A DNA stretch of 64,000 bases from Melioribacteraceae bacterium. GTDB taxonomy: Bacteria > Bacteroidota > Ignavibacteria > Ignavibacteriales > Melioribacteraceae. Below the pieces are notes generated by a model. The model made no database searches. It saw nothing but the letters and a program-made list of their open reading frames with translations, and was not told the DNA's origin. The DNA is taken from assembly GCA_016927595.1 (NCBI GenBank), contig JAFGMI010000028.1:1-64000 (forward strand), written 5' to 3'. Below are positions 1 through 64,000 of this stretch, one piece after another; the stretch's first letter is position 1; each line of letters begins with the position of its first letter. The position numbers and the translations under genes are program-made.

Positions 1-180
1 ATTGATGATTACTTAATCTGGAACAAAGAAGTAAAAGTTTGGGAGAAAGCAGAAAAGACTGGCAATAATATGGAATGGAGTTTTCAGGAACCTGAAGAAG
101 GTTTAGAAATTAATAATTATGGATTAGGTATTGATGCGGATTCGGGTAAAATAGAATTTCTGAAGAAATGGAATGAATAG
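1..180 (+). CDS. C-terminal end of an unknown protein (truncated by window edge)
   Basis: An open frame runs from the first base to a TAG at 178-180 and encodes the last 59 residues of a protein whose start lies outside the window. The tail is rich in Glu, Lys, Trp and Asn and ends in FLKKWNE. No membrane segment or recognisable motif is visible, so no function is proposed. It is read as coding because it has no internal stop, has balanced codon use like its neighbours, and is followed about 170 bases later by a good terminator hairpin. Confidence 0.5.
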   Translation: MDDYLIWNKEVKVWEKAEKTGNNMEWSFQEPEEGLEINNYGLGIDADSGKIEFLKKWNE

Positions 181-351
181 CGTTAATCTGAATTGTATTA
201 TTAACCTGTAAAAATTAAATCAGTTAAAATGATAATGAACCATGATTTTATAAAATTGTAATCTTCCAAGGAATAAATAATTCATCCGGTTAGCATTTTT
301 CAGATCTACAAAAGCTGATATAAGTTCAAACAAAAGAATCATGAAATAACA

Positions 352-372
352 GGGGCTCCGAAGCCCCTTTAT
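352..372 (+). terminator. Rho-independent terminator
   Basis: A 6-bp stem (GGGGCT/AGCCCC, 352-357 with 362-367) closes a 4-base CCGA loop and is followed by a T-rich tract on the plus strand. It lies between the truncated plus-strand gene and the convergent POT transporter. It best serves the plus-strand transcript, because the opposite flank is less T-rich. Confidence 0.7.
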
Positions 373-385
373 TTTTCTGGTTGAA

Positions 386-1732
386 TTATATCTTACTGCT
401 TAATGCCTTGTTTGCATCTATTCTTTTTGTGACAATGTTGAAGATCAGAAGAGCAACAGCTGCTACTGCGGCTATTGCAACAAAATAATACCATATTAAA
501 TGTGCATCTGAATAATACGCCGCTCTCTGTAATTCTGTTAATCCTTCCGGAAGTGTCTTGGGATCAGGGCAGTATCTATCGAGAAGGAATCCCGACATAA
601 TAAAACCGGCAAGTGCCGAGAAAAAGGAGTGTAAATGACTGAATCCCATGTATACGCCTTCTTGTCCATGTGGCGCCTGAATAGCGAAATATTCGAGAAA
701 ACGCGGAGATATAAAACATTCAGCAAGCCCTTGTATTCCTATTCCGATTATCATCATAACGGTTAACGGATGAAGTGTAAACATACCTAATATTGAAACT
801 TCGGAGCCGGTAATACTTTCCAGCGACTGGCTGAATGCCATTGCAAGTCCCGATAATGGCATTATTACCATGCCGATAAACATTGCTGTTACAGCCTTAT
901 ATTTTTTAAATATCTGTGTTATTAATACCACAAATAAAACTACAACAAGCGGATTCACGTTAGCCAGCCATTCCGGTTTTGCTTCTTCGCCCAGTAAACG
1001 GATAACATATTTCGGCATGGTTGCATATAACTGGTGCTGAATTACCCAGAATCCTGCCACTATGATTGTGAGAATGATTAATCTCGGCGTCGAGAATATA
1101 CTGACCAGTGCATTAAAAACGTCTTTAATTGTTTTGCTGGTTCTATTAACATCAAGCGGTTTGAAAATTGTTATAGCCAGAATTAATGCTATTAACGACA
1201 TTCCCGCTGAAAAGAAATTGACATACTCGAGACCGATTCCCTGACGAATACTTGGCACAACGGTTTTTCCGCTGAAGGCGCCTATATTAACCACCCAGTA
1301 AAACAGTGAAAAACCCCTCGCTTTATTCACCTCGGAAGATGTTTTCGCTACTGTTCCGGTGATTAAAGGTTTTATGAATGAACCACCGATAAGAACAATA
1401 AATAAAAATATTATAACAAGTGCTTTGGAGTGAAATACTCCCAGAAAAAAGTAACCGATTGCAAGTAAGCTGAATGCAACTATTAAACCATTCTTGAATC
1501 CGATTTTATCTCCAATTGCACCTACGAACGGCGGAAAAAAATACAGCAGTGCAAAAAATACGCCTGCCACCACTCCCGTTGCTTTGTCATCGAAACCAAC
1601 TATATCGGTTAAGTAGAGAGTTAGTACAATAAAAAATCCATAATAGGCTGCACGCTCGCAAAGTTCCATTAGATTGGCAAGCCAAAACTCCTTTGGAAAT
1701 TTCCAACTTTCCTGTGTACCTGTAGAATCCAT
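386..1732 (-). CDS. POT/PTR2 family proton-coupled peptide transporter
   Basis: This 448-residue polytopic inner-membrane protein belongs to the major facilitator superfamily. It most resembles the proton-dependent oligopeptide transporters that import di- and tripeptides. The first helix carries the POT signature ExxER followed by a YY pair (E23, E26, R27, Y30, Y31), which takes part in proton coupling in that family. About twelve hydrophobic helices follow. The phenylalanine usual after ExxER is alanine here, and the protein is slightly short for the family, so the substrate may not be a standard peptide. The gene starts at ATG 1732 and stands alone, convergent with the gene at the left edge. 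Confidence 0.8.
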   Translation of the reverse strand: MDSTGTQESWKFPKEFWLANLMELCERAAYYGFFIVLTLYLTDIVGFDDKATGVVAGVFFALLYFFPPFVGAIGDKIGFKNGLIVAFSLLAIGYFFLGVFHSKALVIIFLFIVLIGGSFIKPLITGTVAKTSSEVNKARGFSLFYWVVNIGAFSGKTVVPSIRQGIGLEYVNFFSAGMSLIALILAITIFKPLDVNRTSKTIKDVFNALVSIFSTPRLIILTIIVAGFWVIQHQLYATMPKYVIRLLGEEAKPEWLANVNPLVVVLFVVLITQIFKKYKAVTAMFIGMVIMPLSGLAMAFSQSLESITGSEVSILGMFTLHPLTVMMIIGIGIQGLAECFISPRFLEYFAIQAPHGQEGVYMGFSHLHSFFSALAGFIMSGFLLDRYCPDPKTLPEGLTELQRAAYYSDAHLIWYYFVAIAAVAAVALLIFNIVTKRIDANKALSSKI

Positions 1733-1922
1733 ATGCTACCTTATTTTTTTCAGAATTGCAGAAATAATTCACAAAGATAAGTTTATTGGGTAATAAAAGT
1801 CACGATTTTTTACGGGATTAAAGTAATAGATTCCGGTTTAATAATAAATAAATCTAATCTTCAATAGAGAAATAATTGCTGTTAAAACCTGATAGGAAAT
1901 AATGTGAGTTGTAAAATAGGAG

Positions 1923-1993
1923 CTGCCCCGTTAGGATTCGAACCCAAACATACAGATCCAGAGTCTGCTGTGCTACCATTACACCACGGGGCA
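1923..1993 (-). tRNA. tRNA-Gln (anticodon CUG)
   Basis: The minus strand folds as a tRNA: a 7-bp acceptor stem TGCCCCG/CGGGGCA with discriminator G, a D arm containing TAATGGTAG, an anticodon stem GCAGA/TCTGT around loop CTCTGGA, and a T arm with GGTTCGAATCC. Loop positions 34-36 read CTG, which decodes the glutamine codon CAG. The 3' CCA is not encoded. Confidence 0.93.
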
Positions 1994-2097
1994 AAATTAA
2001 AGCTTGAAAAATATTTATACTTATTACGAAAATCAATGCCATGAACTGAATTTCCGTTCTATTTATTCGATAATCTATAAGTTAATTGGTTGACTGA

Positions 2098-3252
2098 ATG
2101 AAAATATTAGAAAACACAGATTTTGAAAAGATTAAAACCGAATTTGCTTCACCTGAACGTGCAACTTACGATGAACTGTTTGAGCAGAAGATTTTGTTTT
2201 CAGATCAGCATCTGTTAATACAATTTCTAAATTCAATACCGGTTCATGTAACAGTTCTGAATTCACACCGTCAGATAGTTTTTGCGAATCAATCGTTTCA
2301 GGAGTTTCTCAGTCTTCCGTTTAGCGAGATACTAGGCAAAAGACCAGGAGAAGCAGTCGACTGTATCAACTGGAAAAAAGGCATCAGCGGTTGCGGCACC
2401 AGTAAATTCTGCAGACAGTGCGGTGCGGTTAATGCAATACTTAAAAGCTATAAAGGCAACAGGGGAATTGAGGAATGCAGAATAACCTTAGACAACAGCC
2501 ATGCACTCGATCTGATGGTGTGGGCTACACCGATTAAAATAGGTGACCATGAATTTACTATATTTACCATGTCTGATGTCAGTCATGAAAAACGACGTAA
2601 AGCCCTCGAAAGGATTTTCTTCCATGATATTCTGAACACTGCCGGAGCAGTGAGAGGATTCTTTGAATTGATTAGAAATGACGATCCTTCAAATCTAATG
2701 GAATATTTAAAGATCACAGAAACTATGACGGAACAGCTTATTGAGGAAATAAAGGCGCAGAGGACAATTTCGGCAGCCGAAAATGATGAACTGATACTCG
2801 AAATACAACCCTTTTCAACAAGAGAAATTCTGGAAGAAATAAAGATGATATATTCCAGCCATCAGGTCAGTCATGATAAAAATATTGAAATTAAAACCGG
2901 CTGTATCGATATTGTCATCAGATCCGACAAAACAATATTGAGAAGAATAATTGGCAACTTACTTAAAAACGCTTTGGAAGCCTCAAAAGCCGGAGATACT
3001 GTTAATTTATCGTGCAGAATGCAGGAAGGATTTGTAGAATTCATGGTTGAAAATCCGACGTTCATCCCGGAAGAAATTCAAACTCAATTATTTCAGAGAT
3101 CATTTTCCACAAAAGGTATCGGCAGAGGGCTGGGTACTTACAGCGTAAAAATGCTCAGTGAAAGATATCTCGAAGGACAAGTAAAATTTGTTTCATCCAG
3201 AGATAAAGGAACTGTCTTTACTGCCCGCTATCCTAAAGCAATAAATAATTAA
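2098..3252 (+). CDS. Cytosolic PAS-domain sensor histidine kinase with Cys-rich PAS
   Basis: This 384-residue protein has no membrane segment. A PAS domain (about residues 38-165) holds cysteines C89, C99, C105 and C108, arranged as C-x9-C-x5-C-x2-C, which could bind metal or act as a redox switch. The putative phospho-accepting histidine is H176 in an FFHDILN box. An HATPase domain follows, with the N-box asparagine at N291 and a glycine-rich GIGRGLG segment at 340-346. The usual DxGxG G1 box is replaced by VENP (317-320), as in a subgroup of small kinases that I recall with the same PAS. No response regulator is adjacent, so this is an orphan kinase. Its stop overlaps the convergent hydrolase gene by four bases. 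Confidence 0.8.
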   Translation: MKILENTDFEKIKTEFASPERATYDELFEQKILFSDQHLLIQFLNSIPVHVTVLNSHRQIVFANQSFQEFLSLPFSEILGKRPGEAVDCINWKKGISGCGTSKFCRQCGAVNAILKSYKGNRGIEECRITLDNSHALDLMVWATPIKIGDHEFTIFTMSDVSHEKRRKALERIFFHDILNTAGAVRGFFELIRNDDPSNLMEYLKITETMTEQLIEEIKAQRTISAAENDELILEIQPFSTREILEEIKMIYSSHQVSHDKNIEIKTGCIDIVIRSDKTILRRIIGNLLKNALEASKAGDTVNLSCRMQEGFVEFMVENPTFIPEEIQTQLFQRSFSTKGIGRGLGTYSVKMLSERYLEGQVKFVSSRDKGTVFTARYPKAINN

Positions 3253-3968
3253 TCCGGCACATGAACCAGAAAGTATTCTTTTGCAGTCTTGCCTATTTCT
3301 TCGGCTTGCTGCATCGTCAGATGAGTTTCGTCGTTCTCGTCAATTGCGCCCGCTTCTATAATCGCCAGGTCGGAATCCTTGGACATTTTAACCAGGTTCT
3401 CGCAATAAGCCGTATCGCCGCCATAACAAATGGATTTTTGATTATAGTTGAATTTGTATCCAAGCGATGGCACATATTCGCTGGATCCGTCCTCATTCAT
3501 CTCGTTATGGTTTACTTTAAAAGGTTCGATTATAAGCGATCCTTTATTAATCTTTCTCTGCTTTTCTATTCCGATAAGATTAATTTTATAAGTCAATTCA
3601 TCGGAATAAACTTCCAGAAATGCATTATGAATACTGAGAATTTCCCGGCATCCTTTCGGGAAATAAATACTTAAAGGTTTTTGTCTTCTCAGTACCGACA
3701 TGTAAGTAAGAAAAGACCATACACCTCCAACATGATCGTGATGACCATGACTAATAAATATATCCGATATATCTAGGATTTCTTCTTTAGAAATATTTTT
3801 ATTTAAATCCCTTAATATTCCATCGCCGGGATCAATAACAAATTTATGCTCATCGGTTGAAAGTAAAATGCCTGTAGCGATGTTAGGGATGGAACAGAAA
3901 ATTTCTATATAAAAATCGTCTTTCTGCCAGACTAAAGGATATTTTTGGGAATACTTTTTTTTACTCAT
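3249..3968 (-). CDS. Metallo-beta-lactamase-fold hydrolase (RNase Z-like)
   Basis: This 239-residue soluble protein carries the metal-binding signature HGHHDH (H74-H79, in SHGHHDHVGG). Downstream elements are typical of the RNase Z/ElaC-like branch, such as GGDTAY and THLTMQQAEEIG. The substrate cannot be read from sequence. It lacks the long insertion of true tRNA processing enzymes, so a general metal-dependent hydrolase is the safe call. ATG 3968 was chosen as start because an upstream in-frame ATG at 4088 would place 40 residues inside the neighbouring fur-family gene. It lies 19 bases downstream of that regulator and is probably co-transcribed with it. Confidence 0.75.
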   Translation of the reverse strand: MSKKKYSQKYPLVWQKDDFYIEIFCSIPNIATGILLSTDEHKFVIDPGDGILRDLNKNISKEEILDISDIFISHGHHDHVGGVWSFLTYMSVLRRQKPLSIYFPKGCREILSIHNAFLEVYSDELTYKINLIGIEKQRKINKGSLIIEPFKVNHNEMNEDGSSEYVPSLGYKFNYNQKSICYGGDTAYCENLVKMSKDSDLAIIEAGAIDENDETHLTMQQAEEIGKTAKEYFLVHVPD

Positions 3969-3987
3969 AATTAAAGGTTTTCTGTAA

Positions 3988-4437
3988 TTACTCTTTTTTC
4001 GAACATTTATCGCTGTTGCAAATTCCGAAAATATTAAATGAATAACCTGTGCTTTCAAAGCCGAATTTTTCAGAAATTTCATCCACAATCTGGGTTATTT
4101 TCGCATTGCTGAATTCCTGTATTCTTCCGCATTTTGTGCAAATCAGGTGGTCATGATTTTTTCTGTTAAAACTTGATTCGTAATAAGCTTTATTTTCGCC
4201 GAAATTTCTTTTTGCAAGCAAATCGCATTGTGCCAGTAATTCCAGAGTATTATAAACCGTTGCTCTCGATACATTGGAATTGTTGTTCTTCATTTTAATG
4301 AATAACTCATCAGCGGCAAAGTGTCCCTTGTATTCGATTGCAAAATCAAGAACCTCGAACCTTTCAGGTGTAATTCTGTGTTTACCCTGCTTAAGAAATT
4401 TCTTAAACTGTTCGTGTGCACTTGATATATCAATCAT
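3988..4437 (-). CDS. Fur/PerR-family metalloregulator
   Basis: This 149-residue protein is a Fur superfamily transcription factor. It has an N-terminal winged helix with recognition helix SRATVYNTLELL (57-68), an HDHLIC metal site (H95, H97) and two structural zinc pairs, C100/C103 and C140/C145. The double CxxC-type zinc site and the adjacency to peroxiredoxin and dodecin genes suggest a PerR-like peroxide sensor rather than an iron-uptake Fur. This is an inference, because the decisive regulatory ligands cannot be separated by eye. It is divergent from the 4607 operon, and the shared 169-base spacer contains overlapping palindromes that are plausible operators. Confidence 0.88.
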   Translation of the reverse strand: MIDISSAHEQFKKFLKQGKHRITPERFEVLDFAIEYKGHFAADELFIKMKNNNSNVSRATVYNTLELLAQCDLLAKRNFGENKAYYESSFNRKNHDHLICTKCGRIQEFSNAKITQIVDEISEKFGFESTGYSFNIFGICNSDKCSKKE

Positions 4438-4535
4438 ATTTATCCAGGATTTATCTTTCTAAAAAGTAAAAAATATATGTCCAATTTCAAAATACCGGAT
4501 TTAACGCTAACATAACTTTAATGTTTTGCTGAAAA

Positions 4536-4558
4536 AAGTTAACTTAAAAAATTAAGTT
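4536..4558. promoter_or_regulatory. Overlapping palindromes, candidate Fur/PerR operator
   Basis: Two dyads overlap in the divergent fur-family/dodecin spacer. AAGTTAACTT (4536-4545) is a perfect 10-bp palindrome. AACTTAA-AAAA-TTAAGTT (4541-4558) is a perfect 7-bp inverted repeat with a 4-base spacer. Their position, just upstream of the dodecin-peroxiredoxin genes and next to a Fur-family regulator, makes them the likely operator. The length and AT-rich dyad nature fit Fur-family boxes, but binding is inferred. Confidence 0.45.
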
Positions 4559-4606
4559 ATATTTTAAAGTGGTTTTGGAACTATTTAACTAATTAAAGAG
4601 GTTACT

Positions 4607-4807
4607 ATGTCAAAGACATTCGAAATACTTGAAAGGGTTGGGGTTTCCACAGTCAGTTTAAGTGATGCGGTGAAAGCCGTTGTAAAGGAGGCTGATAGTG
4701 AAAGGAAAGTTAGCTGGTTTGAAGTGGTTGAACAGCGCGGTCGACTTACCGAGCAAGGTGAGCCGGAATTTCAAGTTACAGTTAAAATAGGTATTAAATT
4801 AGACTAA
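4607..4807 (+). CDS. Dodecin (flavin-binding dodecamer)
   Basis: This 66-residue protein matches the dodecin family, small proteins that form hollow dodecamers and bind flavins between stacked tryptophans. Hallmarks are the WFEV segment with W37, the following E-x-R-G (R44, G45) and the C-terminal strand FQVTVKIGIKLD with Q56. Length is standard. It is first in a plus-strand set with a peroxiredoxin 16 bases downstream. That suggests it buffers or hides free flavin, a source of reactive oxygen, under peroxide control. Confidence 0.88.
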   Translation: MSKTFEILERVGVSTVSLSDAVKAVVKEADSERKVSWFEVVEQRGRLTEQGEPEFQVTVKIGIKLD

Positions 4808-4823
4808 TAAATAGAGGCAAAAA

Positions 4824-5303
4824 ATGGGATTAAATGTTGGAGACAAGGCACCTGATTTCACACTTAAAAATACGAATCAGGAACCGGTTACTCTGAGCAG
4901 TTTTCAGGGTGACAAGAATGTAGTATTATTATTTTTCCCGGGGGTAGGCACCGGAGTGTGTGAAAAGGAATTATGTTCTACAAGGGATTCGCTGAAGGAT
5001 TATGAAAATCTGGATGCCCAAGTCTTAGCTGTTAGTGTCGATAGTATGTTTGCCCAGAAACTATGGGTTAATTCATTGAATCTTAACTATCCGCTTTTGA
5101 GTGATTTCAATAAAGAGGTTGCCCCTGAATATGATGCTCTGTACGATGTCTGGCTGCCAGGTAAATTCGATATGAAAGGAGTTGCTAAAAGAGCTGCATT
5201 TGTTATTGATAAGGAAGGTGTTATAAGGTATGCCGAAGTTCTAGAGAATGCAGGTGAAGAACCGGATTATGACGCCATTAAGCAGTCACTGGAAAGTATT
5301 TAA
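4824..5303 (+). CDS. Peroxiredoxin (AhpE-like, AhpC/TSA family)
   Basis: This 159-residue cytosolic thiol peroxidase reduces hydrogen peroxide and organic peroxides. The thioredoxin fold carries the peroxiredoxin catalytic pattern P-x3-T-x2-C with peroxidatic C46. A second cysteine, C51 (in ELC), could resolve it. An arginine in the KRAAFVID strand completes the usual active site. It follows the dodecin gene by 16 bases and is closed by a strong terminator at 5324. The residues between P and T (GVG) differ from the common sequence, which points to an AhpE-type subgroup. Confidence 0.88.
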   Translation: MGLNVGDKAPDFTLKNTNQEPVTLSSFQGDKNVVLLFFPGVGTGVCEKELCSTRDSLKDYENLDAQVLAVSVDSMFAQKLWVNSLNLNYPLLSDFNKEVAPEYDALYDVWLPGKFDMKGVAKRAAFVIDKEGVIRYAEVLENAGEEPDYDAIKQSLESI

Positions 5304-5323
5304 CAGATAGATACAAGATTTAT

Positions 5324-5354
5324 ACCCCGCATACAATGCGGGGTTATTTGTTTT
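5324..5354 (+). terminator. Rho-independent terminator
   Basis: A perfect 9-bp stem (ACCCCGCAT/ATGCGGGGT, 5324-5332 with 5336-5344) closes a 3-base loop and is followed by TATTTGTTTT. It ends the dodecin-peroxiredoxin transcript. Confidence 0.85.
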
Positions 5355-5427
5355 AAATTAACCTTTCCTGCGAATATTATGTAATAATAGTTGAATTTAT
5401 TATTTTTTAAAAGATTAGGGAGTTAAA

Positions 5428-5892
5428 ATGAGTGATGTTGCTATAGGTAAAAAAGCCCCTGCTTTTAAATTACCGGATGCTGACGGTAATGCGGTTGACA
5501 TAAAAGACTATAATGGTAAAAAGATAATTTTATATTTCTATCCAAAAGACATGACCAGCGGGTGCACGCAGGAGGCATGCGACTTTCAAGAAGCATTTCC
5601 TAAATTCGATAAAATTAAAGCGGTTGTGCTCGGAATAAGTAAAGATTCGGTACAATCTCATAAAAAGTTTGCTGAAAAATTCGGGTTAAAGTTCAGACTT
5701 CTAAGCGATGAAAAAAGTGATGTATGCGAGCGTTACGGTGTCTGGAAGGAAAAAAGTATGTATGGACGCAAATATATGGGAATTGAACGCACAACATTTA
5801 TTATTGATGAAGATGGAAAAATTCAAAAAATTTTTCCCAGGGTTAAAGTAAAAGGTCATGTGGAAGAAATTCTTAAAGAACTGGAAGGTTAA
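5428..5892 (+). CDS. bcp: Thioredoxin-dependent thiol peroxidase Bcp (PrxQ)
   Basis: This 154-residue peroxiredoxin Q/Bcp has the active site FYPKDMTSGCTQEAC, with peroxidatic C46 and resolving C51 five residues later, the typical Bcp arrangement. It reduces peroxides using thioredoxin. It lies downstream of a terminator and so has its own transcription start in the 75-base gap. It is followed 12 bases later by the pterin synthase gene and may be co-transcribed with the pterin operon. With the upstream AhpE-like enzyme it gives two different one-domain peroxiredoxins side by side. Confidence 0.93.
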   Translation: MSDVAIGKKAPAFKLPDADGNAVDIKDYNGKKIILYFYPKDMTSGCTQEACDFQEAFPKFDKIKAVVLGISKDSVQSHKKFAEKFGLKFRLLSDEKSDVCERYGVWKEKSMYGRKYMGIERTTFIIDEDGKIQKIFPRVKVKGHVEEILKELEG

Positions 5893-5904
5893 ACCGGAGA
5901 CATC

Positions 5905-6312
5905 ATGATTTATGTAACAAGAAGAGAAGTATTCAGTTCCGCTCACAGATTGTATAATCCGGAATTAAGTGATGAAGAGAATGAAGAAATTTTTGATAAG
6001 TGCAATAATTATCACGGGCACGGGCATAATTATGTGCTGGAAGTTGTAGTTGCAGGTGAAGTGAATCCGAAAACAGGCTATGTGATCGATCTGAAAAAGT
6101 TAAAAAAAATAATTCATGAACATGTAGTTGTGAAACTGGATCATAAACATCTTAACTATGATGTCGATTTCATGAAGGGAATAATTCCTACTGCAGAGAA
6201 TATTGCAGTAGCCATATGGAATCAGTTGCTCGATAGAATTAATGAAGGGGAGCTTTATTCCATAAAACTTTATGAAACTGAAAATAATTATGTAGAATAT
6301 AAGGGTGGGTAA
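5905..6312 (+). CDS. 6-pyruvoyltetrahydropterin synthase (animal-type PTPS)
   Basis: This 135-residue member of the PTPS/QueD family converts 7,8-dihydroneopterin triphosphate to 6-pyruvoyl-tetrahydropterin. Zinc ligands are H14, H39 and H41. The catalytic cysteine is C33 in [11 protein letters not shown], and the D79-H80 pair lies in LDHKHL. The LSDEEN insert and the C-terminal [12 protein letters not shown] closely match the remembered vertebrate PTPS pattern and differ from E. coli QueD. This favours tetrahydrobiopterin synthesis over queuosine synthesis. Its 3' end overlaps the GTP cyclohydrolase start by eight bases. Confidence 0.85.
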
Positions 6313-6883
6313 AAAATTGAATTTGAATATTATTGCTTCAAACGTAAAATCAATAATCGAACAGATCGGCGAAGATCCTGAAAGAGAGGGATTAATCAAA
6401 ACGCCAGAAAGGGTAGCATTATCATACCAGTTTTTAACCATGGGTTACCATCAGACGATAGACGAAGTCTTGAACGGAGCAATCTTTGAAGAGAAGTATG
6501 ATGAAATGGTTATTGTTAAAGATATTGATTTTTACAGTTTGTGCGAACATCACATAATTCCGTTTTACGGTAAAGTTCATATCGCTTATATCCCTAATGG
6601 AAAGATAGTAGGGTTGAGCAAATTACCCAGAATTGTTGATGTATTTGCAAGAAGACTGCAGATACAGGAAAGAATGACCCAGCAGATTGCCGATGTAATA
6701 GAAGAGTACTTATCACCTGTCGGAGTCGGGGTTGTTGTCGAAGGATATCATATGTGCATGATGATGAGAGGCGTTCAGAAGCAGAACTCTATCACCACGA
6801 CCAGCGCAATGCACGGTGTTTTTAACGAAGATGCCCGAACGCGGTCCGAATTTCTCAATCTCATTTCTAATAAGAGAATTTAA
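6305..6883 (+). CDS. folE: GTP cyclohydrolase I
   Basis: This 192-residue enzyme converts GTP to 7,8-dihydroneopterin triphosphate, the entry step to folate and biopterin. Zinc ligands C80, H83 (in LCEHH) and C151 (in HMCMM) are all present, as is the C-terminal [12 protein letters not shown] segment. GTG at 6305 is the chosen start and overlaps the PTPS stop. TTG at 6317 is a weaker alternative. The stop TAA shares one base with the ATG of the next gene, so translation is probably coupled. Its place directly after PTPS supplies that enzyme's substrate. Confidence 0.95.
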
Positions 6884-7596
6884 TGACGGAAAAATCTGGC
6901 ATAATCTGGGTTACCGGGGCAAGCTCAGGTATCGGCAAAGCTGTGGTTGATGAGCTCATTAATAAAAATAAAAAAGTTGTAGCTTCTTCCAGAAACATTT
7001 CCAATTTAAAAGAACTTATTCAGCAAAACAATATTGACAAGGAAATGATTGAACTTGTTTCTGTTGATGTGGCTGATTCAGATTCTGTTGAGAAAGCATA
7101 TAAGGATATAAGTTCCGGATTTAATGTTGTATGTTTAATTAACAATGCTGGTGTTACATCTTTCAAACCGGCTGAAGAAAACAGTCTTAGTGAAATAGAT
7201 AATATTATAAAAACAAATCTTCTCGGTTCAGTTTATACTATCAAGAGTGTTTTACCCGGTATGATTAAAAGAAAATCGGGATTGATAATAAATGTGATCT
7301 CCGTGGCGGCATTAAAAGTTTTTACAAACAGTTCGGCATATGCAGCTTCAAAAGCAGGGCTTCTGGCTTACACAAAAGTACTGCGTGAAGAAGTAAGGAA
7401 ATATAATATCCGTGTAGTGAATATAATACCAGGTGCAACTAAAACACCGATCTGGCCAAACGATTCTCTCGAAAAATATTCGGACAGAATGATGTCGCCT
7501 GGGGATATAGCAACAATGATTAGTGATATTGTAGAAATAAAATCTAACCTGGTACCAGAAGAAATAGTTATACGACCGGTTAAGGGGGATTTATAA
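6883..7596 (+). CDS. Short-chain dehydrogenase/reductase, pterin operon copy 1
   Basis: This 237-residue classical SDR has the cofactor loop TGASSGIG (11-18), NNAG (87-90) and catalytic S140, Y153 and K157. It sits between folE and a second SDR with no intergenic space. The operon context suggests sepiapterin reductase-type activity, reducing the side chain of 6-pyruvoyl-tetrahydropterin with NADPH. SDRs are functionally diverse, so the substrate is an inference from position. Confidence 0.8.
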   Translation: MTEKSGIIWVTGASSGIGKAVVDELINKNKKVVASSRNISNLKELIQQNNIDKEMIELVSVDVADSDSVEKAYKDISSGFNVVCLINNAGVTSFKPAEENSLSEIDNIIKTNLLGSVYTIKSVLPGMIKRKSGLIINVISVAALKVFTNSSAYAASKAGLLAYTKVLREEVRKYNIRVVNIIPGATKTPIWPNDSLEKYSDRMMSPGDIATMISDIVEIKSNLVPEEIVIRPVKGDL

Positions 7597-8310
7597 GTGA
7601 GCAAAAAGGATGTAGCAGTTGTAACCGGTGCTTCCAGGGGAATAGGTAAGGCAATTGCTCTTAAACTGGCGCGGGAGGGGATGGATGTTGTTATCTTTGG
7701 GAGAGATTCTGACAAGCTGACTGAAGTAAGAAAGCTGTTACTGGAATATAATACGGGTGATATGATTTTTTCTGGTGATCTCTTCGATGAGGATTTCGTA
7801 AACTCTTCCGTTAAAAGTATATTGCATAAATATGGAAGAATTGATCATCTGATTAATAATGCGGGGGCAGCAGTTTTTAAGAAGTTTTCGGAAATATCCC
7901 TGGAGGAATTCCAATCGCAGGTTAATGTTAATGTTTATGGTGTGTTTAACATGTGCAAGGCTGTTTCAGAGAGAATGATCGAGCTGAAAAGCGGCTCGAT
8001 TATTAATATTTCTTCATTAGCCGGTAAAAACGGTTTTGTAAACGGGACAACTTATTCAGCTACAAAACATGCAGTGCAGGGTTTTACAAAGTCGTTAATG
8101 CTGGAGTTGAGAGAATTTAATATAAGAGTAATATCAATTTGTCCGGGCTCAGTGTCAACCGAAATGATTTCAGGTACTCCTATTGAACCAGATGATCATG
8201 AAAAAATACTTAAACCTGAAGATATTGCAGAGACAGTACATCACGTTTTAAGACTTCCCTTAAGAGCTTGTGTAAGTGAACTGGAGATAAGACCAACTAA
8301 TCCCAAATAA
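7597..8310 (+). CDS. Short-chain dehydrogenase/reductase, pterin operon copy 2
   Basis: This second 237-residue SDR has the motifs TGASRGIG (10-17), NNAG (87-90) and catalytic Y153 and K157 in the same register as its neighbour. The pair probably arose by duplication. The arginine in the glycine loop and the GR at 35-36 suggest NADP(H) preference. The start is GTG at 7597, directly after the previous stop. It may carry out one of the two side-chain reductions of biopterin formation, or may be an unrelated 3-oxoacyl-type reductase. It ends at a terminator shared with the convergent gene. Confidence 0.8.
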   Translation: MSKKDVAVVTGASRGIGKAIALKLAREGMDVVIFGRDSDKLTEVRKLLLEYNTGDMIFSGDLFDEDFVNSSVKSILHKYGRIDHLINNAGAAVFKKFSEISLEEFQSQVNVNVYGVFNMCKAVSERMIELKSGSIINISSLAGKNGFVNGTTYSATKHAVQGFTKSLMLELREFNIRVISICPGSVSTEMISGTPIEPDDHEKILKPEDIAETVHHVLRLPLRACVSELEIRPTNPK

Positions 8311-8313
8311 AAG

Positions 8314-8331
8314 CCCGCTCCTTAGAGCGGG
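8314..8331. terminator. Bidirectional terminator between convergent genes
   Basis: A perfect 7-bp stem (CCCGCTC/GAGCGGG) closes a CTTA loop. The T-rich tract is clearer on the minus strand (GCTTTTATTT) than on the plus strand, and only 29 bases separate the two stop codons. Confidence 0.75.
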
Positions 8332-8339
8332 TGCGTAAT

Positions 8340-8819
8340 TTAATTATTGTCGAAGAACCTTCCCATTTTACTGTGAGGCCTGTTATTTCCTCTGAATCCG
8401 TCGCGATGCATTCTGTTCATCTGTCTGTTTTCAATCCAGATTTCTTTCTGGTTATCATCAAGCAGCTCATAAATGCCAAGGAATAATTGAGCACGGGAAG
8501 TTTTAAGTTTTGAATTCAATTGGTTGTTTTTTTCGACCAACGCAAAATATTCATCTTTGTTGATTTCGCCGTCCTTCATCATCTTCCTTAACTTTAGTCT
8601 GTTTTTGTTTATTTCAGATCGGATATCTATGGCGCCGTTTTGATGATCGAACCTGAGCTGATCAATTTTATCCTGCTGCTCTTCAGTCAGATTCAATTGC
8701 TCCGAGAGTCGTTGTTTTTCAAATCCGGCGCGTGAATCGCGGTATTTTTGTCTTGGTTGTGAAACCAGAAGGCTGCTGAAGGTAAATGCTATTACAAGAA
8801 TAAGAAGTGACTTTTTCAT
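8340..8819 (-). CDS. Secreted Spy/CpxP-like protein
   Basis: This 159-residue protein has a signal peptide (residues 1 to about 20) and a largely helical, charged mature chain. An LTEEQ motif at 44-48 and a second DDNQKEIW segment recall the LTxxQ repeats of periplasmic chaperones and stress sensors such as Spy and CpxP. The start is well fixed by a GGGAG site. It is divergent from an ECF sigma gene, so it is a probable target of that sigma factor. The His- and Arg-rich tail could bind metal, though this is speculative. Confidence 0.7.
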   Translation of the reverse strand: MKKSLLILVIAFTFSSLLVSQPRQKYRDSRAGFEKQRLSEQLNLTEEQQDKIDQLRFDHQNGAIDIRSEINKNRLKLRKMMKDGEINKDEYFALVEKNNQLNSKLKTSRAQLFLGIYELLDDNQKEIWIENRQMNRMHRDGFRGNNRPHSKMGRFFDNN

Positions 8820-8876
8820 TTTGATCTCCCGTATAATTTTTGAATTTCATCAGTTTGACAACAGTGAACATGCTCA

Positions 8877-8902
8877 GGTTTAAAAGGTGTTTTTATTAAA
8901 CC
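8877..8902. promoter_or_regulatory. Inverted repeat in the Spy-like/ECF sigma divergent promoter region
   Basis: GGTTTAA (8877-8883) and TTAAACC (8896-8902) form a perfect 7-bp inverted repeat with a 12-base spacer in the middle of the 129-base divergent spacer. A GTGAAC hexamer also appears on both sides (8864 and 8903). The repeat could be an operator or part of the divergent promoters. I could not fit a clean ECF -35/-10 pair. Confidence 0.35.
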
Positions 8903-8948
8903 GTGAACTGATTATAATTGTCTAAAGAATTGAAATGATATTGTATAT

Positions 8949-9503
8949 ATGGAATTTTCCGATAAAGAATTAATAGAACAATTTATTTCGGGCAGTGATT
9001 ATGCTTTTAATCTTCTCGCAAAGAAGTATCAACCGAAGATTTACTGGCATGCAAGAAGAATGCTTGGAAACCATGACGATGCAGATGAACTTATGCAGGA
9101 AGTATTGCTTGTTATTTACAATAAATTAAATTCTTTCAGGTTCGATTCAAACTTGTCGACATGGATATATAAAATTACATCTACAAGAGCGATAAACTTT
9201 ATAAAGCGGAAAAATGTGAAGAGATTTTTAAGAATCAGTGACAGTAAGGAACTTTTGGACGGGCAGAATTTACATGCGGCAAAGGATATAATTAAAAATA
9301 TTGAAGATAAAGAGAAAATCGATTTAATAAATCATCAATTACAAAAATTACCGGTAAAACAAAGAGAAGTTTTCATCCTTAGAAATTTTGAGGGACTGTC
9401 TTATGATGAAATAAATAAAATTACAGGACAATCGGTAGGTGCCCTTAAAGCAAACTATTTTCATGCATTGAAAAAAATAACAGGTCTAATCGATGAACAG
9501 TAA
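8949..9503 (+). CDS. ECF-type RNA polymerase sigma factor
   Basis: This 184-residue group 4 sigma factor has region 2 at about residues 20-90, including the DADELMQEVLL segment, and region 4 at about 125-180 with QREVFILRNFEGLSYDEI. It has no region 3 and no extra domain. The last four codons overlap the start of the next gene, a single-pass membrane protein that is its likely anti-sigma factor. The divergent Spy-like gene and the downstream secreted gene point to an envelope-stress or metal-response regulon. Confidence 0.92.
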   Translation: MEFSDKELIEQFISGSDYAFNLLAKKYQPKIYWHARRMLGNHDDADELMQEVLLVIYNKLNSFRFDSNLSTWIYKITSTRAINFIKRKNVKRFLRISDSKELLDGQNLHAAKDIIKNIEDKEKIDLINHQLQKLPVKQREVFILRNFEGLSYDEINKITGQSVGALKANYFHALKKITGLIDEQ

Positions 9504-10083
9504 AGATTTAATTCTTAGGTATTTGTCTGAAAAAATGGGTCAAGCCGAAAAACTCCAGTTTGAAAAAATTCTTTCAGATTCAGAGCCGCTTCGTGAAGAG
9601 TTGGAAAAGACGAAAAAAATCTTGAGTGCTTTCAATTACTCTGTAAATACGGAAATTGATAAGTATTATTTCAGTGATCAGCTCAGACTATTTCATTCAA
9701 GACAGGAACAAACTGTAAAAAAATACACATTGGAAGAGCGAGGAATAAACATTGCTTTCGGGATGGTTGCAATTATAATTTTTATAATGTTTCTTCGCAT
9801 CGATAAAGAGGGAATTAGTTATCGCGAACAAGATTCGTTTACATACGAAACAGTGCTTGAAGATTATTCTGATTTTTACGGTATTCAGTTGAATTTAATT
9901 TCTCTTGAAAATGAAAAATCACTAGAATTAGGAACGGATTCTTTTGATAAAATAATTGAAAACAGTTTCCCGGATTATCTGCCTTCAGATGACCGGTTCT
10001 CAATATATTCGATAGAATCTTTTTTTACCGAAGATGAAATGAATGAAATGTATGCTAAAATTAAAAATAAAAAATTGCTTTAA
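9493..10083 (+). CDS. Putative membrane anti-sigma factor
   Basis: This 196-residue protein has one hydrophobic segment at about 88-105 and a cytosolic N-terminal helical domain of about 85 residues. The rest is an acidic extracytoplasmic C-terminal domain. The order (sigma factor, then an overlapping single-pass protein) is typical of ECF sigma/anti-sigma pairs. The zinc-binding HxxxCxxC of classical anti-sigma domains is absent, so this would be a non-zinc type. The call rests on gene order and topology. Confidence 0.65.
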   Translation: MNSKDLILRYLSEKMGQAEKLQFEKILSDSEPLREELEKTKKILSAFNYSVNTEIDKYYFSDQLRLFHSRQEQTVKKYTLEERGINIAFGMVAIIIFIMFLRIDKEGISYREQDSFTYETVLEDYSDFYGIQLNLISLENEKSLELGTDSFDKIIENSFPDYLPSDDRFSIYSIESFFTEDEMNEMYAKIKNKKLL

Positions 10084-10091
10084 GGTGAATT

Positions 10092-10580
10092 ATGAATATC
10101 AAGGTACTTACCATCATATTTATTTTCTTGTCAGGTCTTGGTGTTTTAGTGGCACAGGGAAGAAATAATCAGGGACATCCAAAACTTATGCAGAATCGTC
10201 TGCAGGAACTGGAGAAGATAAAGATCATAGAAACATTATCACTCGACGAGGAATCGTCGATAAGATTTTTCAGCCGGCGTAGTGAATATCTGTCACAGCA
10301 AAAATTAATATTCGACAAGAGATCACAGATTATGGATGAAATTCAGGAGCTTCTTGAAAAGGATACAGCAGACTCAAGTATATTCAAACTTAAAGTGAAC
10401 GAATTACTGAGTATGGACAAAAAATTAGTTAGTAACAAGGAGGAATTTTTCAATAATATTAAAGATATATTGACTGATGTAGAAATAGCAAAATTAATTG
10501 TGGTAGAGCATCTATTCAGGTCGGAAATACAGAATGAGCTCAGGAAAAAGAGGTTTAAAGCCAGAGATTTTCAGGAGTAG
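10092..10580 (+). CDS. Small secreted helical protein, Spy/CnrX-like
   Basis: This 162-residue protein has a signal peptide ending near residue 21 (VLVAQ) and a mature chain of charged helices. It follows the anti-sigma gene by eight bases. Its size, topology and place in a sigma/anti-sigma operon recall periplasmic sensors of the CnrX/ZraP/CpxP type, although the LTxxQ repeats are only weakly suggested (LSLDEE, LTDVE). A role as sensor or chaperone in the ECF system is inferred. Confidence 0.55.
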   Translation: MNIKVLTIIFIFLSGLGVLVAQGRNNQGHPKLMQNRLQELEKIKIIETLSLDEESSIRFFSRRSEYLSQQKLIFDKRSQIMDEIQELLEKDTADSSIFKLKVNELLSMDKKLVSNKEEFFNNIKDILTDVEIAKLIVVEHLFRSEIQNELRKKRFKARDFQE

Positions 10581-10690
10581 AAATATAGCAGCCTGCAGTT
10601 TTATTTCAATTTAATTTATGTATTTATAATGTAGCCGCAATTAGGTGTTGATTTTTGTTCCAGCTAACTTTATTTTTTCAGGCACTTTTT

Positions 10691-10774
10691 GCGGAAGTGG
10701 TGAAATTGGTATACACGCTACTTTGAGGGGGTAGTGCTCGCAAGGGCGTACGGGTTCGAGTCCCGTCTTCCGCA
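10691..10774 (+). tRNA. tRNA-Leu (anticodon GAG)
   Basis: This 84-base class II tRNA has acceptor stem GCGGAAG/CTTCCGC with discriminator A, a D arm with GGTGAAATTGG, anticodon stem CTACT/GGTAG around loop TTGAGGG, a variable arm stem and a T arm GGTTCGAGTCC. Loop positions 34-36 read GAG, decoding CUC and CUU. The long variable arm confirms the leucine class. CCA is not encoded. Confidence 0.93.
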
Positions 10775-10802
10775 CACTTTTCACAAGAAAAAAGGAAATA
10801 TC

Positions 10803-11567
10803 ATGACTAAGAATACTTTGGCAATTCTTTTAACATTTCTCTTAGCCGCGAATTTCTTGTTTGCTCAGGATGTTGAGATGAACGCTGATGCTGCTAAACT
10901 TTACAATGAAGGGAATCAGCTTGTAAAATCAGGTCAATTTCAGGGAGCACTCGAAAAATATAATGCAGCAACCGCAATACAGAAGGACTACCGGATAGAA
11001 TATCAAAAGGGTATTGTACTTAAAAAATTAAGAAAGTTTGTAGATGCTGAACAAGCATTCAAGGAATCAATAAATCTGAAAAATGATTTCGGTGTTGCTT
11101 ATAATGCTTTAGGCGGTACATATTATAGCAACGGCAAGTATCAGGAAGCAATTGATGCTTTTACCAAATTTCAAGGATTTGCCGATAAAGAATCGCATAA
11201 GAAAAGAGCAGATGTAAATATTTCGCGTGCGTTTACCAAACTTGGTGAAGCCGCTAAAAGCGATGGCAATTTCCAGAAAGCCGTTGAGTATTTAACGAAA
11301 GCGGTTGAACATGATACATACGATGCCGCTTATTTACTCCTTGCTGAAACAAAGATAGATTTAGGAGATTATGCAGGTGCTCTTGAGGCTGCTGATAAAG
11401 CGTCAAATTATCGTAAGAATATTCCCAAAGGCGGACCCTATTATTATAAAGGATTAGCTTTTAACAGCCTTGGTGATAAAGTCAAAGCAAAAGAAGCTTT
11501 CGAAGAAGGGAAAAAGGATCCGAAATATAGAAGTCTTTGTGAATACCAACTGAAACATGGTATCTAG
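10803..11567 (+). CDS. Secreted tetratricopeptide repeat protein
   Basis: This 254-residue protein has an N-terminal signal peptide ending near NFLFAQ (about residue 21), followed by about six TPR-like helical pairs (for example GNQLVKSGQFQGALEKYNAA and AYNALGGTYYSNGKYQEAI). It is probably periplasmic and acts as a protein-binding scaffold. The partner is unknown. ATG 10803 was chosen because a longer in-frame start at 10734 lies inside tRNA-Leu. A strong terminator follows. Confidence 0.82.
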   Translation: MTKNTLAILLTFLLAANFLFAQDVEMNADAAKLYNEGNQLVKSGQFQGALEKYNAATAIQKDYRIEYQKGIVLKKLRKFVDAEQAFKESINLKNDFGVAYNALGGTYYSNGKYQEAIDAFTKFQGFADKESHKKRADVNISRAFTKLGEAAKSDGNFQKAVEYLTKAVEHDTYDAAYLLLAETKIDLGDYAGALEAADKASNYRKNIPKGGPYYYKGLAFNSLGDKVKAKEAFEEGKKDPKYRSLCEYQLKHGI

Positions 11568-11584
11568 AGAAATGATTATCTAAT

Positions 11585-11615
11585 AAAAACCCCCTTGAAC
11601 GGGGGTTTTTTATTT
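11585..11615. terminator. Strong bidirectional terminator
   Basis: AAAAACCCCC (11585-11594) and GGGGGTTTTT (11601-11610) form a perfect stem around a 6-base loop, with a T run on each strand. It separates the plus-strand TPR gene from the convergent outer-membrane protein gene. Confidence 0.9.
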
Positions 11616-12208
11616 TAAAGAATCCTGATCAAAATTGTAGCATTAAGTGTTATTGCGGATAGAGTCTCTTCGTCATCATCGTCCTTTCCCACAAGATTGA
11701 ATACACTGTATTTAGCTGAAACATCTATATCGATGGTAGGAAGAATTTTTATATCGAGACCTGCACCCAGATTTGCACCGAATCTTGATTCATCAACTTT
11801 TAATTTTAGTGTTTCATTATCTGTTTTCAACTCAATATCCTGTATCGTAGTTTGAGTTAAATCAAGACCTACATAAGGATTTATTGGTCCGGGGAGCAGA
11901 ATTAATTCCGCACCAATACCTATGGTATTAAGTCCCGAAGTAACCTCGACACCCGATTCCTCGGATGAAAATGAATGCATCAGATAAGATCCGACAATGT
12001 TTAAAGGTAAAACCGGTAGTCCCAATTTAGCTTTTAAACCGTAATGAATTTCCGAGCCAAATCCAAGCCCGCCTTCGGTAAGCTTTTTAGTATAATCGTC
12101 AGGAGCTGTAATATTGGTTATACCTCCACCGGCGCCGATACGCAGACTTTGCGAAGAAATTGGATATGAAATGATTATTAACAACAAAATCATCATTATT
12201 TTTTTCAT
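11615..12208 (-). CDS. Small outer-membrane beta-barrel protein
   Basis: This 197-residue protein has a signal peptide ending near residue 20 (SYPISSQ), then alternating polar/hydrophobic beta strands with frequent glycines and no hydrophobic helix. It ends in the aromatic-poor strand LNATILIRIL. The layout is that of an 8- to 10-stranded OmpW/OmpA-like barrel. A loop with KDDDDEE is strongly acidic. Function is unknown. A clear GGAGG site fixes the start. The gene is divergent from the DUF92 operon. Confidence 0.7.
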   Translation of the reverse strand: MKKIMMILLLIIISYPISSQSLRIGAGGGITNITAPDDYTKKLTEGGLGFGSEIHYGLKAKLGLPVLPLNIVGSYLMHSFSSEESGVEVTSGLNTIGIGAELILLPGPINPYVGLDLTQTTIQDIELKTDNETLKLKVDESRFGANLGAGLDIKILPTIDIDVSAKYSVFNLVGKDDDDEETLSAITLNATILIRIL

Positions 12209-12262
12209 TGATCCTCCATAATTGAGTTGAATTACAGCGTAAAGTCTCTAAATGGAACTTTA

Positions 12263-13840
12263 ATGTCAAGAATTATTTATTCCTTTTTAGCCCCGTCACA
12301 AATATTTTCAGATAACTGCATCTTTCTTTATATTTATTATTTAATAAATATTAACAGTTTTGTGACGGAACTAATAAGCATTTTTCTATTTACTTCACTT
12401 TTTATTCTGATTATCATCGCTCAGATTTGGGTCATGAAAAATTCCAGATTCCCGGCGGAAAGACAGGAAGTAATAATTTCTTTAATTGCTCTAGTTTTAG
12501 CTTTTACAGCTCTCCTTGTCAGCAAAAGATCAGTTTTATTTAATTCCAGCATAGTTGTTTTTGTTTTGACGTCGATAAACTATATTTATATTATAAAACG
12601 TAAAGAAAATCCGAATAAGATTTTTCTAAAATCTTTATTAATACTTTTTCTGGTTTTTACAATTTTATTAAACCCCCTTTTTGAACTAAGTTCTAAAAAT
12701 ATATTCTCTGCATTTTTGATCACAGCGGTTCTCTCATTCAGTAGTGGAATTACTAAATGCAGATCCTTTCTCCAAAATTTTAATTCTGCTGACTTTAAAG
12801 ACCTTACGTATGGATTTATTAAAAACTTTTCGATAATTGTTTTACTCTTAATTTTACTTGATTTATTTTTATTTCCGGATGTTCAGATTTTAATTGCCAA
12901 ATCTTATATTGTTAAATTTGCATTTCTGATTACTGTCGGAGCTGCTATTACATCAGCAGTGTTGTTGTCTGATCCTAGTAGTGAAAAATTTACAATCCCT
13001 TTAATAAGTTTCATATTTGTTTATATTTATACTGACAAACCCGATTTTATAATACCTGTTATTACGGGATTCTTTGCTGCAGCAGTAATAGCATTAGTTT
13101 CCTATAGGGTAAAATTTCTAACTTTAAACGGAAGTATTGCGACGTTTTTATTGGCGGGTTTTATTTTCGGACTGGGGGGATGGAAATGGAGCATACCTAT
13201 ATTAAGCTTTTTCATATTATCGAGTATACTATCGAAAATCAGAAAACAAGTCCATGCAGAGATTGAAGGTTACTTTGAGAAGAGCGGTGTCAGAGACTAT
13301 TTACAGGTTTTTGCCAACGGAGGTCTGGGAGGAATACTTGTGGTGGTGAACTTTTTTTATCCAGAGGAATTATTCTATGCTATGTATCTCGCATCACTGG
13401 CTGCGGTTTGCGCTGATACATGGGCGACCGAAATTGGAACATTAAAAAAAACAAGTACGTATAACATATTAAATTTTAAAAAAGTGGAACAGGGAGTCTC
13501 GGGAGGAATTTCCGTAGCCGGCACATTAGGAGCCTTTGCCGGGGCTTTAACTATTTATTTATCAGGAATTTTGTGGATTGAAACTCACATTTTTGAAAAC
13601 CTTATTTTCGTTCTTCTTGCGGGAGTGGGGGGAAGTTTATTTGACAGTCTGCTGGGAGCAACAATACAAGTGCAATATATTTGCGCAAGCTGCGAGAGAC
13701 TTACCGAAAAAACTGAACACTGTAATGTAACTTCCCGGTATTACCGCGGATTAACCTGGATGAATAATGACACTGTTAATCTCTTTGCATCCTTCGCCGG
13801 TATTTTTATTATAGTAATTATTAATTTATTCAGAGTCTGA
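12263..13840 (+). CDS. DUF92/TMEM19 family multi-pass membrane protein
   Basis: This polytopic membrane protein has about a dozen helices, and its C-terminal ~260 residues match the DUF92 (TMEM19/VTE6-like) family. Recognisable segments are LNGSIATFLLAGFIFGLGGW, ADTWATEIGTL and GGSLFDSLLGATIQ. Plant VTE6 phosphorylates phytyl phosphate, so an isoprenoid or lipid phosphate kinase role is possible but unproven here. The N-terminal half is an extra hydrophobic domain without a clear match. The start is uncertain: ATG 12263 is used, GTG 12362 is an alternative, and TTG 12227 seems too close to the divergent gene. Its TGA overlaps the next ATG by one base. Confidence 0.75.
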   Translation: MSRIIYSFLAPSQIFSDNCIFLYIYYLININSFVTELISIFLFTSLFILIIIAQIWVMKNSRFPAERQEVIISLIALVLAFTALLVSKRSVLFNSSIVVFVLTSINYIYIIKRKENPNKIFLKSLLILFLVFTILLNPLFELSSKNIFSAFLITAVLSFSSGITKCRSFLQNFNSADFKDLTYGFIKNFSIIVLLLILLDLFLFPDVQILIAKSYIVKFAFLITVGAAITSAVLLSDPSSEKFTIPLISFIFVYIYTDKPDFIIPVITGFFAAAVIALVSYRVKFLTLNGSIATFLLAGFIFGLGGWKWSIPILSFFILSSILSKIRKQVHAEIEGYFEKSGVRDYLQVFANGGLGGILVVVNFFYPEELFYAMYLASLAAVCADTWATEIGTLKKTSTYNILNFKKVEQGVSGGISVAGTLGAFAGALTIYLSGILWIETHIFENLIFVLLAGVGGSLFDSLLGATIQVQYICASCERLTEKTEHCNVTSRYYRGLTWMNNDTVNLFASFAGIFIIVIINLFRV

Positions 13841-16812
13841 TGAAAAAAATATTTTTAACACATTTCATAATATTTATATATTTATCTTCAAGTGCTCAGG
13901 ATATTACTCCAAAGTTCAATTCTGCTGTTCAGCTTTATGAACAAAATAACTTCGCAGAAGCTTATAAAATATTCGACAGTATTATTGAAGAGTATGATGC
14001 CGAATCCAGATTCGTTTCGTCGTCAAGTTACTATGCTGCAAGTTGTTTATTTAAATTAGGACAAATAGAAGGGAGCATTTCAGGTTACGAGGTCTTTATT
14101 GATAGATTCAGGTTATCAAGTTTCAGAGAAAGAGCGCTTTATGAACTTGGAATTATATATTATCAAAATAAAAGATTTTTTAAAACGAGGGAGAAGCTGC
14201 AACTGCTTCTCAATCAATACCCTGATACTGAACTAAAGGGATCCTGTTATTACTGGATAGGTAAATCGTATCAGAATGAACAGAATTTCATTGATGCAGA
14301 AACAAGCCTGCTTGAAGCAGTATCTTTGAGACAACTGAATAAATTCATAGACTATACACTGTACTCACTTGGAAATCTCTATGAAATGATTCAGCGTTAT
14401 GATGAAGCTGTGATTTACTACGATGAACTTTTATCCTATTATCGTGATAGCGAGCTGCTTCCGTTTGCCCAGCTTCGGATTGGGGCAAGTTATTATAAAT
14501 TAAACGAATACGATAAAGCTGTTCTTGAATTATCCGATCCTTCTACCGGCAATCTTCCACCTGATCTTATTAATGAGGCACAGTATCTGCTTGCAAGCAG
14601 TTTTTTCAAATTGAAGGAATATGAGAATGCACAAAACACTTACCAGAAAATACTAAGCAAGTACACGGATGAAAAAATTAAGAGAGAAGTAGAATATAGT
14701 CTGGCATGGATTAGTTTTCAGATGAGGGAATATGAAGAATCTTACCGTATGTTTCAAAAATTAGCTGTGACTGAAGAAGATTCAATAGCTGAAAATTCTT
14801 TTTACTGGAGTGCAGAATGTCTTCGTTATTTAAACAGGAATGAGAATGCGCGGGATACTTATCAGGCATTTATTGAAAAGTATCCTTCAAGTAAATTGAC
14901 AGGTAATTCAAATTTTAGTCTCGGAATTATCGAATATAATAGTAAGAAGTTCCCGCAGGCTGAAAGATATCTTCTGATTGCGGCTAATACCGACGATGAT
15001 ATTGTTAAAGGTAAAGCATATTCTCTTCTCGGCGAAATAAGTTTAAGTAAAAATAATTATGAACAGGCTAAAGAGTATTTCCAGAATTCGTTGAAACATG
15101 CGGTATTAGTTGAAAATATATCGAATAATGCTATTCTAGGTTCGGGTATTGCTGAATACTATTTACAAGAATATGAAAAAGCAATTGCCGACCTCAGTGA
15201 TCTTTCCTCTAGACAGCCCGGATTTGAAAAGTCCAAGGTGAATTTTTATCTGGCTGAATCTTACTTTGCATTGAAAAATTATGAAACTGCAATTAAGCAT
15301 TACCATAGAACCGGCGATGATGATGAGGCAATAAAAAGAATGTCTTTGTACGGCAGAGCTTTTGCATACTTCAATATGAAGGATTACCCGAATGCAGCAT
15401 TCTACTTCAGGGAATTCATCCGGAAATATCGGAATGATAAAAATATTGTAGAGGCAAAGTTAAGACTTGCGGACAGTTATTTCGGGATGAAGGAATTTAA
15501 TGATGCAGGTGAAATTTATACCGAAATTTTTTCATCGGGGGGAATTAAACTTGATAACGATTTCGGTTATTATCAATACGCTCAATCGCTTTACAAATCA
15601 GGTCAATTAAACAGGGCTGTTGAAGAGTTCTCAAAGCTGCAGAAGCGTTATCCTGATTCGAGATATGCAGATGATTCTCAGTATTTAATAGGATGGATTA
15701 ATTTCCAGCAGAATGATTTTAGAGAAGCAATTTCAAATTATAAAAAGATATTTAGTGAATATCCCCGTTCAACCGTTAAACCGATTGCAATATATTCCAT
15801 AGGTGATTCTTATTATAATATGGGCGAATATGACTCTGCGCTTGTGAATTACAAGCGATTAATTAATGAGTATGCAAATACGAGATTCATATTCGACGCC
15901 GTTAACGGTATTCAGTATTGTTACATGGCAATGGATGAGCCTGATAAAGCAGTCGATATTATTGATGAATTTATAACCGATAATCCGGGATCTGAAATGG
16001 CAGATGAAATACTCATGAAAAAAGGGGAGATATTTTACAGCATAGGTAAATACGAGAAAGCAGTCGAAAGCTATAAGGAATTTATACTTCTATACGCAAA
16101 GAGTAAGCTTATTCCGGAGGCTTATTACTGGCTTGCCAAAAGCAGTTCTTTGTCAAATAATAAGCAGGAAGCCATTGAAAACTTTAAAGTTGTTACCGGT
16201 GAATATATAGGTTCCAAGTATGGTGTAGATGCCGTTATTGAACTAGGTGATGTCTATGAATCTGACTCGGATTACAAAACAGCACTTGAATTATACAATA
16301 CTTCGCTTCAGAGAATTAAGGATGAAAATAGAAAACCTGAAGTCATGTATGAAAAAGCTATGGCATTAATTTCACTCAAGGATTTCTCAGCTGCCTACTC
16401 ATCATTAAATGAAATAATAAACTACTACGACGGGACACTATTTGCCGATAAAGCGAAAATTGAACTCAGCCTCATTGAAATCGCGAGGTCTGAATTTGAG
16501 AATGCAGAATCTTTGTTAAAAGAACTGGGGGTCAAACGACTGGATGATATTGGTGCGCAGGCGCAATATTTGTACGGAGTAGTTTTAATGGAACAAGGTA
16601 AAACAGACGATGCAATATCGGCGCTCGTTAGAGTCAGATCGGTATTTTCAAATTATGATTACTGGTATTCGAAATCTCTTATAGCTCTAGGCGATTGTTA
16701 TAAAATTAGAAATGATAAAAAAAGTGCGAGGGAAATGTATCGTGCTGTAATTCAAAAACATTCCAAAGATGAACTTGGTGCTGAAGCCAGGCAAAAATTA
16801 AATAAACTATGA
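13840..16812 (+). CDS. Large secreted TPR protein (YbgF/CpoB-BamD-like repeats)
   Basis: This 990-residue protein has a signal peptide ending near residue 19 (LSSSAQ). The remainder is about 25 TPR units rich in Tyr, Phe and Glu, with repeated motifs such as ALYELGIIYYQNKRF and PIAIYSIGDSYYNMGEY. The repeat style is that of the periplasmic YbgF/CpoB and BamD group. No enzymatic domain is visible. It probably acts as a long periplasmic scaffold. It is coupled to the DUF92 gene upstream (1-base overlap) and to a barrel gene downstream (4-base overlap), within the operon that ends in exbB-exbD-tonB. Confidence 0.85.
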   Translation: MKKIFLTHFIIFIYLSSSAQDITPKFNSAVQLYEQNNFAEAYKIFDSIIEEYDAESRFVSSSSYYAASCLFKLGQIEGSISGYEVFIDRFRLSSFRERALYELGIIYYQNKRFFKTREKLQLLLNQYPDTELKGSCYYWIGKSYQNEQNFIDAETSLLEAVSLRQLNKFIDYTLYSLGNLYEMIQRYDEAVIYYDELLSYYRDSELLPFAQLRIGASYYKLNEYDKAVLELSDPSTGNLPPDLINEAQYLLASSFFKLKEYENAQNTYQKILSKYTDEKIKREVEYSLAWISFQMREYEESYRMFQKLAVTEEDSIAENSFYWSAECLRYLNRNENARDTYQAFIEKYPSSKLTGNSNFSLGIIEYNSKKFPQAERYLLIAANTDDDIVKGKAYSLLGEISLSKNNYEQAKEYFQNSLKHAVLVENISNNAILGSGIAEYYLQEYEKAIADLSDLSSRQPGFEKSKVNFYLAESYFALKNYETAIKHYHRTGDDDEAIKRMSLYGRAFAYFNMKDYPNAAFYFREFIRKYRNDKNIVEAKLRLADSYFGMKEFNDAGEIYTEIFSSGGIKLDNDFGYYQYAQSLYKSGQLNRAVEEFSKLQKRYPDSRYADDSQYLIGWINFQQNDFREAISNYKKIFSEYPRSTVKPIAIYSIGDSYYNMGEYDSALVNYKRLINEYANTRFIFDAVNGIQYCYMAMDEPDKAVDIIDEFITDNPGSEMADEILMKKGEIFYSIGKYEKAVESYKEFILLYAKSKLIPEAYYWLAKSSSLSNNKQEAIENFKVVTGEYIGSKYGVDAVIELGDVYESDSDYKTALELYNTSLQRIKDENRKPEVMYEKAMALISLKDFSAAYSSLNEIINYYDGTLFADKAKIELSLIEIARSEFENAESLLKELGVKRLDDIGAQAQYLYGVVLMEQGKTDDAISALVRVRSVFSNYDYWYSKSLIALGDCYKIRNDKKSAREMYRAVIQKHSKDELGAEARQKLNKL

Positions 16813-18395
16813 AAAAGTTAATAACATTATTCATCATCTCGTGCAGTCTGCATGCCCAGCAGTCGGAAGGTCAGAGTATTGAGTTGCCCGATTTCGTTAT
16901 CACCGGTGTACAGAGTATATCAATTCCCGAAATGGAGAAGCAGAAACCGGACCTTATCCAGTCTTTATCAGAAGAATTCTTTACCCCACACTTTCTTCCC
17001 CATGAATTAAACCTGAAGGATTATTCAACTCCTAACGGAATAGATTACAATATTTTTCGTCAGCTGGAATATAATACTGGCACACTAATCCTGGGTGCCG
17101 GAAACAACACACTGCCTGCAGGTCATTTATACTTTAACCAAAATTATAATCAATTTCTTCTGAATACACACTTGTGGGGATCAAATACAACCGAATATAT
17201 TAAAAATGCCGGTTATAATGAGTCCGGACTTTCCGCGTCTGCCGATATTTTTACGAACAGTAGTTCTTCATTTCTACCAGGACTTAAAATAAATTTTAAT
17301 GGTCTGTATTTCAGGGACAATTATAAATTATATGCATCTTCTGACCCCGGTTACAAAAGGCAGAAGGAAGGCTATAAGAGTGAGATTTCAATCTCCAGTC
17401 TGGTTTCAGATAGAATTAAATATGGCATGGATGGTTCTTACGAAGGCATTAAATTCAGAGATACTAACTTCAAGGAAGAAGTTATTAAAGCAGGGGGTTT
17501 CGCTAAACTTAATTTCGGAAAATTTGGTGTTGAAGTGAAAGGAGGTTATCAAAAGCAGCACCTAAGAAACACCTTTCTGCCTTTGAGAGATTACGATTAC
17601 ATTTTTACCAACGCTGATTTACTTTTTGGTTTTATTGATATTATGAATTTTAAAATCGGTGCTTTTTATTCGAAACTTGGGAATACAGAATTCTTTTCAC
17701 CCACAGCATCGGTTGATATAAAAATTGATGAAGGGATTTTATTGTTTGCTGAATACGATCCCAGAACCGAATTCTTCAATGTAAATGATATATTAAACGA
17801 CAACAGATACTTTGAACCTTTATTCAGAAATAATGTTTTGAAAAAAGTTGAAAGCCATATAATGCTTGCTCTTAAATATGATTATTCTGAACTCATTGAA
17901 ATCAGCGTAGGTGCCGACTACAAACAAGTTGACAATCAGCCGTATTATAATGATTCAGTGAATAAAGGAATATTTAATATTATTACACTGAATGATATTG
18001 AGCACCTCAGATTCTTCAGTCATCTGATTATACACAAAAACAGGTTCGGATATTTAATTGCAGATATATATTACAACGACATTGAAGATAAAAATGATAA
18101 GACCGTTCCTTATGTGCCGGACTTGGAAATCAGTGCTGCTTATAATTTTATTCCATTCGGAAGAATTGAATTTATCCCTGCTTTATTTTATGTAGGCAGG
18201 CAGTATATTGATGCAGCAAATACCATAAACTTATCACCTTATATTGATTTATCACTTACGGCAAAATATCAAATGTTTTCAGGCTTTAAGATTTGGATAG
18301 AATTAAACAATATATTGAATCGAAGCAATTTTTTATTTAATGGATACCAGGAAAAAACATTTGATATAATTGCAGGTATAGATTACCGTTGGTAA
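16809..18395 (+). CDS. TonB-receptor-like beta-barrel without a visible plug domain
   Basis: This 528-residue protein has a signal peptide of about 16 residues and then a short segment, IELPDFVITG (about 24-33), that resembles a TonB box. The rest is continuous amphipathic beta strands with an aromatic C-terminus (FDIIAGIDYRW), as in TonB-dependent outer-membrane barrels. The roughly 120-residue plug domain expected between box and barrel is not recognisable, and the protein is short for a receptor. It may be a barrel that contacts TonB without classical gating. Substrate is unknown. It overlaps the TPR gene by four bases. Confidence 0.65.
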   Translation: MKKLITLFIISCSLHAQQSEGQSIELPDFVITGVQSISIPEMEKQKPDLIQSLSEEFFTPHFLPHELNLKDYSTPNGIDYNIFRQLEYNTGTLILGAGNNTLPAGHLYFNQNYNQFLLNTHLWGSNTTEYIKNAGYNESGLSASADIFTNSSSSFLPGLKINFNGLYFRDNYKLYASSDPGYKRQKEGYKSEISISSLVSDRIKYGMDGSYEGIKFRDTNFKEEVIKAGGFAKLNFGKFGVEVKGGYQKQHLRNTFLPLRDYDYIFTNADLLFGFIDIMNFKIGAFYSKLGNTEFFSPTASVDIKIDEGILLFAEYDPRTEFFNVNDILNDNRYFEPLFRNNVLKKVESHIMLALKYDYSELIEISVGADYKQVDNQPYYNDSVNKGIFNIITLNDIEHLRFFSHLIIHKNRFGYLIADIYYNDIEDKNDKTVPYVPDLEISAAYNFIPFGRIEFIPALFYVGRQYIDAANTINLSPYIDLSLTAKYQMFSGFKIWIELNNILNRSNFLFNGYQEKTFDIIAGIDYRW

Positions 18396-18423
18396 ATTAT
18401 AATATTTCATAAAAAAAATTAAA

Positions 18424-20046
18424 ATGATGAGCAGGGAAAAATTAAAAAGTATTATTGCTGAAAGGCTGGAATTATCGGAGAATGAAAAAGAATTTGCATT
18501 CGGCGCATTAATTAAGAGAGTTACGGAGAAATTATCTTTCAGTGAAGCTCTTAAAATAAATAACATCGGAGTTTTTCAATTAAAAAAAGAACCCTTACCG
18601 AGGCAGGAAAGATCATCTCTTCTTTCCGCCGCTGCCAGAGAGAAAAGAACACTAATTTATTCACCCCCTTTCGAAAACTTAAAAGGCGATATCAATTCCT
18701 TGTTTCTTACACTCGACCTTGACGATTTTACGATGATATCGGGTGATGATGTGGATAATGTTTTCAGTTTAAGCGTTAATAAACCGATTATTTCCTTAAG
18801 TGATGAAAGCAGCTCCGATCAGACTGAACATGATAAGGAAATCGGCAGGGATGAATTAATCGACAAAGAAATTTCAGCGCTTGTTGAGAATGGAGCTGTA
18901 TTGAGGAACTTTGATATCTGGGAAGAATACCTGAAATTCAGCGGGGGCATGAAACAGGATACCGCCGATGATAATACACAGATAGATGAAATAGTAAAAT
19001 CTGAAAGTATGGATGAGGTACTTCCGACGGACTTACCTGCGGAACCGGATATAATAAAAAGTAAAATTGAAGATGCACAGGAACCTGCTGCAGGTTTTTC
19101 TGATGAATTGAATGACGACTTAAAAGCATTTGAAGAGATTGCAGAACTGGAGAAGAGGTTAACTGGTATTGATTCATCTGATGATGAATCGCTGCTTGAA
19201 GATCAGGAGCAGGAAATTGAGGAAGAATCTGATTCAATTCTTGATGAAAACGAAGAAGTGGATATTTCCGAACTTATTGGCGAAGAAAGTGAAATTTCTC
19301 TTGCACAGGAAGGGGATGAGATTAAAGATGATGACAAATCTTTATTTGATGAATTAGAGGATTATTTAAAAGAAGGTGACGATACTGCAGATCAGATCGC
19401 AGAAGAAATTGAGAACGATGATTCAGATGAACCGGTTTTGAAAAAATCTGAGGATATTAGTGTTAAAGAGGAAATTATCACCGATAAAAAGGATGAACCG
19501 AAAGACGAATTGAAGAGGGATATAGCAGGTAAAAGTCGCGAACCGTTTTATCTTAATCCGGCATTTGTTGTAACGGTCTCTGTTCTTATTATTGCAACGA
19601 TTATTTATTTTATTTTCATACCTGAGTTAAATAAAAAGGACGATATCGTTGCAGAGCCTGAGAATACCAGTATCTCTGTTCCTCCCCGTGAAGAGTTAAA
19701 CCCTCCCCTCGGGGAACAACCTGTCGATAAGAAAGTGGAACATCAGGTTGAACCTGTTGAGTCAGTAAAATCCGAAAGAACAGGATTATACAGAGATATT
19801 AAAAACGATAATCAGGTTGCTAATCAGATTTTTTATGATGGTGATGTTTATACTGTTCAGGTTTCATCATGGAGAAGTTCCACTATTGCCGAGCGGGAAG
19901 TTGAAAGATTAAAAAAAGCCGGTCACGATGCGTTCATTTACAAAGTGTACCTGGAATCGAAGGGAAGCACTTGGAACAGAGTTAGAATAGGATATTTTAA
20001 TACGCTTGAAGAAGCAGAAGATTTTTTGGTAAAAAACAGTTTCTAA
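18424..20046 (+). CDS. HU-like/SPOR fusion membrane protein
   Basis: This 540-residue protein has an unusual domain order. Residues 1 to about 100 look like the HU/CCDC81-type fold of Bacteroidota (helices, then a KINNIGVFQLKK hairpin). An acidic, low-complexity linker (about 110-370) is packed with Glu and Asp. One transmembrane helix lies at about 380-400. A short linker leads to a C-terminal SPOR domain (about 473-540, beginning VYTVQVSSWRSS). SPOR domains bind denuded septal peptidoglycan. The topology places the HU-like domain in the cytosol and SPOR in the periplasm. Three genes for an ExbB-ExbD-TonB motor follow directly. Confidence 0.82.
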   Translation: MMSREKLKSIIAERLELSENEKEFAFGALIKRVTEKLSFSEALKINNIGVFQLKKEPLPRQERSSLLSAAAREKRTLIYSPPFENLKGDINSLFLTLDLDDFTMISGDDVDNVFSLSVNKPIISLSDESSSDQTEHDKEIGRDELIDKEISALVENGAVLRNFDIWEEYLKFSGGMKQDTADDNTQIDEIVKSESMDEVLPTDLPAEPDIIKSKIEDAQEPAAGFSDELNDDLKAFEEIAELEKRLTGIDSSDDESLLEDQEQEIEEESDSILDENEEVDISELIGEESEISLAQEGDEIKDDDKSLFDELEDYLKEGDDTADQIAEEIENDDSDEPVLKKSEDISVKEEIITDKKDEPKDELKRDIAGKSREPFYLNPAFVVTVSVLIIATIIYFIFIPELNKKDDIVAEPENTSISVPPREELNPPLGEQPVDKKVEHQVEPVESVKSERTGLYRDIKNDNQVANQIFYDGDVYTVQVSSWRSSTIAEREVERLKKAGHDAFIYKVYLESKGSTWNRVRIGYFNTLEEAEDFLVKNSF

Positions 20047-20065
20047 TAATTTTCAGGGAAATTTT

Positions 20066-20689
20066 ATGAGTTTGTTTTCAATCATAATTAAGGGAGGCTG
20101 GTTATTAATTCCCATATTCATCGCCTCTATCATCGCGGTTGCAATAATCATTGACAGGTATATCGTTATAAAGAAATCTAAACTGAATGTGCCTTCGTTT
20201 TTAGTTAAGATAAGAGCTTTCCTGAAGCGGGGAGATATCGACAGCGCAATCGAATATTGTATGGAGGATAAATCCCCTTCCGCTAATATTGTTAAGAAAG
20301 GTCTGAAAAAGATAAATCTGGGACATGAAAGGGTGAAGGAAGCAATTGAAAGCGCCGGGAAGCAGGAGATTAATAAATTGGAAAAAGGTCTTTCTGTTCT
20401 GGCAACAATTTCTGGTGTTGCTCCGCTGCTTGGATTTCTTGGTACCGTTACAGGTATGATTTCGGCTTTCATGAAGATTGAAGATCTGCAGGGAGCGGCT
20501 AATCCCAGCGACCTTGCCGGAGGTATCTGGGAAGCATTACTTACCACTGCGTTCGGATTGGCGGTCGGAATTATAGCACTTTCGTTTTACAATTATCTTG
20601 TTGCAGCAATAAACAAACTTGTGCTGGATATGGAAATAATATCAAATGATGTGATTGATATACTGGAAGAAACTAACAGTCATAACTAG
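20066..20689 (+). CDS. exbB: MotA/TolQ/ExbB proton channel protein
   Basis: This 207-residue inner-membrane protein has three hydrophobic helices (about 10-30, 115-140 and 160-185). It carries the family segment GLSVLATISGVAPLLGFLGTVTGMI followed by AxxAFGLAVGIIAL. It forms the pentameric stator that uses the proton-motive force with ExbD. It lies 19 bases after the HU-SPOR gene and 15 bases before exbD. Whether it drives a TonB or a Tol-like function cannot be decided from this subunit. Confidence 0.93.
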   Translation: MSLFSIIIKGGWLLIPIFIASIIAVAIIIDRYIVIKKSKLNVPSFLVKIRAFLKRGDIDSAIEYCMEDKSPSANIVKKGLKKINLGHERVKEAIESAGKQEINKLEKGLSVLATISGVAPLLGFLGTVTGMISAFMKIEDLQGAANPSDLAGGIWEALLTTAFGLAVGIIALSFYNYLVAAINKLVLDMEIISNDVIDILEETNSHN

Positions 20690-20704
20690 GGGAACGATTG
20701 TAAC

Positions 20705-21109
20705 ATGAAATTTGATATGTCAAATAAACCACTGAATATTTTCAGTTTCTCATCATTGACTGATATTGTAATGCTGCTTCTGATTTTCTTCCTGTTAACA
20801 AGTCAATTTGTTATTCAGACAGGTGTTAAAATTAAACTTCCGGGCGCAAAAAATAACGAACAGGTTGCTCCGTCAAGAACAATCGTTTCCATTACCGATG
20901 ACAGAAGGATTTATCTAGGCAACGAGGAAACAACAGTAGAAGCGCTTGCCGGAAAAATCTCACAGCTGTTCCCCGATTTGACGGAAAAGAACCTGATTAT
21001 TCGTGCGGATAAAGATGCCAATATTGATATTGTAATAAAAGTAATTGATGCGGCAAAAGGAGTTGGTATCAGTAAGTTTACTATCGAAACGGAGAAAAAA
21101 ACTTTCTGA
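20705..21109 (+). CDS. exbD: Biopolymer transport protein ExbD/TolR
   Basis: This 134-residue protein has one transmembrane helix (about 18-38) carrying the conserved protonatable aspartate in SLTDIVMLLLIFFLL. A periplasmic domain of about 95 residues ends in IDAAKGVGISKFTIETE, typical of ExbD/TolR. It pairs with ExbB to form the energising motor. Its TGA overlaps the tonB ATG by one base. Confidence 0.93.
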   Translation: MKFDMSNKPLNIFSFSSLTDIVMLLLIFFLLTSQFVIQTGVKIKLPGAKNNEQVAPSRTIVSITDDRRIYLGNEETTVEALAGKISQLFPDLTEKNLIIRADKDANIDIVIKVIDAAKGVGISKFTIETEKKTF

Positions 21110-21792
21110 TGAGAGTAGGTAGATCAATTAATCTTGCTTATGTAATTTCTGCTCTTGTTCACATTATGCTTATGGTATTATTTATGGCATTCAGGTTCTC
21201 AATTGAGCATGAGCAGGAAGATTTTGTAACTGTTGGATTCGGGACTTACGGTGAATTGAGTTCGTCCGGTAAACAGCCTGTGGTAAAGGAAATAGAAGAT
21301 GAAAATAAGGTTGAGAAAAGAGAAGAGAAAAAGCCTGAGGAAAAAAAAGTCGAAGTCCCGGCAACTAAAAATCTCGATGAAAACAATGTTCAAGTAACTC
21401 AAAAAGAGAGTAAAGATGAAAAACCCGAAGAAACTCCTAAGACGGCTGATAAGGATGAAAATAAAGATAAAGGCAGGGAAGTAGCGGGAGAAGGATCAGG
21501 TAAATTCGGTTTATTCGATATTGAATGGGGAGGCAAAGGCAAAAGAAAAATTTACAGTTACAACATACCTCCGTATCCGGAAGGTGTCGCAAAAGAGATA
21601 GATGTAAAACTGCGTTTTACTATTCTTCCCGATGGTACTGTGGGACGGATTTTCCCGTTGATTAAAGCTGATACGAGACTGGAAACTGCCGCAATCAATT
21701 CATTGAGGCAATGGAGATTTGAACCTCTTCCAACATCACAGAAAGAAGCTGAACAGAGCGCAGTTATCATTTTCCCTTTCCGGCTCCGCTAA
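21109..21792 (+). CDS. tonB: TonB-like energy transducer
   Basis: This 227-residue protein has an N-terminal transmembrane helix (about 9-28) and a long linker of alternating Glu, Lys and Pro (about 60-130). The C-terminal domain is TonB/TolA-like, with YPEGV near the start, ILPDGTVG in the middle and the AINSLRQWRFEPL helix, all characteristic of TonB C-terminal domains. It transmits ExbBD energy to outer-membrane proteins, plausibly the barrel encoded two genes before exbB. Its 3' end overlaps a convergent small membrane protein gene by 26 bases. Confidence 0.88.
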   Translation: MRVGRSINLAYVISALVHIMLMVLFMAFRFSIEHEQEDFVTVGFGTYGELSSSGKQPVVKEIEDENKVEKREEKKPEEKKVEVPATKNLDENNVQVTQKESKDEKPEETPKTADKDENKDKGREVAGEGSGKFGLFDIEWGGKGKRKIYSYNIPPYPEGVAKEIDVKLRFTILPDGTVGRIFPLIKADTRLETAAINSLRQWRFEPLPTSQKEAEQSAVIIFPFRLR

Positions 21793-22063
21793 AAATGTCC
21801 TTGTAATAAAATCTGTAAATAAAAAACTCCGACACTGAAAGTATTAACAACGAAATCGTATCATTTGTTAATTCTTTACTCAGACCTTTCAGCGGTAATA
21901 ATAATTTTACTAACATTGCCGTAAGCGACCATCCGATGGTAAATATGAGAATAACAAGAATGAGATTTAAGAATGCGTTTTTATAGGATTCTTTTTTTGA
22001 AATCTTTCTGAATAACCAAATAAAGAATATCAGATGCAGAATAAAAATAAAAAGCGAGATCAT
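21767..22063 (-). CDS. Small three-helix membrane protein, unknown
   Basis: This 98-residue protein has three hydrophobic helices (about 2-18, 29-55 and 68-88) and a basic C-terminus. No family is recognised. It is accepted as real because it lies three bases downstream of another membrane-protein gene on the same strand and is almost entirely hydrophobic with clean topology. Its last codons overlap the convergent tonB gene by 26 bases, which is unusual but possible. Confidence 0.55.
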   Translation of the reverse strand: MISLFIFILHLIFFIWLFRKISKKESYKNAFLNLILVILIFTIGWSLTAMLVKLLLPLKGLSKELTNDTISLLILSVSEFFIYRFYYKDIFSGAGKGK

Positions 22064-22066
22064 GAA

Positions 22067-22576
22067 TTATTCTAATCGGTTTGACGATTTTGAACTTATG
22101 ATTTGTGCTCCTATAAGACCACCAATTATACCGAAAATAGTATTAATCACAAGGTTGTTCGCGATAACTGCGAAAGAGTATAAAAAAGAAAATCCGCTGT
22201 TCTGAATGTCATATACCACTGACGAAAGCATTTCATGAGCCTGTTCAATCATCGAAGAAGCCAGCGGAAACTCTGATATCATTTTTTGGAGTTCGGGATA
22301 AGCTACTACCAAATCGTTATTCTTCGTGATTAATGTAATAAAAATTTCAAATGAACTGCCGAATAATGCAGCCCATAGTCCGGTAAGCAATCCCAAAATT
22401 AATCCCTTCGACAACTTCATCTGCCCGGTCAGATTGTTGGCTCGCCTGTCGAGTATAATTGCTATGTAAGCAGCTACAGGTATAATCAGGCAGCATGAAA
22501 AACTTTTTGCTACCGGAACAATTTGAAGTACACCTGCACCGAATCCCGCAACAAAGGTTGAAAGATATTTTCTCAT
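22067..22576 (-). CDS. Conserved-looking membrane protein, unknown
   Basis: This 169-residue protein has about four transmembrane segments (about 5-40, 56-84 and 130-160). The N-terminus contains AGFGAGVLQIVPVAKSFSCC with adjacent cysteines, followed by a basic cytosolic loop. It overlaps the upstream DUF2085 gene by four bases (ATGA), so the two are translationally coupled and probably work together. I do not recognise a named family. Confidence 0.65.
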   Translation of the reverse strand: MRKYLSTFVAGFGAGVLQIVPVAKSFSCCLIIPVAAYIAIILDRRANNLTGQMKLSKGLILGLLTGLWAALFGSSFEIFITLITKNNDLVVAYPELQKMISEFPLASSMIEQAHEMLSSVVYDIQNSGFSFLYSFAVIANNLVINTIFGIIGGLIGAQIISSKSSNRLE

Positions 22577-23022
22577 CTGAATTCTTGAATTAGTTTTTCA
22601 ACACCATTTCTAATATATAAAAAAGAGAGCGAACCAAAAAATATACCGGTTGAGAATGCTATCGGTATGTTGTAATCGTATACTCCCAAATTATAAAAAA
22701 TTATATCGATCACAATAGCAAAGATTGATAAATAATAGAGATAAGACTTTGGGGAAATAATACGTGATGTGAATAAGCTAAGGGTGCTCGCAAAAAAAGC
22801 TCCTGAATATATTCCAGTGCATCTGGCACACAGAAGAGTACAGCCGTCATCACAGCAGATTAGTTTGTAATCTACCCGGTGACAAACAAGTGAATATGCT
22901 CTACCGGATATAAAGTCAATAATCTTTAACCACTGAAACTTATCTGAAAATAAAGGTGCGAAGTTTATTAAGAGCCATATAAATAACAAAAACCATATTA
23001 AGAAGTTGACTGTCTTATTCAA
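22573..23022 (-). CDS. DUF2085 family membrane protein
   Basis: This 149-residue protein has about four helices and the cysteine-rich DUF2085 signature: CH in SLVCHRVD, then CCDDGCTLLCARCTGIYSG. The conserved Cys/His set suggests a metal or redox centre at the membrane, but the family has no established function. Translation starts at TTG 23022 just after the NHL-repeat gene, and the stop overlaps the next gene. The run NHL, DUF2085 and two small membrane proteins looks like one minus-strand operon. Confidence 0.78.
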   Translation of the reverse strand: MNKTVNFLIWFLLFIWLLINFAPLFSDKFQWLKIIDFISGRAYSLVCHRVDYKLICCDDGCTLLCARCTGIYSGAFFASTLSLFTSRIISPKSYLYYLSIFAIVIDIIFYNLGVYDYNIPIAFSTGIFFGSLSFLYIRNGVEKLIQEFR

Positions 23023-23029
23023 TTTTCAA

Positions 23030-23863
23030 TCAATATTTTAGGGTATAGTATTTAATTTCAGTCGGAAACAATAAATACAATCCATTGCCCGCAAACAAAG
23101 CCTCAATTAATTTACCATCATTTAAGTCGGGCACGTCTAATTCTTTAAATCCCGATAACTCCTCCGAAAGGTTCAAATATAAAACTCTTTTGTTATTGCT
23201 GATTGTGATGAAGTTGCTGAAGATAGTAATCCTCATATCCTTAATGTCGGTTTCAATAATTGAAAGTCCGTTTCCAAACAGATCGAAGACTTTTATTTTA
23301 CTGCCGTCTGTTACAAATAATTTCCCGTCGCCTGATACTGCCAGATCAACCGGATCGTTAAGTTTGAATATGCCCGCGTCAATATCCCCGATCTGCATTA
23401 TGAATTCACCTGACAGATCCAGTTTAATCACTCGCTGGTTGTCGCTATCCAGAATGAACACATCCCCCTGATTGGATACAACGCACCCCTCCGGATAGTT
23501 GAATGAAACCATCAGATCTTCAGGTTTAATATCGGAAAGGTAATTTAAATCCTTATCAAAGATTTGTATCCTGTTATTGTTCCTGTCGGTTACGTACACG
23601 TTGAGTAAATTTGTAAAGATGTCTGATGGGTAATCAAAAAGTTCCTTATCCCAACCGTACCCGCCAATATTGTGTAATAAGGCTCCGGTTCTGTCAAATT
23701 TATAAATTTCATTTAATTCCTTATCGGTTACGAATATACTGCCCGCCTGATTAATAGTGAACGCACAAGCCGATTCGAATTTACCAATAGAGTCTTCATA
23801 AATCAGTTCCTGTGTAATTACTATTGTAGAAGTAAATAACGTTATAAATAATATTTTAATCAT
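23030..23863 (-). CDS. Secreted NHL-repeat beta-propeller protein
   Basis: This 277-residue protein has a signal peptide and five to six NHL-type repeats, such as DYPSDIFTNLLNVYVTDRNNNRIQIFD and LNDPVDLAVSGDGKLFVTD. These form a beta-propeller that usually binds proteins or ligands outside the cytoplasm. ATG 23863 is preferred over TTG 23878 because it starts directly at the signal peptide. It is first in the minus-strand set with the DUF2085 gene and divergent from dapF, with which it shares repeated AATATTGGTT elements. Confidence 0.78.
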   Translation of the reverse strand: MIKILFITLFTSTIVITQELIYEDSIGKFESACAFTINQAGSIFVTDKELNEIYKFDRTGALLHNIGGYGWDKELFDYPSDIFTNLLNVYVTDRNNNRIQIFDKDLNYLSDIKPEDLMVSFNYPEGCVVSNQGDVFILDSDNQRVIKLDLSGEFIMQIGDIDAGIFKLNDPVDLAVSGDGKLFVTDGSKIKVFDLFGNGLSIIETDIKDMRITIFSNFITISNNKRVLYLNLSEELSGFKELDVPDLNDGKLIEALFAGNGLYLLFPTEIKYYTLKY

Positions 23864-23879
23864 ATTAAAATATATCAAG

Positions 23880-23988
23880 TTTCAAACCAATATTGAAATT
23901 TCCGATGTGAAAATTATTTAATCATTGCAGATTCAGACTGATTTATATTGATTAGCGGACAATATTGGTTTAAATTTCGAACCAATAT
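23880..23988. promoter_or_regulatory. Three AATATTGGTT-type elements in the NHL/dapF spacer, one pair overlapping the dapF start
   Basis: The decamer AACCAATATT occurs at 23885-23894, its reverse complement AATATTGGTT at 23961-23970, and AACCAATAT again at 23980-23988. The last two form a perfect 9-bp inverted repeat with a 9-base loop whose right arm contains the A and T of the dapF ATG (23987). The first copy is itself inside TTTCAA-N7-TTGAAA (23880-23898). This could be a repressor operator or an mRNA hairpin masking the start. Confidence 0.4.
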
Positions 23989-24841
23989 GAACAGAATTAA
24001 ATTTATAAAATACTCGGGTGCAGGGAACGATTTTATTTTAATCGATGACGATGAAAATAAAGAGGCTGATCTGACTCCTGAGAAAATTAGAAAAATTTGC
24101 AATCGCAGATACGGTATAGGTGCAGATGGAATTCTTTTAATTTCCGGAAGCAGCGATTACGATTTTACAATGACATACTATAATTCCGACGGTTCACTGG
24201 GTTCACTTTGCGGAAATGGTGCACGTTGTGCAATAAAATATGCCAAACTAAGCGGCATATTTTCAGGAAATACCACTAAGTTTATGTGCAACTCCGAAAT
24301 TTATTCGGGAGAAGTCCATGATTTTTCTGTTGTAAAATTCAATTTAAATCAACCACAACGCTTAAAGCATAATTTTAAAATAAAAATACTGGATCAGCTG
24401 GTTAATGCTTCATTTATTGATACAGGGTCTCCGCACGTAGTAATCGATATTCATGATATCCGCCGCAAACCTGAAGAGCCCGGCTCATTTTATAAAAATA
24501 TTAGTGAGTTGCCGGTGGTATCAATCGGCAGATCTGTAAGAAATCATAAGGATTTTATGCCGGAAGGAACTAACGTTAATTTTATCTCTGTTGAAGATAG
24601 TAATATATACATCAGAACGTATGAAAGAGGCGTAGAGGATGAGACTCTTGCCTGCGGTACAGGTTCGGTGGCGGCAGCTTTAATTGTTAGTCTGAACCGT
24701 GATCTGACTCCTCCCGTGACGTTGATTACCGGAGGAGGAGACAAGCTGACAGTGAATTTCGATTACAGTAATAATTATTTTTCTGATGTGTCTCTCACTG
24801 GACCGGCTGAAGAAATTTTTAATGGTGAAATATTAGTCTAA
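23987..24841 (+). CDS. dapF: Diaminopimelate epimerase
   Basis: This 284-residue enzyme interconverts LL- and meso-diaminopimelate for lysine and peptidoglycan synthesis. Both active-site cysteines are present: the first in LCGNGARC and the second in ACGTGSVAA. The N-terminal YSGAGNDF motif is typical. ATG 23987 was chosen because the protein then begins MNRIKFIKYSGAGNDF, as in the family. The longer start at 23948 adds 13 unrelated residues. The start codon lies in the arm of an inverted repeat. A small ABM-like gene follows 14 bases later. Confidence 0.95.
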   Translation: MNRIKFIKYSGAGNDFILIDDDENKEADLTPEKIRKICNRRYGIGADGILLISGSSDYDFTMTYYNSDGSLGSLCGNGARCAIKYAKLSGIFSGNTTKFMCNSEIYSGEVHDFSVVKFNLNQPQRLKHNFKIKILDQLVNASFIDTGSPHVVIDIHDIRRKPEEPGSFYKNISELPVVSIGRSVRNHKDFMPEGTNVNFISVEDSNIYIRTYERGVEDETLACGTGSVAAALIVSLNRDLTPPVTLITGGGDKLTVNFDYSNNYFSDVSLTGPAEEIFNGEILV

Positions 24842-24855
24842 TTATGAGGAAATAA

Positions 24856-25152
24856 ATGGGTAAAGTTCTATTCTCTATCAAATATGAAATTCTTCCTGAA
24901 AAACGGGACGAATATCTGGATGTTGTCCGGGAACTCAAAAATCTGATAAAAGCTGACGGATTGGAAAGTTACTCGGTTTATGAACAAAAGGGTAAGCAGA
25001 ATTCTTTTGAGGAAATTTACATCTTCGAGTCAAAAGAAGCTTACGAAGATTTTGATGATGATCCATCTGAAAGAGTTGATATTTTGATGAATAAATTATC
25101 GGATATGATCAAACAGCAATCAACTCATTACGCTACGTTGTTCGAGTTATAG
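24856..25152 (+). CDS. Small dimeric alpha/beta-barrel (ABM-like) protein
   Basis: This 98-residue protein has a ferredoxin-like beta-alpha-beta pattern, with strands VLFSIKYEI, SYSVYEQ and EEIYIFES and a C-terminal SDMIKQQSTHYATLFEL. It resembles the antibiotic biosynthesis monooxygenase and related dimeric barrel families. No catalytic residues can be identified, so the function is unknown. It lies close behind dapF and 39 bases before the PHP-domain gene. Confidence 0.6.
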   Translation: MGKVLFSIKYEILPEKRDEYLDVVRELKNLIKADGLESYSVYEQKGKQNSFEEIYIFESKEAYEDFDDDPSERVDILMNKLSDMIKQQSTHYATLFEL

Positions 25153-25191
25153 TTTATACTAATTATTACGAAAATTAATTAAATTGATCGT

Positions 25192-26235
25192 ATGGTGGAA
25201 TATGTAGGTGCTGTACATATGCATTCCGTATTTTCCGATGGTTCGGGGAAACCGGATGAAATAGCTTCTTTTGCTGATGAAGTAGGTCTCGATTTTATTA
25301 TTCTTACTGATCATAATACGCTAAGGGCACTGGACGAGGGATACGAAAAATGGTACGGCAATACTCTGATGCTTGTAGGCTGTGAAATTAACGATAAGCA
25401 GAATCTGAATCATTATATTGCGCTCGGAATAGATAAAACTTTCTCAACACGTATGCCCGCCAAAGAGTATGTTGCAAGGGTTAAGCAGAACGGTGGTATA
25501 GGTTTTATAGCTCATCCTCATGAAAAAAGATCTTCGATGAAAGAACATCCGCCTTATCCCTGGACGGAATGGAATTGTGAAGATTTTACGGGCATAGAAA
25601 TCTGGAATCATATGTCGGAGTGGATGGAGGGCTTAACCGAACAAAATAAATATAATTATTTTGTTCACCCGCTGAGATCGATAGTAGCCCCGCCACAGGA
25701 AACGCTCGAAGTGTGGGACAAACTCAATCTGAAGCGAAGGGTTGTTGGCATAGGCGGTGTAGATGCTCATGCACATAAGGTAAATTTACTAGGCTTTTTT
25801 GAAGTTGAAGTATTTCCGTATAAGGTGTTGTTTAAATCCATACGAACTCATATATTAACAAAATCCAAGATTTCGAAGGTAAATTCCAACGTAGATAAAG
25901 CTAAAAAGACTGTCATTGATACGCTTGGATCCGGTAACTGTTTCATATCAAACTATTACCGGGGAGATGCCAAGGGATTTAGATTTTTCGGCGAAAATAA
26001 TGGTAAAACGTATAATATGGGTGAAAATATGCCCATATCACCGGATTCACGTTTAAAGGTTATTTTACCGGATATAAGCGGTATGATCAAATTGATTAAA
26101 AACGGAATAACTGTTGATGAAATTGAAAATCTGGATGCTGAATTTGTAATAACACAAAAGGGCGCATACCGGGTAGAGGTATTTAGGGACAATTTCCCCT
26201 GGATCTATTCAAATCATATTAGAATTGGATTATAA
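25192..26235 (+). CDS. PHP-domain metal-dependent phosphoesterase
   Basis: This 347-residue protein begins with a PHP domain. The first motif HMHSVFSDGSG (H9, H11, D16) is followed by LTDHN, AHPHE and GVDAHAH, which together supply the metal ligands of this phosphoesterase fold. A C-terminal beta domain of about 110 residues follows. Substrate cannot be assigned. Related stand-alone PHP proteins hydrolyse phosphate esters or nucleotides. No signal peptide is evident. Confidence 0.8.
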   Translation: MVEYVGAVHMHSVFSDGSGKPDEIASFADEVGLDFIILTDHNTLRALDEGYEKWYGNTLMLVGCEINDKQNLNHYIALGIDKTFSTRMPAKEYVARVKQNGGIGFIAHPHEKRSSMKEHPPYPWTEWNCEDFTGIEIWNHMSEWMEGLTEQNKYNYFVHPLRSIVAPPQETLEVWDKLNLKRRVVGIGGVDAHAHKVNLLGFFEVEVFPYKVLFKSIRTHILTKSKISKVNSNVDKAKKTVIDTLGSGNCFISNYYRGDAKGFRFFGENNGKTYNMGENMPISPDSRLKVILPDISGMIKLIKNGITVDEIENLDAEFVITQKGAYRVEVFRDNFPWIYSNHIRIGL

Positions 26236-26290
26236 TTTTTTATATCTTTCCTGTCTATTTTTTATTGGATAACTATTTTTCGGAGCAGAT

Positions 26291-26980
26291 GTGTTAGCTA
26301 AAAAGAAAAAACTAACTAAAAAGCAAATCAAGGAAGATAAGTTAGTAACCTCATATTACCAGTTTCAGCAATTCTACGAAGAGAATCAGACAAAAATACT
26401 AATAGTTGTCGGTGCAGTTGCTGCAATTATACTTGCAGTCTTCTGGTACACTTCAAAAATCGAGCAGGAAAATTTAAGTGCAACTGCACAATTGACAAAA
26501 GTTATTCATCTGTACGAGGACGGAAATTATGCAGAAGCAATAAGTGGTCAGCCGGGGACTAATATTCTTGGACTGCAGGAAATAGTCAGAGAATACGGTG
26601 GAACAGATCAGGGAGAAGTGGCAAGAGTCTATCTCGCAAATTCGTTATATGCTACCGGGAAAATAGATGAAGCTTATGAGCAATACAGCAAATACTCAGG
26701 TTCGAATAGTCTGTTGGCTGCGGCTGCATTAGCCGGTAAAGGCGCATGCCTGGAAAACAAACAGCAATTTGATGAAGCGGCTGATAATTATTTCAAAGCT
26801 TATAAAATGAGTGAATCCAATCCGCAGAATTCAGACTATCTGCTGCTGGCAGTTAAAAATTATGTAAGAGCAGGGAATAAAAGTGAAGCTAAGAATGTAA
26901 TGGAAATCTTAAAATCCGAATATAAAAATTCTCAGGCGGCTAATGAAGTAGAGAAGTATTCGGTTTTCATTGAATCTTAA
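26291..26980 (+). CDS. Membrane-anchored TPR protein
   Basis: This 229-residue protein has a Lys-rich cytosolic N-terminus, one transmembrane helix at about 37-54 and a TPR-containing C-terminal domain (for example VARVYLANSLYATGKIDEAYEQY). The layout resembles YfgM-like inner-membrane TPR proteins, which assist periplasmic folding. The start is GTG 26291. It precedes efp by 50 bases. Confidence 0.75.
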   Translation: MLAKKKKLTKKQIKEDKLVTSYYQFQQFYEENQTKILIVVGAVAAIILAVFWYTSKIEQENLSATAQLTKVIHLYEDGNYAEAISGQPGTNILGLQEIVREYGGTDQGEVARVYLANSLYATGKIDEAYEQYSKYSGSNSLLAAAALAGKGACLENKQQFDEAADNYFKAYKMSESNPQNSDYLLLAVKNYVRAGNKSEAKNVMEILKSEYKNSQAANEVEKYSVFIES

Positions 26981-27030
26981 CCTTGTAAGGGTCTACCGAA
27001 AAGTACATATTTACAATTAAGAGGAATTAA

Positions 27031-27597
27031 ATGGCAGATACTTCAGATTTCAGGAATGGTTTAATAATAAAATTCAAAAACGATCTTTTTACAATAATAG
27101 AATTCCAGCATGTAAAACCGGGAAAGGGCGGCGCATTCGTAAGAACCAAACTTAAAAATTTAAGAACGGGCAGGGTGTTGGACAATACATTCAGATCTGG
27201 TGAAAGTGTTGATACAGTAAGGGTTGAAAGGAAAAAATATCAATTTCTCTATCGTGAATCTTCGGGATTTGTACTTATGGATAATGAAACCTACGAGCAA
27301 CTCACCGTTCGGGAGGAATTATTTGGCAGCGGTGCAAAATTCTTAAAAGAAAGTGAGGAAGTTGAATTGCTTTTGGATGATCAGGATAATATAATATCGG
27401 TTGATATTCCGGTATTCGTCTATCTTAAAGTTACTTCAACGGAACCCGGATTTAGAGGCGATACAGCAACAAATGTTATGAAGCCCGCAACCCTTGAAAC
27501 CGGTGCTGAAATACAGGTGCCCCTTTTTATTAATGAGGGCGATTTATTAAAAGTAGATACAAGAAGCGGCGAGTATGCCGAACGAGTTAAAAACTAA
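27031..27597 (+). CDS. efp: Translation elongation factor P
   Basis: This 188-residue protein relieves ribosome stalling at polyproline stretches. The three beta-barrel domains are complete. The tip loop PGKGGAFVR places the modifiable lysine at K32. No modification enzyme gene is seen nearby, so the type of K32 modification is unknown. It leads an efp-accB-accC cluster, a gene order found in many bacteria, and accB starts 12 bases downstream. Confidence 0.96.
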   Translation: MADTSDFRNGLIIKFKNDLFTIIEFQHVKPGKGGAFVRTKLKNLRTGRVLDNTFRSGESVDTVRVERKKYQFLYRESSGFVLMDNETYEQLTVREELFGSGAKFLKESEEVELLLDDQDNIISVDIPVFVYLKVTSTEPGFRGDTATNVMKPATLETGAEIQVPLFINEGDLLKVDTRSGEYAERVKN

Positions 27598-27609
27598 ATC
27601 GTGTGAGTC

Positions 27610-28068
27610 ATGGACGTAAATAAAATTAAACAATTAATCAGGATAGTCGAAAAAAGTGAGATTGCCGATTTTTCAATTCAGGAAGGTGATTTGAAAATAA
27701 AAATCTCAAAGAACTCAAAAAATCAGGTTATTGCTCATCTGCCTATGCAATCTCAGAATTACATACAATCTCCTGCCCACACACCTGAACCTGTTAAACC
27801 TGAAGCTGAAGCAGCAGTTTCAGTAAAACTTTACGAAATTAAATCTCCGATCGTTGGAACTTTTTACAGAGCGCCGGCTCCGGATGCAGATCCTTACATC
27901 CAGGTCGGTGATCAGGTAAATGAAGGATCAGTGCTTTGTATTGTTGAAGCTATGAAATTAATGAACGAAATTGAATCGGATGTTAGTGGTAAGGTTGTCA
28001 AAATATTAGTTGAGAATGCAACTCCGGTTGAATTCAATCAGCCGCTGTTTTTAATTGAACGAAACTAA
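27610..28068 (+). CDS. accB: Biotin carboxyl carrier protein of acetyl-CoA carboxylase
   Basis: This 152-residue protein carries biotin for acetyl-CoA carboxylase, the first committed step of fatty-acid synthesis. The C-terminal biotinyl domain has EAMKLMNEI with the biotinylated lysine K116. It is joined by a Pro/Ala/Glu-rich linker (about 50-72) to a short N-terminal region. It is followed 24 bases later by accC. Confidence 0.96.
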
Positions 28069-28092
28069 TTTTATTCAAACTCCGAGGAACTA

Positions 28093-29427
28093 TTGTTCAA
28101 CAAAATTCTTATCGCTAATCGCGGCGAAATAGCACTTAGAATAATCAGAACTTGTAAGGAACTGGGCATTCCCACTGTTGCGGTTTATTCACAGGCTGAC
28201 GAGGATTCATTACACGTTGTATTTGCTGATGAAGCTGTTTGTATCGGTCCTCCAAATAGCAGGGACAGTTACCTGAAAATTTCAAATATAATGTCTGCTG
28301 CACAGATCACCGGTGCCGATGCAATTCATCCCGGTTACGGATTTCTGGCGGAGAATGCTGATTTTTCGGAAATATGTGAGGAGCATGGAGTTAAATTTAT
28401 TGGTCCGTCTCCCGAAATGATTACCAAAATGGGAGACAAATCGCTTGCTAAAGAAACGATGAGAAACGTCGGTGTTCCGGTTGTTCCCGGTTCGGAAGGT
28501 GTTGTTTCCAATATTGAAGAAGCAAAGCGTCTGGCAGCTGAGATCGGATATCCAGTAATGTTGAAAGCATCGGCAGGCGGCGGTGGCAAGGGTATGAGAA
28601 TTGTCTGGGAGGAAAAGGAGATACAGAAAGCCTTTCAGACTGCCAGCACTGAAGCTGAGGCTGCATTCGGGAATCCGGCTCTTTATATTGAAAAATTCAT
28701 TGAAAATCCCAGGCATGTTGAAATTCAGGTTATGGGGGATCAGCATGGGAATGTATTCAGTTACGGTGAACGTGATTGTACCGTTCAGAGGCGTCATCAA
28801 AAACTGATTGAAGAATCACCGTCTCCAATTTTAACGTCAGAGATTCGTAAAAAAATGGAAGAAGCAGCTATTCGTGGCGCTCAATCAGTAAATTACGAAG
28901 GGGCTGGTACAATAGAATTTTTAGTCGATAAGGATCTTAATTTTTATTTCATTGAAATGAATACACGAATACAGGTAGAGCATCCTGTTACTGAAATGGT
29001 AAATAATTTGGACCTGATCAAGCAGCAGATACTTGCAGCCTCTGGAAATCAGATTGAAGATCTCCCCAAGGGCATGCTTGGTCATAGTATAGAATTCAGA
29101 ATTAATGCCGAGGATCCTGAAAACAACTTTAGACCGTCACCGGGCAAAATTGAATATCTGCACTTTCCCGGAGGATTCGGGGTACGAATTGACTCGCATA
29201 TTTATAATGACTATCAGATACCACCATTCTATGATTCTCTTATCGCGAAAATGATTGTATGGGGAACTGACAGGACTCACGCAATTGCACGGGCAAAAAG
29301 AGCATTTGAGGAATTTACTGTTGAGGGGATTAAGACTACAATTCCATTCCACCAGAAAGTTTTGGAAAATGAATTTTTTCTTAACTCTGATTACGATACC
29401 AACTCAATAAATAAATTATTTAAATAA
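28093..29427 (+). CDS. accC: Biotin carboxylase subunit of acetyl-CoA carboxylase
   Basis: This 444-residue ATP-grasp enzyme carboxylates biotin on AccB. Visible motifs include [17 protein letters not shown] at the N-terminus, the glycine-rich ATP loop GGGGKGMR, the metal-binding [14 protein letters not shown] and the RINAEDP segment. The start is TTG 28093 with a GAGGA site eight bases upstream. It is slightly shorter at the C-terminus than the E. coli enzyme but otherwise complete. Confidence 0.96.
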
Positions 29428-29441
29428 ATTTTGAGGTGTTT

Positions 29442-29819
29442 ATGAATGTTCCTGCAGAATTAAAATATACCAAGGATCATGAATGGCTTAAGATCGAAGG
29501 ATCAAATGGTTTTATCGGTATTACCGATTATGCACAGGGAGAACTGGGGGATGTCGTTTTTGTAGATATTGACCCCGATTTATCGGAACTCGTAAAAGGT
29601 GAGTCGTTCGGTACCATCGAAGCCGTTAAAACCGTAAGTGACTTATATGCACCTGTAAGCGGTAAAGTAATAGAAGTCAACTCGAAACTTCAGGATGAAC
29701 CGCAGCTAGTTAATTCAGATCCGTACGGTGAAGGCTGGCTTATAAAAATTGAGTTAACCGATAAAGCCCAGGCGGATGAACTGCTTGGTTCTGAATCTTA
29801 TAAAGAACAAATCTCCTGA
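29442..29819 (+). CDS. gcvH: Glycine cleavage system H protein
   Basis: This 125-residue lipoyl carrier shuttles the aminomethyl group between the P, T and L proteins. The lipoylated lysine is K63 in the GTIEAVKTVSDL motif. ATG 29442 is preferred over GTG 29436, since the protein then begins MNVPAELKYTKDHEW and a GAGGTG site lies at the right distance. None of the other glycine-cleavage genes is in the window. Confidence 0.95.
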   Translation: MNVPAELKYTKDHEWLKIEGSNGFIGITDYAQGELGDVVFVDIDPDLSELVKGESFGTIEAVKTVSDLYAPVSGKVIEVNSKLQDEPQLVNSDPYGEGWLIKIELTDKAQADELLGSESYKEQIS

Positions 29820-29845
29820 AATATACTCTCAGTTAATTAATTTTT

Positions 29846-29876
29846 AACCTCATCACTTCATGATGAGGTTTTATTT
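29846..29876 (+). terminator. Rho-independent terminator after gcvH
   Basis: A perfect 10-bp stem (AACCTCATCA/TGATGAGGTT, 29846-29855 with 29861-29870) closes a 5-base loop and is followed by TTATTT. It separates the efp-acc-gcvH set from guaA. Confidence 0.87.
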
Positions 29877-29896
29877 ATGTTTCCACGGAAAACATT

Positions 29897-31438
29897 ATGC
29901 CGCACGAAGAAACGATACTCATACTTGATTTCGGATCTCAATACACACAACTAATTGCGCGGAGAATACGTGAGCTTAAAGTATATTCCGAAATTCAACC
30001 GCACTCTTTCAGCATTCAAGAAATTGCTGCTCTCAATCCGGCAGGTATTATACTTTCGGGTGGTCCGATGAGTGTTTATGATGATAACAGTCCCCAGATT
30101 GATAACGAAATATTTAATATGAATATTCCGGTACTAGGGATCTGCTACGGACTTCAGCTGATCTGCAATGCACATGGAGGCAAAGTTGAACCCGCAAAAA
30201 GCCGGGAATACGGAAAAGCTGAACTGGAAATTAGTGAGGGCGATGGTGTGCTCAGTGAGGTTTCCAACAATTCGGTAGTTTGGATGAGTCACGGCGATTA
30301 TGTAACTAAAATGCCGGAAGGTTTTATAGTTACATCACGTACTGCAAATTCACCTATATGTTCAATAAGCAATCCGGAAAAGAGGATTTACGGTCTGCAG
30401 TTTCATCCTGAAGTAGCTCATACAATTGAAGGGGAAAAAATATTAAAGAATTTCGTATTCGACGTATGCAAATGCCGTGGAGTCTGGACACCCGAACATT
30501 TTATCGAATCAAGTATAAATGAAATAAAAAAACAAACCGGTGAATCAAACGTTATCTGTGCATTGAGCGGAGGGGTGGATTCGACGGTGGCTGCATTACT
30601 TGTTCATAAAGCAATTGGTGAGAAGCTGACCTGTATACACATCGACACCGGAATGATGCGTAAAAATGAAAGTGAAAATTTTGTTAAAATGTTCCTCGGG
30701 AAATATAATATTAAACTGCTTCATATCGACGCAGGCGGGATATTTCTTCAAAGGCTGAAGGGAGTAATTGATCCAGAACAGAAAAGAAAAATTATTGGTA
30801 AGACTTTTATAGATGTTTTTGAAGAGGAAGCAAACAAACTTGCAGATGCAAAATTCCTCGTGCAGGGAACGCTTTATCCCGATGTAATCGAGTCAGTATC
30901 GGTTAAAGGAAAGTCTGTGACAATAAAGACTCATCATAATGTTGGTGGATTGCCCGATAAAATGAATCTGAAACTGATCGAGCCGTTTCGAGAATTGTTT
31001 AAGGACGAAGTAAGACAGATAGGATATGAAATGGGATTGCCAGATGAATTTATTTCAAGACACCCTTTCCCCGGTCCGGGATTGGCAGTTAGAATTTTAG
31101 GAGAGATAACAGAAGAAAGACTTGCTATTTTACGAGAAGCTGACGATATATTCATTTCAGAAATCAGAAATTATGGTATATACAAAGAAATATGGCAGGC
31201 GTTTGTTGTTTTGCTGCCCGTACAAACAGTCGGGGTTATGGGCGATGCTCGAACTTATGAAAATGTTGTTGCTTTACGTGCTGTTACATCGACCGATGGA
31301 ATGACCGCTGATTGGTACAGGTTCGACAGTAAGTTGCTTGAAATTGTTTCTAATAAAATAATACGGGACGTTAAAGGGATTAATAGAGTTGTACTAGATG
31401 TAAGTTCTAAACCTCCTGCTACTATAGAATGGGAATAA
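29897..31438 (+). CDS. guaA: GMP synthase (glutamine-hydrolysing)
   Basis: This 513-residue enzyme converts XMP to GMP. The N-terminal class I amidotransferase has the nucleophile C83 in GICYGLQ and the catalytic histidine in LQFHPEV. The ATP pyrophosphatase domain carries the P-loop SGGVDST. The C-terminal dimerisation domain ends in SKPPATIEWE, as expected. Length is standard. Confidence 0.97.
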   Translation: MPHEETILILDFGSQYTQLIARRIRELKVYSEIQPHSFSIQEIAALNPAGIILSGGPMSVYDDNSPQIDNEIFNMNIPVLGICYGLQLICNAHGGKVEPAKSREYGKAELEISEGDGVLSEVSNNSVVWMSHGDYVTKMPEGFIVTSRTANSPICSISNPEKRIYGLQFHPEVAHTIEGEKILKNFVFDVCKCRGVWTPEHFIESSINEIKKQTGESNVICALSGGVDSTVAALLVHKAIGEKLTCIHIDTGMMRKNESENFVKMFLGKYNIKLLHIDAGGIFLQRLKGVIDPEQKRKIIGKTFIDVFEEEANKLADAKFLVQGTLYPDVIESVSVKGKSVTIKTHHNVGGLPDKMNLKLIEPFRELFKDEVRQIGYEMGLPDEFISRHPFPGPGLAVRILGEITEERLAILREADDIFISEIRNYGIYKEIWQAFVVLLPVQTVGVMGDARTYENVVALRAVTSTDGMTADWYRFDSKLLEIVSNKIIRDVKGINRVVLDVSSKPPATIEWE

Positions 31439-31463
31439 TTAAAAACATATTCTTGGAGCAGAT

Positions 31464-32138
31464 ATTAAAATAAAGGAATTACCTCTTGATGACCGTCCCC
31501 GTGAAAAGTTGGTATTAAGAGGTCCGCAATCGCTTTCGGATGCTGAGTTGGTAGCGATTCTTTTGCGCACCGGGACGAAAGGTAAGTCGGTTGTTCAACT
31601 TTCGCAGGAACTATTGTCGGAAACGAATATTTCTCTGCTGGCAACGAAAACAATTCAATCTTTAGTTAAATTACCTGGCATTGGTAATGACAAGGCGGCT
31701 ACGTTAGCAGCTGCGTTCGAGTTATCGAGAAGGATAGACAGCTCGAGAAAATGGTTTTCAAATAAAAAGATATCAAGCCCTGAAGATATTGCCGGAATAT
31801 TTATGCCTTTATTAAGGGACGAGATAAAAGAAAAATTCATTGTAGTATGCCTGAATTCGTCGAACAAAATTATTATTTACAAGGAAGTTACTGTTGGAAT
31901 ACTTAATAGTAGCCTGATTCATCCCCGTGAGGTATTTAAGGTTGCAATCGATAATAATGCAGCTAGTATTATATTGATTCACAATCATCCGAGCGGGAAC
32001 CCGGAACCGAGTATGGATGATATAACGGTTACAAAAAAAATGGCTGAAGCCGGAAAAATTTTAGATATCACAGTCTTTGATCACATAATCATTGCACAGA
32101 ATTTGTTTACAAGCTGTGTGGAAAAGGGGATTATTTAA
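31464..32138 (+). CDS. radC: RadC/MPN+ family JAMM-domain protein, apparent ATT start
   Basis: This 224-residue RadC family protein has the N-terminal motif DDRPREKL, a helix-hairpin-helix-like LPGIG segment (about residues 70-74) and a C-terminal JAMM metal site (IHNHPSGNPEPSMDD). The first conventional in-frame start, TTG 31509, would cut off the conserved IKELPLDDRPREK segment. The upstream frame is open from 31443, contains no ATG, GTG or TTG, and has a GGAG site at 31455-31458. ATT at 31464 is therefore the best start, with ATA 31470 as an alternative. The biochemical role of RadC proteins is not settled. Confidence 0.85.
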   Translation: MKIKELPLDDRPREKLVLRGPQSLSDAELVAILLRTGTKGKSVVQLSQELLSETNISLLATKTIQSLVKLPGIGNDKAATLAAAFELSRRIDSSRKWFSNKKISSPEDIAGIFMPLLRDEIKEKFIVVCLNSSNKIIIYKEVTVGILNSSLIHPREVFKVAIDNNAASIILIHNHPSGNPEPSMDDITVTKKMAEAGKILDITVFDHIIIAQNLFTSCVEKGII

Positions 32139-32240
32139 AAAAAGGTTAAATTTTTGATTAAAATTCCAAAAATTGAAAAAATTCGTTATATTTAATGCAC
32201 TGAATATTAAGTCACAAATTTCATTAAAAGGAGGATTCAC

Positions 32241-32516
32241 ATGAAAGAGTTCAAAAAGCTGATCAGTTCATCGCTGGCTGTTTTATTGTTCGCAGGAATG
32301 CTCAGTTTTACAGCTTGCAGCGGTGTTAGTGAAGAGCAAATTGCTGAACTTGAAGCTTTAAGATCTGAAGTAAAATCTCTTGAAAAAGAAGTAAATGCTC
32401 TGAAGAGCGAAAAAACTAAACTTGAGAGAGAAATTGCAGAACAAAATGCAAAGCTGGAACAATGCGCTAAAGATAAAGCTGAAACGGAAGCTAACTTAAA
32501 GAAAATAGGCAATTAA
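32241..32516 (+). CDS. Coiled-coil lipoprotein (Lpp-like)
   Basis: This 91-residue protein has a lipoprotein signal peptide with lipobox LSFTAC (Cys about residue 26). A single heptad-patterned coiled coil follows to the C-terminus (for example LEALRSEVKSLEKEVNALKS). It resembles Braun-lipoprotein-like outer-membrane tethers in size and design, but it ends KIGN rather than in the cross-linkable lysine. A strong GGAGG site precedes it, suggesting high expression. A LysM protein gene follows 29 bases later. Confidence 0.78.
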   Translation: MKEFKKLISSSLAVLLFAGMLSFTACSGVSEEQIAELEALRSEVKSLEKEVNALKSEKTKLEREIAEQNAKLEQCAKDKAETEANLKKIGN

Positions 32517-32545
32517 AGTTTAATAATTTCTAACGGAGGATATAA

Positions 32546-33235
32546 ATGAAATCATTAAAGTTTTTTGCAGTTTTATCTATTCTATTGCTCTTCTCTGCAA
32601 ATATCTTTGCTCAGGAAAAAGAAATGACCGAAGAAGAATGGCAAAGTGAAATAAATAGATTAACTGCCCAGAAGAATGAATTAACAAAAGAACTTAATTC
32701 ATTACAGAATGATGTTAACAATCTTAAATCAACCAAAACCGGTTTACAATCTTATGATGATTGTATGAATGAACTATACGCATTAGTAGGCGCATCAGAA
32801 GCCGAAGTTGCAAAGTTCAGAACCCAGATTGCCGATGTGAATGGAAGAATCGGTAATGATAATTACGACAAAGAAGACATAGTAGCACAGTGGGAAAATT
32901 TATCAAAGAATAAAATCAGTGCGCTGCCGGAATTCTTTGATAAAGTTCATAACCAAATGAAACGCGCTCTTGATGCATGGGATCAGAAACCAAAAGAAAT
33001 TATGTATACTGTAGTTAGAGGCGATCACCTTTGGGGTATCGCTAAGAAGAAAGAACATTACGGTAACGGTTTTGCATGGCCTGTAATATACAGAGCTAAC
33101 AGAGATCAAATTAAGGATCCGGACTTGATATATCCCAAACAGGTTTTTAAGATCCCCAACTTAACCGAAGAAGAAAAAGCTAAATATGAAAAGGCAAGAG
33201 CAAATTACAAACCTGCTCCGCCTGCTCAGAATTAA
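32546..33235 (+). CDS. Secreted coiled-coil LysM protein
   Basis: This 229-residue protein has a signal peptide ending near NIFAQ (about residue 22), a coiled coil (about 28-66) and a LysM peptidoglycan-binding domain at about 152-203 (YTVVRGDHLWGIA to PKQVFKIP). The C-terminus is Ala/Pro-rich. It probably sits in the periplasm bound to peptidoglycan. Its partner is likely the coiled-coil lipoprotein encoded just upstream, linking outer membrane and cell wall. The transcript is closed by a terminator at 33268. Confidence 0.85.
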   Translation: MKSLKFFAVLSILLLFSANIFAQEKEMTEEEWQSEINRLTAQKNELTKELNSLQNDVNNLKSTKTGLQSYDDCMNELYALVGASEAEVAKFRTQIADVNGRIGNDNYDKEDIVAQWENLSKNKISALPEFFDKVHNQMKRALDAWDQKPKEIMYTVVRGDHLWGIAKKKEHYGNGFAWPVIYRANRDQIKDPDLIYPKQVFKIPNLTEEEKAKYEKARANYKPAPPAQN

Positions 33236-33267
33236 TTGATGAGAAAAATATAGTTATAAAAAATTCA

Positions 33268-33302
33268 GCCCCTTATCATCTGTGATGATAGGGGGCTTTG
33301 TT
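33268..33302 (+). terminator. Rho-independent terminator
   Basis: A 13-bp stem (GCCCCTTATCATC/GATGATAGGGGGC, 33268-33280 with 33284-33296, one G-T pair) closes a TGT loop, followed by TTTGTTA. It ends the lipoprotein-LysM transcript only a few bases before the phoH start. Confidence 0.85.
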
Positions 33303-33309
33303 ATGTAAT

Positions 33310-34275
33310 ATGACCCAAATAGAAAAACAAATATTGCTCGATAATGTTGATCTGCTTTTGCTGCTCGGATTTAATGACGAAAACCTTAAAATACTCGAAG
33401 ACAGATTTTCATCGAACATCGTTGTGCGAGGTGAAAGAGTATCCGTTAAAGGAGTCAGCGACGAAGTAGCGATTATTGAAAAAGTTTTTAAAGAAATGGT
33501 TTATGTAATCAATACTACCGGCAGACTTGAAAAGAAAGACATTTACACGATAATTGATCTGACAACGCAGGGTCAGGAAATAATTAGCAACGATGATTAC
33601 GACAGTATAATTTTATATTCAAAGAAAGATGTTATAAAGGCAAAAACGCCTACTCAGGTTCTGTACTTTGAAAATGTAAAAAAGAATGATATTTGTTTTG
33701 CGATTGGACCTGCTGGTACCGGAAAAACCTATCTGGCTGTGGCGTTTGCAGTGGCAGCATTGAAAAAAGGAGCAGTTCAACGAATTGTTCTTGCACGTCC
33801 GGCCGTTGAAGCAGGCGAAAGCCTTGGATTCCTGCCGGGTGATTTCAGAGAAAAGATTGATCCGTATCTCAGACCGCTTTATGATGCTCTGAATGATATG
33901 ATCCCTTCAGATCAACTCAGGAAATATATAGAGAATGGTATAATCGAAATTGTACCTCTTGCTTATATGAGAGGCAGAACATTAAATAATGCCTATGTAA
34001 TTCTTGATGAAGCTCAGAATGCTACAACTATGCAGATGAAAATGTTTCTAACTAGACTCGGACCGAATTCAAGATCCATTATAACGGGAGATATTACCCA
34101 GATTGATCTGCCTTCTAAAAAGCTGAGCGGGCTGGTCCAGATTCAAAACATATTGAAAGATGTAGATGGTGTCGGGTTTATATACTTCAATAAAAATGAT
34201 GTTGTTCGTCATAAACTGGTTAAGGACATTATTGATGCATATGAAAATTATATGAACGGTGACGGCGATTCTTAA
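33310..34275 (+). CDS. PhoH-like ATPase
   Basis: This 321-residue cytosolic ATPase has an N-terminal KH-like region, Walker A GPAGTGKT (about 133-140) and Walker B ILDEAQN. This is the stand-alone PhoH family, often linked to RNA metabolism and ybeY. ATG 33310 is preferred over TTG 33298, which lies in the tail of the terminator. No ybeY is adjacent. Its end overlaps the convergent mazG by four bases. Confidence 0.93.
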   Translation: MTQIEKQILLDNVDLLLLLGFNDENLKILEDRFSSNIVVRGERVSVKGVSDEVAIIEKVFKEMVYVINTTGRLEKKDIYTIIDLTTQGQEIISNDDYDSIILYSKKDVIKAKTPTQVLYFENVKKNDICFAIGPAGTGKTYLAVAFAVAALKKGAVQRIVLARPAVEAGESLGFLPGDFREKIDPYLRPLYDALNDMIPSDQLRKYIENGIIEIVPLAYMRGRTLNNAYVILDEAQNATTMQMKMFLTRLGPNSRSIITGDITQIDLPSKKLSGLVQIQNILKDVDGVGFIYFNKNDVVRHKLVKDIIDAYENYMNGDGDS

Positions 34276-35033
34276 ATCTTATTTTTGCTTTCCTCCCAAT
34301 ATTTATCCATCTCTTCCAGATTTGACTCCGAGATGTTCTTTCCGTTTTCCTTTAATTTACTTTCAACATAATTAAATCTTCTTACAAATTTTTCGTTGGT
34401 TCTTCTCAGCGCATTCTCAGGATTAATTCCTATGAATCTTGAATAGTTGACTATCGAAAATAAAAGGTCGCCCATTTCCTCTTCAAGTTTTTCGGATTCA
34501 CCCTTTTTTTCTTCAGCCTGGAGTTCCCGGATTTCCTCCTCGACCTTTTTCCATACATCCTCTTTCTTTTCCCAGTCGAATCCAACCTTTGCAGCTTTTT
34601 CCTGAAGTCTGAACGATTTATGTAATTCCGGTAAATTTTTAGGTACTCCTTCAAGTATAGATTTTCTCCCCTCCGACAATTTTATTGTTTCCCAGTTTCG
34701 TGTAATATCAGAAGTCCCGTTTACCTTAGTATCGCCGAAGACGTGAGGATGTCTTCTTATCAATTTATCCGTTATACTATCAATAACATCTGAAATAGTA
34801 AACTTATCAGCCTCTTCAGCAATAATGGAGTGAAAAACAATGTGCAGCAGCAAATCACCGAGCTCTACTTTCAGTTCATCAAAATTCTTTTCATCTATAG
34901 CTTCTACCACCTCATAACTCTCTTCAAGTGTTGCTGCCTTTATGGAATCGTGAGTTTGTTCTTTATCCCAGGGGCATTCTTTCCGTAGTTTATACATTAT
35001 TTGCATCAGGTTTTCAAATTTACCGTCTGTCAA
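34272..35033 (-). CDS. mazG: Nucleoside triphosphate pyrophosphohydrolase MazG
   Basis: This 253-residue enzyme hydrolyses NTPs to NMPs and pyrophosphate. It has two MazG domains. The first holds CPWDKEQTHDS, LEESYEVVEAI and the metal-binding ELGDLLLHIVFHS; the second holds EEEMGDLLFSIVNYSR. The ARKxxxDPE-like middle reads as GFDWEKKEDVWKKVEEE. The start is TTG 35033 with a perfect GGAGG site six bases upstream. It is convergent with phoH. Confidence 0.95.
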   Translation of the reverse strand: MTDGKFENLMQIMYKLRKECPWDKEQTHDSIKAATLEESYEVVEAIDEKNFDELKVELGDLLLHIVFHSIIAEEADKFTISDVIDSITDKLIRRHPHVFGDTKVNGTSDITRNWETIKLSEGRKSILEGVPKNLPELHKSFRLQEKAAKVGFDWEKKEDVWKKVEEEIRELQAEEKKGESEKLEEEMGDLLFSIVNYSRFIGINPENALRRTNEKFVRRFNYVESKLKENGKNISESNLEEMDKYWEESKNKI

Positions 35034-35146
35034 TTATTACCTCCGATTGAATAATATTTAAGTGCAAAGATAATTTTATATTTGAAATAAATGAAATACT
35101 CGCTTGAAATGATTATTTTTTGTTATGATAATTTGAGAGGGATAAA

Positions 35147-35602
35147 ATGGTCGAAGTAAAAATTAAAGAACTCGGTTATTCAGTTCCTGAGGCTCCTATG
35201 CCTTTGGCTGCATACGTGCCGGCAGTAAGCACGGGCAGGATGGTTTATACGGCAGGTCAACTGCCTGTTGTTGACGGAAAACTGATGTACTCCGGTAAAG
35301 CAGGACAGGATCTGAGTCTGGAAAATGCCCAGGAAGCTGCAAAAATCTGTGCTCTTAACTGTCTAAGTGTTATCAAATCTCAAATCGGAGATCTCGAGAA
35401 TATAGTGAGGATTGTTAAACTTACAGTGTTTGTAAATAGTTCAGCCGGATTCAGTGATCAGCCCAAAGTGGCTAACGGCGCATCTGAATTTCTTGTGCAG
35501 GTATTCGGTGATGCGGGCAAGCATGCCAGGAGTGCTGTGGGAGTAAATGAACTACCTTTGAATGCTGCCGTTGAAATTGAGATGATTGTGGAAACAAAAT
35601 AA
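35147..35602 (+). CDS. RidA family protein (YjgF/UK114)
   Basis: This 151-residue protein has the chorismate-mutase-like fold of the RidA family, whose best-known members deaminate reactive enamines and imines. The family motif near the C-terminus, [21 protein letters not shown], contains the catalytic arginine. The protein is longer than E. coli RidA by about 20 residues and resembles the ~150-residue subgroup, which may differ in substrate. It is monocistronic by spacing. Confidence 0.88.
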
Positions 35603-35630
35603 TGCTTTCGATAGTACTAATTGAAAGATA

Positions 35631-35660
35631 TTGACATTTGTTTTTTAATCAGTATTTTTA
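35631..35660 (+). promoter_or_regulatory. Bacteroidota-type promoter candidate
   Basis: TTGACA at 35631-35636 and TATTTTTA at 35653-35660 are separated so that 19 bases lie between TTG and TA. This fits the Bacteroidota housekeeping pattern TTG-N19-TAnnTTTG with one mismatch. It would start transcription just before the gene at 35683. Confidence 0.5.
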
Positions 35661-35682
35661 AATAGAAAACTTGAAAAGCCTT

Positions 35683-36159
35683 ATGAAAAGAATATTATTA
35701 CTGGTATTATTTACATCAACTGTAGCCCTTGCACAATTCAGAAGTGACCTTGATAAACCTGCAGATATAAAAAGCAGCATTACAAATTACACGCCTTCGG
35801 GTTTTCTGCTTGGATTTATTAATCCTCAAAATTTTAATATGCAGCATTCGGTAAGTATGAGCTATTCAACTTTTGGTGGGCATGGTATTGCTCTGGGTGT
35901 TTATACTAACAATATGTCTTATCAATTCAGTGATAACCTTAATATAGAGGCTGATATAAGTTTTGTTAATTCACCTTACAGTTCATTCGGCGAAAACCAT
36001 GCTAAATCATTGAACGGAATTTATTTAAGCAGAGCCCAGTTAAATTATCAGCCGTGGAAAGATTTTAAAGTAACCTTTCAGTATTTAAGCCTTCCTCCGG
36101 GATATTACGGAGGGTATAACTATTATTCACCGCTGGGAAGATTAAGTAATTTTTACTAA
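35683..36159 (+). CDS. Secreted protein of unknown function, probable envelope
   Basis: This 158-residue protein has a clear signal peptide (MKRILLLVLFTSTVALAQ). The mature chain is rich in Tyr, Ser, Asn and Gly with beta-strand character, such as VSMSYSTFGGHGIALGVYTNNMSYQF. It could be a small outer-membrane or surface protein. No family is recognised. ATG 35683 is preferred over TTG 35671 because it begins at the signal peptide. A terminator follows. Confidence 0.65.
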   Translation: MKRILLLVLFTSTVALAQFRSDLDKPADIKSSITNYTPSGFLLGFINPQNFNMQHSVSMSYSTFGGHGIALGVYTNNMSYQFSDNLNIEADISFVNSPYSSFGENHAKSLNGIYLSRAQLNYQPWKDFKVTFQYLSLPPGYYGGYNYYSPLGRLSNFY

Positions 36160-36194
36160 TAGAATACACCAGATATATATTTTTTGTAAGTTTG

Positions 36195-36222
36195 ATAACC
36201 GGTTTTACCCGGTTATTTTTTT
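36195..36222 (+). terminator. Rho-independent terminator
   Basis: An 8-bp stem ATAACCGG/CCGGTTAT (36195-36202 with 36209-36216) closes a 6-base loop, followed by a run of six T. It lies 16 bases before the next start codon. Confidence 0.83.
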
Positions 36223-36237
36223 ATTCAGGAAGCTCGC

Positions 36238-36726
36238 TTGAGAAAGAAAAATATTACGAATAATAACAGTGACCTCGGTGATCTGAAGGATACTACTGCA
36301 AATTTATTTATAAATGTGGTTATCTTTATTCTTGCCGGAATTGTAATTGTTATGATTTGGTCAATCTATAAAAAACTGGCAACCGATGATATAAATGTCT
36401 ATGATACGAATGATGAAAATGTGCCTGCTGAAATTATTCAGGTGGAAGTTCTGAACGGTTGCGGAGTTACGGGGGTCGCCGACAGGTTCACGGATTTTCT
36501 TAGAGCTAATAACGTGGATGTTGTGAAAACCGATAATTATGTGACTTTTGATATCGACGAAACGATGGTAATCGACAGAACAGGTAATTTAGCTAATGCC
36601 AAGACAGTTGCTGAAATGCTCGGTATGAAGAGGAATAAAGCATTTCAGCAGCAGAACTCGGATTATTTTGTCGACGTTACGGTTATAATAGGACGCGATT
36701 ATTTTTCGTTAAAACCATTAAACTAG
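36238..36726 (+). CDS. Single-pass membrane protein with LytR C-terminal domain
   Basis: This 162-residue protein has one transmembrane helix (about 22-46) and a periplasmic LytR_C domain (about 66-158) with the motif VEVLNGCGVTGVADRFTDFLR and the VIDRTGN segment. LytR_C domains accompany envelope proteins but have no established activity alone. The start is TTG 36238 with an AGGAAG site. It is directly followed by rsfS and argS. Confidence 0.82.
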   Translation: MRKKNITNNNSDLGDLKDTTANLFINVVIFILAGIVIVMIWSIYKKLATDDINVYDTNDENVPAEIIQVEVLNGCGVTGVADRFTDFLRANNVDVVKTDNYVTFDIDETMVIDRTGNLANAKTVAEMLGMKRNKAFQQQNSDYFVDVTVIIGRDYFSLKPLN

Positions 36727-36735
36727 AGGATAACG

Positions 36736-37086
36736 TTGGAAGTTATTGAATTCGCAAAAAGTATAGGTGATATAATCCTGAGCAAAAAAGGTTATGATAT
36801 AAGAATTTTGGATTTACGGACTATATCAACTATTGCAGATTACTTTATTATTTGTTCGGCTGGTTCGGATGTGCAGGTGAAAGCAATAGCAGATGAGATC
36901 GATAAAAAATTAAGGGACATAGGCATAAAGTGCTATTTAAAAGAAGGTTATGAAGCGCTTAACTGGGTTCTTCTCGACTATTTTGATGTTGTTGTTCATA
37001 TATTCAGAAATGAAGCCAGAACCTTCTATAATCTGGAAAAACTCTGGGGAGATGCACCAGTAATTGAAATTAGCGATGAGCACTAA
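36736..37086 (+). CDS. rsfS: Ribosome silencing factor RsfS/YbeB
   Basis: This 116-residue protein binds ribosomal protein L14 and blocks subunit joining in starved cells. The family core is complete: LDLRTISTIADYFIICSAGS, then GYEALNWVLLDYFDVVVHIF and EARTFYNLEKLWGDA. The start is TTG 36736. It sits between the LytR_C gene (9-base gap) and argS (33-base gap). Confidence 0.95.
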   Translation: MEVIEFAKSIGDIILSKKGYDIRILDLRTISTIADYFIICSAGSDVQVKAIADEIDKKLRDIGIKCYLKEGYEALNWVLLDYFDVVVHIFRNEARTFYNLEKLWGDAPVIEISDEH

Positions 37087-37119
37087 GAAGTTAATAATCA
37101 ATAAGTTATGGAGTAATTT

Positions 37120-38748
37120 TTGAAAGAATATCTCGGGCAACTATTCTTAGAAGCGACGAAGAATTTAGATTACTTAAATGATATCGAAATAAACTTCTCC
37201 GTACCCAGAACCGAAGAACACGGTGATTTATCTACCAATGCTGCAATGCTGCTTACAAAAAAGCTGAAAAAAAATCCGAGATTAATTGCTCAGGGAATCA
37301 TTGATTCCCTAAATATTGACCATAATATTATAAATAAAATTGAAATAGCCGGACCCGGCTTTATTAATTTCCATTTCTCAGCTACTTACCTGACCGGAAT
37401 CGTAAAAACAATTTTTGATGAAGGTGAACATTTCGGGAAATCGTCCAAACATTCCGGTAAAAAGGCTATTGTAGAATTCGTATCTGCTAATCCTACCGGT
37501 CCGCTTACAATCGGTCATGGTCGAAATGCAGTACTTGGTGATACGGTGGCAACACTGCTTGAAGCTATAGGTTATAGTGTTGATCGGGAGTACTACTTTA
37601 ATAATGCGGGAAGGCAGATGAGAGTGCTTGGGGATTCGGTTAAATTAAGATACAACGAAATACTCGGTGAAAAAATTTCTTTCCCCGAGGATTACTATCA
37701 GGGTGAATACATAAAAGAGATTTCCCGAAAACTTGTGGATGAATATGAAGATAAGCTGCGGGATGAAAATCCCGAAGGGAAGTTCAAAGAAGCGGCTGAG
37801 CAGTCTATATTCAGTGATATTAAAAATACACTCGGGATGCTTGGCATAGGCATGAATAGTTATTTTAATGAGAATACGCTTTATACCGATAAGAAAATCG
37901 ATGAGGTTTTGAATAGGTTTGATAAGATGGGATTATCATACGAGAAGGAAGGTGCAGTCTGGCTGAAGCTCTCCGAAATGGGTAATGAACAGGATAAGGT
38001 TATTGTAAAGTCTACCGGTGAACCGACTTACAGACTACCCGACATTGCATATCACATTGAAAAGTTTAAACGGGGTTATGACCTGATAGTCGATTTATTC
38101 GGTTCCGATCATGCTGCTACTTATCCGGATGTTTTGGCGGGGTGCCGCGCATTAGGATATGATATCCAGAAGGTCAGAGTCCTTATACATCAGTTTGTGA
38201 CTATTGTTGAAAACGGTGAAATTGTGAAAATGTCGACACGTAAAGCTAATTTTATTACAATTGACGAACTGATCTCCGAAGTAGGAGCTGATGTTGTAAG
38301 ATACTTTTTTATAATGAGAAATATGAATACGCATCTGAATTTTGAACTTGATCTGGCAAAAAAACAATCTGACGAAAATCCTGTTTTCTACCTTCAGTAT
38401 GCGCACGCACGGATTTCATCAATACTTCGAATGACTGAAAAAGAAGGACTGAACGGATCATTTGAATACCTGAATTTATTGACTCATGAAACTGAAGTTA
38501 AACTACTTAAAAAACTTTTCCTGTTTCCCGAAGAAATTGAATATGCCGCCGAATATTTTGAACCTCATAAGATCGCAAATTATCTTGAGGATCTTGCATC
38601 GCTTTTCCATAAATTTTATACGGAATGCAGAATTATTGGCTCGGAAAAGAAATTAGCGGAAGCAAGAATAGCATTGATCAAATCGGTACAGATTGTTTTA
38701 AAAAATGGTTTAACACTCCTCAAAGTAAGTGCGCCTGATAAAATGTAG
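37120..38748 (+). CDS. argS: Arginyl-tRNA synthetase
   Basis: This 542-residue class I aminoacyl-tRNA synthetase has the ArgRS signature SANPTGPLTIGHGRNAVLGD containing the HIGH-like site. The KMSKS-equivalent is KMSTR, followed by the C-terminal anticodon-binding helical domain. The start is TTG 37120. Length is normal. Its stop is two bases from the convergent comF stop with no terminator between. Confidence 0.97.
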   Translation: MKEYLGQLFLEATKNLDYLNDIEINFSVPRTEEHGDLSTNAAMLLTKKLKKNPRLIAQGIIDSLNIDHNIINKIEIAGPGFINFHFSATYLTGIVKTIFDEGEHFGKSSKHSGKKAIVEFVSANPTGPLTIGHGRNAVLGDTVATLLEAIGYSVDREYYFNNAGRQMRVLGDSVKLRYNEILGEKISFPEDYYQGEYIKEISRKLVDEYEDKLRDENPEGKFKEAAEQSIFSDIKNTLGMLGIGMNSYFNENTLYTDKKIDEVLNRFDKMGLSYEKEGAVWLKLSEMGNEQDKVIVKSTGEPTYRLPDIAYHIEKFKRGYDLIVDLFGSDHAATYPDVLAGCRALGYDIQKVRVLIHQFVTIVENGEIVKMSTRKANFITIDELISEVGADVVRYFFIMRNMNTHLNFELDLAKKQSDENPVFYLQYAHARISSILRMTEKEGLNGSFEYLNLLTHETEVKLLKKLFLFPEEIEYAAEYFEPHKIANYLEDLASLFHKFYTECRIIGSEKKLAEARIALIKSVQIVLKNGLTLLKVSAPDKM

Positions 38749-38750
38749 AT

Positions 38751-39440
38751 TTAAGCAAGCGCAATGGATCCGATTACAATCTGATTTGCACCGTCGGCTT
38801 TTAATGTACTTATGCATTCCTTAATAGTACTGCCGGTTGTTATAACATCATCAACGATCATTATATTTTTGTCTTTTACCGATCTGCCTTTCACCATAGC
38901 AAATGCGGCTTTAACATTTTGTACTCTTTCATTTTTATTAAGATGAGTCTGAGTTCCGGTATTCCTTGTCCGCTTCATGTAAGACTGGGATGTTTTTAAC
39001 CGCATGTAATCAGCAATCCCCTTTGCGAAGTAATACGATTGATTAAATCCTCTTTCTGCTTTTTTAACATGGTATAATGGGACTGGAAGAATAATATTCA
39101 AATTGTAATTGCTAAGGTCTTTCTCGAATCTTTCCGCCAGCATTTTGCCGAGCCTGTAAGCAATAAGAAACTTACTGTTATATTTTATGCTATGAAGTAA
39201 GATTTGTACAGGATTATTCATATGGAAAAGATACAATGAGAATATTGCAATATCCTGATCACTTCCCTTAAAGTATTCCATTTTGTGTTCAGTAACAATT
39301 TCCGGCGATACGGTTATAAGTTCATCTGCACACTTGCGGCAAAGCGGGTTTCCAGGATTAATTATTCTTGAATTGCAGCAGATGCAGTTCTGCGGTATAA
39401 AAAAATTCAGCAGATCATATAGAAAGATATTTCCCAACAA
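38751..39440 (-). CDS. ComF family phosphoribosyltransferase-like protein
   Basis: This 229-residue protein has an N-terminal zinc finger (C19, C22, C34, C37) and a C-terminal type I phosphoribosyltransferase domain with the PRPP loop IMIVDDVITTGST (about 193-205). ComF acts in DNA uptake in competent bacteria, but the family is widespread in non-competent species as well. No other competence genes are nearby. The start codon is TTG. Confidence 0.9.
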   Translation of the reverse strand: MLGNIFLYDLLNFFIPQNCICCNSRIINPGNPLCRKCADELITVSPEIVTEHKMEYFKGSDQDIAIFSLYLFHMNNPVQILLHSIKYNSKFLIAYRLGKMLAERFEKDLSNYNLNIILPVPLYHVKKAERGFNQSYYFAKGIADYMRLKTSQSYMKRTRNTGTQTHLNKNERVQNVKAAFAMVKGRSVKDKNIMIVDDVITTGSTIKECISTLKADGANQIVIGSIALA

Positions 39441-39445
39441 GCGTG

Positions 39446-39847
39446 TTAAATATTTTTTGTAACTAAATATCCACCAAGCTTCGCATCATTCAAACGAATG
39501 TGATTTATCAGCCAGTTCTTAAAAGATTTTAACATTTCCAGGTTAAGGCTGGCGTTACCGTTGATGACATCGTTCACATAATCAGTTGTTTTTCTGAGGA
39601 ATCGGTCATGTTCCATTTTATGTGAAAAATAATTTTCATATTTAAACTTTTTCATTAACTCTTCTTCAGTATCGAAATGAGTTACAGTTTCTTGTGCGAG
39701 CTGTTTTAGTAAATATTTAATAGTTTCTGATTTATCCTGACCCAGCAGGTCATATAATTCTGAAACAATCTCTGCAAATTTCAGATGCTGCTCATCAATA
39801 ATATTAATATTTGTAAGTTCAATATCTTTTGCTTCGATAAATTTCAT
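39446..39847 (-). CDS. Bacteriohemerythrin
   Basis: This 133-residue four-helix oxygen-binding protein has all seven diiron ligands: H21, H57, E61, H76, H80, H116 and D121, in the motifs DEQH, HFDTEE, HKMEHDRF and HIRLND. It binds O2 reversibly and may store, deliver or sense it. It lies five bases upstream of comF on the same strand. It fits a cell that meets low or variable oxygen. Confidence 0.93.
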   Translation of the reverse strand: MKFIEAKDIELTNINIIDEQHLKFAEIVSELYDLLGQDKSETIKYLLKQLAQETVTHFDTEEELMKKFKYENYFSHKMEHDRFLRKTTDYVNDVINGNASLNLEMLKSFKNWLINHIRLNDAKLGGYLVTKNI

Positions 39848-39934
39848 TCGTTGATCCCGGATTAATTATAATTCAAATTATAAAATATGTCTGTAAAACA
39901 CCAGCCTGCCGATTGCTGATATACTCCAATTATA

Positions 39935-42058
39935 TTAAAGCATGCCGAGTCTTTTTCTCAGGAACCATTCAATAGAAAACAGTATAACAATTAAATACAG
40001 TAAGATTTCATTTGACCAAATCTTATTCTCCGATGATGAATGAATTATTTCAGTTTTTCCTCTGTTATATTCATTAATATCCTTTATAAGCTCATTTATA
40101 TTCTCTACCGAGTAATATTTCCCCCCGCTTAAAAGAGATATATCATTAAGAAATTCCTTGTCCATGATTGCTCTTAACTTCTCAGGGTCGGCTTCTTCAA
40201 CTGTAAATCTGCCTGATGTTGAATTTATTACTTTTTCTGCAACTTTTGCTGTTGCTGTATATTTCAGGTCGCCGGTAATTCCTGCTGTAATAGTGCCGGT
40301 ATATAAATTGCCTTGCCTCCGGATTAAAAAAAGTTCCTGTGAGTCTTCGTTTCCTGAAATCGAAACTGATATTTCCGCTTCTGAGACGGGGGACATCTTT
40401 TCATCATAAAGTTCTGCACTGAATTCTATGTTTTCACCGAACGCATAGACCTTTTTATCAGTTTCAACGTTAAAACGCTGCTGATTAGGATTCACGTTCA
40501 GCCACTCAACAATATTCCTGATAAATTGGTCGTATAGACCACTTGTCTCCGGATTAAGTTTCCACCTCCATAAATCGAATCCTAAAACAGCTATCGATCT
40601 GCTCATACCTGAAGAGCTGTTGATTATAAAAGGTGTGCCGGTTGTTATTCCTTTCAGTTTTACACCTGCAATAACTGAAGTCCCGGTCTTTGGTGCAAGA
40701 CCGCTGTTAACCGAATAAACAGGTGATAAATTTGCCCATTTATCAATTTCGATTTTACCATTAAGAGAAAAAAGTGAATTTGTATTATCAAGAATTTCTT
40801 GTTGAGAACGGATGAAGCTGATTCTGGTGGAGTTTATTAAAAAAGGCAACTGCGGTTCATACTTTTTTAATGCCTGAAAATCTGTTTCTGAACCTGTAAT
40901 AATCAAATAAGGTTTCGATCTGCCGGCTATTACGTTAAATATTTTATCGGATAAAGAGCGTCCCGTAATACTTGTAGGGAAATTCAACAGAATAAATATA
41001 TCGGAGCTGTCTATTAATTCGTCATAATTATCGTTTGTCCATTTTGATGATGAAATCATAGCTGTACTATTCAATTCATAATTTTCATCTTTTGAAATAG
41101 CGCTCTTAATGAAACTGAAATCTGAAGAAGGACTTCCGCTTATCAGAAATATTTTAATTTTTGAATCGGCAACATCCCTGTAAACGGAAAGCTTATTGTT
41201 GGAATGCGAAATTTCACTCTGAGCAGGGGAAACAGATACAGTCAATTTTTTTTCACCAGGGGATGTGGGAGTGTAATTGAAAATTATTCTATTGATCCCT
41301 GAATTGTCGAGAGATATATTCTGCGAACCTATAATTTTATTATCTTCTGAAATCGTTATACCTGTTTTACTGCCGCCGAATCCCTTATTCAGAATTACTG
41401 CCTCAACGGAAGTTTGTTTACCGCTGTATAAAATTTTATTTGTGAGTATAGATTTAATTGATATATCATTGTGTTTTGTTGTATCACCGATTCCTATTAC
41501 TCTGTAAGGAATACGCTGTTCTTCAATTTTTCTGATCGGGTTCGCACCGGTAGTTAAAATACCATCTGAGATGAGAATAATATTATTAATGTTTTTATCG
41601 GACGTATCTACAAACCGTGCAATATTTTCAAAGTTGGTAAAGCGGTCATTTAGGTTAAAAGCCTGTAAGTCAAATTTATCGATATCGCCTCCAAACGTAT
41701 AGAAATAACTTTCGTCATCGAGTATTCCGTTAAGCTCATTATAAATTTTCTGCATTTCACTAATTACACCAATGGAATCATACTGTCTCATTGAGGATGA
41801 ATTATCAAAAAAGATAAGATTTACAGGTTTCACCTCAGTTTTAGAGTTAACCAAAAGAACAGGTTCGAGTAATAAAATCAATAATATAATCAGTGCCAGC
41901 GAACGGATGGAAATAAGTGTAATTTTTGTAATTGTGGAAACAGATGGAATCGTGAATTTATAAACGTAGTATGAATACAACGAAATTATTATTGTTAATC
42001 CGATTAGGAGCAATGGATTAACACCTATGGTGAAGTCGAAATGATTTAAATTATTCAT
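39935..42058 (-). CDS. VWA-domain inner-membrane protein (BatA/DUF-type)
   Basis: This 707-residue protein has two N-terminal helices (about 12-34 and 47-70) and a von Willebrand A domain with the MIDAS DxSxS motif (D85, S87, S89). Beta-rich CARDB- and glutamine-amidotransferase-like regions follow, with a C-terminal helix (about 680-700) and a short basic tail. The two helices/VWA/C-terminal helix design recalls BatA-type proteins, but no MoxR ATPase is adjacent, so the system is isolated here. The exact function is unknown. Confidence 0.75.
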   Translation of the reverse strand: MNNLNHFDFTIGVNPLLLIGLTIIISLYSYYVYKFTIPSVSTITKITLISIRSLALIILLILLLEPVLLVNSKTEVKPVNLIFFDNSSSMRQYDSIGVISEMQKIYNELNGILDDESYFYTFGGDIDKFDLQAFNLNDRFTNFENIARFVDTSDKNINNIILISDGILTTGANPIRKIEEQRIPYRVIGIGDTTKHNDISIKSILTNKILYSGKQTSVEAVILNKGFGGSKTGITISEDNKIIGSQNISLDNSGINRIIFNYTPTSPGEKKLTVSVSPAQSEISHSNNKLSVYRDVADSKIKIFLISGSPSSDFSFIKSAISKDENYELNSTAMISSSKWTNDNYDELIDSSDIFILLNFPTSITGRSLSDKIFNVIAGRSKPYLIITGSETDFQALKKYEPQLPFLINSTRISFIRSQQEILDNTNSLFSLNGKIEIDKWANLSPVYSVNSGLAPKTGTSVIAGVKLKGITTGTPFIINSSSGMSRSIAVLGFDLWRWKLNPETSGLYDQFIRNIVEWLNVNPNQQRFNVETDKKVYAFGENIEFSAELYDEKMSPVSEAEISVSISGNEDSQELFLIRRQGNLYTGTITAGITGDLKYTATAKVAEKVINSTSGRFTVEEADPEKLRAIMDKEFLNDISLLSGGKYYSVENINELIKDINEYNRGKTEIIHSSSENKIWSNEILLYLIVILFSIEWFLRKRLGML

Positions 42059-42095
42059 TTAAAGATGTTTCGGGATTTTTTCGTTATAATTTCTT

Positions 42096-42854
42096 TCATC
42101 CGGAAATGTTCCAGTCTTTCATCTTACCAAACATTTCGTAATCGGTCAAATCGAAATGTATTGGTGTTACTGATACGTAATCGTTCTTTAATGCGTAATG
42201 GTCTGTACCGAGTTCAAGGTCATTATCTATTAGACTTCCTGTAAGCCAATAATACTTTTTCCCGTAAGGATCTTTTCGTTCCTCGAATTTATCGTCCCAT
42301 TTACTCAAACCTTGTCTCGTTAACAAGACTCCTTTGATTTTATCCTTGGGTAAATCCGGAATATTCACGTTCAGTAATGTGCCTGCCCGCAGACCGTTTT
42401 CCGCTACTTTTAGTGCGAGGTTCTTTGCGATTTCCGCCGCATAATCGAATTCGGTAACAGTATGACTTGTAACTGAAACGGCAATTGCAGGGACGTCCAT
42501 AATTGCTGCTTCGCGCGCTGCTGAAACTGTTCCTGAATAGATAATATTTATAGCTGCATTTGAACCGTTATTTATTCCCGAAACAACCAGATCCGGGAGT
42601 TCGCCCATAATATTTTTTATACCCATTTTTATGCAATCTGCAGGCGTACCGTCTACTGCATATCCGAAAAATTCACCATTCCGGTAATACTCGGTTACTC
42701 TGACAGGAATTTTCATTGTTATAGCATGACCTACTGCACTCTGTTCAGTTCTTGGAGCAACTACAATAACCTCTCCGATTTCCTTTAATTTTTGAGATAA
42801 CTCGAATATCCCTCTCGAATCTATACCGTCATCGTTACTTACTAAAATTTTCAA
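42096..42854 (-). CDS. surE: 5'/3'-nucleotidase SurE
   Basis: This 252-residue survival protein dephosphorylates nucleoside monophosphates. The N-terminal metal motif SNDDG (D8, D9), then DGTPADCIKMG and SGINNGSNAAINIIYSGTVSAA are all present. TTG 42854 is preferred because the protein then begins MKILVSNDDG as in the family, and the AGGGA inside the upstream ATG-AGGGAATT sequence is well placed as its ribosome site. ATG 42869 would add five residues. Confidence 0.94.
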   Translation of the reverse strand: MKILVSNDDGIDSRGIFELSQKLKEIGEVIVVAPRTEQSAVGHAITMKIPVRVTEYYRNGEFFGYAVDGTPADCIKMGIKNIMGELPDLVVSGINNGSNAAINIIYSGTVSAAREAAIMDVPAIAVSVTSHTVTEFDYAAEIAKNLALKVAENGLRAGTLLNVNIPDLPKDKIKGVLLTRQGLSKWDDKFEERKDPYGKKYYWLTGSLIDNDLELGTDHYALKNDYVSVTPIHFDLTDYEMFGKMKDWNISG

Positions 42855-42987
42855 AATTAATTCCCTCATTTTTTATCTTAAATATAATTATTTATTTAAG
42901 TTTATTCGAAGACTTTGGATAAACATTAAGCTATATCTTTTAAGGAATTGTTTTATGTTTGTATTACAAATTCAAATGGAAAGTATA

Positions 42988-43812
42988 ATGAAGCCGTTTT
43001 GGTTTTTTCTGATTGCCTGCATAATGTCAACCGCGATTGAAGGACGGCAAAATTCCACTGAAATCTACCTTCTCGATGCCTACGTAACTCCAGAAGTTCC
43101 ATATGTACTTAAGATTTCTTTTTTCACAAGTGAACCGGTAAAGTCAAAAATTATGGTTAATAATGAATATGAAATCAGAGTAGAATCGGAATATAAAGAT
43201 AATCATAACCTGGAAACTCAGATCAGGAATTATAAGTTTGATTCCACAGTTGTTCCGTTTTATATAGAAGTTGTTAACAGAGAGGGTATTATCTCAAAGA
43301 GTGAAATTTATGATTTTGAACTTCCTGAAAACAACGAGCTTTTGAAAGGCGAAGGTTCAGGTCTATTTACGATGTGTTGTTTAGGCGGAATTATTTTCGG
43401 TCTGCCTTCCGCTGCATTATTAAAAACTGATAATGATGATTTTTTTAGTCTTACGAAGGAAATACCTCTGATTTCTTTTTACTCGGGTGGATATAATTAT
43501 CCGGCAGGTGTCTTATCTCTGGAATATTCATACATATTTAATTATACAGATAAGCATCATTACAGGCTCGGATACAAACATTTTATTGAGCTTGATTGTA
43601 TAGAATTTATTTCACCAGGTTTAAATGCCTACGCAAATTTCAAAGGGCAAGCCGGAATTAGTCCCGAAATATCAATCGGATGGCTGAAGGTTTACAATGT
43701 TTTTACAATTTATACCCGATACCGTTACACTACAAATCTTAACGATTCCAAGCACAAATTTAACGAATTTTCAGTCGGCTTGTTTTCAAGTTTCTTTACA
43801 TTCAGCCTGTAA
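42988..43812 (+). CDS. Secreted protein of unknown function, possible outer-membrane barrel
   Basis: This 274-residue protein has a signal peptide (MKPFWFFLIACIMSTAIEG), an N-terminal beta-rich domain (about 25-120), a short hydrophobic glycine-rich stretch with CC (about 125-150) and a C-terminal region of amphipathic strands ending in the aromatic FTFSL. No family is recognised. An upstream in-frame ATG at 42955 exists, but 42988 begins directly at the signal peptide. It precedes the TonB receptor by about 100 bases and may be its partner. Confidence 0.6.
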   Translation: MKPFWFFLIACIMSTAIEGRQNSTEIYLLDAYVTPEVPYVLKISFFTSEPVKSKIMVNNEYEIRVESEYKDNHNLETQIRNYKFDSTVVPFYIEVVNREGIISKSEIYDFELPENNELLKGEGSGLFTMCCLGGIIFGLPSAALLKTDNDDFFSLTKEIPLISFYSGGYNYPAGVLSLEYSYIFNYTDKHHYRLGYKHFIELDCIEFISPGLNAYANFKGQAGISPEISIGWLKVYNVFTIYTRYRYTTNLNDSKHKFNEFSVGLFSSFFTFSL

Positions 43813-43918
43813 ACCAATTTTACTTCTGGTTGAATTTTCTGTCCTGTGAAAAAGTTTATTTCGATTTTAAAGAATTATTTGGAATGAAATTCAGGCAAGG
43901 TGTGTTTATTTGATTACT

Positions 43919-46450
43919 ATGAAACTTGAATTCATTAAATATGCATTTTTTGCTTCCTTACTGATGCAATTATCTTTGCTGGCACAGGCAGGCAGTTTAT
44001 TCGGGGTTGTAACTCACGATGGTGAACCGTTACCGGGTGTTAATATCATTATTCTTGAAACACAAACTGGAGCTGCAACTGACATTAACGGCAATTATAT
44101 TATTAAAAATATTCCTGCTGGTAAATTTAATGTAAGATTCAGTGCTTTAGGATATAAAAGCAGAACATTTCCGCTTGAAATAGTTGGCAACAGGTCCTTA
44201 AAGTTACCCGTCGAAATGGAAACTGAAAGCATTGAACTTGAGGAAATAGAGGTAGTTGACGACCGTTCTCAATCCCAGGAAGATACAAGAATAAGTTTAT
44301 TAAGTCTCTCGCCAAGAAATGCCAGAATACTTCCGGGTGCTGTAACGGATGTTTTCAGATCCCTTCAATCACTTCCTGGTGTCCTGGCGCCGAATGATTT
44401 TTCATCGCAGCTAATTATCCGCGGCAGCGGGCCTGATCAAAATCTTATAATAATGGATGATGTCGAAGTATTTAATCCCTATCGCCTCTATGGCGTGATC
44501 AGCATGTTTAATCCGGAAGCAGTTAAGGATATTAACCTCATAACAGGAGGTTTCCCGGCGAGATACGGTGACAGGCTCTCGGCTGTGCTAGATGTGACTA
44601 ACCGGCAGGGTGATATAAGGAGCGATATTAAGGGAAATCTTAATGCCAGTATTGTAAGTGCAAATCTTGTTTTGGAAGGAAAAAATCCCCTGAGTATTCC
44701 TGGCAGCTGGCTGGTAAACACCAGACGTACTTATTACGACCTAATTATCGAACCATTTGTTAAGAATACCGGCTTGGTCGAGAACAACGTTTCATTCCCC
44801 AATTTTTACGATGTTCAAACAAAACTTGCATTTGGTCCATTTAACGGGCATAAGGTTTTTATTAACGGAATATACTCCAGAGATGGTGTAAGGGTAATCA
44901 GCGGAGCGAATAGAGAAACCGCCGATAGCATCGGGGTTGTAGACATTTCTAAAAATGATTTATTCAGCTTTGCATGGCATTTTGCACCCAATAACAAAAT
45001 GTTGAATAAAACAATTTTATCTTGGTACAGAAACAGCGGTGATTCTGAGTTCAACAGTGAACTGCTCGATCCATCTCTGGACAGGAATGATTTTGAAGAT
45101 ATCGCGCCTGATACATTGAAACCATACCTGGTTGGATTCGGGATTGATTCGGATTTTGCGTTCAGGAAGTATTCCATTGACAATCGGTTTACCTGGCTCT
45201 GGGATACCAAAAGTGAACTGGAATTCGGACTCGGTTACGATATTATGCGTACTACAATAAATTTTGATTTTGATATTGATCCGCAATTGAAATCTTTCCT
45301 TTTGTTTAATCCGAATATCAGGGCAACTTTTGAAAATCTCGAGGATAATATAGATTATAATCGCTTCAGAGCATATTTAAGCAATAAATTTCAGTTTGGT
45401 AATTTCTTTGTGCAGCCTGGGGTGCGACTGGATTATTATGAGATTATGGACAAAACATACCTTGCTCCGCGACTGTCAATGTCTTATGCCCTGGACGATT
45501 TAACTACTTTCAGAGGAGTCTGGGGAATTTATTATCAATCGATAGGTTATGAAAAACTCAGGGACCGAAACAGATTTTTTAATTTCGACAGGAGTATTAC
45601 TCATAATCTTGAAGCTGAAAGAGCCACGCACTACGTACTTAGTGTTGAAAGATGGATATCTGGCGAGTGGAAATTAAAGTTCGAATCTTACTATAAAAAA
45701 TTTGATGGTCTTATCGAACCTTTAACACTGCCTGGTACCGGATATTCAGTTAGTCGGATTGATGGCATGAACCCGAATTCCCTTTCCGGATGGTCACAAC
45801 CTTCAAAAATTGTAATCGATTCCGTTACAACGGTTCCCGTGAATAACTCGTACGGCGAAGCTTACGGTCTGGAGCTGCTGCTTGAAAAAAGAAACATTGA
45901 TCCCTCCGGACGAATTGACGGCTGGTTGTCTTATTCATTTGCATATGCGAACAGGTATGTTGACGGTATGAAACTTCCATTCAGGTTTGACCAAAGACAT
46001 ACTGCTAATATTGTGCTCAATTATAAATTTAATTCGTGGCTGGACTTCGGTGCGAGGTTTCAATACGGATCAGGATTTCCGCTTACCGAGGCGGTCGGAA
46101 TCAAACCAAGAATAATTCTTGAAGACCGTAATAATGATGCAATTCCTGAGACAGCAGCTGTCGCAGTAAGGAGTACTACCGAAAAAGTTATATTCGATGT
46201 CGACTACGGAGATAAGAGTAACAGGTTTGGTTCCCGTAAACCTGATTATCACAGACTAGATATCAGAATAAATGCAAAAGCAGATTATTGGGGTCTCGAT
46301 TGGAATTTTTATCTTGATGTAATAAACGTTTATAACCATTCCAATGTAATTAATTACGATTACTTTGTTTCCGATGAGCAAAAGCTCGTTAAAGAAGAAA
46401 CCACTATGTTCCCGATACTTCCTACCTTGGGATTCAATGTACGTTTTTAA
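43919..46450 (+). CDS. TonB-dependent outer-membrane receptor with carboxypeptidase-type N-terminal domain
   Basis: This 843-residue protein has a signal peptide of about 24 residues and a CarboxypepD_reg-like domain (about 26-110, with GVNIIILETQTGAATDINGNY). A plug domain follows with LIIRGSGPDQNLIIMDDVEVFNPY and EAVKDINLITGGFPARYGDR, then a 22-strand-type barrel ending in LGFNVRF. The architecture is the SusC/FecA-like type of Bacteroidota. No SusD-like lipoprotein is adjacent. The substrate is unknown. ATG 43919 was preferred over TTG 43910. TonB and ExbBD from the 20-22 kb operon could energise it. Confidence 0.92.
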   Translation: MKLEFIKYAFFASLLMQLSLLAQAGSLFGVVTHDGEPLPGVNIIILETQTGAATDINGNYIIKNIPAGKFNVRFSALGYKSRTFPLEIVGNRSLKLPVEMETESIELEEIEVVDDRSQSQEDTRISLLSLSPRNARILPGAVTDVFRSLQSLPGVLAPNDFSSQLIIRGSGPDQNLIIMDDVEVFNPYRLYGVISMFNPEAVKDINLITGGFPARYGDRLSAVLDVTNRQGDIRSDIKGNLNASIVSANLVLEGKNPLSIPGSWLVNTRRTYYDLIIEPFVKNTGLVENNVSFPNFYDVQTKLAFGPFNGHKVFINGIYSRDGVRVISGANRETADSIGVVDISKNDLFSFAWHFAPNNKMLNKTILSWYRNSGDSEFNSELLDPSLDRNDFEDIAPDTLKPYLVGFGIDSDFAFRKYSIDNRFTWLWDTKSELEFGLGYDIMRTTINFDFDIDPQLKSFLLFNPNIRATFENLEDNIDYNRFRAYLSNKFQFGNFFVQPGVRLDYYEIMDKTYLAPRLSMSYALDDLTTFRGVWGIYYQSIGYEKLRDRNRFFNFDRSITHNLEAERATHYVLSVERWISGEWKLKFESYYKKFDGLIEPLTLPGTGYSVSRIDGMNPNSLSGWSQPSKIVIDSVTTVPVNNSYGEAYGLELLLEKRNIDPSGRIDGWLSYSFAYANRYVDGMKLPFRFDQRHTANIVLNYKFNSWLDFGARFQYGSGFPLTEAVGIKPRIILEDRNNDAIPETAAVAVRSTTEKVIFDVDYGDKSNRFGSRKPDYHRLDIRINAKADYWGLDWNFYLDVINVYNHSNVINYDYFVSDEQKLVKEETTMFPILPTLGFNVRF

Positions 46451-46624
46451 AATTTAAGATCTCTCAAAAGATCTAAACAAGTTTAATTTTAAAATAATGT
46501 CTGAAATTTATTACACATTTATTAAATAAAATTTAATTAGCTACGATAATAGGATGAATGCTAAAGGAAATTTGTATCCTTTTGGACATTCTGAAAGACA
46601 AATTGTAAGAAAGAAGGATTTAAA

Positions 46625-48397
46625 TTGGTTCAATCTACGGTAAATAATGCTGCTGTTTCATCTGGAAGAGAGTTGTTCCAGCTTCATAAGGTTGTGCAGC
46701 CCCTGGACGCTGAGACATTTAAAGCAATAAAACCTCACATCAAGAACGGTGTATTGTATTTGAGCCGTGAACCTGAATTGATAAATAAAATAAATGTGGT
46801 TGATAAAGGAACCCTACTGCTTCAATATATTAATGCTGAAACTCTGGCAAAGAAAGAACAATCCGAAAGAATGCATATCAAGTCGAATTTAATTCAGCTT
46901 AAGCGTAATCCCAATAAAGCAGAGAACAGGATTATCCAGGATGGTGAAAATTTTTATGCGGATGTCAATGGATTGTTCGTTTATTACGATCTCACTGTTC
47001 GGATGATTGAGATATTCCTCGATGCCGATATAGACCTAAGAATAACGGATGACAATATTAAAGTTATAGCGGATCTTTATCCTGCTATCAAACGAGGGAA
47101 AGATATAGAATTAAACGACATATTACTGAAACTGGCAGATTTAAAGGTCTCCGCAGGCGTTAATGAGAAACGGATTGTTGATATATTAAAAGGATTCAAC
47201 CAGAACAGGAAAATAATCAGGGACCTGGAATTAGCTTCCGGCAGTCTGCCTGTTAATGGCAAGGACGGATGGATAGAATACAAGGTTAGTTTAACTAAAG
47301 ATTTGGCTGTAAAAGTGAACGAAAAGGGCAAACTCGATTTTCACGGGATTACTTCTGTTACTACTGTAGCAAAGGATCAGGAATTGGCAGTTGTCCATCC
47401 ACCTGAGCTAGGTATAGATGGATTCGATGTTCATGGTAAAGTACTTAAATCAAAACCCGGTAATGCCGTTAACATCAGCGTAGGTCCTAATACTTATAAA
47501 GCTCTTGATGGAAATCAGAAAATTTTTGCAAGCATAGACGGTTTCCTTAAAGAATATGGTAACGGATTCGAAGTAAACGAGAGATATATTATTAACGGGG
47601 ATATTGACTACGGAAGCGGTAACATTGTTTGTAAGGGCTCATTAAAAGTAAGGGGTGACGTAAACAGAGATTTTGTTTTAAATTTGAGCAAGGATATTGA
47701 AGTTGACGGCTGTGTATCCGATGCTTTACTGGAAGCAGGAGAAAACGTTGTTATTGGCGGCGGTTTTTCCGGCAATGGGGATGGTGTAATCAAAGCCGGT
47801 GGTAATATCGATGTAAAGTATGTCCGTAATCAAACCATTTACTGCAGAGGCACATTTACGTTTAAAAGGGATTTAATAGATTCAAATCTTTATGTAAAAG
47901 GTAAAGTTGCCGGTAACAGTTCCCAGGCAACAATTATGGGAGGAAGAATCATCGCCGGCGAAGGAGTTGACGTTACGACCATAGGAAATGAATATGCCCT
48001 TCCTACGATTATAGAGGTGGGATACGATTATGAATTTTCGAGCAGGATTGAGGAACTTTACTCCGCAAGCAAAGAATTAACCAAGCAGATTGAGAACATC
48101 GATAAGATAATTGTAAAATATGCTAACTTCAAAAGATGCGGTACTGCTCAGATTGAGGAATTAAAAAAACAAGCCGCTGTTCGTGCCGAATTGAAAGCTG
48201 AGCTGGATGAAATTCATGAAAAGGCGGAAGCCTTGAAACAACAGATAAGCAAACCCAGTAATGCCGTGGTTAAAGTATCCAGAATTGTCTATCCGGGAGT
48301 TCAGATTATTATAAATAACAGAATATTTAAAGTAACCGAACCGCTTAATGCAAAAACATTTATGCTGAATGAAAATGATGAAGTAATCTATTCTTAA
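46625..48397 (+). CDS. FapA/DUF342 family polymer-binding protein
   Basis: This 590-residue cytosolic protein has an N-terminal domain with HPPELGIDGFDVHGK and a right-handed beta-helix (about 330-470) of glycine-rich repeats such as GNIVCKGSLKVRGDV and AGENVVIGGGFSGNGDGVIKAGG. A coiled coil follows (about 475-545). This is the FapA (DUF342) family, named for a flagellar assembly protein but widespread without flagella. The start is TTG 46625 with an AAGAAGGA site. No flagellar genes are in the window. Confidence 0.88.
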   Translation: MVQSTVNNAAVSSGRELFQLHKVVQPLDAETFKAIKPHIKNGVLYLSREPELINKINVVDKGTLLLQYINAETLAKKEQSERMHIKSNLIQLKRNPNKAENRIIQDGENFYADVNGLFVYYDLTVRMIEIFLDADIDLRITDDNIKVIADLYPAIKRGKDIELNDILLKLADLKVSAGVNEKRIVDILKGFNQNRKIIRDLELASGSLPVNGKDGWIEYKVSLTKDLAVKVNEKGKLDFHGITSVTTVAKDQELAVVHPPELGIDGFDVHGKVLKSKPGNAVNISVGPNTYKALDGNQKIFASIDGFLKEYGNGFEVNERYIINGDIDYGSGNIVCKGSLKVRGDVNRDFVLNLSKDIEVDGCVSDALLEAGENVVIGGGFSGNGDGVIKAGGNIDVKYVRNQTIYCRGTFTFKRDLIDSNLYVKGKVAGNSSQATIMGGRIIAGEGVDVTTIGNEYALPTIIEVGYDYEFSSRIEELYSASKELTKQIENIDKIIVKYANFKRCGTAQIEELKKQAAVRAELKAELDEIHEKAEALKQQISKPSNAVVKVSRIVYPGVQIIINNRIFKVTEPLNAKTFMLNENDEVIYS

Positions 48398-48547
48398 AAT
48401 TTTCCTTCCTGATAATTCTTTTATAATAATTACCGAAATTTTTGTCGACAAGATCATTATGTTTGTACCAGCATTATTCAACAAATAAAATTGTTTTTTT
48501 CTATCTTATATAATTACCTTTAATTTTAGACTGGTTTTTTAAAGCAC

Positions 48548-49741
48548 ATGGATCTGTTCGAAAAAGAAGAAACAAAAATTCTGAGTGTTTCTCAGATAAG
48601 CAGCCTTATTAAAAAGATAGTTGAGGAAACTTTCAGCCAGGTTGTTGTCATAGGAGAAATATCCAATTTTAAAGCTCATTATTCAGGTCATTGGTACTTT
48701 ACACTTAAGGATGAGAACGCTCAGATCAGCTGTACGATGTGGAAGGGTATGAATAGTTATGTTTTTTTTACACCGCAGGATGGTATAAAAGTAGTGGTAA
48801 CCGGCAGGATAACAGTCTACCCGCCAAGAGGCAATTATCAGATTGAAGTCCGTTCGATGAAACCTGCGGGAGAAGGAGAATTGCAGGCAGCGTTTGAAAA
48901 ATTAAAACGCAAACTTGACTCAGAAGGTCTTTTTGATACAGATCATAAAAAGAGTATTCCAAAGTTTCCGGAAAAAATCGGTGTAGCAACAGCATCGGAC
49001 GGCGCAGCTTTCAAAGATATGATTAGTGTTGCGCAGAGACGTTTCCCACTGCTCGAGATCATATTAAGACCGTGTAAAGTGCAGGGAGAAGGTGCCTCTG
49101 AGGATTTAGCCAAAGCTGTAGAAGAGCTGAACAAACTTGATATCGATCTGATTATAATTGGTCGGGGCGGTGGTTCACTTGAGGATCTATGGGCATTTAA
49201 TGAAGAAATTGTCGCCAGGGCAATTTATAATTCGAGAGTTCCGGTAATTAGCGGGATCGGACATGAAATTGATTTTACGATATCCGATTTCGTAGCTGAC
49301 CTGCGAGCACCCACTCCAACCGCAGCGATGGAACTGGCAACTCCCAATATTGATGAAATTCAAAGTTTCATTTACGAAATTGATCGGATAATGAATTCGA
49401 GAATGGACGAGATTATCCGGTTGCAATCAGACCAGATTGATTCCATTATGCACTCCTACGGCTTCCGGATTCCCCAAAATCTGATTGCTACAAAAAGACA
49501 ATTTCTCGATAATATTTATTTCAGAATGGACTCAAGTATTAAATCTGTTTTACAACAATGGAAAAATCAGGTTATATTATTATCAAGAATTTTGGAAAGT
49601 TTTGACATTAATAAAACTTTAAAAAGGGGTTTTACGTTAATATCTCAGAACAGCAGGCTTATTAAAAAGTCTGCTGACCTGGACAAAGATAAAAGCTTCA
49701 ACATCAAATTTTATGACAAGATGATTGAGATTAAAAAATGA
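48548..49741 (+). CDS. xseA: Exodeoxyribonuclease VII large subunit
   Basis: This 397-residue protein has an N-terminal OB fold (about 15-105, with GHWYFTLKDENAQISCTMW) and the catalytic domain motifs GRGGGSLEDLWAFNEE and SGIGHEIDFTI. The C-terminal coiled coil is complete. With XseB it degrades single-stranded DNA. The commonly seen TSPTGAA segment reads TASDGAA here. It overlaps xseB by four bases (ATGA). Confidence 0.95.
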   Translation: MDLFEKEETKILSVSQISSLIKKIVEETFSQVVVIGEISNFKAHYSGHWYFTLKDENAQISCTMWKGMNSYVFFTPQDGIKVVVTGRITVYPPRGNYQIEVRSMKPAGEGELQAAFEKLKRKLDSEGLFDTDHKKSIPKFPEKIGVATASDGAAFKDMISVAQRRFPLLEIILRPCKVQGEGASEDLAKAVEELNKLDIDLIIIGRGGGSLEDLWAFNEEIVARAIYNSRVPVISGIGHEIDFTISDFVADLRAPTPTAAMELATPNIDEIQSFIYEIDRIMNSRMDEIIRLQSDQIDSIMHSYGFRIPQNLIATKRQFLDNIYFRMDSSIKSVLQQWKNQVILLSRILESFDINKTLKRGFTLISQNSRLIKKSADLDKDKSFNIKFYDKMIEIKK

Positions 49742-49953
49742 CAAAGAAAAAAGAGAAATTCGAAGATCTATTGAAGAGGTTACAGGAAATATCTGAACTG
49801 CTTGAGGATGAGGAAATTGGTCTTGACGAGTCAATTAAACTTTATGAAGAAGGTATAAAACTGTCACAACTCTGTCATACAAAAATTGAGGAAGCTGAAC
49901 TTAAAATTAAATCACTTAAGGAGGCACTGGCTTCTGATCAGACAGAAGTCTAG
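49738..49953 (+). CDS. xseB: Exodeoxyribonuclease VII small subunit
   Basis: This 71-residue helical protein binds XseA. The family pattern is present: KFEDLLKRLQEISELLEDEEIGLDESIKLYEEG, followed by a second helix. It is translationally coupled to xseA. In many bacteria ispA lies between xseB and dxs; here dxs follows directly after 14 bases. Confidence 0.94.
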   Translation: MTKKKEKFEDLLKRLQEISELLEDEEIGLDESIKLYEEGIKLSQLCHTKIEEAELKIKSLKEALASDQTEV

Positions 49954-49967
49954 AACGGGAAGAATAA

Positions 49968-51884
49968 ATGGTTGATCAATCGAAGTATAGCTTGTTATTC
50001 AAAGTAAATTCGCCAAAAGACATCAGAGATTTCAGTTTAAACCAACTGAAAAAGTTATCATCTGAAATACGGGAATACATGATTGATGTAATTTCTCAGG
50101 TGGGTGGACATTTCGGCGGAGGACTTGGTACAGTTGAACTTACTGTTGCTCTGCATAAGGTTTTTGATACACCTAATGATCTTCTGATCTGGGATACAGG
50201 GCATCAGGCTTACCCTCATAAAATTATTACCGGCAGAAGGGATCAGTTAAATACAATACGACAGTTCAAGGGAATCAGCGGTTTTCTGAAAAGATCCGAG
50301 AGCGAATATGATGCGTTCGGTGCCGGTCATGCAACCACATCGATTTCGGCTGCTGTTGGAATGGCTGAAGCAAGCAGAATTAAAAATGATAATAAAAAAG
50401 TAATTGCTGTTATCGGCGACGGGGCAATGACAGGCGGGATGGCATACGAAGCCATGAATAATTCTGGTATTCTTAAAAGCAACATCATTATTGTTCTCAA
50501 CGATAATAATATGTCGATTGCACCTAATGTATGGCAGATTTCGAATTATTTTACGGAAATGATATCCCATCCGGAATATAATAGATTCAAGGGCGCGATA
50601 TGGGATCTTACCGGTAAACTAGATCAGTTCGGTGACAGACTCCGGAAAGTAGCATCTAGACTTGAATCTGGTATAAAAGCTATCATTACGCCTGGGATGC
50701 TTTTCGAAGCCCTGGGATTCAGGTACTTCGGACCGATAAACGGTCATAACCTGAATAACCTTATAAAATTATTTGAACATATTAGACCACTTTCGGGCCC
50801 GATATTAGTTCATGCGCTTACGGAAAAAGGGAAAGGCTACAAACCAGCCGAGGGTGATTCACAGAGGTTACACGCGTCTACTCCTTTCGATAAAATGACA
50901 GGAAAGGCTTTTAAGAAACCGGGTCCGCCTTCCTATACCAAGATATTTGGTGAAGCGCTCGTTCAGATAGTGAAAGCTAATCCTGAGGTTGTCGGAATTA
51001 CAGCTGCGATGCCGGACGGTACGGGATTAAGTCTGTTGCAGGAATCATGCCCTGAAAATTATTTTGATGTAGGTATAGCGGAAGAACACGCCATTACATT
51101 TGCTGCAGGGCTTGCAACTCAGGGTATTAAACCGGTTGTCGCAATTTATTCAACATTTCTTCAAAGAGGATTTGATCAGATCATTCACGACGTTGCTCTG
51201 CAAAAATTAAACGTTGTATTTGTGCTTGACAGGGCTGGGCTCGTCGGAGCCGACGGACCAACTCATCACGGTACTTTCGATTTAAGTTATCTCCGGATGA
51301 TACCAGGCATGGTAATTATGGCACCGAAAGACGAGGCTGAATTAAGGAATATGCTTTACACTGCTGTAAATTATAATGACGGACCAATCGCATTGCGTTA
51401 TCCCCGGGGGAATGCGCTGGGTGTTGAGCTGAAGAAAGATTTTACCACAATTCCAATCGGTAAGGCTGAACAGATCCGTGAAGGGACAGAAATAGCAATT
51501 CTTGCTGTCGGCAGTATGGTTGAATATGCGAAAGAAGCCGCTTCGATGCTGGAAAAGGAAGATATTCACGCAGCTGTGGTTAATATGCGTTTCGTAAAAC
51601 CTCTTGATGAGGCTTTACTCGATGATATACACAATGGTTTCAGAAAAATTATTACGATTGAAGAGAATTCTTTAATTGGCGGAATGGGTTCAGCTGTCCT
51701 TGAATATTTTAATAAGAAAAACTATAAGAATGATATAATGTGTATTGGAATTCCTGACGGTTTTATAGACCACGGTACTCAAAAACAATTACATGAACTG
51801 ATAGGTATTGACCCTCAGACAATATTTGAAAGGGCAAAGTCTTTTTTTCATGGTTATAATATTAAAAAAGGTGTTGTAGCCTGA
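49968..51884 (+). CDS. dxs: 1-deoxy-D-xylulose-5-phosphate synthase
   Basis: This 638-residue thiamine-diphosphate enzyme condenses pyruvate and glyceraldehyde 3-phosphate in the first step of the MEP isoprenoid pathway. Motifs are DTGHQAYPHKIITGR, the ThDP-binding GDGAMTGGMAYEAMNN and the C-terminal transketolase domain with DRAGLVGADGPTHHG. Length is standard. Its TGA overlaps the ATG of the next gene by one base. Confidence 0.97.
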   Translation: MVDQSKYSLLFKVNSPKDIRDFSLNQLKKLSSEIREYMIDVISQVGGHFGGGLGTVELTVALHKVFDTPNDLLIWDTGHQAYPHKIITGRRDQLNTIRQFKGISGFLKRSESEYDAFGAGHATTSISAAVGMAEASRIKNDNKKVIAVIGDGAMTGGMAYEAMNNSGILKSNIIIVLNDNNMSIAPNVWQISNYFTEMISHPEYNRFKGAIWDLTGKLDQFGDRLRKVASRLESGIKAIITPGMLFEALGFRYFGPINGHNLNNLIKLFEHIRPLSGPILVHALTEKGKGYKPAEGDSQRLHASTPFDKMTGKAFKKPGPPSYTKIFGEALVQIVKANPEVVGITAAMPDGTGLSLLQESCPENYFDVGIAEEHAITFAAGLATQGIKPVVAIYSTFLQRGFDQIIHDVALQKLNVVFVLDRAGLVGADGPTHHGTFDLSYLRMIPGMVIMAPKDEAELRNMLYTAVNYNDGPIALRYPRGNALGVELKKDFTTIPIGKAEQIREGTEIAILAVGSMVEYAKEAASMLEKEDIHAAVVNMRFVKPLDEALLDDIHNGFRKIITIEENSLIGGMGSAVLEYFNKKNYKNDIMCIGIPDGFIDHGTQKQLHELIGIDPQTIFERAKSFFHGYNIKKGVVA

Positions 51885-52888
51885 TGATCAAAACGCGTGT
51901 GGGTATAATAGGACTTGGAGGCATAGCCCAGCTGGTTCATCTTCCCATAGTGACGAAGATGAATACCGTTGAAGTTGTAGCAGTCGCTGAAGTAAATAAA
52001 AACAGACTTAAAACAGTTTCAGAAAAGTTCCAGATTAAAAACAGGTACCTTGACTATAATGAGATGATTGAAAAAAACGAACTCGATGCGGTTATCATTG
52101 CAACGCCTACTAATACGCATCATAGAATTTCAATCGATTGTCTTAAGAACGGGTTGAATTTACTGGTTGAAAAGCCGGTTGCCACTTCATTGAACGAAAC
52201 AAAAGAAATTTGTGATGCAGCTAAAAAATATAATAAAATAGTTATGGTCGGTATGAATGCGCGTTTCCGTCCCGATGCCATGCTTCTAAAAAGTCTTTTG
52301 ACTACCGGAGAACTCGGCGAGATATTTTACGTAAGAACGGGCTGGGCTAGAAAGCAGAGCAGCACCCAGAACTGGTTTCTCAAAAAAGAAGTATCCGGTG
52401 GTGGGGCAATACTGGATTTGGGGATAGTGCTGCTTGATATGAGCTTGTGGCTGCTTGATTTTCCCGCACTGAAATCGGTATCCGTTCAAAAATTTCATCA
52501 TAAAGTAAAAGGTGTTGAAGATTCCGCTGTCGGTTTCGTTCGGTTTAAAAATAATTCAGTCCTCAATTTTGAGGTAAGCTGGTCTTTTCATTCGGATAAA
52601 GATTCATTCTCATTAACGGCATTCGGCACTGAAGGTACCGCACAACTGAATCCACTTAAAGCCTATAAAAAAACAGATACGGGAAATATCGATTATACTC
52701 CGACTTCAACTTCAAATCTTAAAAATCTTTATAAAAAATCTTATGAAAATGAATTAAAACATTTCATTAGTTCGATAAGAACCAAGAGCCCTGTTATTTC
52801 GTCATGTTACGATGCTATGAAAAGGATGGAACTGATAGAATTAATTTATAAATCTGCAGAACTCAACAAGGAATTAATATTAGAATAA
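51884..52888 (+). CDS. Gfo/Idh/MocA family oxidoreductase
   Basis: This 334-residue NAD(P)-dependent oxidoreductase has the Rossmann motif GLGGIAQLVHLP at its N-terminus and the family EKPVATS motif near residue 95. The substrate-binding domain follows. Substrate is unknown; relatives act on sugars, inositols or biliverdin. It is coupled to dxs upstream and lies one base before a response-regulator gene, so the whole set may be one transcript. Confidence 0.87.
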   Translation: MIKTRVGIIGLGGIAQLVHLPIVTKMNTVEVVAVAEVNKNRLKTVSEKFQIKNRYLDYNEMIEKNELDAVIIATPTNTHHRISIDCLKNGLNLLVEKPVATSLNETKEICDAAKKYNKIVMVGMNARFRPDAMLLKSLLTTGELGEIFYVRTGWARKQSSTQNWFLKKEVSGGGAILDLGIVLLDMSLWLLDFPALKSVSVQKFHHKVKGVEDSAVGFVRFKNNSVLNFEVSWSFHSDKDSFSLTAFGTEGTAQLNPLKAYKKTDTGNIDYTPTSTSNLKNLYKKSYENELKHFISSIRTKSPVISSCYDAMKRMELIELIYKSAELNKELILE

Positions 52889-52889
52889 T

Positions 52890-53579
52890 ATGAAAGAAAA
52901 AATTTTACTGGTTGATGACGAGAAGGATATCGTCGAATTTCTTGTTTATAATCTTGAACAGGAAGGATACAAAGTGATAACAGCCTACGACGGCATTGAG
53001 GCTTTGTCAAAAATGAATGAGAATCCCGATCTTATAATACTTGATGTAATGATGCCGAAAATGGACGGCTATGAAACATGTGCAAAAATCAGAGCATTGC
53101 CCGGTCATTCCGAAACACCAATAGTTTTTTTGACAGCAAAATCCAGTGAGATAGACGAGGTGCACGGACTTAATATAGGCGCTGACGATTTTATACAAAA
53201 ACCGGTTTCTACAAAAAAGATATTAGCCAGAATAAAAGCCAATTTGAGAAAAACATCAAAAGTTAATTACAGCGATAAAAAAACGAAAATTTCTATCGGT
53301 CCCTTAGAGATTGATCATGAAAAGTACGTTGTTTTTCTAGACGGGGATCAGATGGTATTCCCCAGGAAAGAATTTGAAATACTTAGCTTTTTAGCCTCGA
53401 ATCCGGGAAGAGTTTACCCTCGCGAGAGGATACTTAATGATGTCTGGGGAAATGACGTTTATGTTGTGGAAAGAACCGTTGATGTTCATGTTAGAAAGAT
53501 TCGTGAAAAACTCGGGAAATATTCCGATTTGATAGAAACAGTTAAAGGAGTGGGCTATCGTTTCAAAAATTTTGAGTAG
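52890..53579 (+). CDS. OmpR/PhoB-family response regulator
   Basis: This 229-residue two-component regulator has a receiver domain (acidic DDE near residue 10, phospho-accepting Asp about 52 in LIILDVMMPKMDG, switch Lys in IQKPV). A winged-helix DNA-binding domain (about 130-229) ends VKGVGYRFKNFE. It overlaps its kinase gene by eight bases. The pairing and kinase type resemble PhoB/PhoR, but no phosphate genes are nearby to confirm the stimulus. Confidence 0.94.
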   Translation: MKEKILLVDDEKDIVEFLVYNLEQEGYKVITAYDGIEALSKMNENPDLIILDVMMPKMDGYETCAKIRALPGHSETPIVFLTAKSSEIDEVHGLNIGADDFIQKPVSTKKILARIKANLRKTSKVNYSDKKTKISIGPLEIDHEKYVVFLDGDQMVFPRKEFEILSFLASNPGRVYPRERILNDVWGNDVYVVERTVDVHVRKIREKLGKYSDLIETVKGVGYRFKNFE

Positions 53580-54597
53580 ACTTAAGGAAAATTTTTTCTA
53601 CTCAAGGGTTTTTCTTTCCGAGTTTATAATTCTCGGTTTAATTCTATTTCTATTTGCAATCTTACTCAGCGATTCTCTTTTAGAAAATCTGCTTTTATTA
53701 TCCCTGATTATAATCGGTCTTATTTATTTTGTGGATTCCGTGGGTGCAAAACGTAAAGAACAGATAAGAATTATTCAGAAGGCTTTTGATGATATTAAAA
53801 ATAATGTGCTGGCATCTCCCGACGAAATCTCTCTCGGCAAGCAGCTCTTTGAACTTGAAGCCGATATAAAATCGATGTTTCTGAAAACCCAGACTGATAT
53901 CGCTAACCTGAAGAAACTTGAGCAGGTAAGAACCGAATTTCTTGGAAATGTATCGCATGAATTACGAACTCCCATATTTGCGATTCAGGGATTTCTTGAA
54001 ACTCTGCTTGGCGGAGCTGTGGACGATCCTAAGGTGAACCGTAATTTTGTTGCCAAAGCATATAGTCATACTAATAACCTGAATAATCTCCTGCACGATT
54101 TAATCGATATATCGATGATTGAATCCGGACAAATGAGAATGAGTTTCCGGTATTTCAACGTTCAGGAATTTCTTATACCTATAGTTAACGACTTTAAACC
54201 TGCTGCTGCAGAGAAAAATATTGAATTGATACTCTACAATATTAAGAGCAAACTGGAATTATTCGGAGATAAAACCAGAATAAAACAGGTTGTGACTAAT
54301 CTTATTTCAAATGCAATTAAATATACCGAAAGGGGTAAAGTAGAGATATTGGTATTGGAAGAAGGAAAATTCGGTAGAATTTTGGTGAGAGATACCGGAT
54401 TGGGAATTGCAGATAAGGATATTAGCCGGATTTTTGAGAGGTTTTACAGAGTTGATAAAGACCGCTCCAGAGCGGTTGGAGGAACCGGACTGGGGCTGGC
54501 AATCGTGAAGCATATTCTTGAGGCACATAACACTAAAATGGAAGTTAAAAGTGAGCCCGGAAAGGGTTCGGAATTCTCTTTTCTGCTGAAAAAGTGA
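53572..54597 (+). CDS. PhoR-like membrane sensor histidine kinase
   Basis: This 341-residue kinase has two closely spaced N-terminal helices (about 12-30 and 34-55) with almost no periplasmic loop. A linker leads to the HisKA domain with phospho-accepting His in GNVSHELRTPIF, followed by N-box NLISNAIKY, G1 VRDTGLGI, F-box FERFYRVDKDRSR and G2 GGTGLGLAIVKHI. The missing periplasmic domain suggests it senses a membrane or cytosolic signal or a partner protein. The start is TTG 53572 inside the end of the regulator gene. Confidence 0.93.
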   Translation: MSRLKENFFYSRVFLSEFIILGLILFLFAILLSDSLLENLLLLSLIIIGLIYFVDSVGAKRKEQIRIIQKAFDDIKNNVLASPDEISLGKQLFELEADIKSMFLKTQTDIANLKKLEQVRTEFLGNVSHELRTPIFAIQGFLETLLGGAVDDPKVNRNFVAKAYSHTNNLNNLLHDLIDISMIESGQMRMSFRYFNVQEFLIPIVNDFKPAAAEKNIELILYNIKSKLELFGDKTRIKQVVTNLISNAIKYTERGKVEILVLEEGKFGRILVRDTGLGIADKDISRIFERFYRVDKDRSRAVGGTGLGLAIVKHILEAHNTKMEVKSEPGKGSEFSFLLKK

Positions 54598-54695
54598 AAA
54601 GCAAAGTTCAGAAGTTTTAGATTAAATTATTTAATATAGCTCATGTCATCTCTGCATAATTCAATCCTCTCAGTTTCTGTTTGCATAAGAACTTA

Positions 54696-54726
54696 TTGAC
54701 ATATTAAAAGCTTTTTGATAAATTTG
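54696..54726 (+). promoter_or_regulatory. Bacteroidota-type promoter for rplU-rpmA
   Basis: TTGACA at 54696-54701 and TAAATTTG at 54719-54726 leave 20 bases between TTG and TA. The downstream box matches TAnnTTTG exactly. It lies 31 bases before the rplU start, and no gene separates them. Confidence 0.6.
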
Positions 54727-54757
54727 AGATCTTAAATTTTAAGCGATGGAGGATTTG

Positions 54758-55066
54758 ATGTTTGCAGTTGTCGATATAGCCGGACAACAATTCAATGTTG
54801 AAGAGAATAGTAAATATTATGTACCTAAACTGGAAGCGGAAGTTGACAAAGAAATAACATTTGATAAAGTGCTGTTGTTAAATGACGGTAAAAAAACTCA
54901 AATAGGCGCACCCTCGCTTGAAGGTATTAAAGTAACTGCAAAAGTTCTTGAACATCTGAAGGATGATAAAGTTATTGTATTTAAGAAGAAGAGAAGAAAA
55001 TCATACAAGGTTAAGAAAGGTCACAGACAGCAGTTAACTCAAATTGAAGTAACAAAAATTGGATAA
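54758..55066 (+). CDS. rplU: 50S ribosomal protein L21
   Basis: This 102-residue ribosomal protein begins MFAVVDIAGQQFNVEE and contains the basic L21 C-terminal motif FKKKRRKSYKVKKGHRQQLT. ATG 54758 is the right start because an upstream in-frame ATG at 54746 would put the GGAGG ribosome site inside the coding region. It is followed by rpmA after 15 bases, the standard order. Confidence 0.96.
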   Translation: MFAVVDIAGQQFNVEENSKYYVPKLEAEVDKEITFDKVLLLNDGKKTQIGAPSLEGIKVTAKVLEHLKDDKVIVFKKKRRKSYKVKKGHRQQLTQIEVTKIG

Positions 55067-55081
55067 TAACTGAGGTAAGTT

Positions 55082-55339
55082 ATGGCTCATAAAAAAGGTC
55101 AAGGTTCATCACGTAACGGTCGCGACAGTAATCCGCAGTATCTTGGGGTTAAGAGGTACGGCGGTGAAATGGTCTCTGCCGGGACTATTATTGTAAGACA
55201 GCGCGGTACTAAATTTCATCCCGGTGTAAATGTAAAGAAGGGCGGCGATGATACACTTTTTGCTACGGTTGACGGTAAAATTAAGTTCGAAACTAAACGC
55301 GATAACAGAAAATATGTCAGCGTCTATTCTGTTGCATAG
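55082..55339 (+). CDS. rpmA: 50S ribosomal protein L27
   Basis: This 85-residue protein begins [24 protein letters not shown], the canonical L27 N-terminus that reaches toward the peptidyl transferase centre. No extra N-terminal peptide of the Firmicutes type is present. It ends the rplU operon at a strong terminator. Confidence 0.97.
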
Positions 55340-55360
55340 GTAAATTCTAATTTTTAGAAT

Positions 55361-55389
55361 AAAAAACCCTCCGCTATGGAGGGTTTTTT
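55361..55389. terminator. Strong bidirectional terminator between rpmA and mdh
   Basis: A 12-bp perfect stem AAAAAACCCTCC/GGAGGGTTTTTT (55361-55372 with 55378-55389) closes a 5-base loop and gives a T run on both strands. A smaller hairpin, ATTCTAA-TTT-TTAGAAT (55344-55360), lies just upstream. Confidence 0.9.
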
Positions 55390-55408
55390 TATGCCCTAAT
55401 CAATATCT

Positions 55409-56383
<975 letters not shown>

Positions 56384-56452
56384 TTAAATTTTAAGAAATG
56401 TGGATTAGTTAAATTTATTAAACACCTGTTATGACAAGTTAAGAATATTATT

Positions 56453-56866
56453 TTAATTTAGCTTGAGAACAAGTGTCACTTCGGTACCTTCTTCCGAAAA
56501 ACTGAATTTTAGATCATCCAGGAACGATCTCATGATGTGGATTCCCCTTCCATGATCCTTTAAGATGTTTTCCGGTGCTGTAGGGTCGGGTACGTGACCA
56601 ATATCAAATCCTTTCCCTTGATCTTTGAATTTAACCCTTATCTCATAGTTATCATATTCAATTTCAACTTCCAGCATTTTTTTAGGATCACTGTCATTGC
56701 CGTGTATAATACTGTTTGATGATGCTTCTGCCACTGAAAGTGCGAGGTTGTTGTATTTATCTTCGTTCAGATTTGCTTCTGCTGCTATCTCCATAACAAA
56801 TTGTTCGATTTGGGGAAGTATATCCGGATCGCTGGGGAATGTTTTTATGATTTTATTTTTATTCAA
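56453..56866 (-). CDS. RsbW/SpoIIAB-like serine kinase (HATPase)
   Basis: This 137-residue protein has a stand-alone GHKL ATPase domain: N-box ALSVAEASSNSIIHGN, G1 FKDQGKGFDIG and G2 DHGRGIHIMRSF. Relatives are anti-sigma factor kinases that phosphorylate anti-sigma antagonists in partner-switching systems. No STAS antagonist or phosphatase is adjacent, so the partners lie elsewhere. The start is TTG 56866 with a GGAG site five bases upstream. Confidence 0.88.
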   Translation of the reverse strand: MNKNKIIKTFPSDPDILPQIEQFVMEIAAEANLNEDKYNNLALSVAEASSNSIIHGNDSDPKKMLEVEIEYDNYEIRVKFKDQGKGFDIGHVPDPTAPENILKDHGRGIHIMRSFLDDLKFSFSEEGTEVTLVLKLN

Positions 56867-56945
56867 CTATACTCCAATTGAGAAAAAAATCTGATAAAAA
56901 ATAGTTATTCACTATAAAAGAAAGCAAGTTAATAATTAATTTCAA

Positions 56946-58859
56946 CTAAATATTCCATCGAACTTCCATTTGCAGGTTTGCCTGTTTTCTAAGATTATTT
57001 CCTTCATTTCTGATAAACTCAAACCAGCCGGTGATATTGACTGAAGCTTTGTTTCTGACATAATACCGGATGGTTGAAAGAGGTCCGAAACTAAGGTAAT
57101 CAGTTTCTAAAATTTTAACCGATTTTTCATCGAAGCTGAAGGTCGATAAATTAAAATAACGTAGTCCGGCTCCAAATTCAAAATCTCTGTATTGGAATTC
57201 AATAATTGGCTCAAAAAAAAGTTCTTCGACAAATCGTACAGGTTTACCTTTAAATTCACTCCATAAAAAGTCCCCCTGTTCCGACAATTTCATATAGGCG
57301 AATATTCGTGCATAAACATTTTTTGAAATTTTAATCGAAGATGAGTCCTTGAACGCAAACTGTCTGAATGCAAAACTTTTGAAGTTCGGGTTAAGGTCCT
57401 CGAAATCATATACGGTATAGTTTGCTGATACTTCAAAATCGTTCCTGGTACTGAATATCGCACCTCGGTATGTCCCGCCTCCGGTGAATTTTAGTGTCCT
57501 TTGTTTGTTATTGTTCGAACTTCTCTCCGAGAATATATACACAATTTGATTTATGCTTCCTTCCAGATTGATGTAAGCATCGAAATAAGGATTCAAACTC
57601 CGGGTATAACTAATATTTGCCATCGAAAGTAATTCGTCGCGATCATCAAAATTATTTGTTGAAGGCGTATCATAAATTAATTTCCTGTGAAAAATGCTGA
57701 ATGAAATTAAATCACTACTGCTTGCCTTCCAATTGAGCAGAGTTGAGAAGGTTGTCAATTGCGATTTATGATTCTTCTGCGCCTCGAGCTCTCGTCTTTT
57801 TGTAAATGCAAGATCGTTTATTCCTTTAATATATTTCGCATTATGCTTTTCCTCGCGGTCAGAAAACACTACTCTTACAATGCTGTTCACATTTTTCGAG
57901 TTATACGTAAAAGCAGATGAGAAGTCTAATCTGAATTCTTCAATGAAACTGTCGAAGTTAGTAGAAGTAAAGCTGTTAATCAGATTGTATCTGGTTTCTC
58001 TGTCAATATCTCGCCATGTTATTTTGCCATCCACATTAAATCCGAAGGGTGACTGCCCGGGATTGAATTGTATCGCCTCCCGAATGAAATAGTTTTTCTC
58101 CGACCTGCTCTGAATGTTTTTTGAAATGCTGAAAACTGATTCGGTTAATGAATCTGTTTCAATGTAAAAGTCTTTTCTGTTCTCTGAATAAAAAGCTGTT
58201 ATACTGTTTGATAAATTATTATCAATATCGTTCTCTACGGAAATATTAACTAATCTGTCTGTATTTTTTCGGGGTTCTATTTCCTCGTTGTTAAAACTTA
58301 CAACCGAATTTATTTCAAAATCACTCAGTTTTAAATCCAATAGTCTGACGCTGCTTCCGTACTGAATTCCTTCATCTTCAATACCGACCTGTGTATTACT
58401 GCTTAAGCCTGCATGGGGAATTATTGTTAATTCCTTAATTGGTTTGAATCTTATGAATAAGGAAGCGTCTTTACTGGATGATTTATTGATTGCAAGATTC
58501 CGGTCATCTGCGTATGAATTCTGATAGATACTTAATCCGATATCAAGCAAATGCAGCAAACCGTATTCCGTTATAAATGAAATGTATTGTTCGTCCCTGA
58601 TGTTGCTCCGGTTGCTTTTTATCAAAGTTGAACTGAACGTATAATTCAAACCTGAAAAAAAATTATTATATCCTATACCGTAATTCAAACCTGAACGGAG
58701 CGTATGAGTATTCAACTGTTTCTCGTACAGGGAACTGGCTTTATTAGAAGAGTAAAATGCCTGATTAAACAAAAGGCTGTCACTTAAGGTTTGTCCATAA
58801 CCAACAGACTGAACTGAAATGAGAAAAGCCGCAAATGATATTAAAATTTTTTTACTCAA
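56946..58859 (-). CDS. Large outer-membrane barrel-like protein of unknown function
   Basis: This 637-residue protein has a signal peptide ending near SVGYGQ (about residue 23). The rest is repeated amphipathic strands with aromatic girdles (such as LNYTFSSTL and FEFGAGLRYFNLS) and an ending in VRWNI. It has no plug domain or TonB box, and no family is recognised. It is translated from TTG 58859 only eight bases after the stop of the FN3 lipoprotein gene, so the two proteins probably act together at the outer membrane. Confidence 0.65.
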   Translation of the reverse strand: MSKKILISFAAFLISVQSVGYGQTLSDSLLFNQAFYSSNKASSLYEKQLNTHTLRSGLNYGIGYNNFFSGLNYTFSSTLIKSNRSNIRDEQYISFITEYGLLHLLDIGLSIYQNSYADDRNLAINKSSSKDASLFIRFKPIKELTIIPHAGLSSNTQVGIEDEGIQYGSSVRLLDLKLSDFEINSVVSFNNEEIEPRKNTDRLVNISVENDIDNNLSNSITAFYSENRKDFYIETDSLTESVFSISKNIQSRSEKNYFIREAIQFNPGQSPFGFNVDGKITWRDIDRETRYNLINSFTSTNFDSFIEEFRLDFSSAFTYNSKNVNSIVRVVFSDREEKHNAKYIKGINDLAFTKRRELEAQKNHKSQLTTFSTLLNWKASSSDLISFSIFHRKLIYDTPSTNNFDDRDELLSMANISYTRSLNPYFDAYINLEGSINQIVYIFSERSSNNNKQRTLKFTGGGTYRGAIFSTRNDFEVSANYTVYDFEDLNPNFKSFAFRQFAFKDSSSIKISKNVYARIFAYMKLSEQGDFLWSEFKGKPVRFVEELFFEPIIEFQYRDFEFGAGLRYFNLSTFSFDEKSVKILETDYLSFGPLSTIRYYVRNKASVNITGWFEFIRNEGNNLRKQANLQMEVRWNI

Positions 58860-58867
58860 TTACGTTT

Positions 58868-59845
58868 TCACCTTTCCGCAATTGTAAATGATCTTATTTC
58901 CGAAAAACTATTGGGTGTGCTGTAGCCTTTGGAATATGTAATAATTCTCCAGTAATACTTTTTATACAATTCAAACACTGCCGGCTGAGCACTAACGCTT
59001 ATTTGCCTGCCGGAAGATGACGATGAGAATATTTTTTCATAAATGACATCAAAGAATTCATTCCTCTGGATAATCAATTTATAATCAGACGGGACGGAAA
59101 TTGTATTAAACTCGAAATCGAAATCGGATTTTAAGACTTGACCGTCAGTCGGATATACCAGAACGGGGGTGTCGTGAATCAGATCATTTACACTCTGAGT
59201 CGGGGTACTTTTAAGGTTTCCTTTATCTACAGTAACTATTTTGTAGTAATAACTGGTGAGCAGTCTTAATTTGCAGTTATCAGTAAAGCTGTTTACCGGA
59301 GAATATCCAACCGGCAGAATATTTTCGACATCAAAATTTTCCATCTGGTCCCTGTAAATTTCATAACCTTTAATATCGGTGTCTGCAGGCGGATACCAGT
59401 TCAATACGATCGATATTGAGTCATTCCAGTTACGTGCATTTATTTCAACGTTAAAAGGCGGATAAGGACGGTAACGATTCTCAGGTCGGGCGGAGACTAT
59501 TTGAGAATATATACTTTCTTCATCAAATACATCCACCGAAGTTACTGCATAGAAATAGACCGAATCATATTCGAGGTAGGATTCGGTAAAATAATTATTG
59601 GTTGTAAAGTCAAGAAATATCAGATGTGTGGAGTCGTTGACACCTTTATAGATATTATACTTCTTTATTCCGGACTCAGCAACTCTGTTCCACTCAACCC
59701 CGATTTCACCGTCCGAAGCGTAATATACATCAACAATTGAAGGGGGAACCGGAGGTACCCCGTCATCTATAATGTCGGATTGTGAAATCCTTTCACACGA
59801 TGTTAGTACAATTGCGCAAATTGCTGACTGCAGTAATAGCTTCAT
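58868..59845 (-). CDS. FN3-domain lipoprotein
   Basis: This 325-residue protein has a lipoprotein signal with lipobox VLTSC (Cys about residue 17 from ATG 59845). At least two fibronectin type III-like domains follow (about 35-125 and 130-225, with YNIYKGVND and GYEIYRDQ strands), then a C-terminal beta domain. It is likely anchored in the outer membrane. An upstream ATG at 59863 would add six residues. It immediately precedes the barrel gene. No binding target can be inferred. Confidence 0.75.
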   Translation of the reverse strand: MKLLLQSAICAIVLTSCERISQSDIIDDGVPPVPPSIVDVYYASDGEIGVEWNRVAESGIKKYNIYKGVNDSTHLIFLDFTTNNYFTESYLEYDSVYFYAVTSVDVFDEESIYSQIVSARPENRYRPYPPFNVEINARNWNDSISIVLNWYPPADTDIKGYEIYRDQMENFDVENILPVGYSPVNSFTDNCKLRLLTSYYYKIVTVDKGNLKSTPTQSVNDLIHDTPVLVYPTDGQVLKSDFDFEFNTISVPSDYKLIIQRNEFFDVIYEKIFSSSSSGRQISVSAQPAVFELYKKYYWRIITYSKGYSTPNSFSEIRSFTIAER

Positions 59846-59930
59846 AAAATTATTATCCAACATACGATGTTAATTTATTGAAATCGTCTGAATTATGGCA
59901 AGAATTCTTCGATGGGAACAGTTGCAAAAT

Positions 59931-61001
59931 TTACGTGTTAATTATCCTGTAATTTTTATAGCCATAATAAATTTCTTTTGCAGCCGTTTTAATTACTGTA
60001 GCAGCGGGTACTGCTATCAGCATACCAAGCACTCCGAGCAGCTGACTTCCAAGCAGAATCAGAATAATAATCATAAGCGGATGCATATCAGTACTCTTCG
60101 AGAAAATTTTAGGCTGCAGATAGCCGTTGTCGAATGTGTATATCATAACGAACAACAGGACGATTTCGGGAAGAAGTGCAAAACTACCGAATTGAATCAA
60201 GGATATAATAACCGCCGGCAGTCCGCCGATAACCGGACCGAAATAAGGAATCAAATGTCCGACGCCGGCAACAAAACCAATAGTAATGGAATTTTTAATA
60301 CCCAGAACTGTTAATCCAACCGCAGCCAGGAAACCCACCATAAAAGCGTCGAATATCCAGCCTCTCACGAATCTGCCCAGTTGATACCCTATCTGATTGA
60401 TAACATAATAGGAGAATTCAAAATACTTGTTTGGCACTATATTAATAATTCCGTTCTGAATTTTCCTGTTATCTTTGAGCATAAAAAATGTCATGAACGG
60501 TACAATTACTGAAATAGCAATTACGGATACAATGCTTGAGACGATGTCACTTAAATTCTGTATAGAGCTGAAAAACAATTCCGATATAAACTGTTCCAGT
60601 TTAACAGCAAATTCATCCGATTTGATGAAAGGAATATAGTCTCGCAGCTCTTCTTCCACCTGCTGAAGTAAAATACTTATTTTCTCCTGATTAAGGGATT
60701 GTGCCAGTGTATTCATTTGAGTTGCAATTTTGGGAATAAGAACACTCAAACCGAAGAATATTACAACACCGCTGATTGAAAATACTATCATTATTGATAT
60801 AAGCCTGTTGATGCCTCTGCTTTCGAGGACGTTAACGAGTGGATGAAACATCATAGTGATAAATACTGAGATTACGAGGAGAATAATGATATCGATAAAA
60901 AAGCTTGCAGCATAAATAATTACTGCCAAAATTGCCAAGGTTGAGAAGAGCCGATATCCTGTGCTTTTAGAAGTTTCAGATATTGCCATTTTGGTAGTCA
61001 T
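59931..61001 (-). CDS. AI-2E family transporter (PerM/TqsA-like)
   Basis: This 356-residue membrane protein has about eight helices in the AI-2E family pattern: two N-terminal pairs, a soluble central region (about 95-150) and the conserved C-terminal block GVGHLIPYFGPVIGGLPAVI and LGGSQ-like ILLGSQLLGVLGMLIAVPAA. Members export autoinducer-2 or act as sodium/proton antiporters. Specificity cannot be told. It is a single gene, divergent from pta. Confidence 0.9.
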   Translation of the reverse strand: MTTKMAISETSKSTGYRLFSTLAILAVIIYAASFFIDIIILLVISVFITMMFHPLVNVLESRGINRLISIMIVFSISGVVIFFGLSVLIPKIATQMNTLAQSLNQEKISILLQQVEEELRDYIPFIKSDEFAVKLEQFISELFFSSIQNLSDIVSSIVSVIAISVIVPFMTFFMLKDNRKIQNGIINIVPNKYFEFSYYVINQIGYQLGRFVRGWIFDAFMVGFLAAVGLTVLGIKNSITIGFVAGVGHLIPYFGPVIGGLPAVIISLIQFGSFALLPEIVLLFVMIYTFDNGYLQPKIFSKSTDMHPLMIIILILLGSQLLGVLGMLIAVPAATVIKTAAKEIYYGYKNYRIINT

Positions 61002-61183
61002 TTTTTAAGCTAAATATAAAATATAAAGGATAATTAATATACTATATAATTTAATAAAATTGTGTCGTTAATAGTCCCAGAAATATTCACATAACATGGT
61101 ATATGGATTTTGATGGACGCATAATATTGCTTAAAAAAATATCTATATTTATTCATAAAAAAAATAATAATAAAGGAATCAAA

Positions 61184-62158
61184 ATGGAATTATTAAATCA
61201 GATCAGAACAAAAGCTTCTTCCAGAAAAAAAACAATTGTACTCCCGGAATCACATGACGAAAGGGTAATTAAAGCCGCAGAAGTTCTTGTAAAAGAACAG
61301 ATAGCCGGTGTTATAACTTTGGGAAACGAATCAAAAATACGAGATGATGCAAAAAGACTTGGAGTTGATCTAAACGGTGTGCGGATAATTGATTATACGA
61401 AGTCTGAAATGTTCAGTGATCTCGCGAACATATTTTTCAACATCCGGAAACACAAAGGCATTACCATTGAGCAGGCTCGTGAAACTCTCGAAAGTGATTT
61501 GTTTTTCGGAGCTATGATGGTTAGAGAAAAAATGGCTGATGGTTTCGTTGCCGGCTCCACAGCTTCTACTGGTGATGTACTTCGGGCAGCTATTCAATGT
61601 GTTGGTATGCCAGAGGGGATCTCAATTGTTTCAAGTTTCTTTCTGATGATATTCCCCGAACAGACATACAGTTTCGCCGATTGCGCCGTTGTACCTGATC
61701 CCGATGCGGCTCAGTTAGCTGATATAGCTATTTCAACTGCTGATAATCATACAAAACTTACCGGTGAGGATTCGTATGTAGCGATGTTGTCGTTCTCCAC
61801 AAAGGGAAGCGCCAAGCACGATCTGATAGATAAAGTTCTTGATGCTACCAGAATCGTCAAAGAAAAAAGACCAGATATAAAAGCAGACGGTGAATTGCAA
61901 TTCGATGCAGCCATCATCGATTCGATAGGCAGGAAAAAAGCTCCGGGCAGCGATGTAGCCGGCAGAGCTAATGTTCTTGTATTTCCGGATTTGAACGCTG
62001 GTAATATAGGATACAAAATTGCCCAGAGGCTTGGTGGAGCCGAGGCTGTTGGTCCGGTTGTCCAGGGACTAAAGAAACCGTTATTCGACCTGAGCCGCGG
62101 ATGCAGTGTGGAAGATATTGTAAATACGGCTGCCATCGCTTGCCTTATGGCAGATTAA
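61184..62158 (+). CDS. pta: Phosphate acetyltransferase
   Basis: This 324-residue single-domain enzyme interconverts acetyl-CoA and acetyl phosphate. Motifs include TIVLPESHDERVIKAA at the N-terminus, AGSTASTGDVLRAA, FADCAVVPDPDAAQLADIAI and the C-terminal DLSRGCSVEDIVNTAAI. ATG 61184 is preferred because an AAAGGA site precedes it. The longer frame from 61103 adds 27 Lys/Asn-rich residues of no family similarity. No acetate kinase gene is adjacent. Confidence 0.95.
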   Translation: MELLNQIRTKASSRKKTIVLPESHDERVIKAAEVLVKEQIAGVITLGNESKIRDDAKRLGVDLNGVRIIDYTKSEMFSDLANIFFNIRKHKGITIEQARETLESDLFFGAMMVREKMADGFVAGSTASTGDVLRAAIQCVGMPEGISIVSSFFLMIFPEQTYSFADCAVVPDPDAAQLADIAISTADNHTKLTGEDSYVAMLSFSTKGSAKHDLIDKVLDATRIVKEKRPDIKADGELQFDAAIIDSIGRKKAPGSDVAGRANVLVFPDLNAGNIGYKIAQRLGGAEAVGPVVQGLKKPLFDLSRGCSVEDIVNTAAIACLMAD

Positions 62159-62208
62159 TTCCATTTTCTTTGCAAGTATACTGTTAGAAAAACGATACAG
62201 AAGAAATT

Positions 62209-62243
62209 AAAACCCGGTTCCGGTCGAACCGGGTTTTATTTAT
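62209..62243 (+). terminator. Rho-independent terminator after pta
   Basis: A 12-bp perfect stem AAAACCCGGTTC/GAACCGGGTTTT (62209-62220 with 62226-62237) closes a CGGTC loop, with a T run following. Confidence 0.9.
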
Positions 62244-62289
62244 GAACTAAATATTCGCATAAGCTGTTTTACCCTTTAAAGAGGTATTT

Positions 62290-62853
62290 ATGATACTTAA
62301 AATTATCGCTTTAATATTTTTGATTTCAGTAAGTATTTCAGCGCAAAAAACGGAAAAACAAAAAACAGAAAAATCTGTATTTGATATAGCTGTCAAGGAT
62401 ATAGATGGTAAAGATGTACAGCTATCCGAATATAAAGGCAAGGTTTTATTAATAGTAAACGTTGCAAGTAAATGCGGCTACACTCCGCAGTACGAAGGAC
62501 TTCAGAAAATCTATGAAAAATTTAATGAACAAGGATTTGAAATTCTTGCATTCCCATGCAACGATTTCGGTGCTCAGGAACCTGGTTCTAATGAACAGAT
62601 ACAGAATTTCTGTTCTGTTAATTACGGCGTTACTTTTAGGTTATTCGACAAGATAAAGGTTATTGGCGATGAAAAATCGCCTCTTTACTCCTTACTTATA
62701 AATAATCCGGGAACGGAGAATGGTGATGTAAAATGGAATTTTGAAAAGTTTCTCATAGGAAGAGATGGTGAAATTGTGAAGAGATTCAGGAGTAAAGTAA
62801 AACCTGAAAGCAGAGAGTTGTTAAGTGCGCTTGAGTATGAATTAAAAAGATGA
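62290..62853 (+). CDS. Secreted glutathione-peroxidase-family thiol peroxidase
   Basis: This 187-residue protein has a signal peptide (about 1-18, SVSISAQ) and a GPx domain with catalytic C62 in NVASKCGYT, FPCNDFGAQEPGS and WNFEKFLIGRDG. Bacterial cysteine GPx enzymes usually use thioredoxin-like donors rather than glutathione. The usual catalytic glutamine in CNQFG is aspartate here (CNDFG), while the tryptophan and asparagine of WNF are intact. The export signal suggests periplasmic peroxide defence. Confidence 0.9.
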   Translation: MILKIIALIFLISVSISAQKTEKQKTEKSVFDIAVKDIDGKDVQLSEYKGKVLLIVNVASKCGYTPQYEGLQKIYEKFNEQGFEILAFPCNDFGAQEPGSNEQIQNFCSVNYGVTFRLFDKIKVIGDEKSPLYSLLINNPGTENGDVKWNFEKFLIGRDGEIVKRFRSKVKPESRELLSALEYELKR

Positions 62854-63537
62854 TTGATGTAATTGTACTTTCGGCTTAAGTAATCTTTGAGCGGAAACTT
62901 TACGATTTGGACAATAATTCGGTTATGAAGAAATTCATGATTTGATGTATAGAAATCTATTAATGTGATGAATTGTTAAAGAATTATTTAACATTTTAGG
63001 GAAAAATTTTATCAATATAAAAAAATAATTCTTATTTAAAATTTTTACTTCCTTCCGAAGACTGAACTTTACGTATACTTATTAATAATAATCCTTCATC
63101 GGCAATAACCTGATCTTATAAATTTTATTAGGGCTTATTATATAAACGGCATTAACCAACAAAACAATTTTTATGATTAACATATTATCAGCATAAATGT
63201 TTTCATGAATGTATTGAATGATAATTTCTTCCATCTGACAGCGCAACAGTAAATAAAAATTTGGTTTTTAATGAACCTGGTAAAAGATATGGTTAAATGG
63301 AAGATTATCATCAGGTTTTCTACGGAATAAAACTATCAATCTCAGAGAACGAAACAATCAATGATTTGAATAAATTCAGTGATCAGATTTGTCCCCGAAT
63401 GCAATTAACGATGCCACGCGCAATATTTGCCGAACTGAGAATGCTAAAACCCGTATTTGCTATCCGGGGAATTGCTAATCAGTTTCAAATCAGGTAATTT
63501 TATAAAGACAATTTTGTTTTAATATTTGGAGTGAATA
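62854..63537. other. 684-base gap with no confident gene
   Basis: The stretch between the peroxidase and the aminotransferase is strongly AT-rich. All plus-strand frames are broken by stops over the first 400 bases. One ATG frame at 63297-63497 (66 codons) is open and slightly richer in GC, but it lacks a ribosome site, and I recognise no motif in it. No tRNA, hairpin terminator or repeat was seen. It may be a decayed gene plus the promoter region of the aminotransferase. Confidence 0.4.
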
Positions 63538-64000
63538 ATGTCAAATTTTGTTATTAAACCCGCAGAGAGAACAGAAAAAATAACATACGCAGTGAGGGAT
63601 ATAATATTATTGGCGAACGAAGTGGCAAAGACGGGAAAGGAAATGTTATACTTGAATATAGGCGATCCTAACCTATTCGATTTTGAGCCGCCAAGACACA
63701 TGATAGACGCCACTTATGAAGCTATGCTGAATAATAGAAACGGATATTCTCCTTCGTCGGGAATAAAGGAAGCAGTAGATGCAATAGAAGGTGAGGCTGG
63801 ACGAAAAGGGATTAAAAACATACATGACATTTTTGTTACAACGGGAGCAAGTGAAGCGATAGAATTAGCTGTAACTGCTCTTGTGAACCAGGGAGAAAAT
63901 GTTTTAACACCGACGCCGGGTTATCCTTTGTATACTGCGGTTGCAAGCAAACTGCAGGCTTTCGAGAACCCGTACTATTTGAATGAAGATAACAACTGGC
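63538..64000 (+). CDS. Class I/II aminotransferase, N-terminal part (truncated by window edge)
   Basis: The first 154 residues of a PLP-dependent fold type I aminotransferase are visible. Motifs are YLNIGDPNLFDFEPPRHM, the glycine-rich region YSPSSGIKEAVDAI, the cofactor-phosphate segment TTGASEAIELA and TPGYPLYT. The pattern, particularly IGDPNxFDFxPP, resembles the AlaA-type alanine aminotransferases. The catalytic lysine lies beyond the window, so specificity is open. Confidence 0.87.
   Translation, partial: MSNFVIKPAERTEKITYAVRDIILLANEVAKTGKEMLYLNIGDPNLFDFEPPRHMIDATYEAMLNNRNGYSPSSGIKEAVDAIEGEAGRKGIKNIHDIFVTTGASEAIELAVTALVNQGENVLTPTPGYPLYTAVASKLQAFENPYYLNEDNNW

Follow-up and report, generated by a model that had tools for sequence, protein, structure and literature searches.

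The described systems closest to the locus analysed here are Tol-Pal and the Ton system. Tol-Pal (TolQ-TolR-TolA-TolB-Pal-CpoB) unites a motor and transducer powered by the proton-motive force (PMF), a TPR periplasmic partner, a wall-binding element and an outer-membrane partner, all of which have likely counterparts in our locus, and the Tol-Pal of green sulfur bacteria shares in addition a DUF92 neighbour. In contrast with Tol-Pal, however, neither TolB nor Pal is detected in the genome that holds the locus, the motor scores far under the TolQ, TolR and TolA cut-offs and falls outside the TolQ clade, wall binding is predicted to go through a SPOR domain, and the outer-membrane partner is predicted to be a barrel of the TonB-dependent-transporter (TBDT) type. 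With the Ton system and receptors such as FhuA and BtuB the locus has in common ExbB-ExbD-TonB, the transporter barrel fold and a TonB-box-like motif near the mature N-terminus, but its barrel appears to be plug-less, occurs mostly once per genome across the phylum and is accompanied by TPR and SPOR partners.

Outside Proteobacteria, tol-pal is placed principally in Chlorobi, Chlamydiae and Acidobacteria by PMC7391070. A near-complete Tol-Pal has been claimed for Bacteroidetes on the basis of HMM searches in PMC8871954, which contradicts both our counts of TolB and Pal (see below) and PMC12204202. In the latter paper, PorE is proposed as an outer membrane-peptidoglycan tether of Bacteroidetes, the role that we propose here for a different set of proteins; PorE is presented there as a single lipoprotein that combines parts resembling CpoB, TolB and Pal, whereas the present set has its own motor and barrel. 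Another outer-membrane barrel, BamG, which is likewise widely kept among Bacteroidota but absent from Chlorobiota, is of the 14-strand FadL type according to PMC12611786, and the identity of our TBDT-type barrel with BamG was rejected on these grounds. No description of the present gene set was found in the literature searched, most subscription papers lying outside its coverage.

Gene order and transcription signals

The window (the whole stretch of DNA analysed, 64,000 nucleotides) comes from a 3.85-Mb genome assembly that is 99.8% complete. Seven genes follow each other on its + strand between 12263 and 21792, in the order DUF92, TPR, plug-less barrel, HU-SPOR, ExbB, ExbD and TonB. Each is an ORF with one terminal stop, and the junctions measure, in gene order, -1, -4, +28, +19, +15 and -1 bases. 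The features are as follows.

12263-13840, + strand: DUF92 integral membrane protein (PF01940, 212 bits; start uncertain, the ORF opens at 12227)
13840-16812, + strand: exported TPR protein (TPR), 990 aa (TPR_6; TIGR02795)
16809-18395, + strand: predicted plug-less TBDT-type barrel (BAR), 528 aa (AlphaFold2, structure alignment, profiles)
16878-16907, + strand: BAR residues 24-33, TonB-box-like motif, lying in the N-terminal tail that is modelled as disordered (conservation)
17064-18392, + strand: BAR residues 86-528, predicted barrel of about 22 strands (AlphaFold2; DSSP elements counted by eye)
18424-20046, + strand: protein with HU-like N-terminus, one TM helix and C-terminal SPOR (two ATGs, 18424 and 18427)
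19564-19620, + strand: predicted TM helix of HU-SPOR, residues 380-398 numbered from 18427 (hydropathy)
19846-20028, + strand: SPOR domain, residues 474-534 (PF05036, 2.5e-10)
20066-20689, + strand: ExbB/TolQ-family motor protein (PF01618, 122 bits; module clade in the tree)
20705-21109, + strand: ExbD/TolR-family protein (PF02472, 96.5 bits; D20 conserved, at 97% or more in 33 sequences)
21109-21792, + strand: TonB-type force transducer with a TM segment holding S14 and H18, a Glu/Lys-rich linker and a TonB C-terminal domain (PF03544, 29.2 bits)

A preliminary description of this DNA had already proposed such a run of seven genes with no terminator between them. The ORFs and junction distances agree with it, and a scan of positions 11000-23000 gave 13 terminator-like sites, more than the 7.6 expected, of which none coincides with any of these junctions; the strongest, at 11585-11610, lies upstream of the set. 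Promoter-like sites stand at chance level overall (46 vs 44.1 expected), and one of the extended -10 kind at 18341-18370, within the end of the barrel gene, makes a second transcription start before HU-SPOR possible.

A predicted transporter barrel without a plug

The barrel gene has no Pfam match, the plug domain PF07715 included, and sequence profiles searched with it touch mainly the C-terminal part of TonB-dependent transporters. In an AlphaFold2 model built on a 37-row alignment, residues 13-85 are disordered (pLDDT<50), no plug is formed, and the barrel starts at about residue 86, with mean pLDDT values of 77-96 in the ten-residue blocks from 91 onwards. Foldseek places this model among TonB-dependent transporters (BtuB, E 6e-18), and VIA-align superposes it on FhuA with a Z of 23.5 (430 aligned residues, rmsd 2.9) and on BtuB with a Z of 22.9; families missing from the VIA-align lists were not counted as evidence. 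A distant orthologue (L234), modelled separately on a 25-row alignment, gave the same picture, with residues 12-97 disordered and a TBDT barrel following. The plug-less barrel of the preliminary description is thus borne out by these models, which predict a TonB-dependent-transporter fold devoid of a plug. The structure aligner does place parts of both the window and the L234 tails, so the tail might fold into a small plug inside the barrel.

A TonB-box-like motif in the tail

The signal peptide of the barrel protein is followed by IELPDFVITG (residues 24-33). Despite its modelled disorder, this stretch shows the highest conservation of any ten-residue window in the protein (3.86 bits, vs 1.83 for the remainder of the tail and 1.63 for the barrel); seven of the 14 invariant alignment columns fall in residues 25-33. 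The preliminary description makes no mention of this conserved motif. A box-like pattern, composed after viewing the tails, fits 35 of the 37 order-level tails vs 2.9 in shuffles, and outside the order 24 of 41 tails vs 2.4 in shuffles, the other 17 not fitting. Similar strands such as EIVVTT, TVTVTK, FVIRK and IEIRS take the place of the motif in other classes, and a box of like kind was seen by eye before the plug in 11 of 12 receptor ORFs (LSEVIVSA, LENVIVTS, LGEVVVTS, LDEIVVTA). By this resemblance we read the tail motif as a putative TonB box. Its conservation makes the barrel the likely target of the TonB motor encoded beside it.

The motor and its relatives

The three motor proteins match their Pfam families above cut-off: MotA_ExbB (PF01618, 122 bits), ExbD (PF02472, 96.5 bits) and TonB_C (PF03544, 29.2 bits). 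Key residues are kept in at least 97% of 33-36 sequences, namely S14 and H18 of TonB, D20 of ExbD, and T127, E156, T160 and T161 of ExbB, residues whose roles are in part described in PMC7391070. Against the NCBIfam models of Tol proteins all scores stay under cut-off (TolQ 103.9/221, TolR 52.7/127.3, TolA 29.9/59.45). A green sulfur bacterial locus used as positive control (L275) scored above the cut-offs for TolQ (239.8), TolR (132.5), TolB, Pal and YbgF, and below it for TolA (32.1).

In a tree of ExbB and TolQ proteins, the ExbB proteins that accompany the plug-less barrel form one clade of 59 rows (support 99/94), separate from other sampled ExbB and from TolQ, the placement of long-branch rows being unsure. 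The TolQ of Chlorobi groups with both TolQ and ExbB of E. coli, whose rows have long branches flagged by the program. A descent of this motor from TolQR at a common locus was also considered, for which the tree gives no support, since the ExbB of our loci and Chlorobi TolQ are not sisters.

These are genuine Ton-type proteins, and the genome contains 37 plug domains as well as 11 TonB_C matches. One could imagine an ordinary system of nutrient uptake, in which this ExbBD-TonB serves many receptors and the remaining genes are housekeeping neighbours. We regard this as rather improbable: the genome has a second set, ExbB-ExbD-ExbD (C14), from a different ExbB clade, which could be the motor of the ordinary receptors, while the barrel of the operon is plug-less, widespread and mostly single-copy, and the arrangement of the genes is preserved through most of the order and a large part of the class. 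With regard to the missing typical receptor noted in the preliminary description, this stands for the operon itself but not for the genome, where the 37 plug domains lie elsewhere.

The TPR and SPOR proteins

TPR_6 repeats occur in seven stretches of the TPR protein, whose orthologues in 37 order-level loci measure 987-1018 aa. It scores 294.7 bits with TIGR02795 (ybgF; cut-off 90.1), through ten repeats of the 990-aa array. Another model that it matches is NF052312 (PorW/SprE, 125 bits), and GltG/AgmX profiles weakly touch the TonB protein, from which it could be argued that the operon encodes part of a type IX secretion or gliding apparatus, with the TPR protein as a PorW/SprE-like scaffold energised by the motor. 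However, the PorW/SprE score is half of the cut-off of 250, and TPR arrays match one another generically, so that we give this explanation very little probability.

The SPOR domain of the fourth protein is well above threshold (PF05036, 41 bits vs a cut-off of 21), and its TM anchor is predicted by hydropathy. Glycan stripped of its peptides is the ligand of SPOR domains according to PMC6895207. The N-terminal HU-like domain is a different matter, as it reaches 19.1 bits in the window protein, below the cut-off of 22.4, and was not found in two orthologues (L193 and L196) with SPOR alone. Orthologues in other classes match PF18174/PF18175 (HU-CCDC81 / SPOR), an HU-type gene also follows the barrel at L218, L222 and L229, and weakly at L216, and at L222 and L229 this gene is without SPOR. 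Such HU-CCDC81 proteins of Bacteroidetes were reportedly the subject of Burroughs et al. 2017. The window protein differs from them in its single, divergent HU-like domain, and the link of HU-CCDC81/SPOR proteins to a barrel, a TPR protein and a motor is what the present analysis adds.

The presence of an HU-like or HU-CCDC81 domain, whether as part of the SPOR protein or encoded by its own adjoining gene, raises the idea of a chromosome-envelope tether, in which a cytoplasmic HU would bind DNA while SPOR and TonB link the wall and the outer membrane, so that the nucleoid is positioned or segregated. Given that HU is under the cut-off in the window and was not found in L193 and L196, this idea seems to us hardly credible, the least probable of those weighed here. 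HU, which the preliminary description had counted among the joined parts of the operon, is accordingly left out of the core.

Conservation and distribution in Bacteroidota

The barrel is present in 38 of 39 genomes of the order, our own included, the exception being one genome (G034) with no match to the gene set in its one scanned stretch (L362). Most of 38 loci (37 order-level genomes, about 35 genera) retain the gene arrangement, which in part extends much further out, and this persistence argues that the set is more than a chance assembly. The conservation called for by the preliminary description was found, in most order-level loci and in much of the class.

A second collection comprises 80 named loci: a single motif pattern run against named assemblies retrieved 84 relatives, of which the best 80 were retained, their titles being mostly Ignavibacteria, Melioribacteraceae or Bacteroidetes bacterium. 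As they were fetched by the tail motif itself, these loci are unable to test it, and since they overlap in genomes with the order-level loci the two sets were not summed. A TPR gene lies directly upstream of the barrel in all 80, SPOR follows the barrel in 77 (one without it, two contig ends), ExbB is present in 66 (five without it, nine contig ends) and TonB in 64 (two without it, 14 contig ends). Further out, the loci were picked from the hits of the earlier tally mentioned below, best first and spread over families, and are therefore a non-random sample: 26 loci of the rest of the class have TPR in 23, SPOR in 22, TonB in 22 of 25 readable loci and ExbB in 8 of 25, and 33 loci of other classes have TPR in 26, SPOR in 14, ExbB in 19 and TonB in 9, one of these 33 (L227) being an ordinary receptor. 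Five of the seven other-class loci with no adjacent TPR gene belong to a single family (f30) and keep HU-SPOR and the motor. Since SPOR, ExbB and TonB often lie away from the barrel in other classes, the machine is not one operon everywhere, and the membership of ExbB and ExbD in the operon, as first described, is upheld for most named loci but not universally, as the class figures for ExbB indicate. The conserved core (hereafter the module) comprises TPR, plug-less barrel, SPOR, ExbB-ExbD and TonB. In three of five loci of family f28 an FtsE-like gene (241.5 vs an FtsE cut-off of 264.85) is divergent from the TPR gene, which lends some weight to a role in division.

Across the phylum, a barrel profile at E<=1e-25 finds 206 of 296 Bacteroidota genomes and 122 of 140 genera, with a single match in 205 of the 206; 200 of these rows reach E<=1e-40 and six are weaker. 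At least one of the 206 hits, that of L227 (genome G043), with a plug-like N-terminus and no TPR neighbour, is an ordinary plug-bearing receptor. Plug domains, in comparison with the mostly single-copy barrel, number 12-55 per genome in the 39 relatives. The profile count replaces an earlier tally of 216/296, discarded because weak matches in 24 genomes of family f24 were nearly all partial, mostly C-terminal and in frames of about 600-940 aa; one candidate carrier of that family (G178) was rejected, its 572-aa ORF having a plug-like N-terminus and no TPR neighbour. What began as one operon is thus enlarged to a module that appears, by profile matches, to be phylum-wide and mostly single-copy.

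The counts bear as well on a reading in terms of export. TPR proteins are combined with outer-membrane barrels in exporters such as PgaA, BcsC, AlgK-AlgE and Slam, and the module could likewise be a secretion channel made of the TPR protein and a wide unplugged barrel, which TonB opens or drives through the tail. A plug-less barrel of such size would indeed be a wide pore, no part of the loci is more constant than the pairing of TPR and barrel (80/80, 23/26 and 26/33), and there is a weak match of the TPR protein to TPR_Slam (PF24575) under threshold, at 29.5 vs 35.2 bits. On the other hand, it is SPOR and the motor that accompany this pair, and no synthase or cargo gene was noticed in the window or in the mapped loci, whose flanks were surveyed unsystematically. 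A single-copy gene in most genomes of a phylum also fits a dedicated cargo poorly, and in contrast to the Slam and PgaA type, where TPR is joined to the barrel, the two are separate chains here. All in all, export seems to us unlikely, although worth keeping in mind.

DUF92 and the Tol-Pal of green sulfur bacteria

The DUF92 gene that heads the operon is not part of the core, against the initial proposal. Among the 80 named loci it is upstream in 36, absent in 32 and beyond a contig end in 12 (36 of 68 readable), and it was found in 1 of 21 readable class loci and in none of the 26 that could be read in other classes. Like HU, it is lineage-specific.

The same gene reappears in family f24. The FMO protein, which we take to mark green sulfur bacteria, was found in 12 of 12 tested genomes of this family and in 0 of 4 others, and f24 presumably corresponds to that group. 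Its operon reads DUF92-TolQ-TolR-TolA-TolB-Pal-(Pal)-CpoB, with DUF92 immediately upstream of tolQ in all 13 loci that could be read; 15 tol loci were fetched, the contig being cut at L284 and L287 and TolB lying on another contig for L329, and no tol gene was seen in L292. As DUF92 heads Tol-Pal in this family and the module elsewhere, we take it to be functionally linked to outer-membrane/wall coupling, and not as proof of replacement in place. The common neighbour is not a matter of simple positional homology either, since the module ExbB and Chlorobi TolQ are not sisters.

TolB was searched with an alignment of 12 rows (11 Chlorobi TolB and E. coli TolB). PF04052 was dropped as a detector, as it picked out 19 of the 296 genomes and overlooked TolB in many f24 members; it also matches the control Bacteroides ihuae, which shows that TolB_N-like domains occur beyond the family. 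Near-full-length TolB was found in 63 of 296 genomes, all of them f24, the next match being a partial propeller at 8e-54. Pal (TIGR02802, E<=1e-36) was found in 60 of 296, again all f24 and all above cut-off, with one of them (G249) lacking a TolB row. The 206 barrel rows include none from f24, and at the thresholds used the barrel and TolB/Pal are mutually exclusive across the 296 genomes, 27 of which have neither barrel nor TolB. All TolB/Pal carriers found being one family, this exclusion amounts to one evolutionary event and not to many. In our own genome, TolB gave no match with PF04052 and none with the 12-row alignment at E<=1e-20, and Pal none by TIGR02802 at E<=1e-36, although weaker OmpA-family proteins may lie below that threshold. 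The preliminary description was therefore right that TolB and Pal are missing, and this now extends, at these thresholds, to the whole genome.

A proposed trans-envelope machine

We propose that the TPR-barrel-SPOR-ExbB-ExbD-TonB core is one trans-envelope machine that couples the outer membrane and the wall as a counterpart of Tol-Pal, a reading to which we give about an even chance. ExbB and ExbD would take up the proton-motive force and move TonB, whose C-terminal domain would grip the barrel by the TonB-box-like motif of its disordered tail and pull on it. As there is no plug to be extracted, the force would pass into the barrel itself, and the outer membrane would be drawn to, or held at, a site set by the SPOR protein on denuded septal glycan. 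The 990-aa TPR solenoid would serve as periplasmic scaffold and SPOR as the address, it being the SPOR domain from which we infer a septal role. In this manner the module may do the work of Tol-Pal and couple the outer membrane to the cell wall, most probably during division. The gene set with its order and distribution, the predicted fold, the conservation of the tail motif and of the motor residues, and the failure to detect TolB or Pal are computational results, whereas the binding of TonB to the tail, the force, the septal site and the function are inferred. A Tol-Pal-like role rather than nutrient import, as favoured in the preliminary description, continues to be the best reading in the light of the mostly single-copy distribution, the exclusion with TolB/Pal and the common DUF92 neighbour.

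In a broader and still tentative proposal, whose chances we put somewhat short of even, the module would join Ton and Tol as a third type of trans-envelope system powered by the PMF, one in which TonB acts on a transporter barrel that has lost its plug and serves as a force handle, not as a gate. It would be the standing machine for coupling outer membrane and wall in Bacteroidota; green sulfur bacteria would have lost it or exchanged it for Tol-Pal, which there adjoins the same DUF92 gene. The module offers a concrete, widespread and mostly single-copy candidate for outer membrane-wall coupling in Bacteroidota without Tol-Pal, which the ten-residue motif in the disordered tail makes testable. 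If the proposal is true, a plug-less target of TonB would alter the view that what TonB moves at barrels is the plug.

Surroundings of the operon

Upstream of the seven-gene operon, the window contains the following features:

8949-10083, two consecutive genes, the first sigma-factor-like and the second with a single TM segment (identified by eye)
10691-10775, tRNA-Leu
10773-11567, separate 264-aa TPR protein

Between the operon and the last two of these features, the tRNA-Leu and the 264-aa TPR gene, stands a strong terminator-like hairpin (11585-11610) that divides them from it. The gene pair at 8949-10083 looks, by eye, like an ECF sigma/anti-sigma pair.

Eleven TonB_C matches occur in the genome of the window, where a second motor set, ExbB-ExbD-ExbD (L074:8561-10235), is found with no adjoining tonB. 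Flagellar genes with two MotA/MotB-type pairs were recognised by eye on contig C55 (L075:502-9582).

DUF92 and the tol-pal operons

In the window, the N-terminal half of the DUF92 protein (12263-13000) lacks an RK..LH-like motif that is present in several relatives; this motif is known from polyprenol-kinase-like proteins. DUF92 is also the first gene of the tol-pal operons of green sulfur bacteria. Of the 15 tol loci of these bacteria (L275, L283-L291, L325-L329), nine have two consecutive Pal genes, five a single one and L329 none. At L275, a thiamine-diphosphate-type enzyme gene, identified by eye, lies between tolA and tolB.

Genes divergent from the TPR gene and barrel

Among the five genomes of the Bacteroidota family f28 carrying the TPR-barrel pair, three showed a divergent gene for an FtsE-like ABC ATPase (L223:3495-4178, L232:3691-4374 and L234:13622-14305); no FtsE-like gene was found beside the pair in the remaining loci, L224 and L235. 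In another genome stretch, the gene divergent from the TPR gene encodes a YbgC/FadM-family thioesterase (L222:4043-4471; TIGR00051, 104 bits), with related genes 4-5 kb off the barrel in L215 and L229. In E. coli, tolQ is preceded by ybgC.
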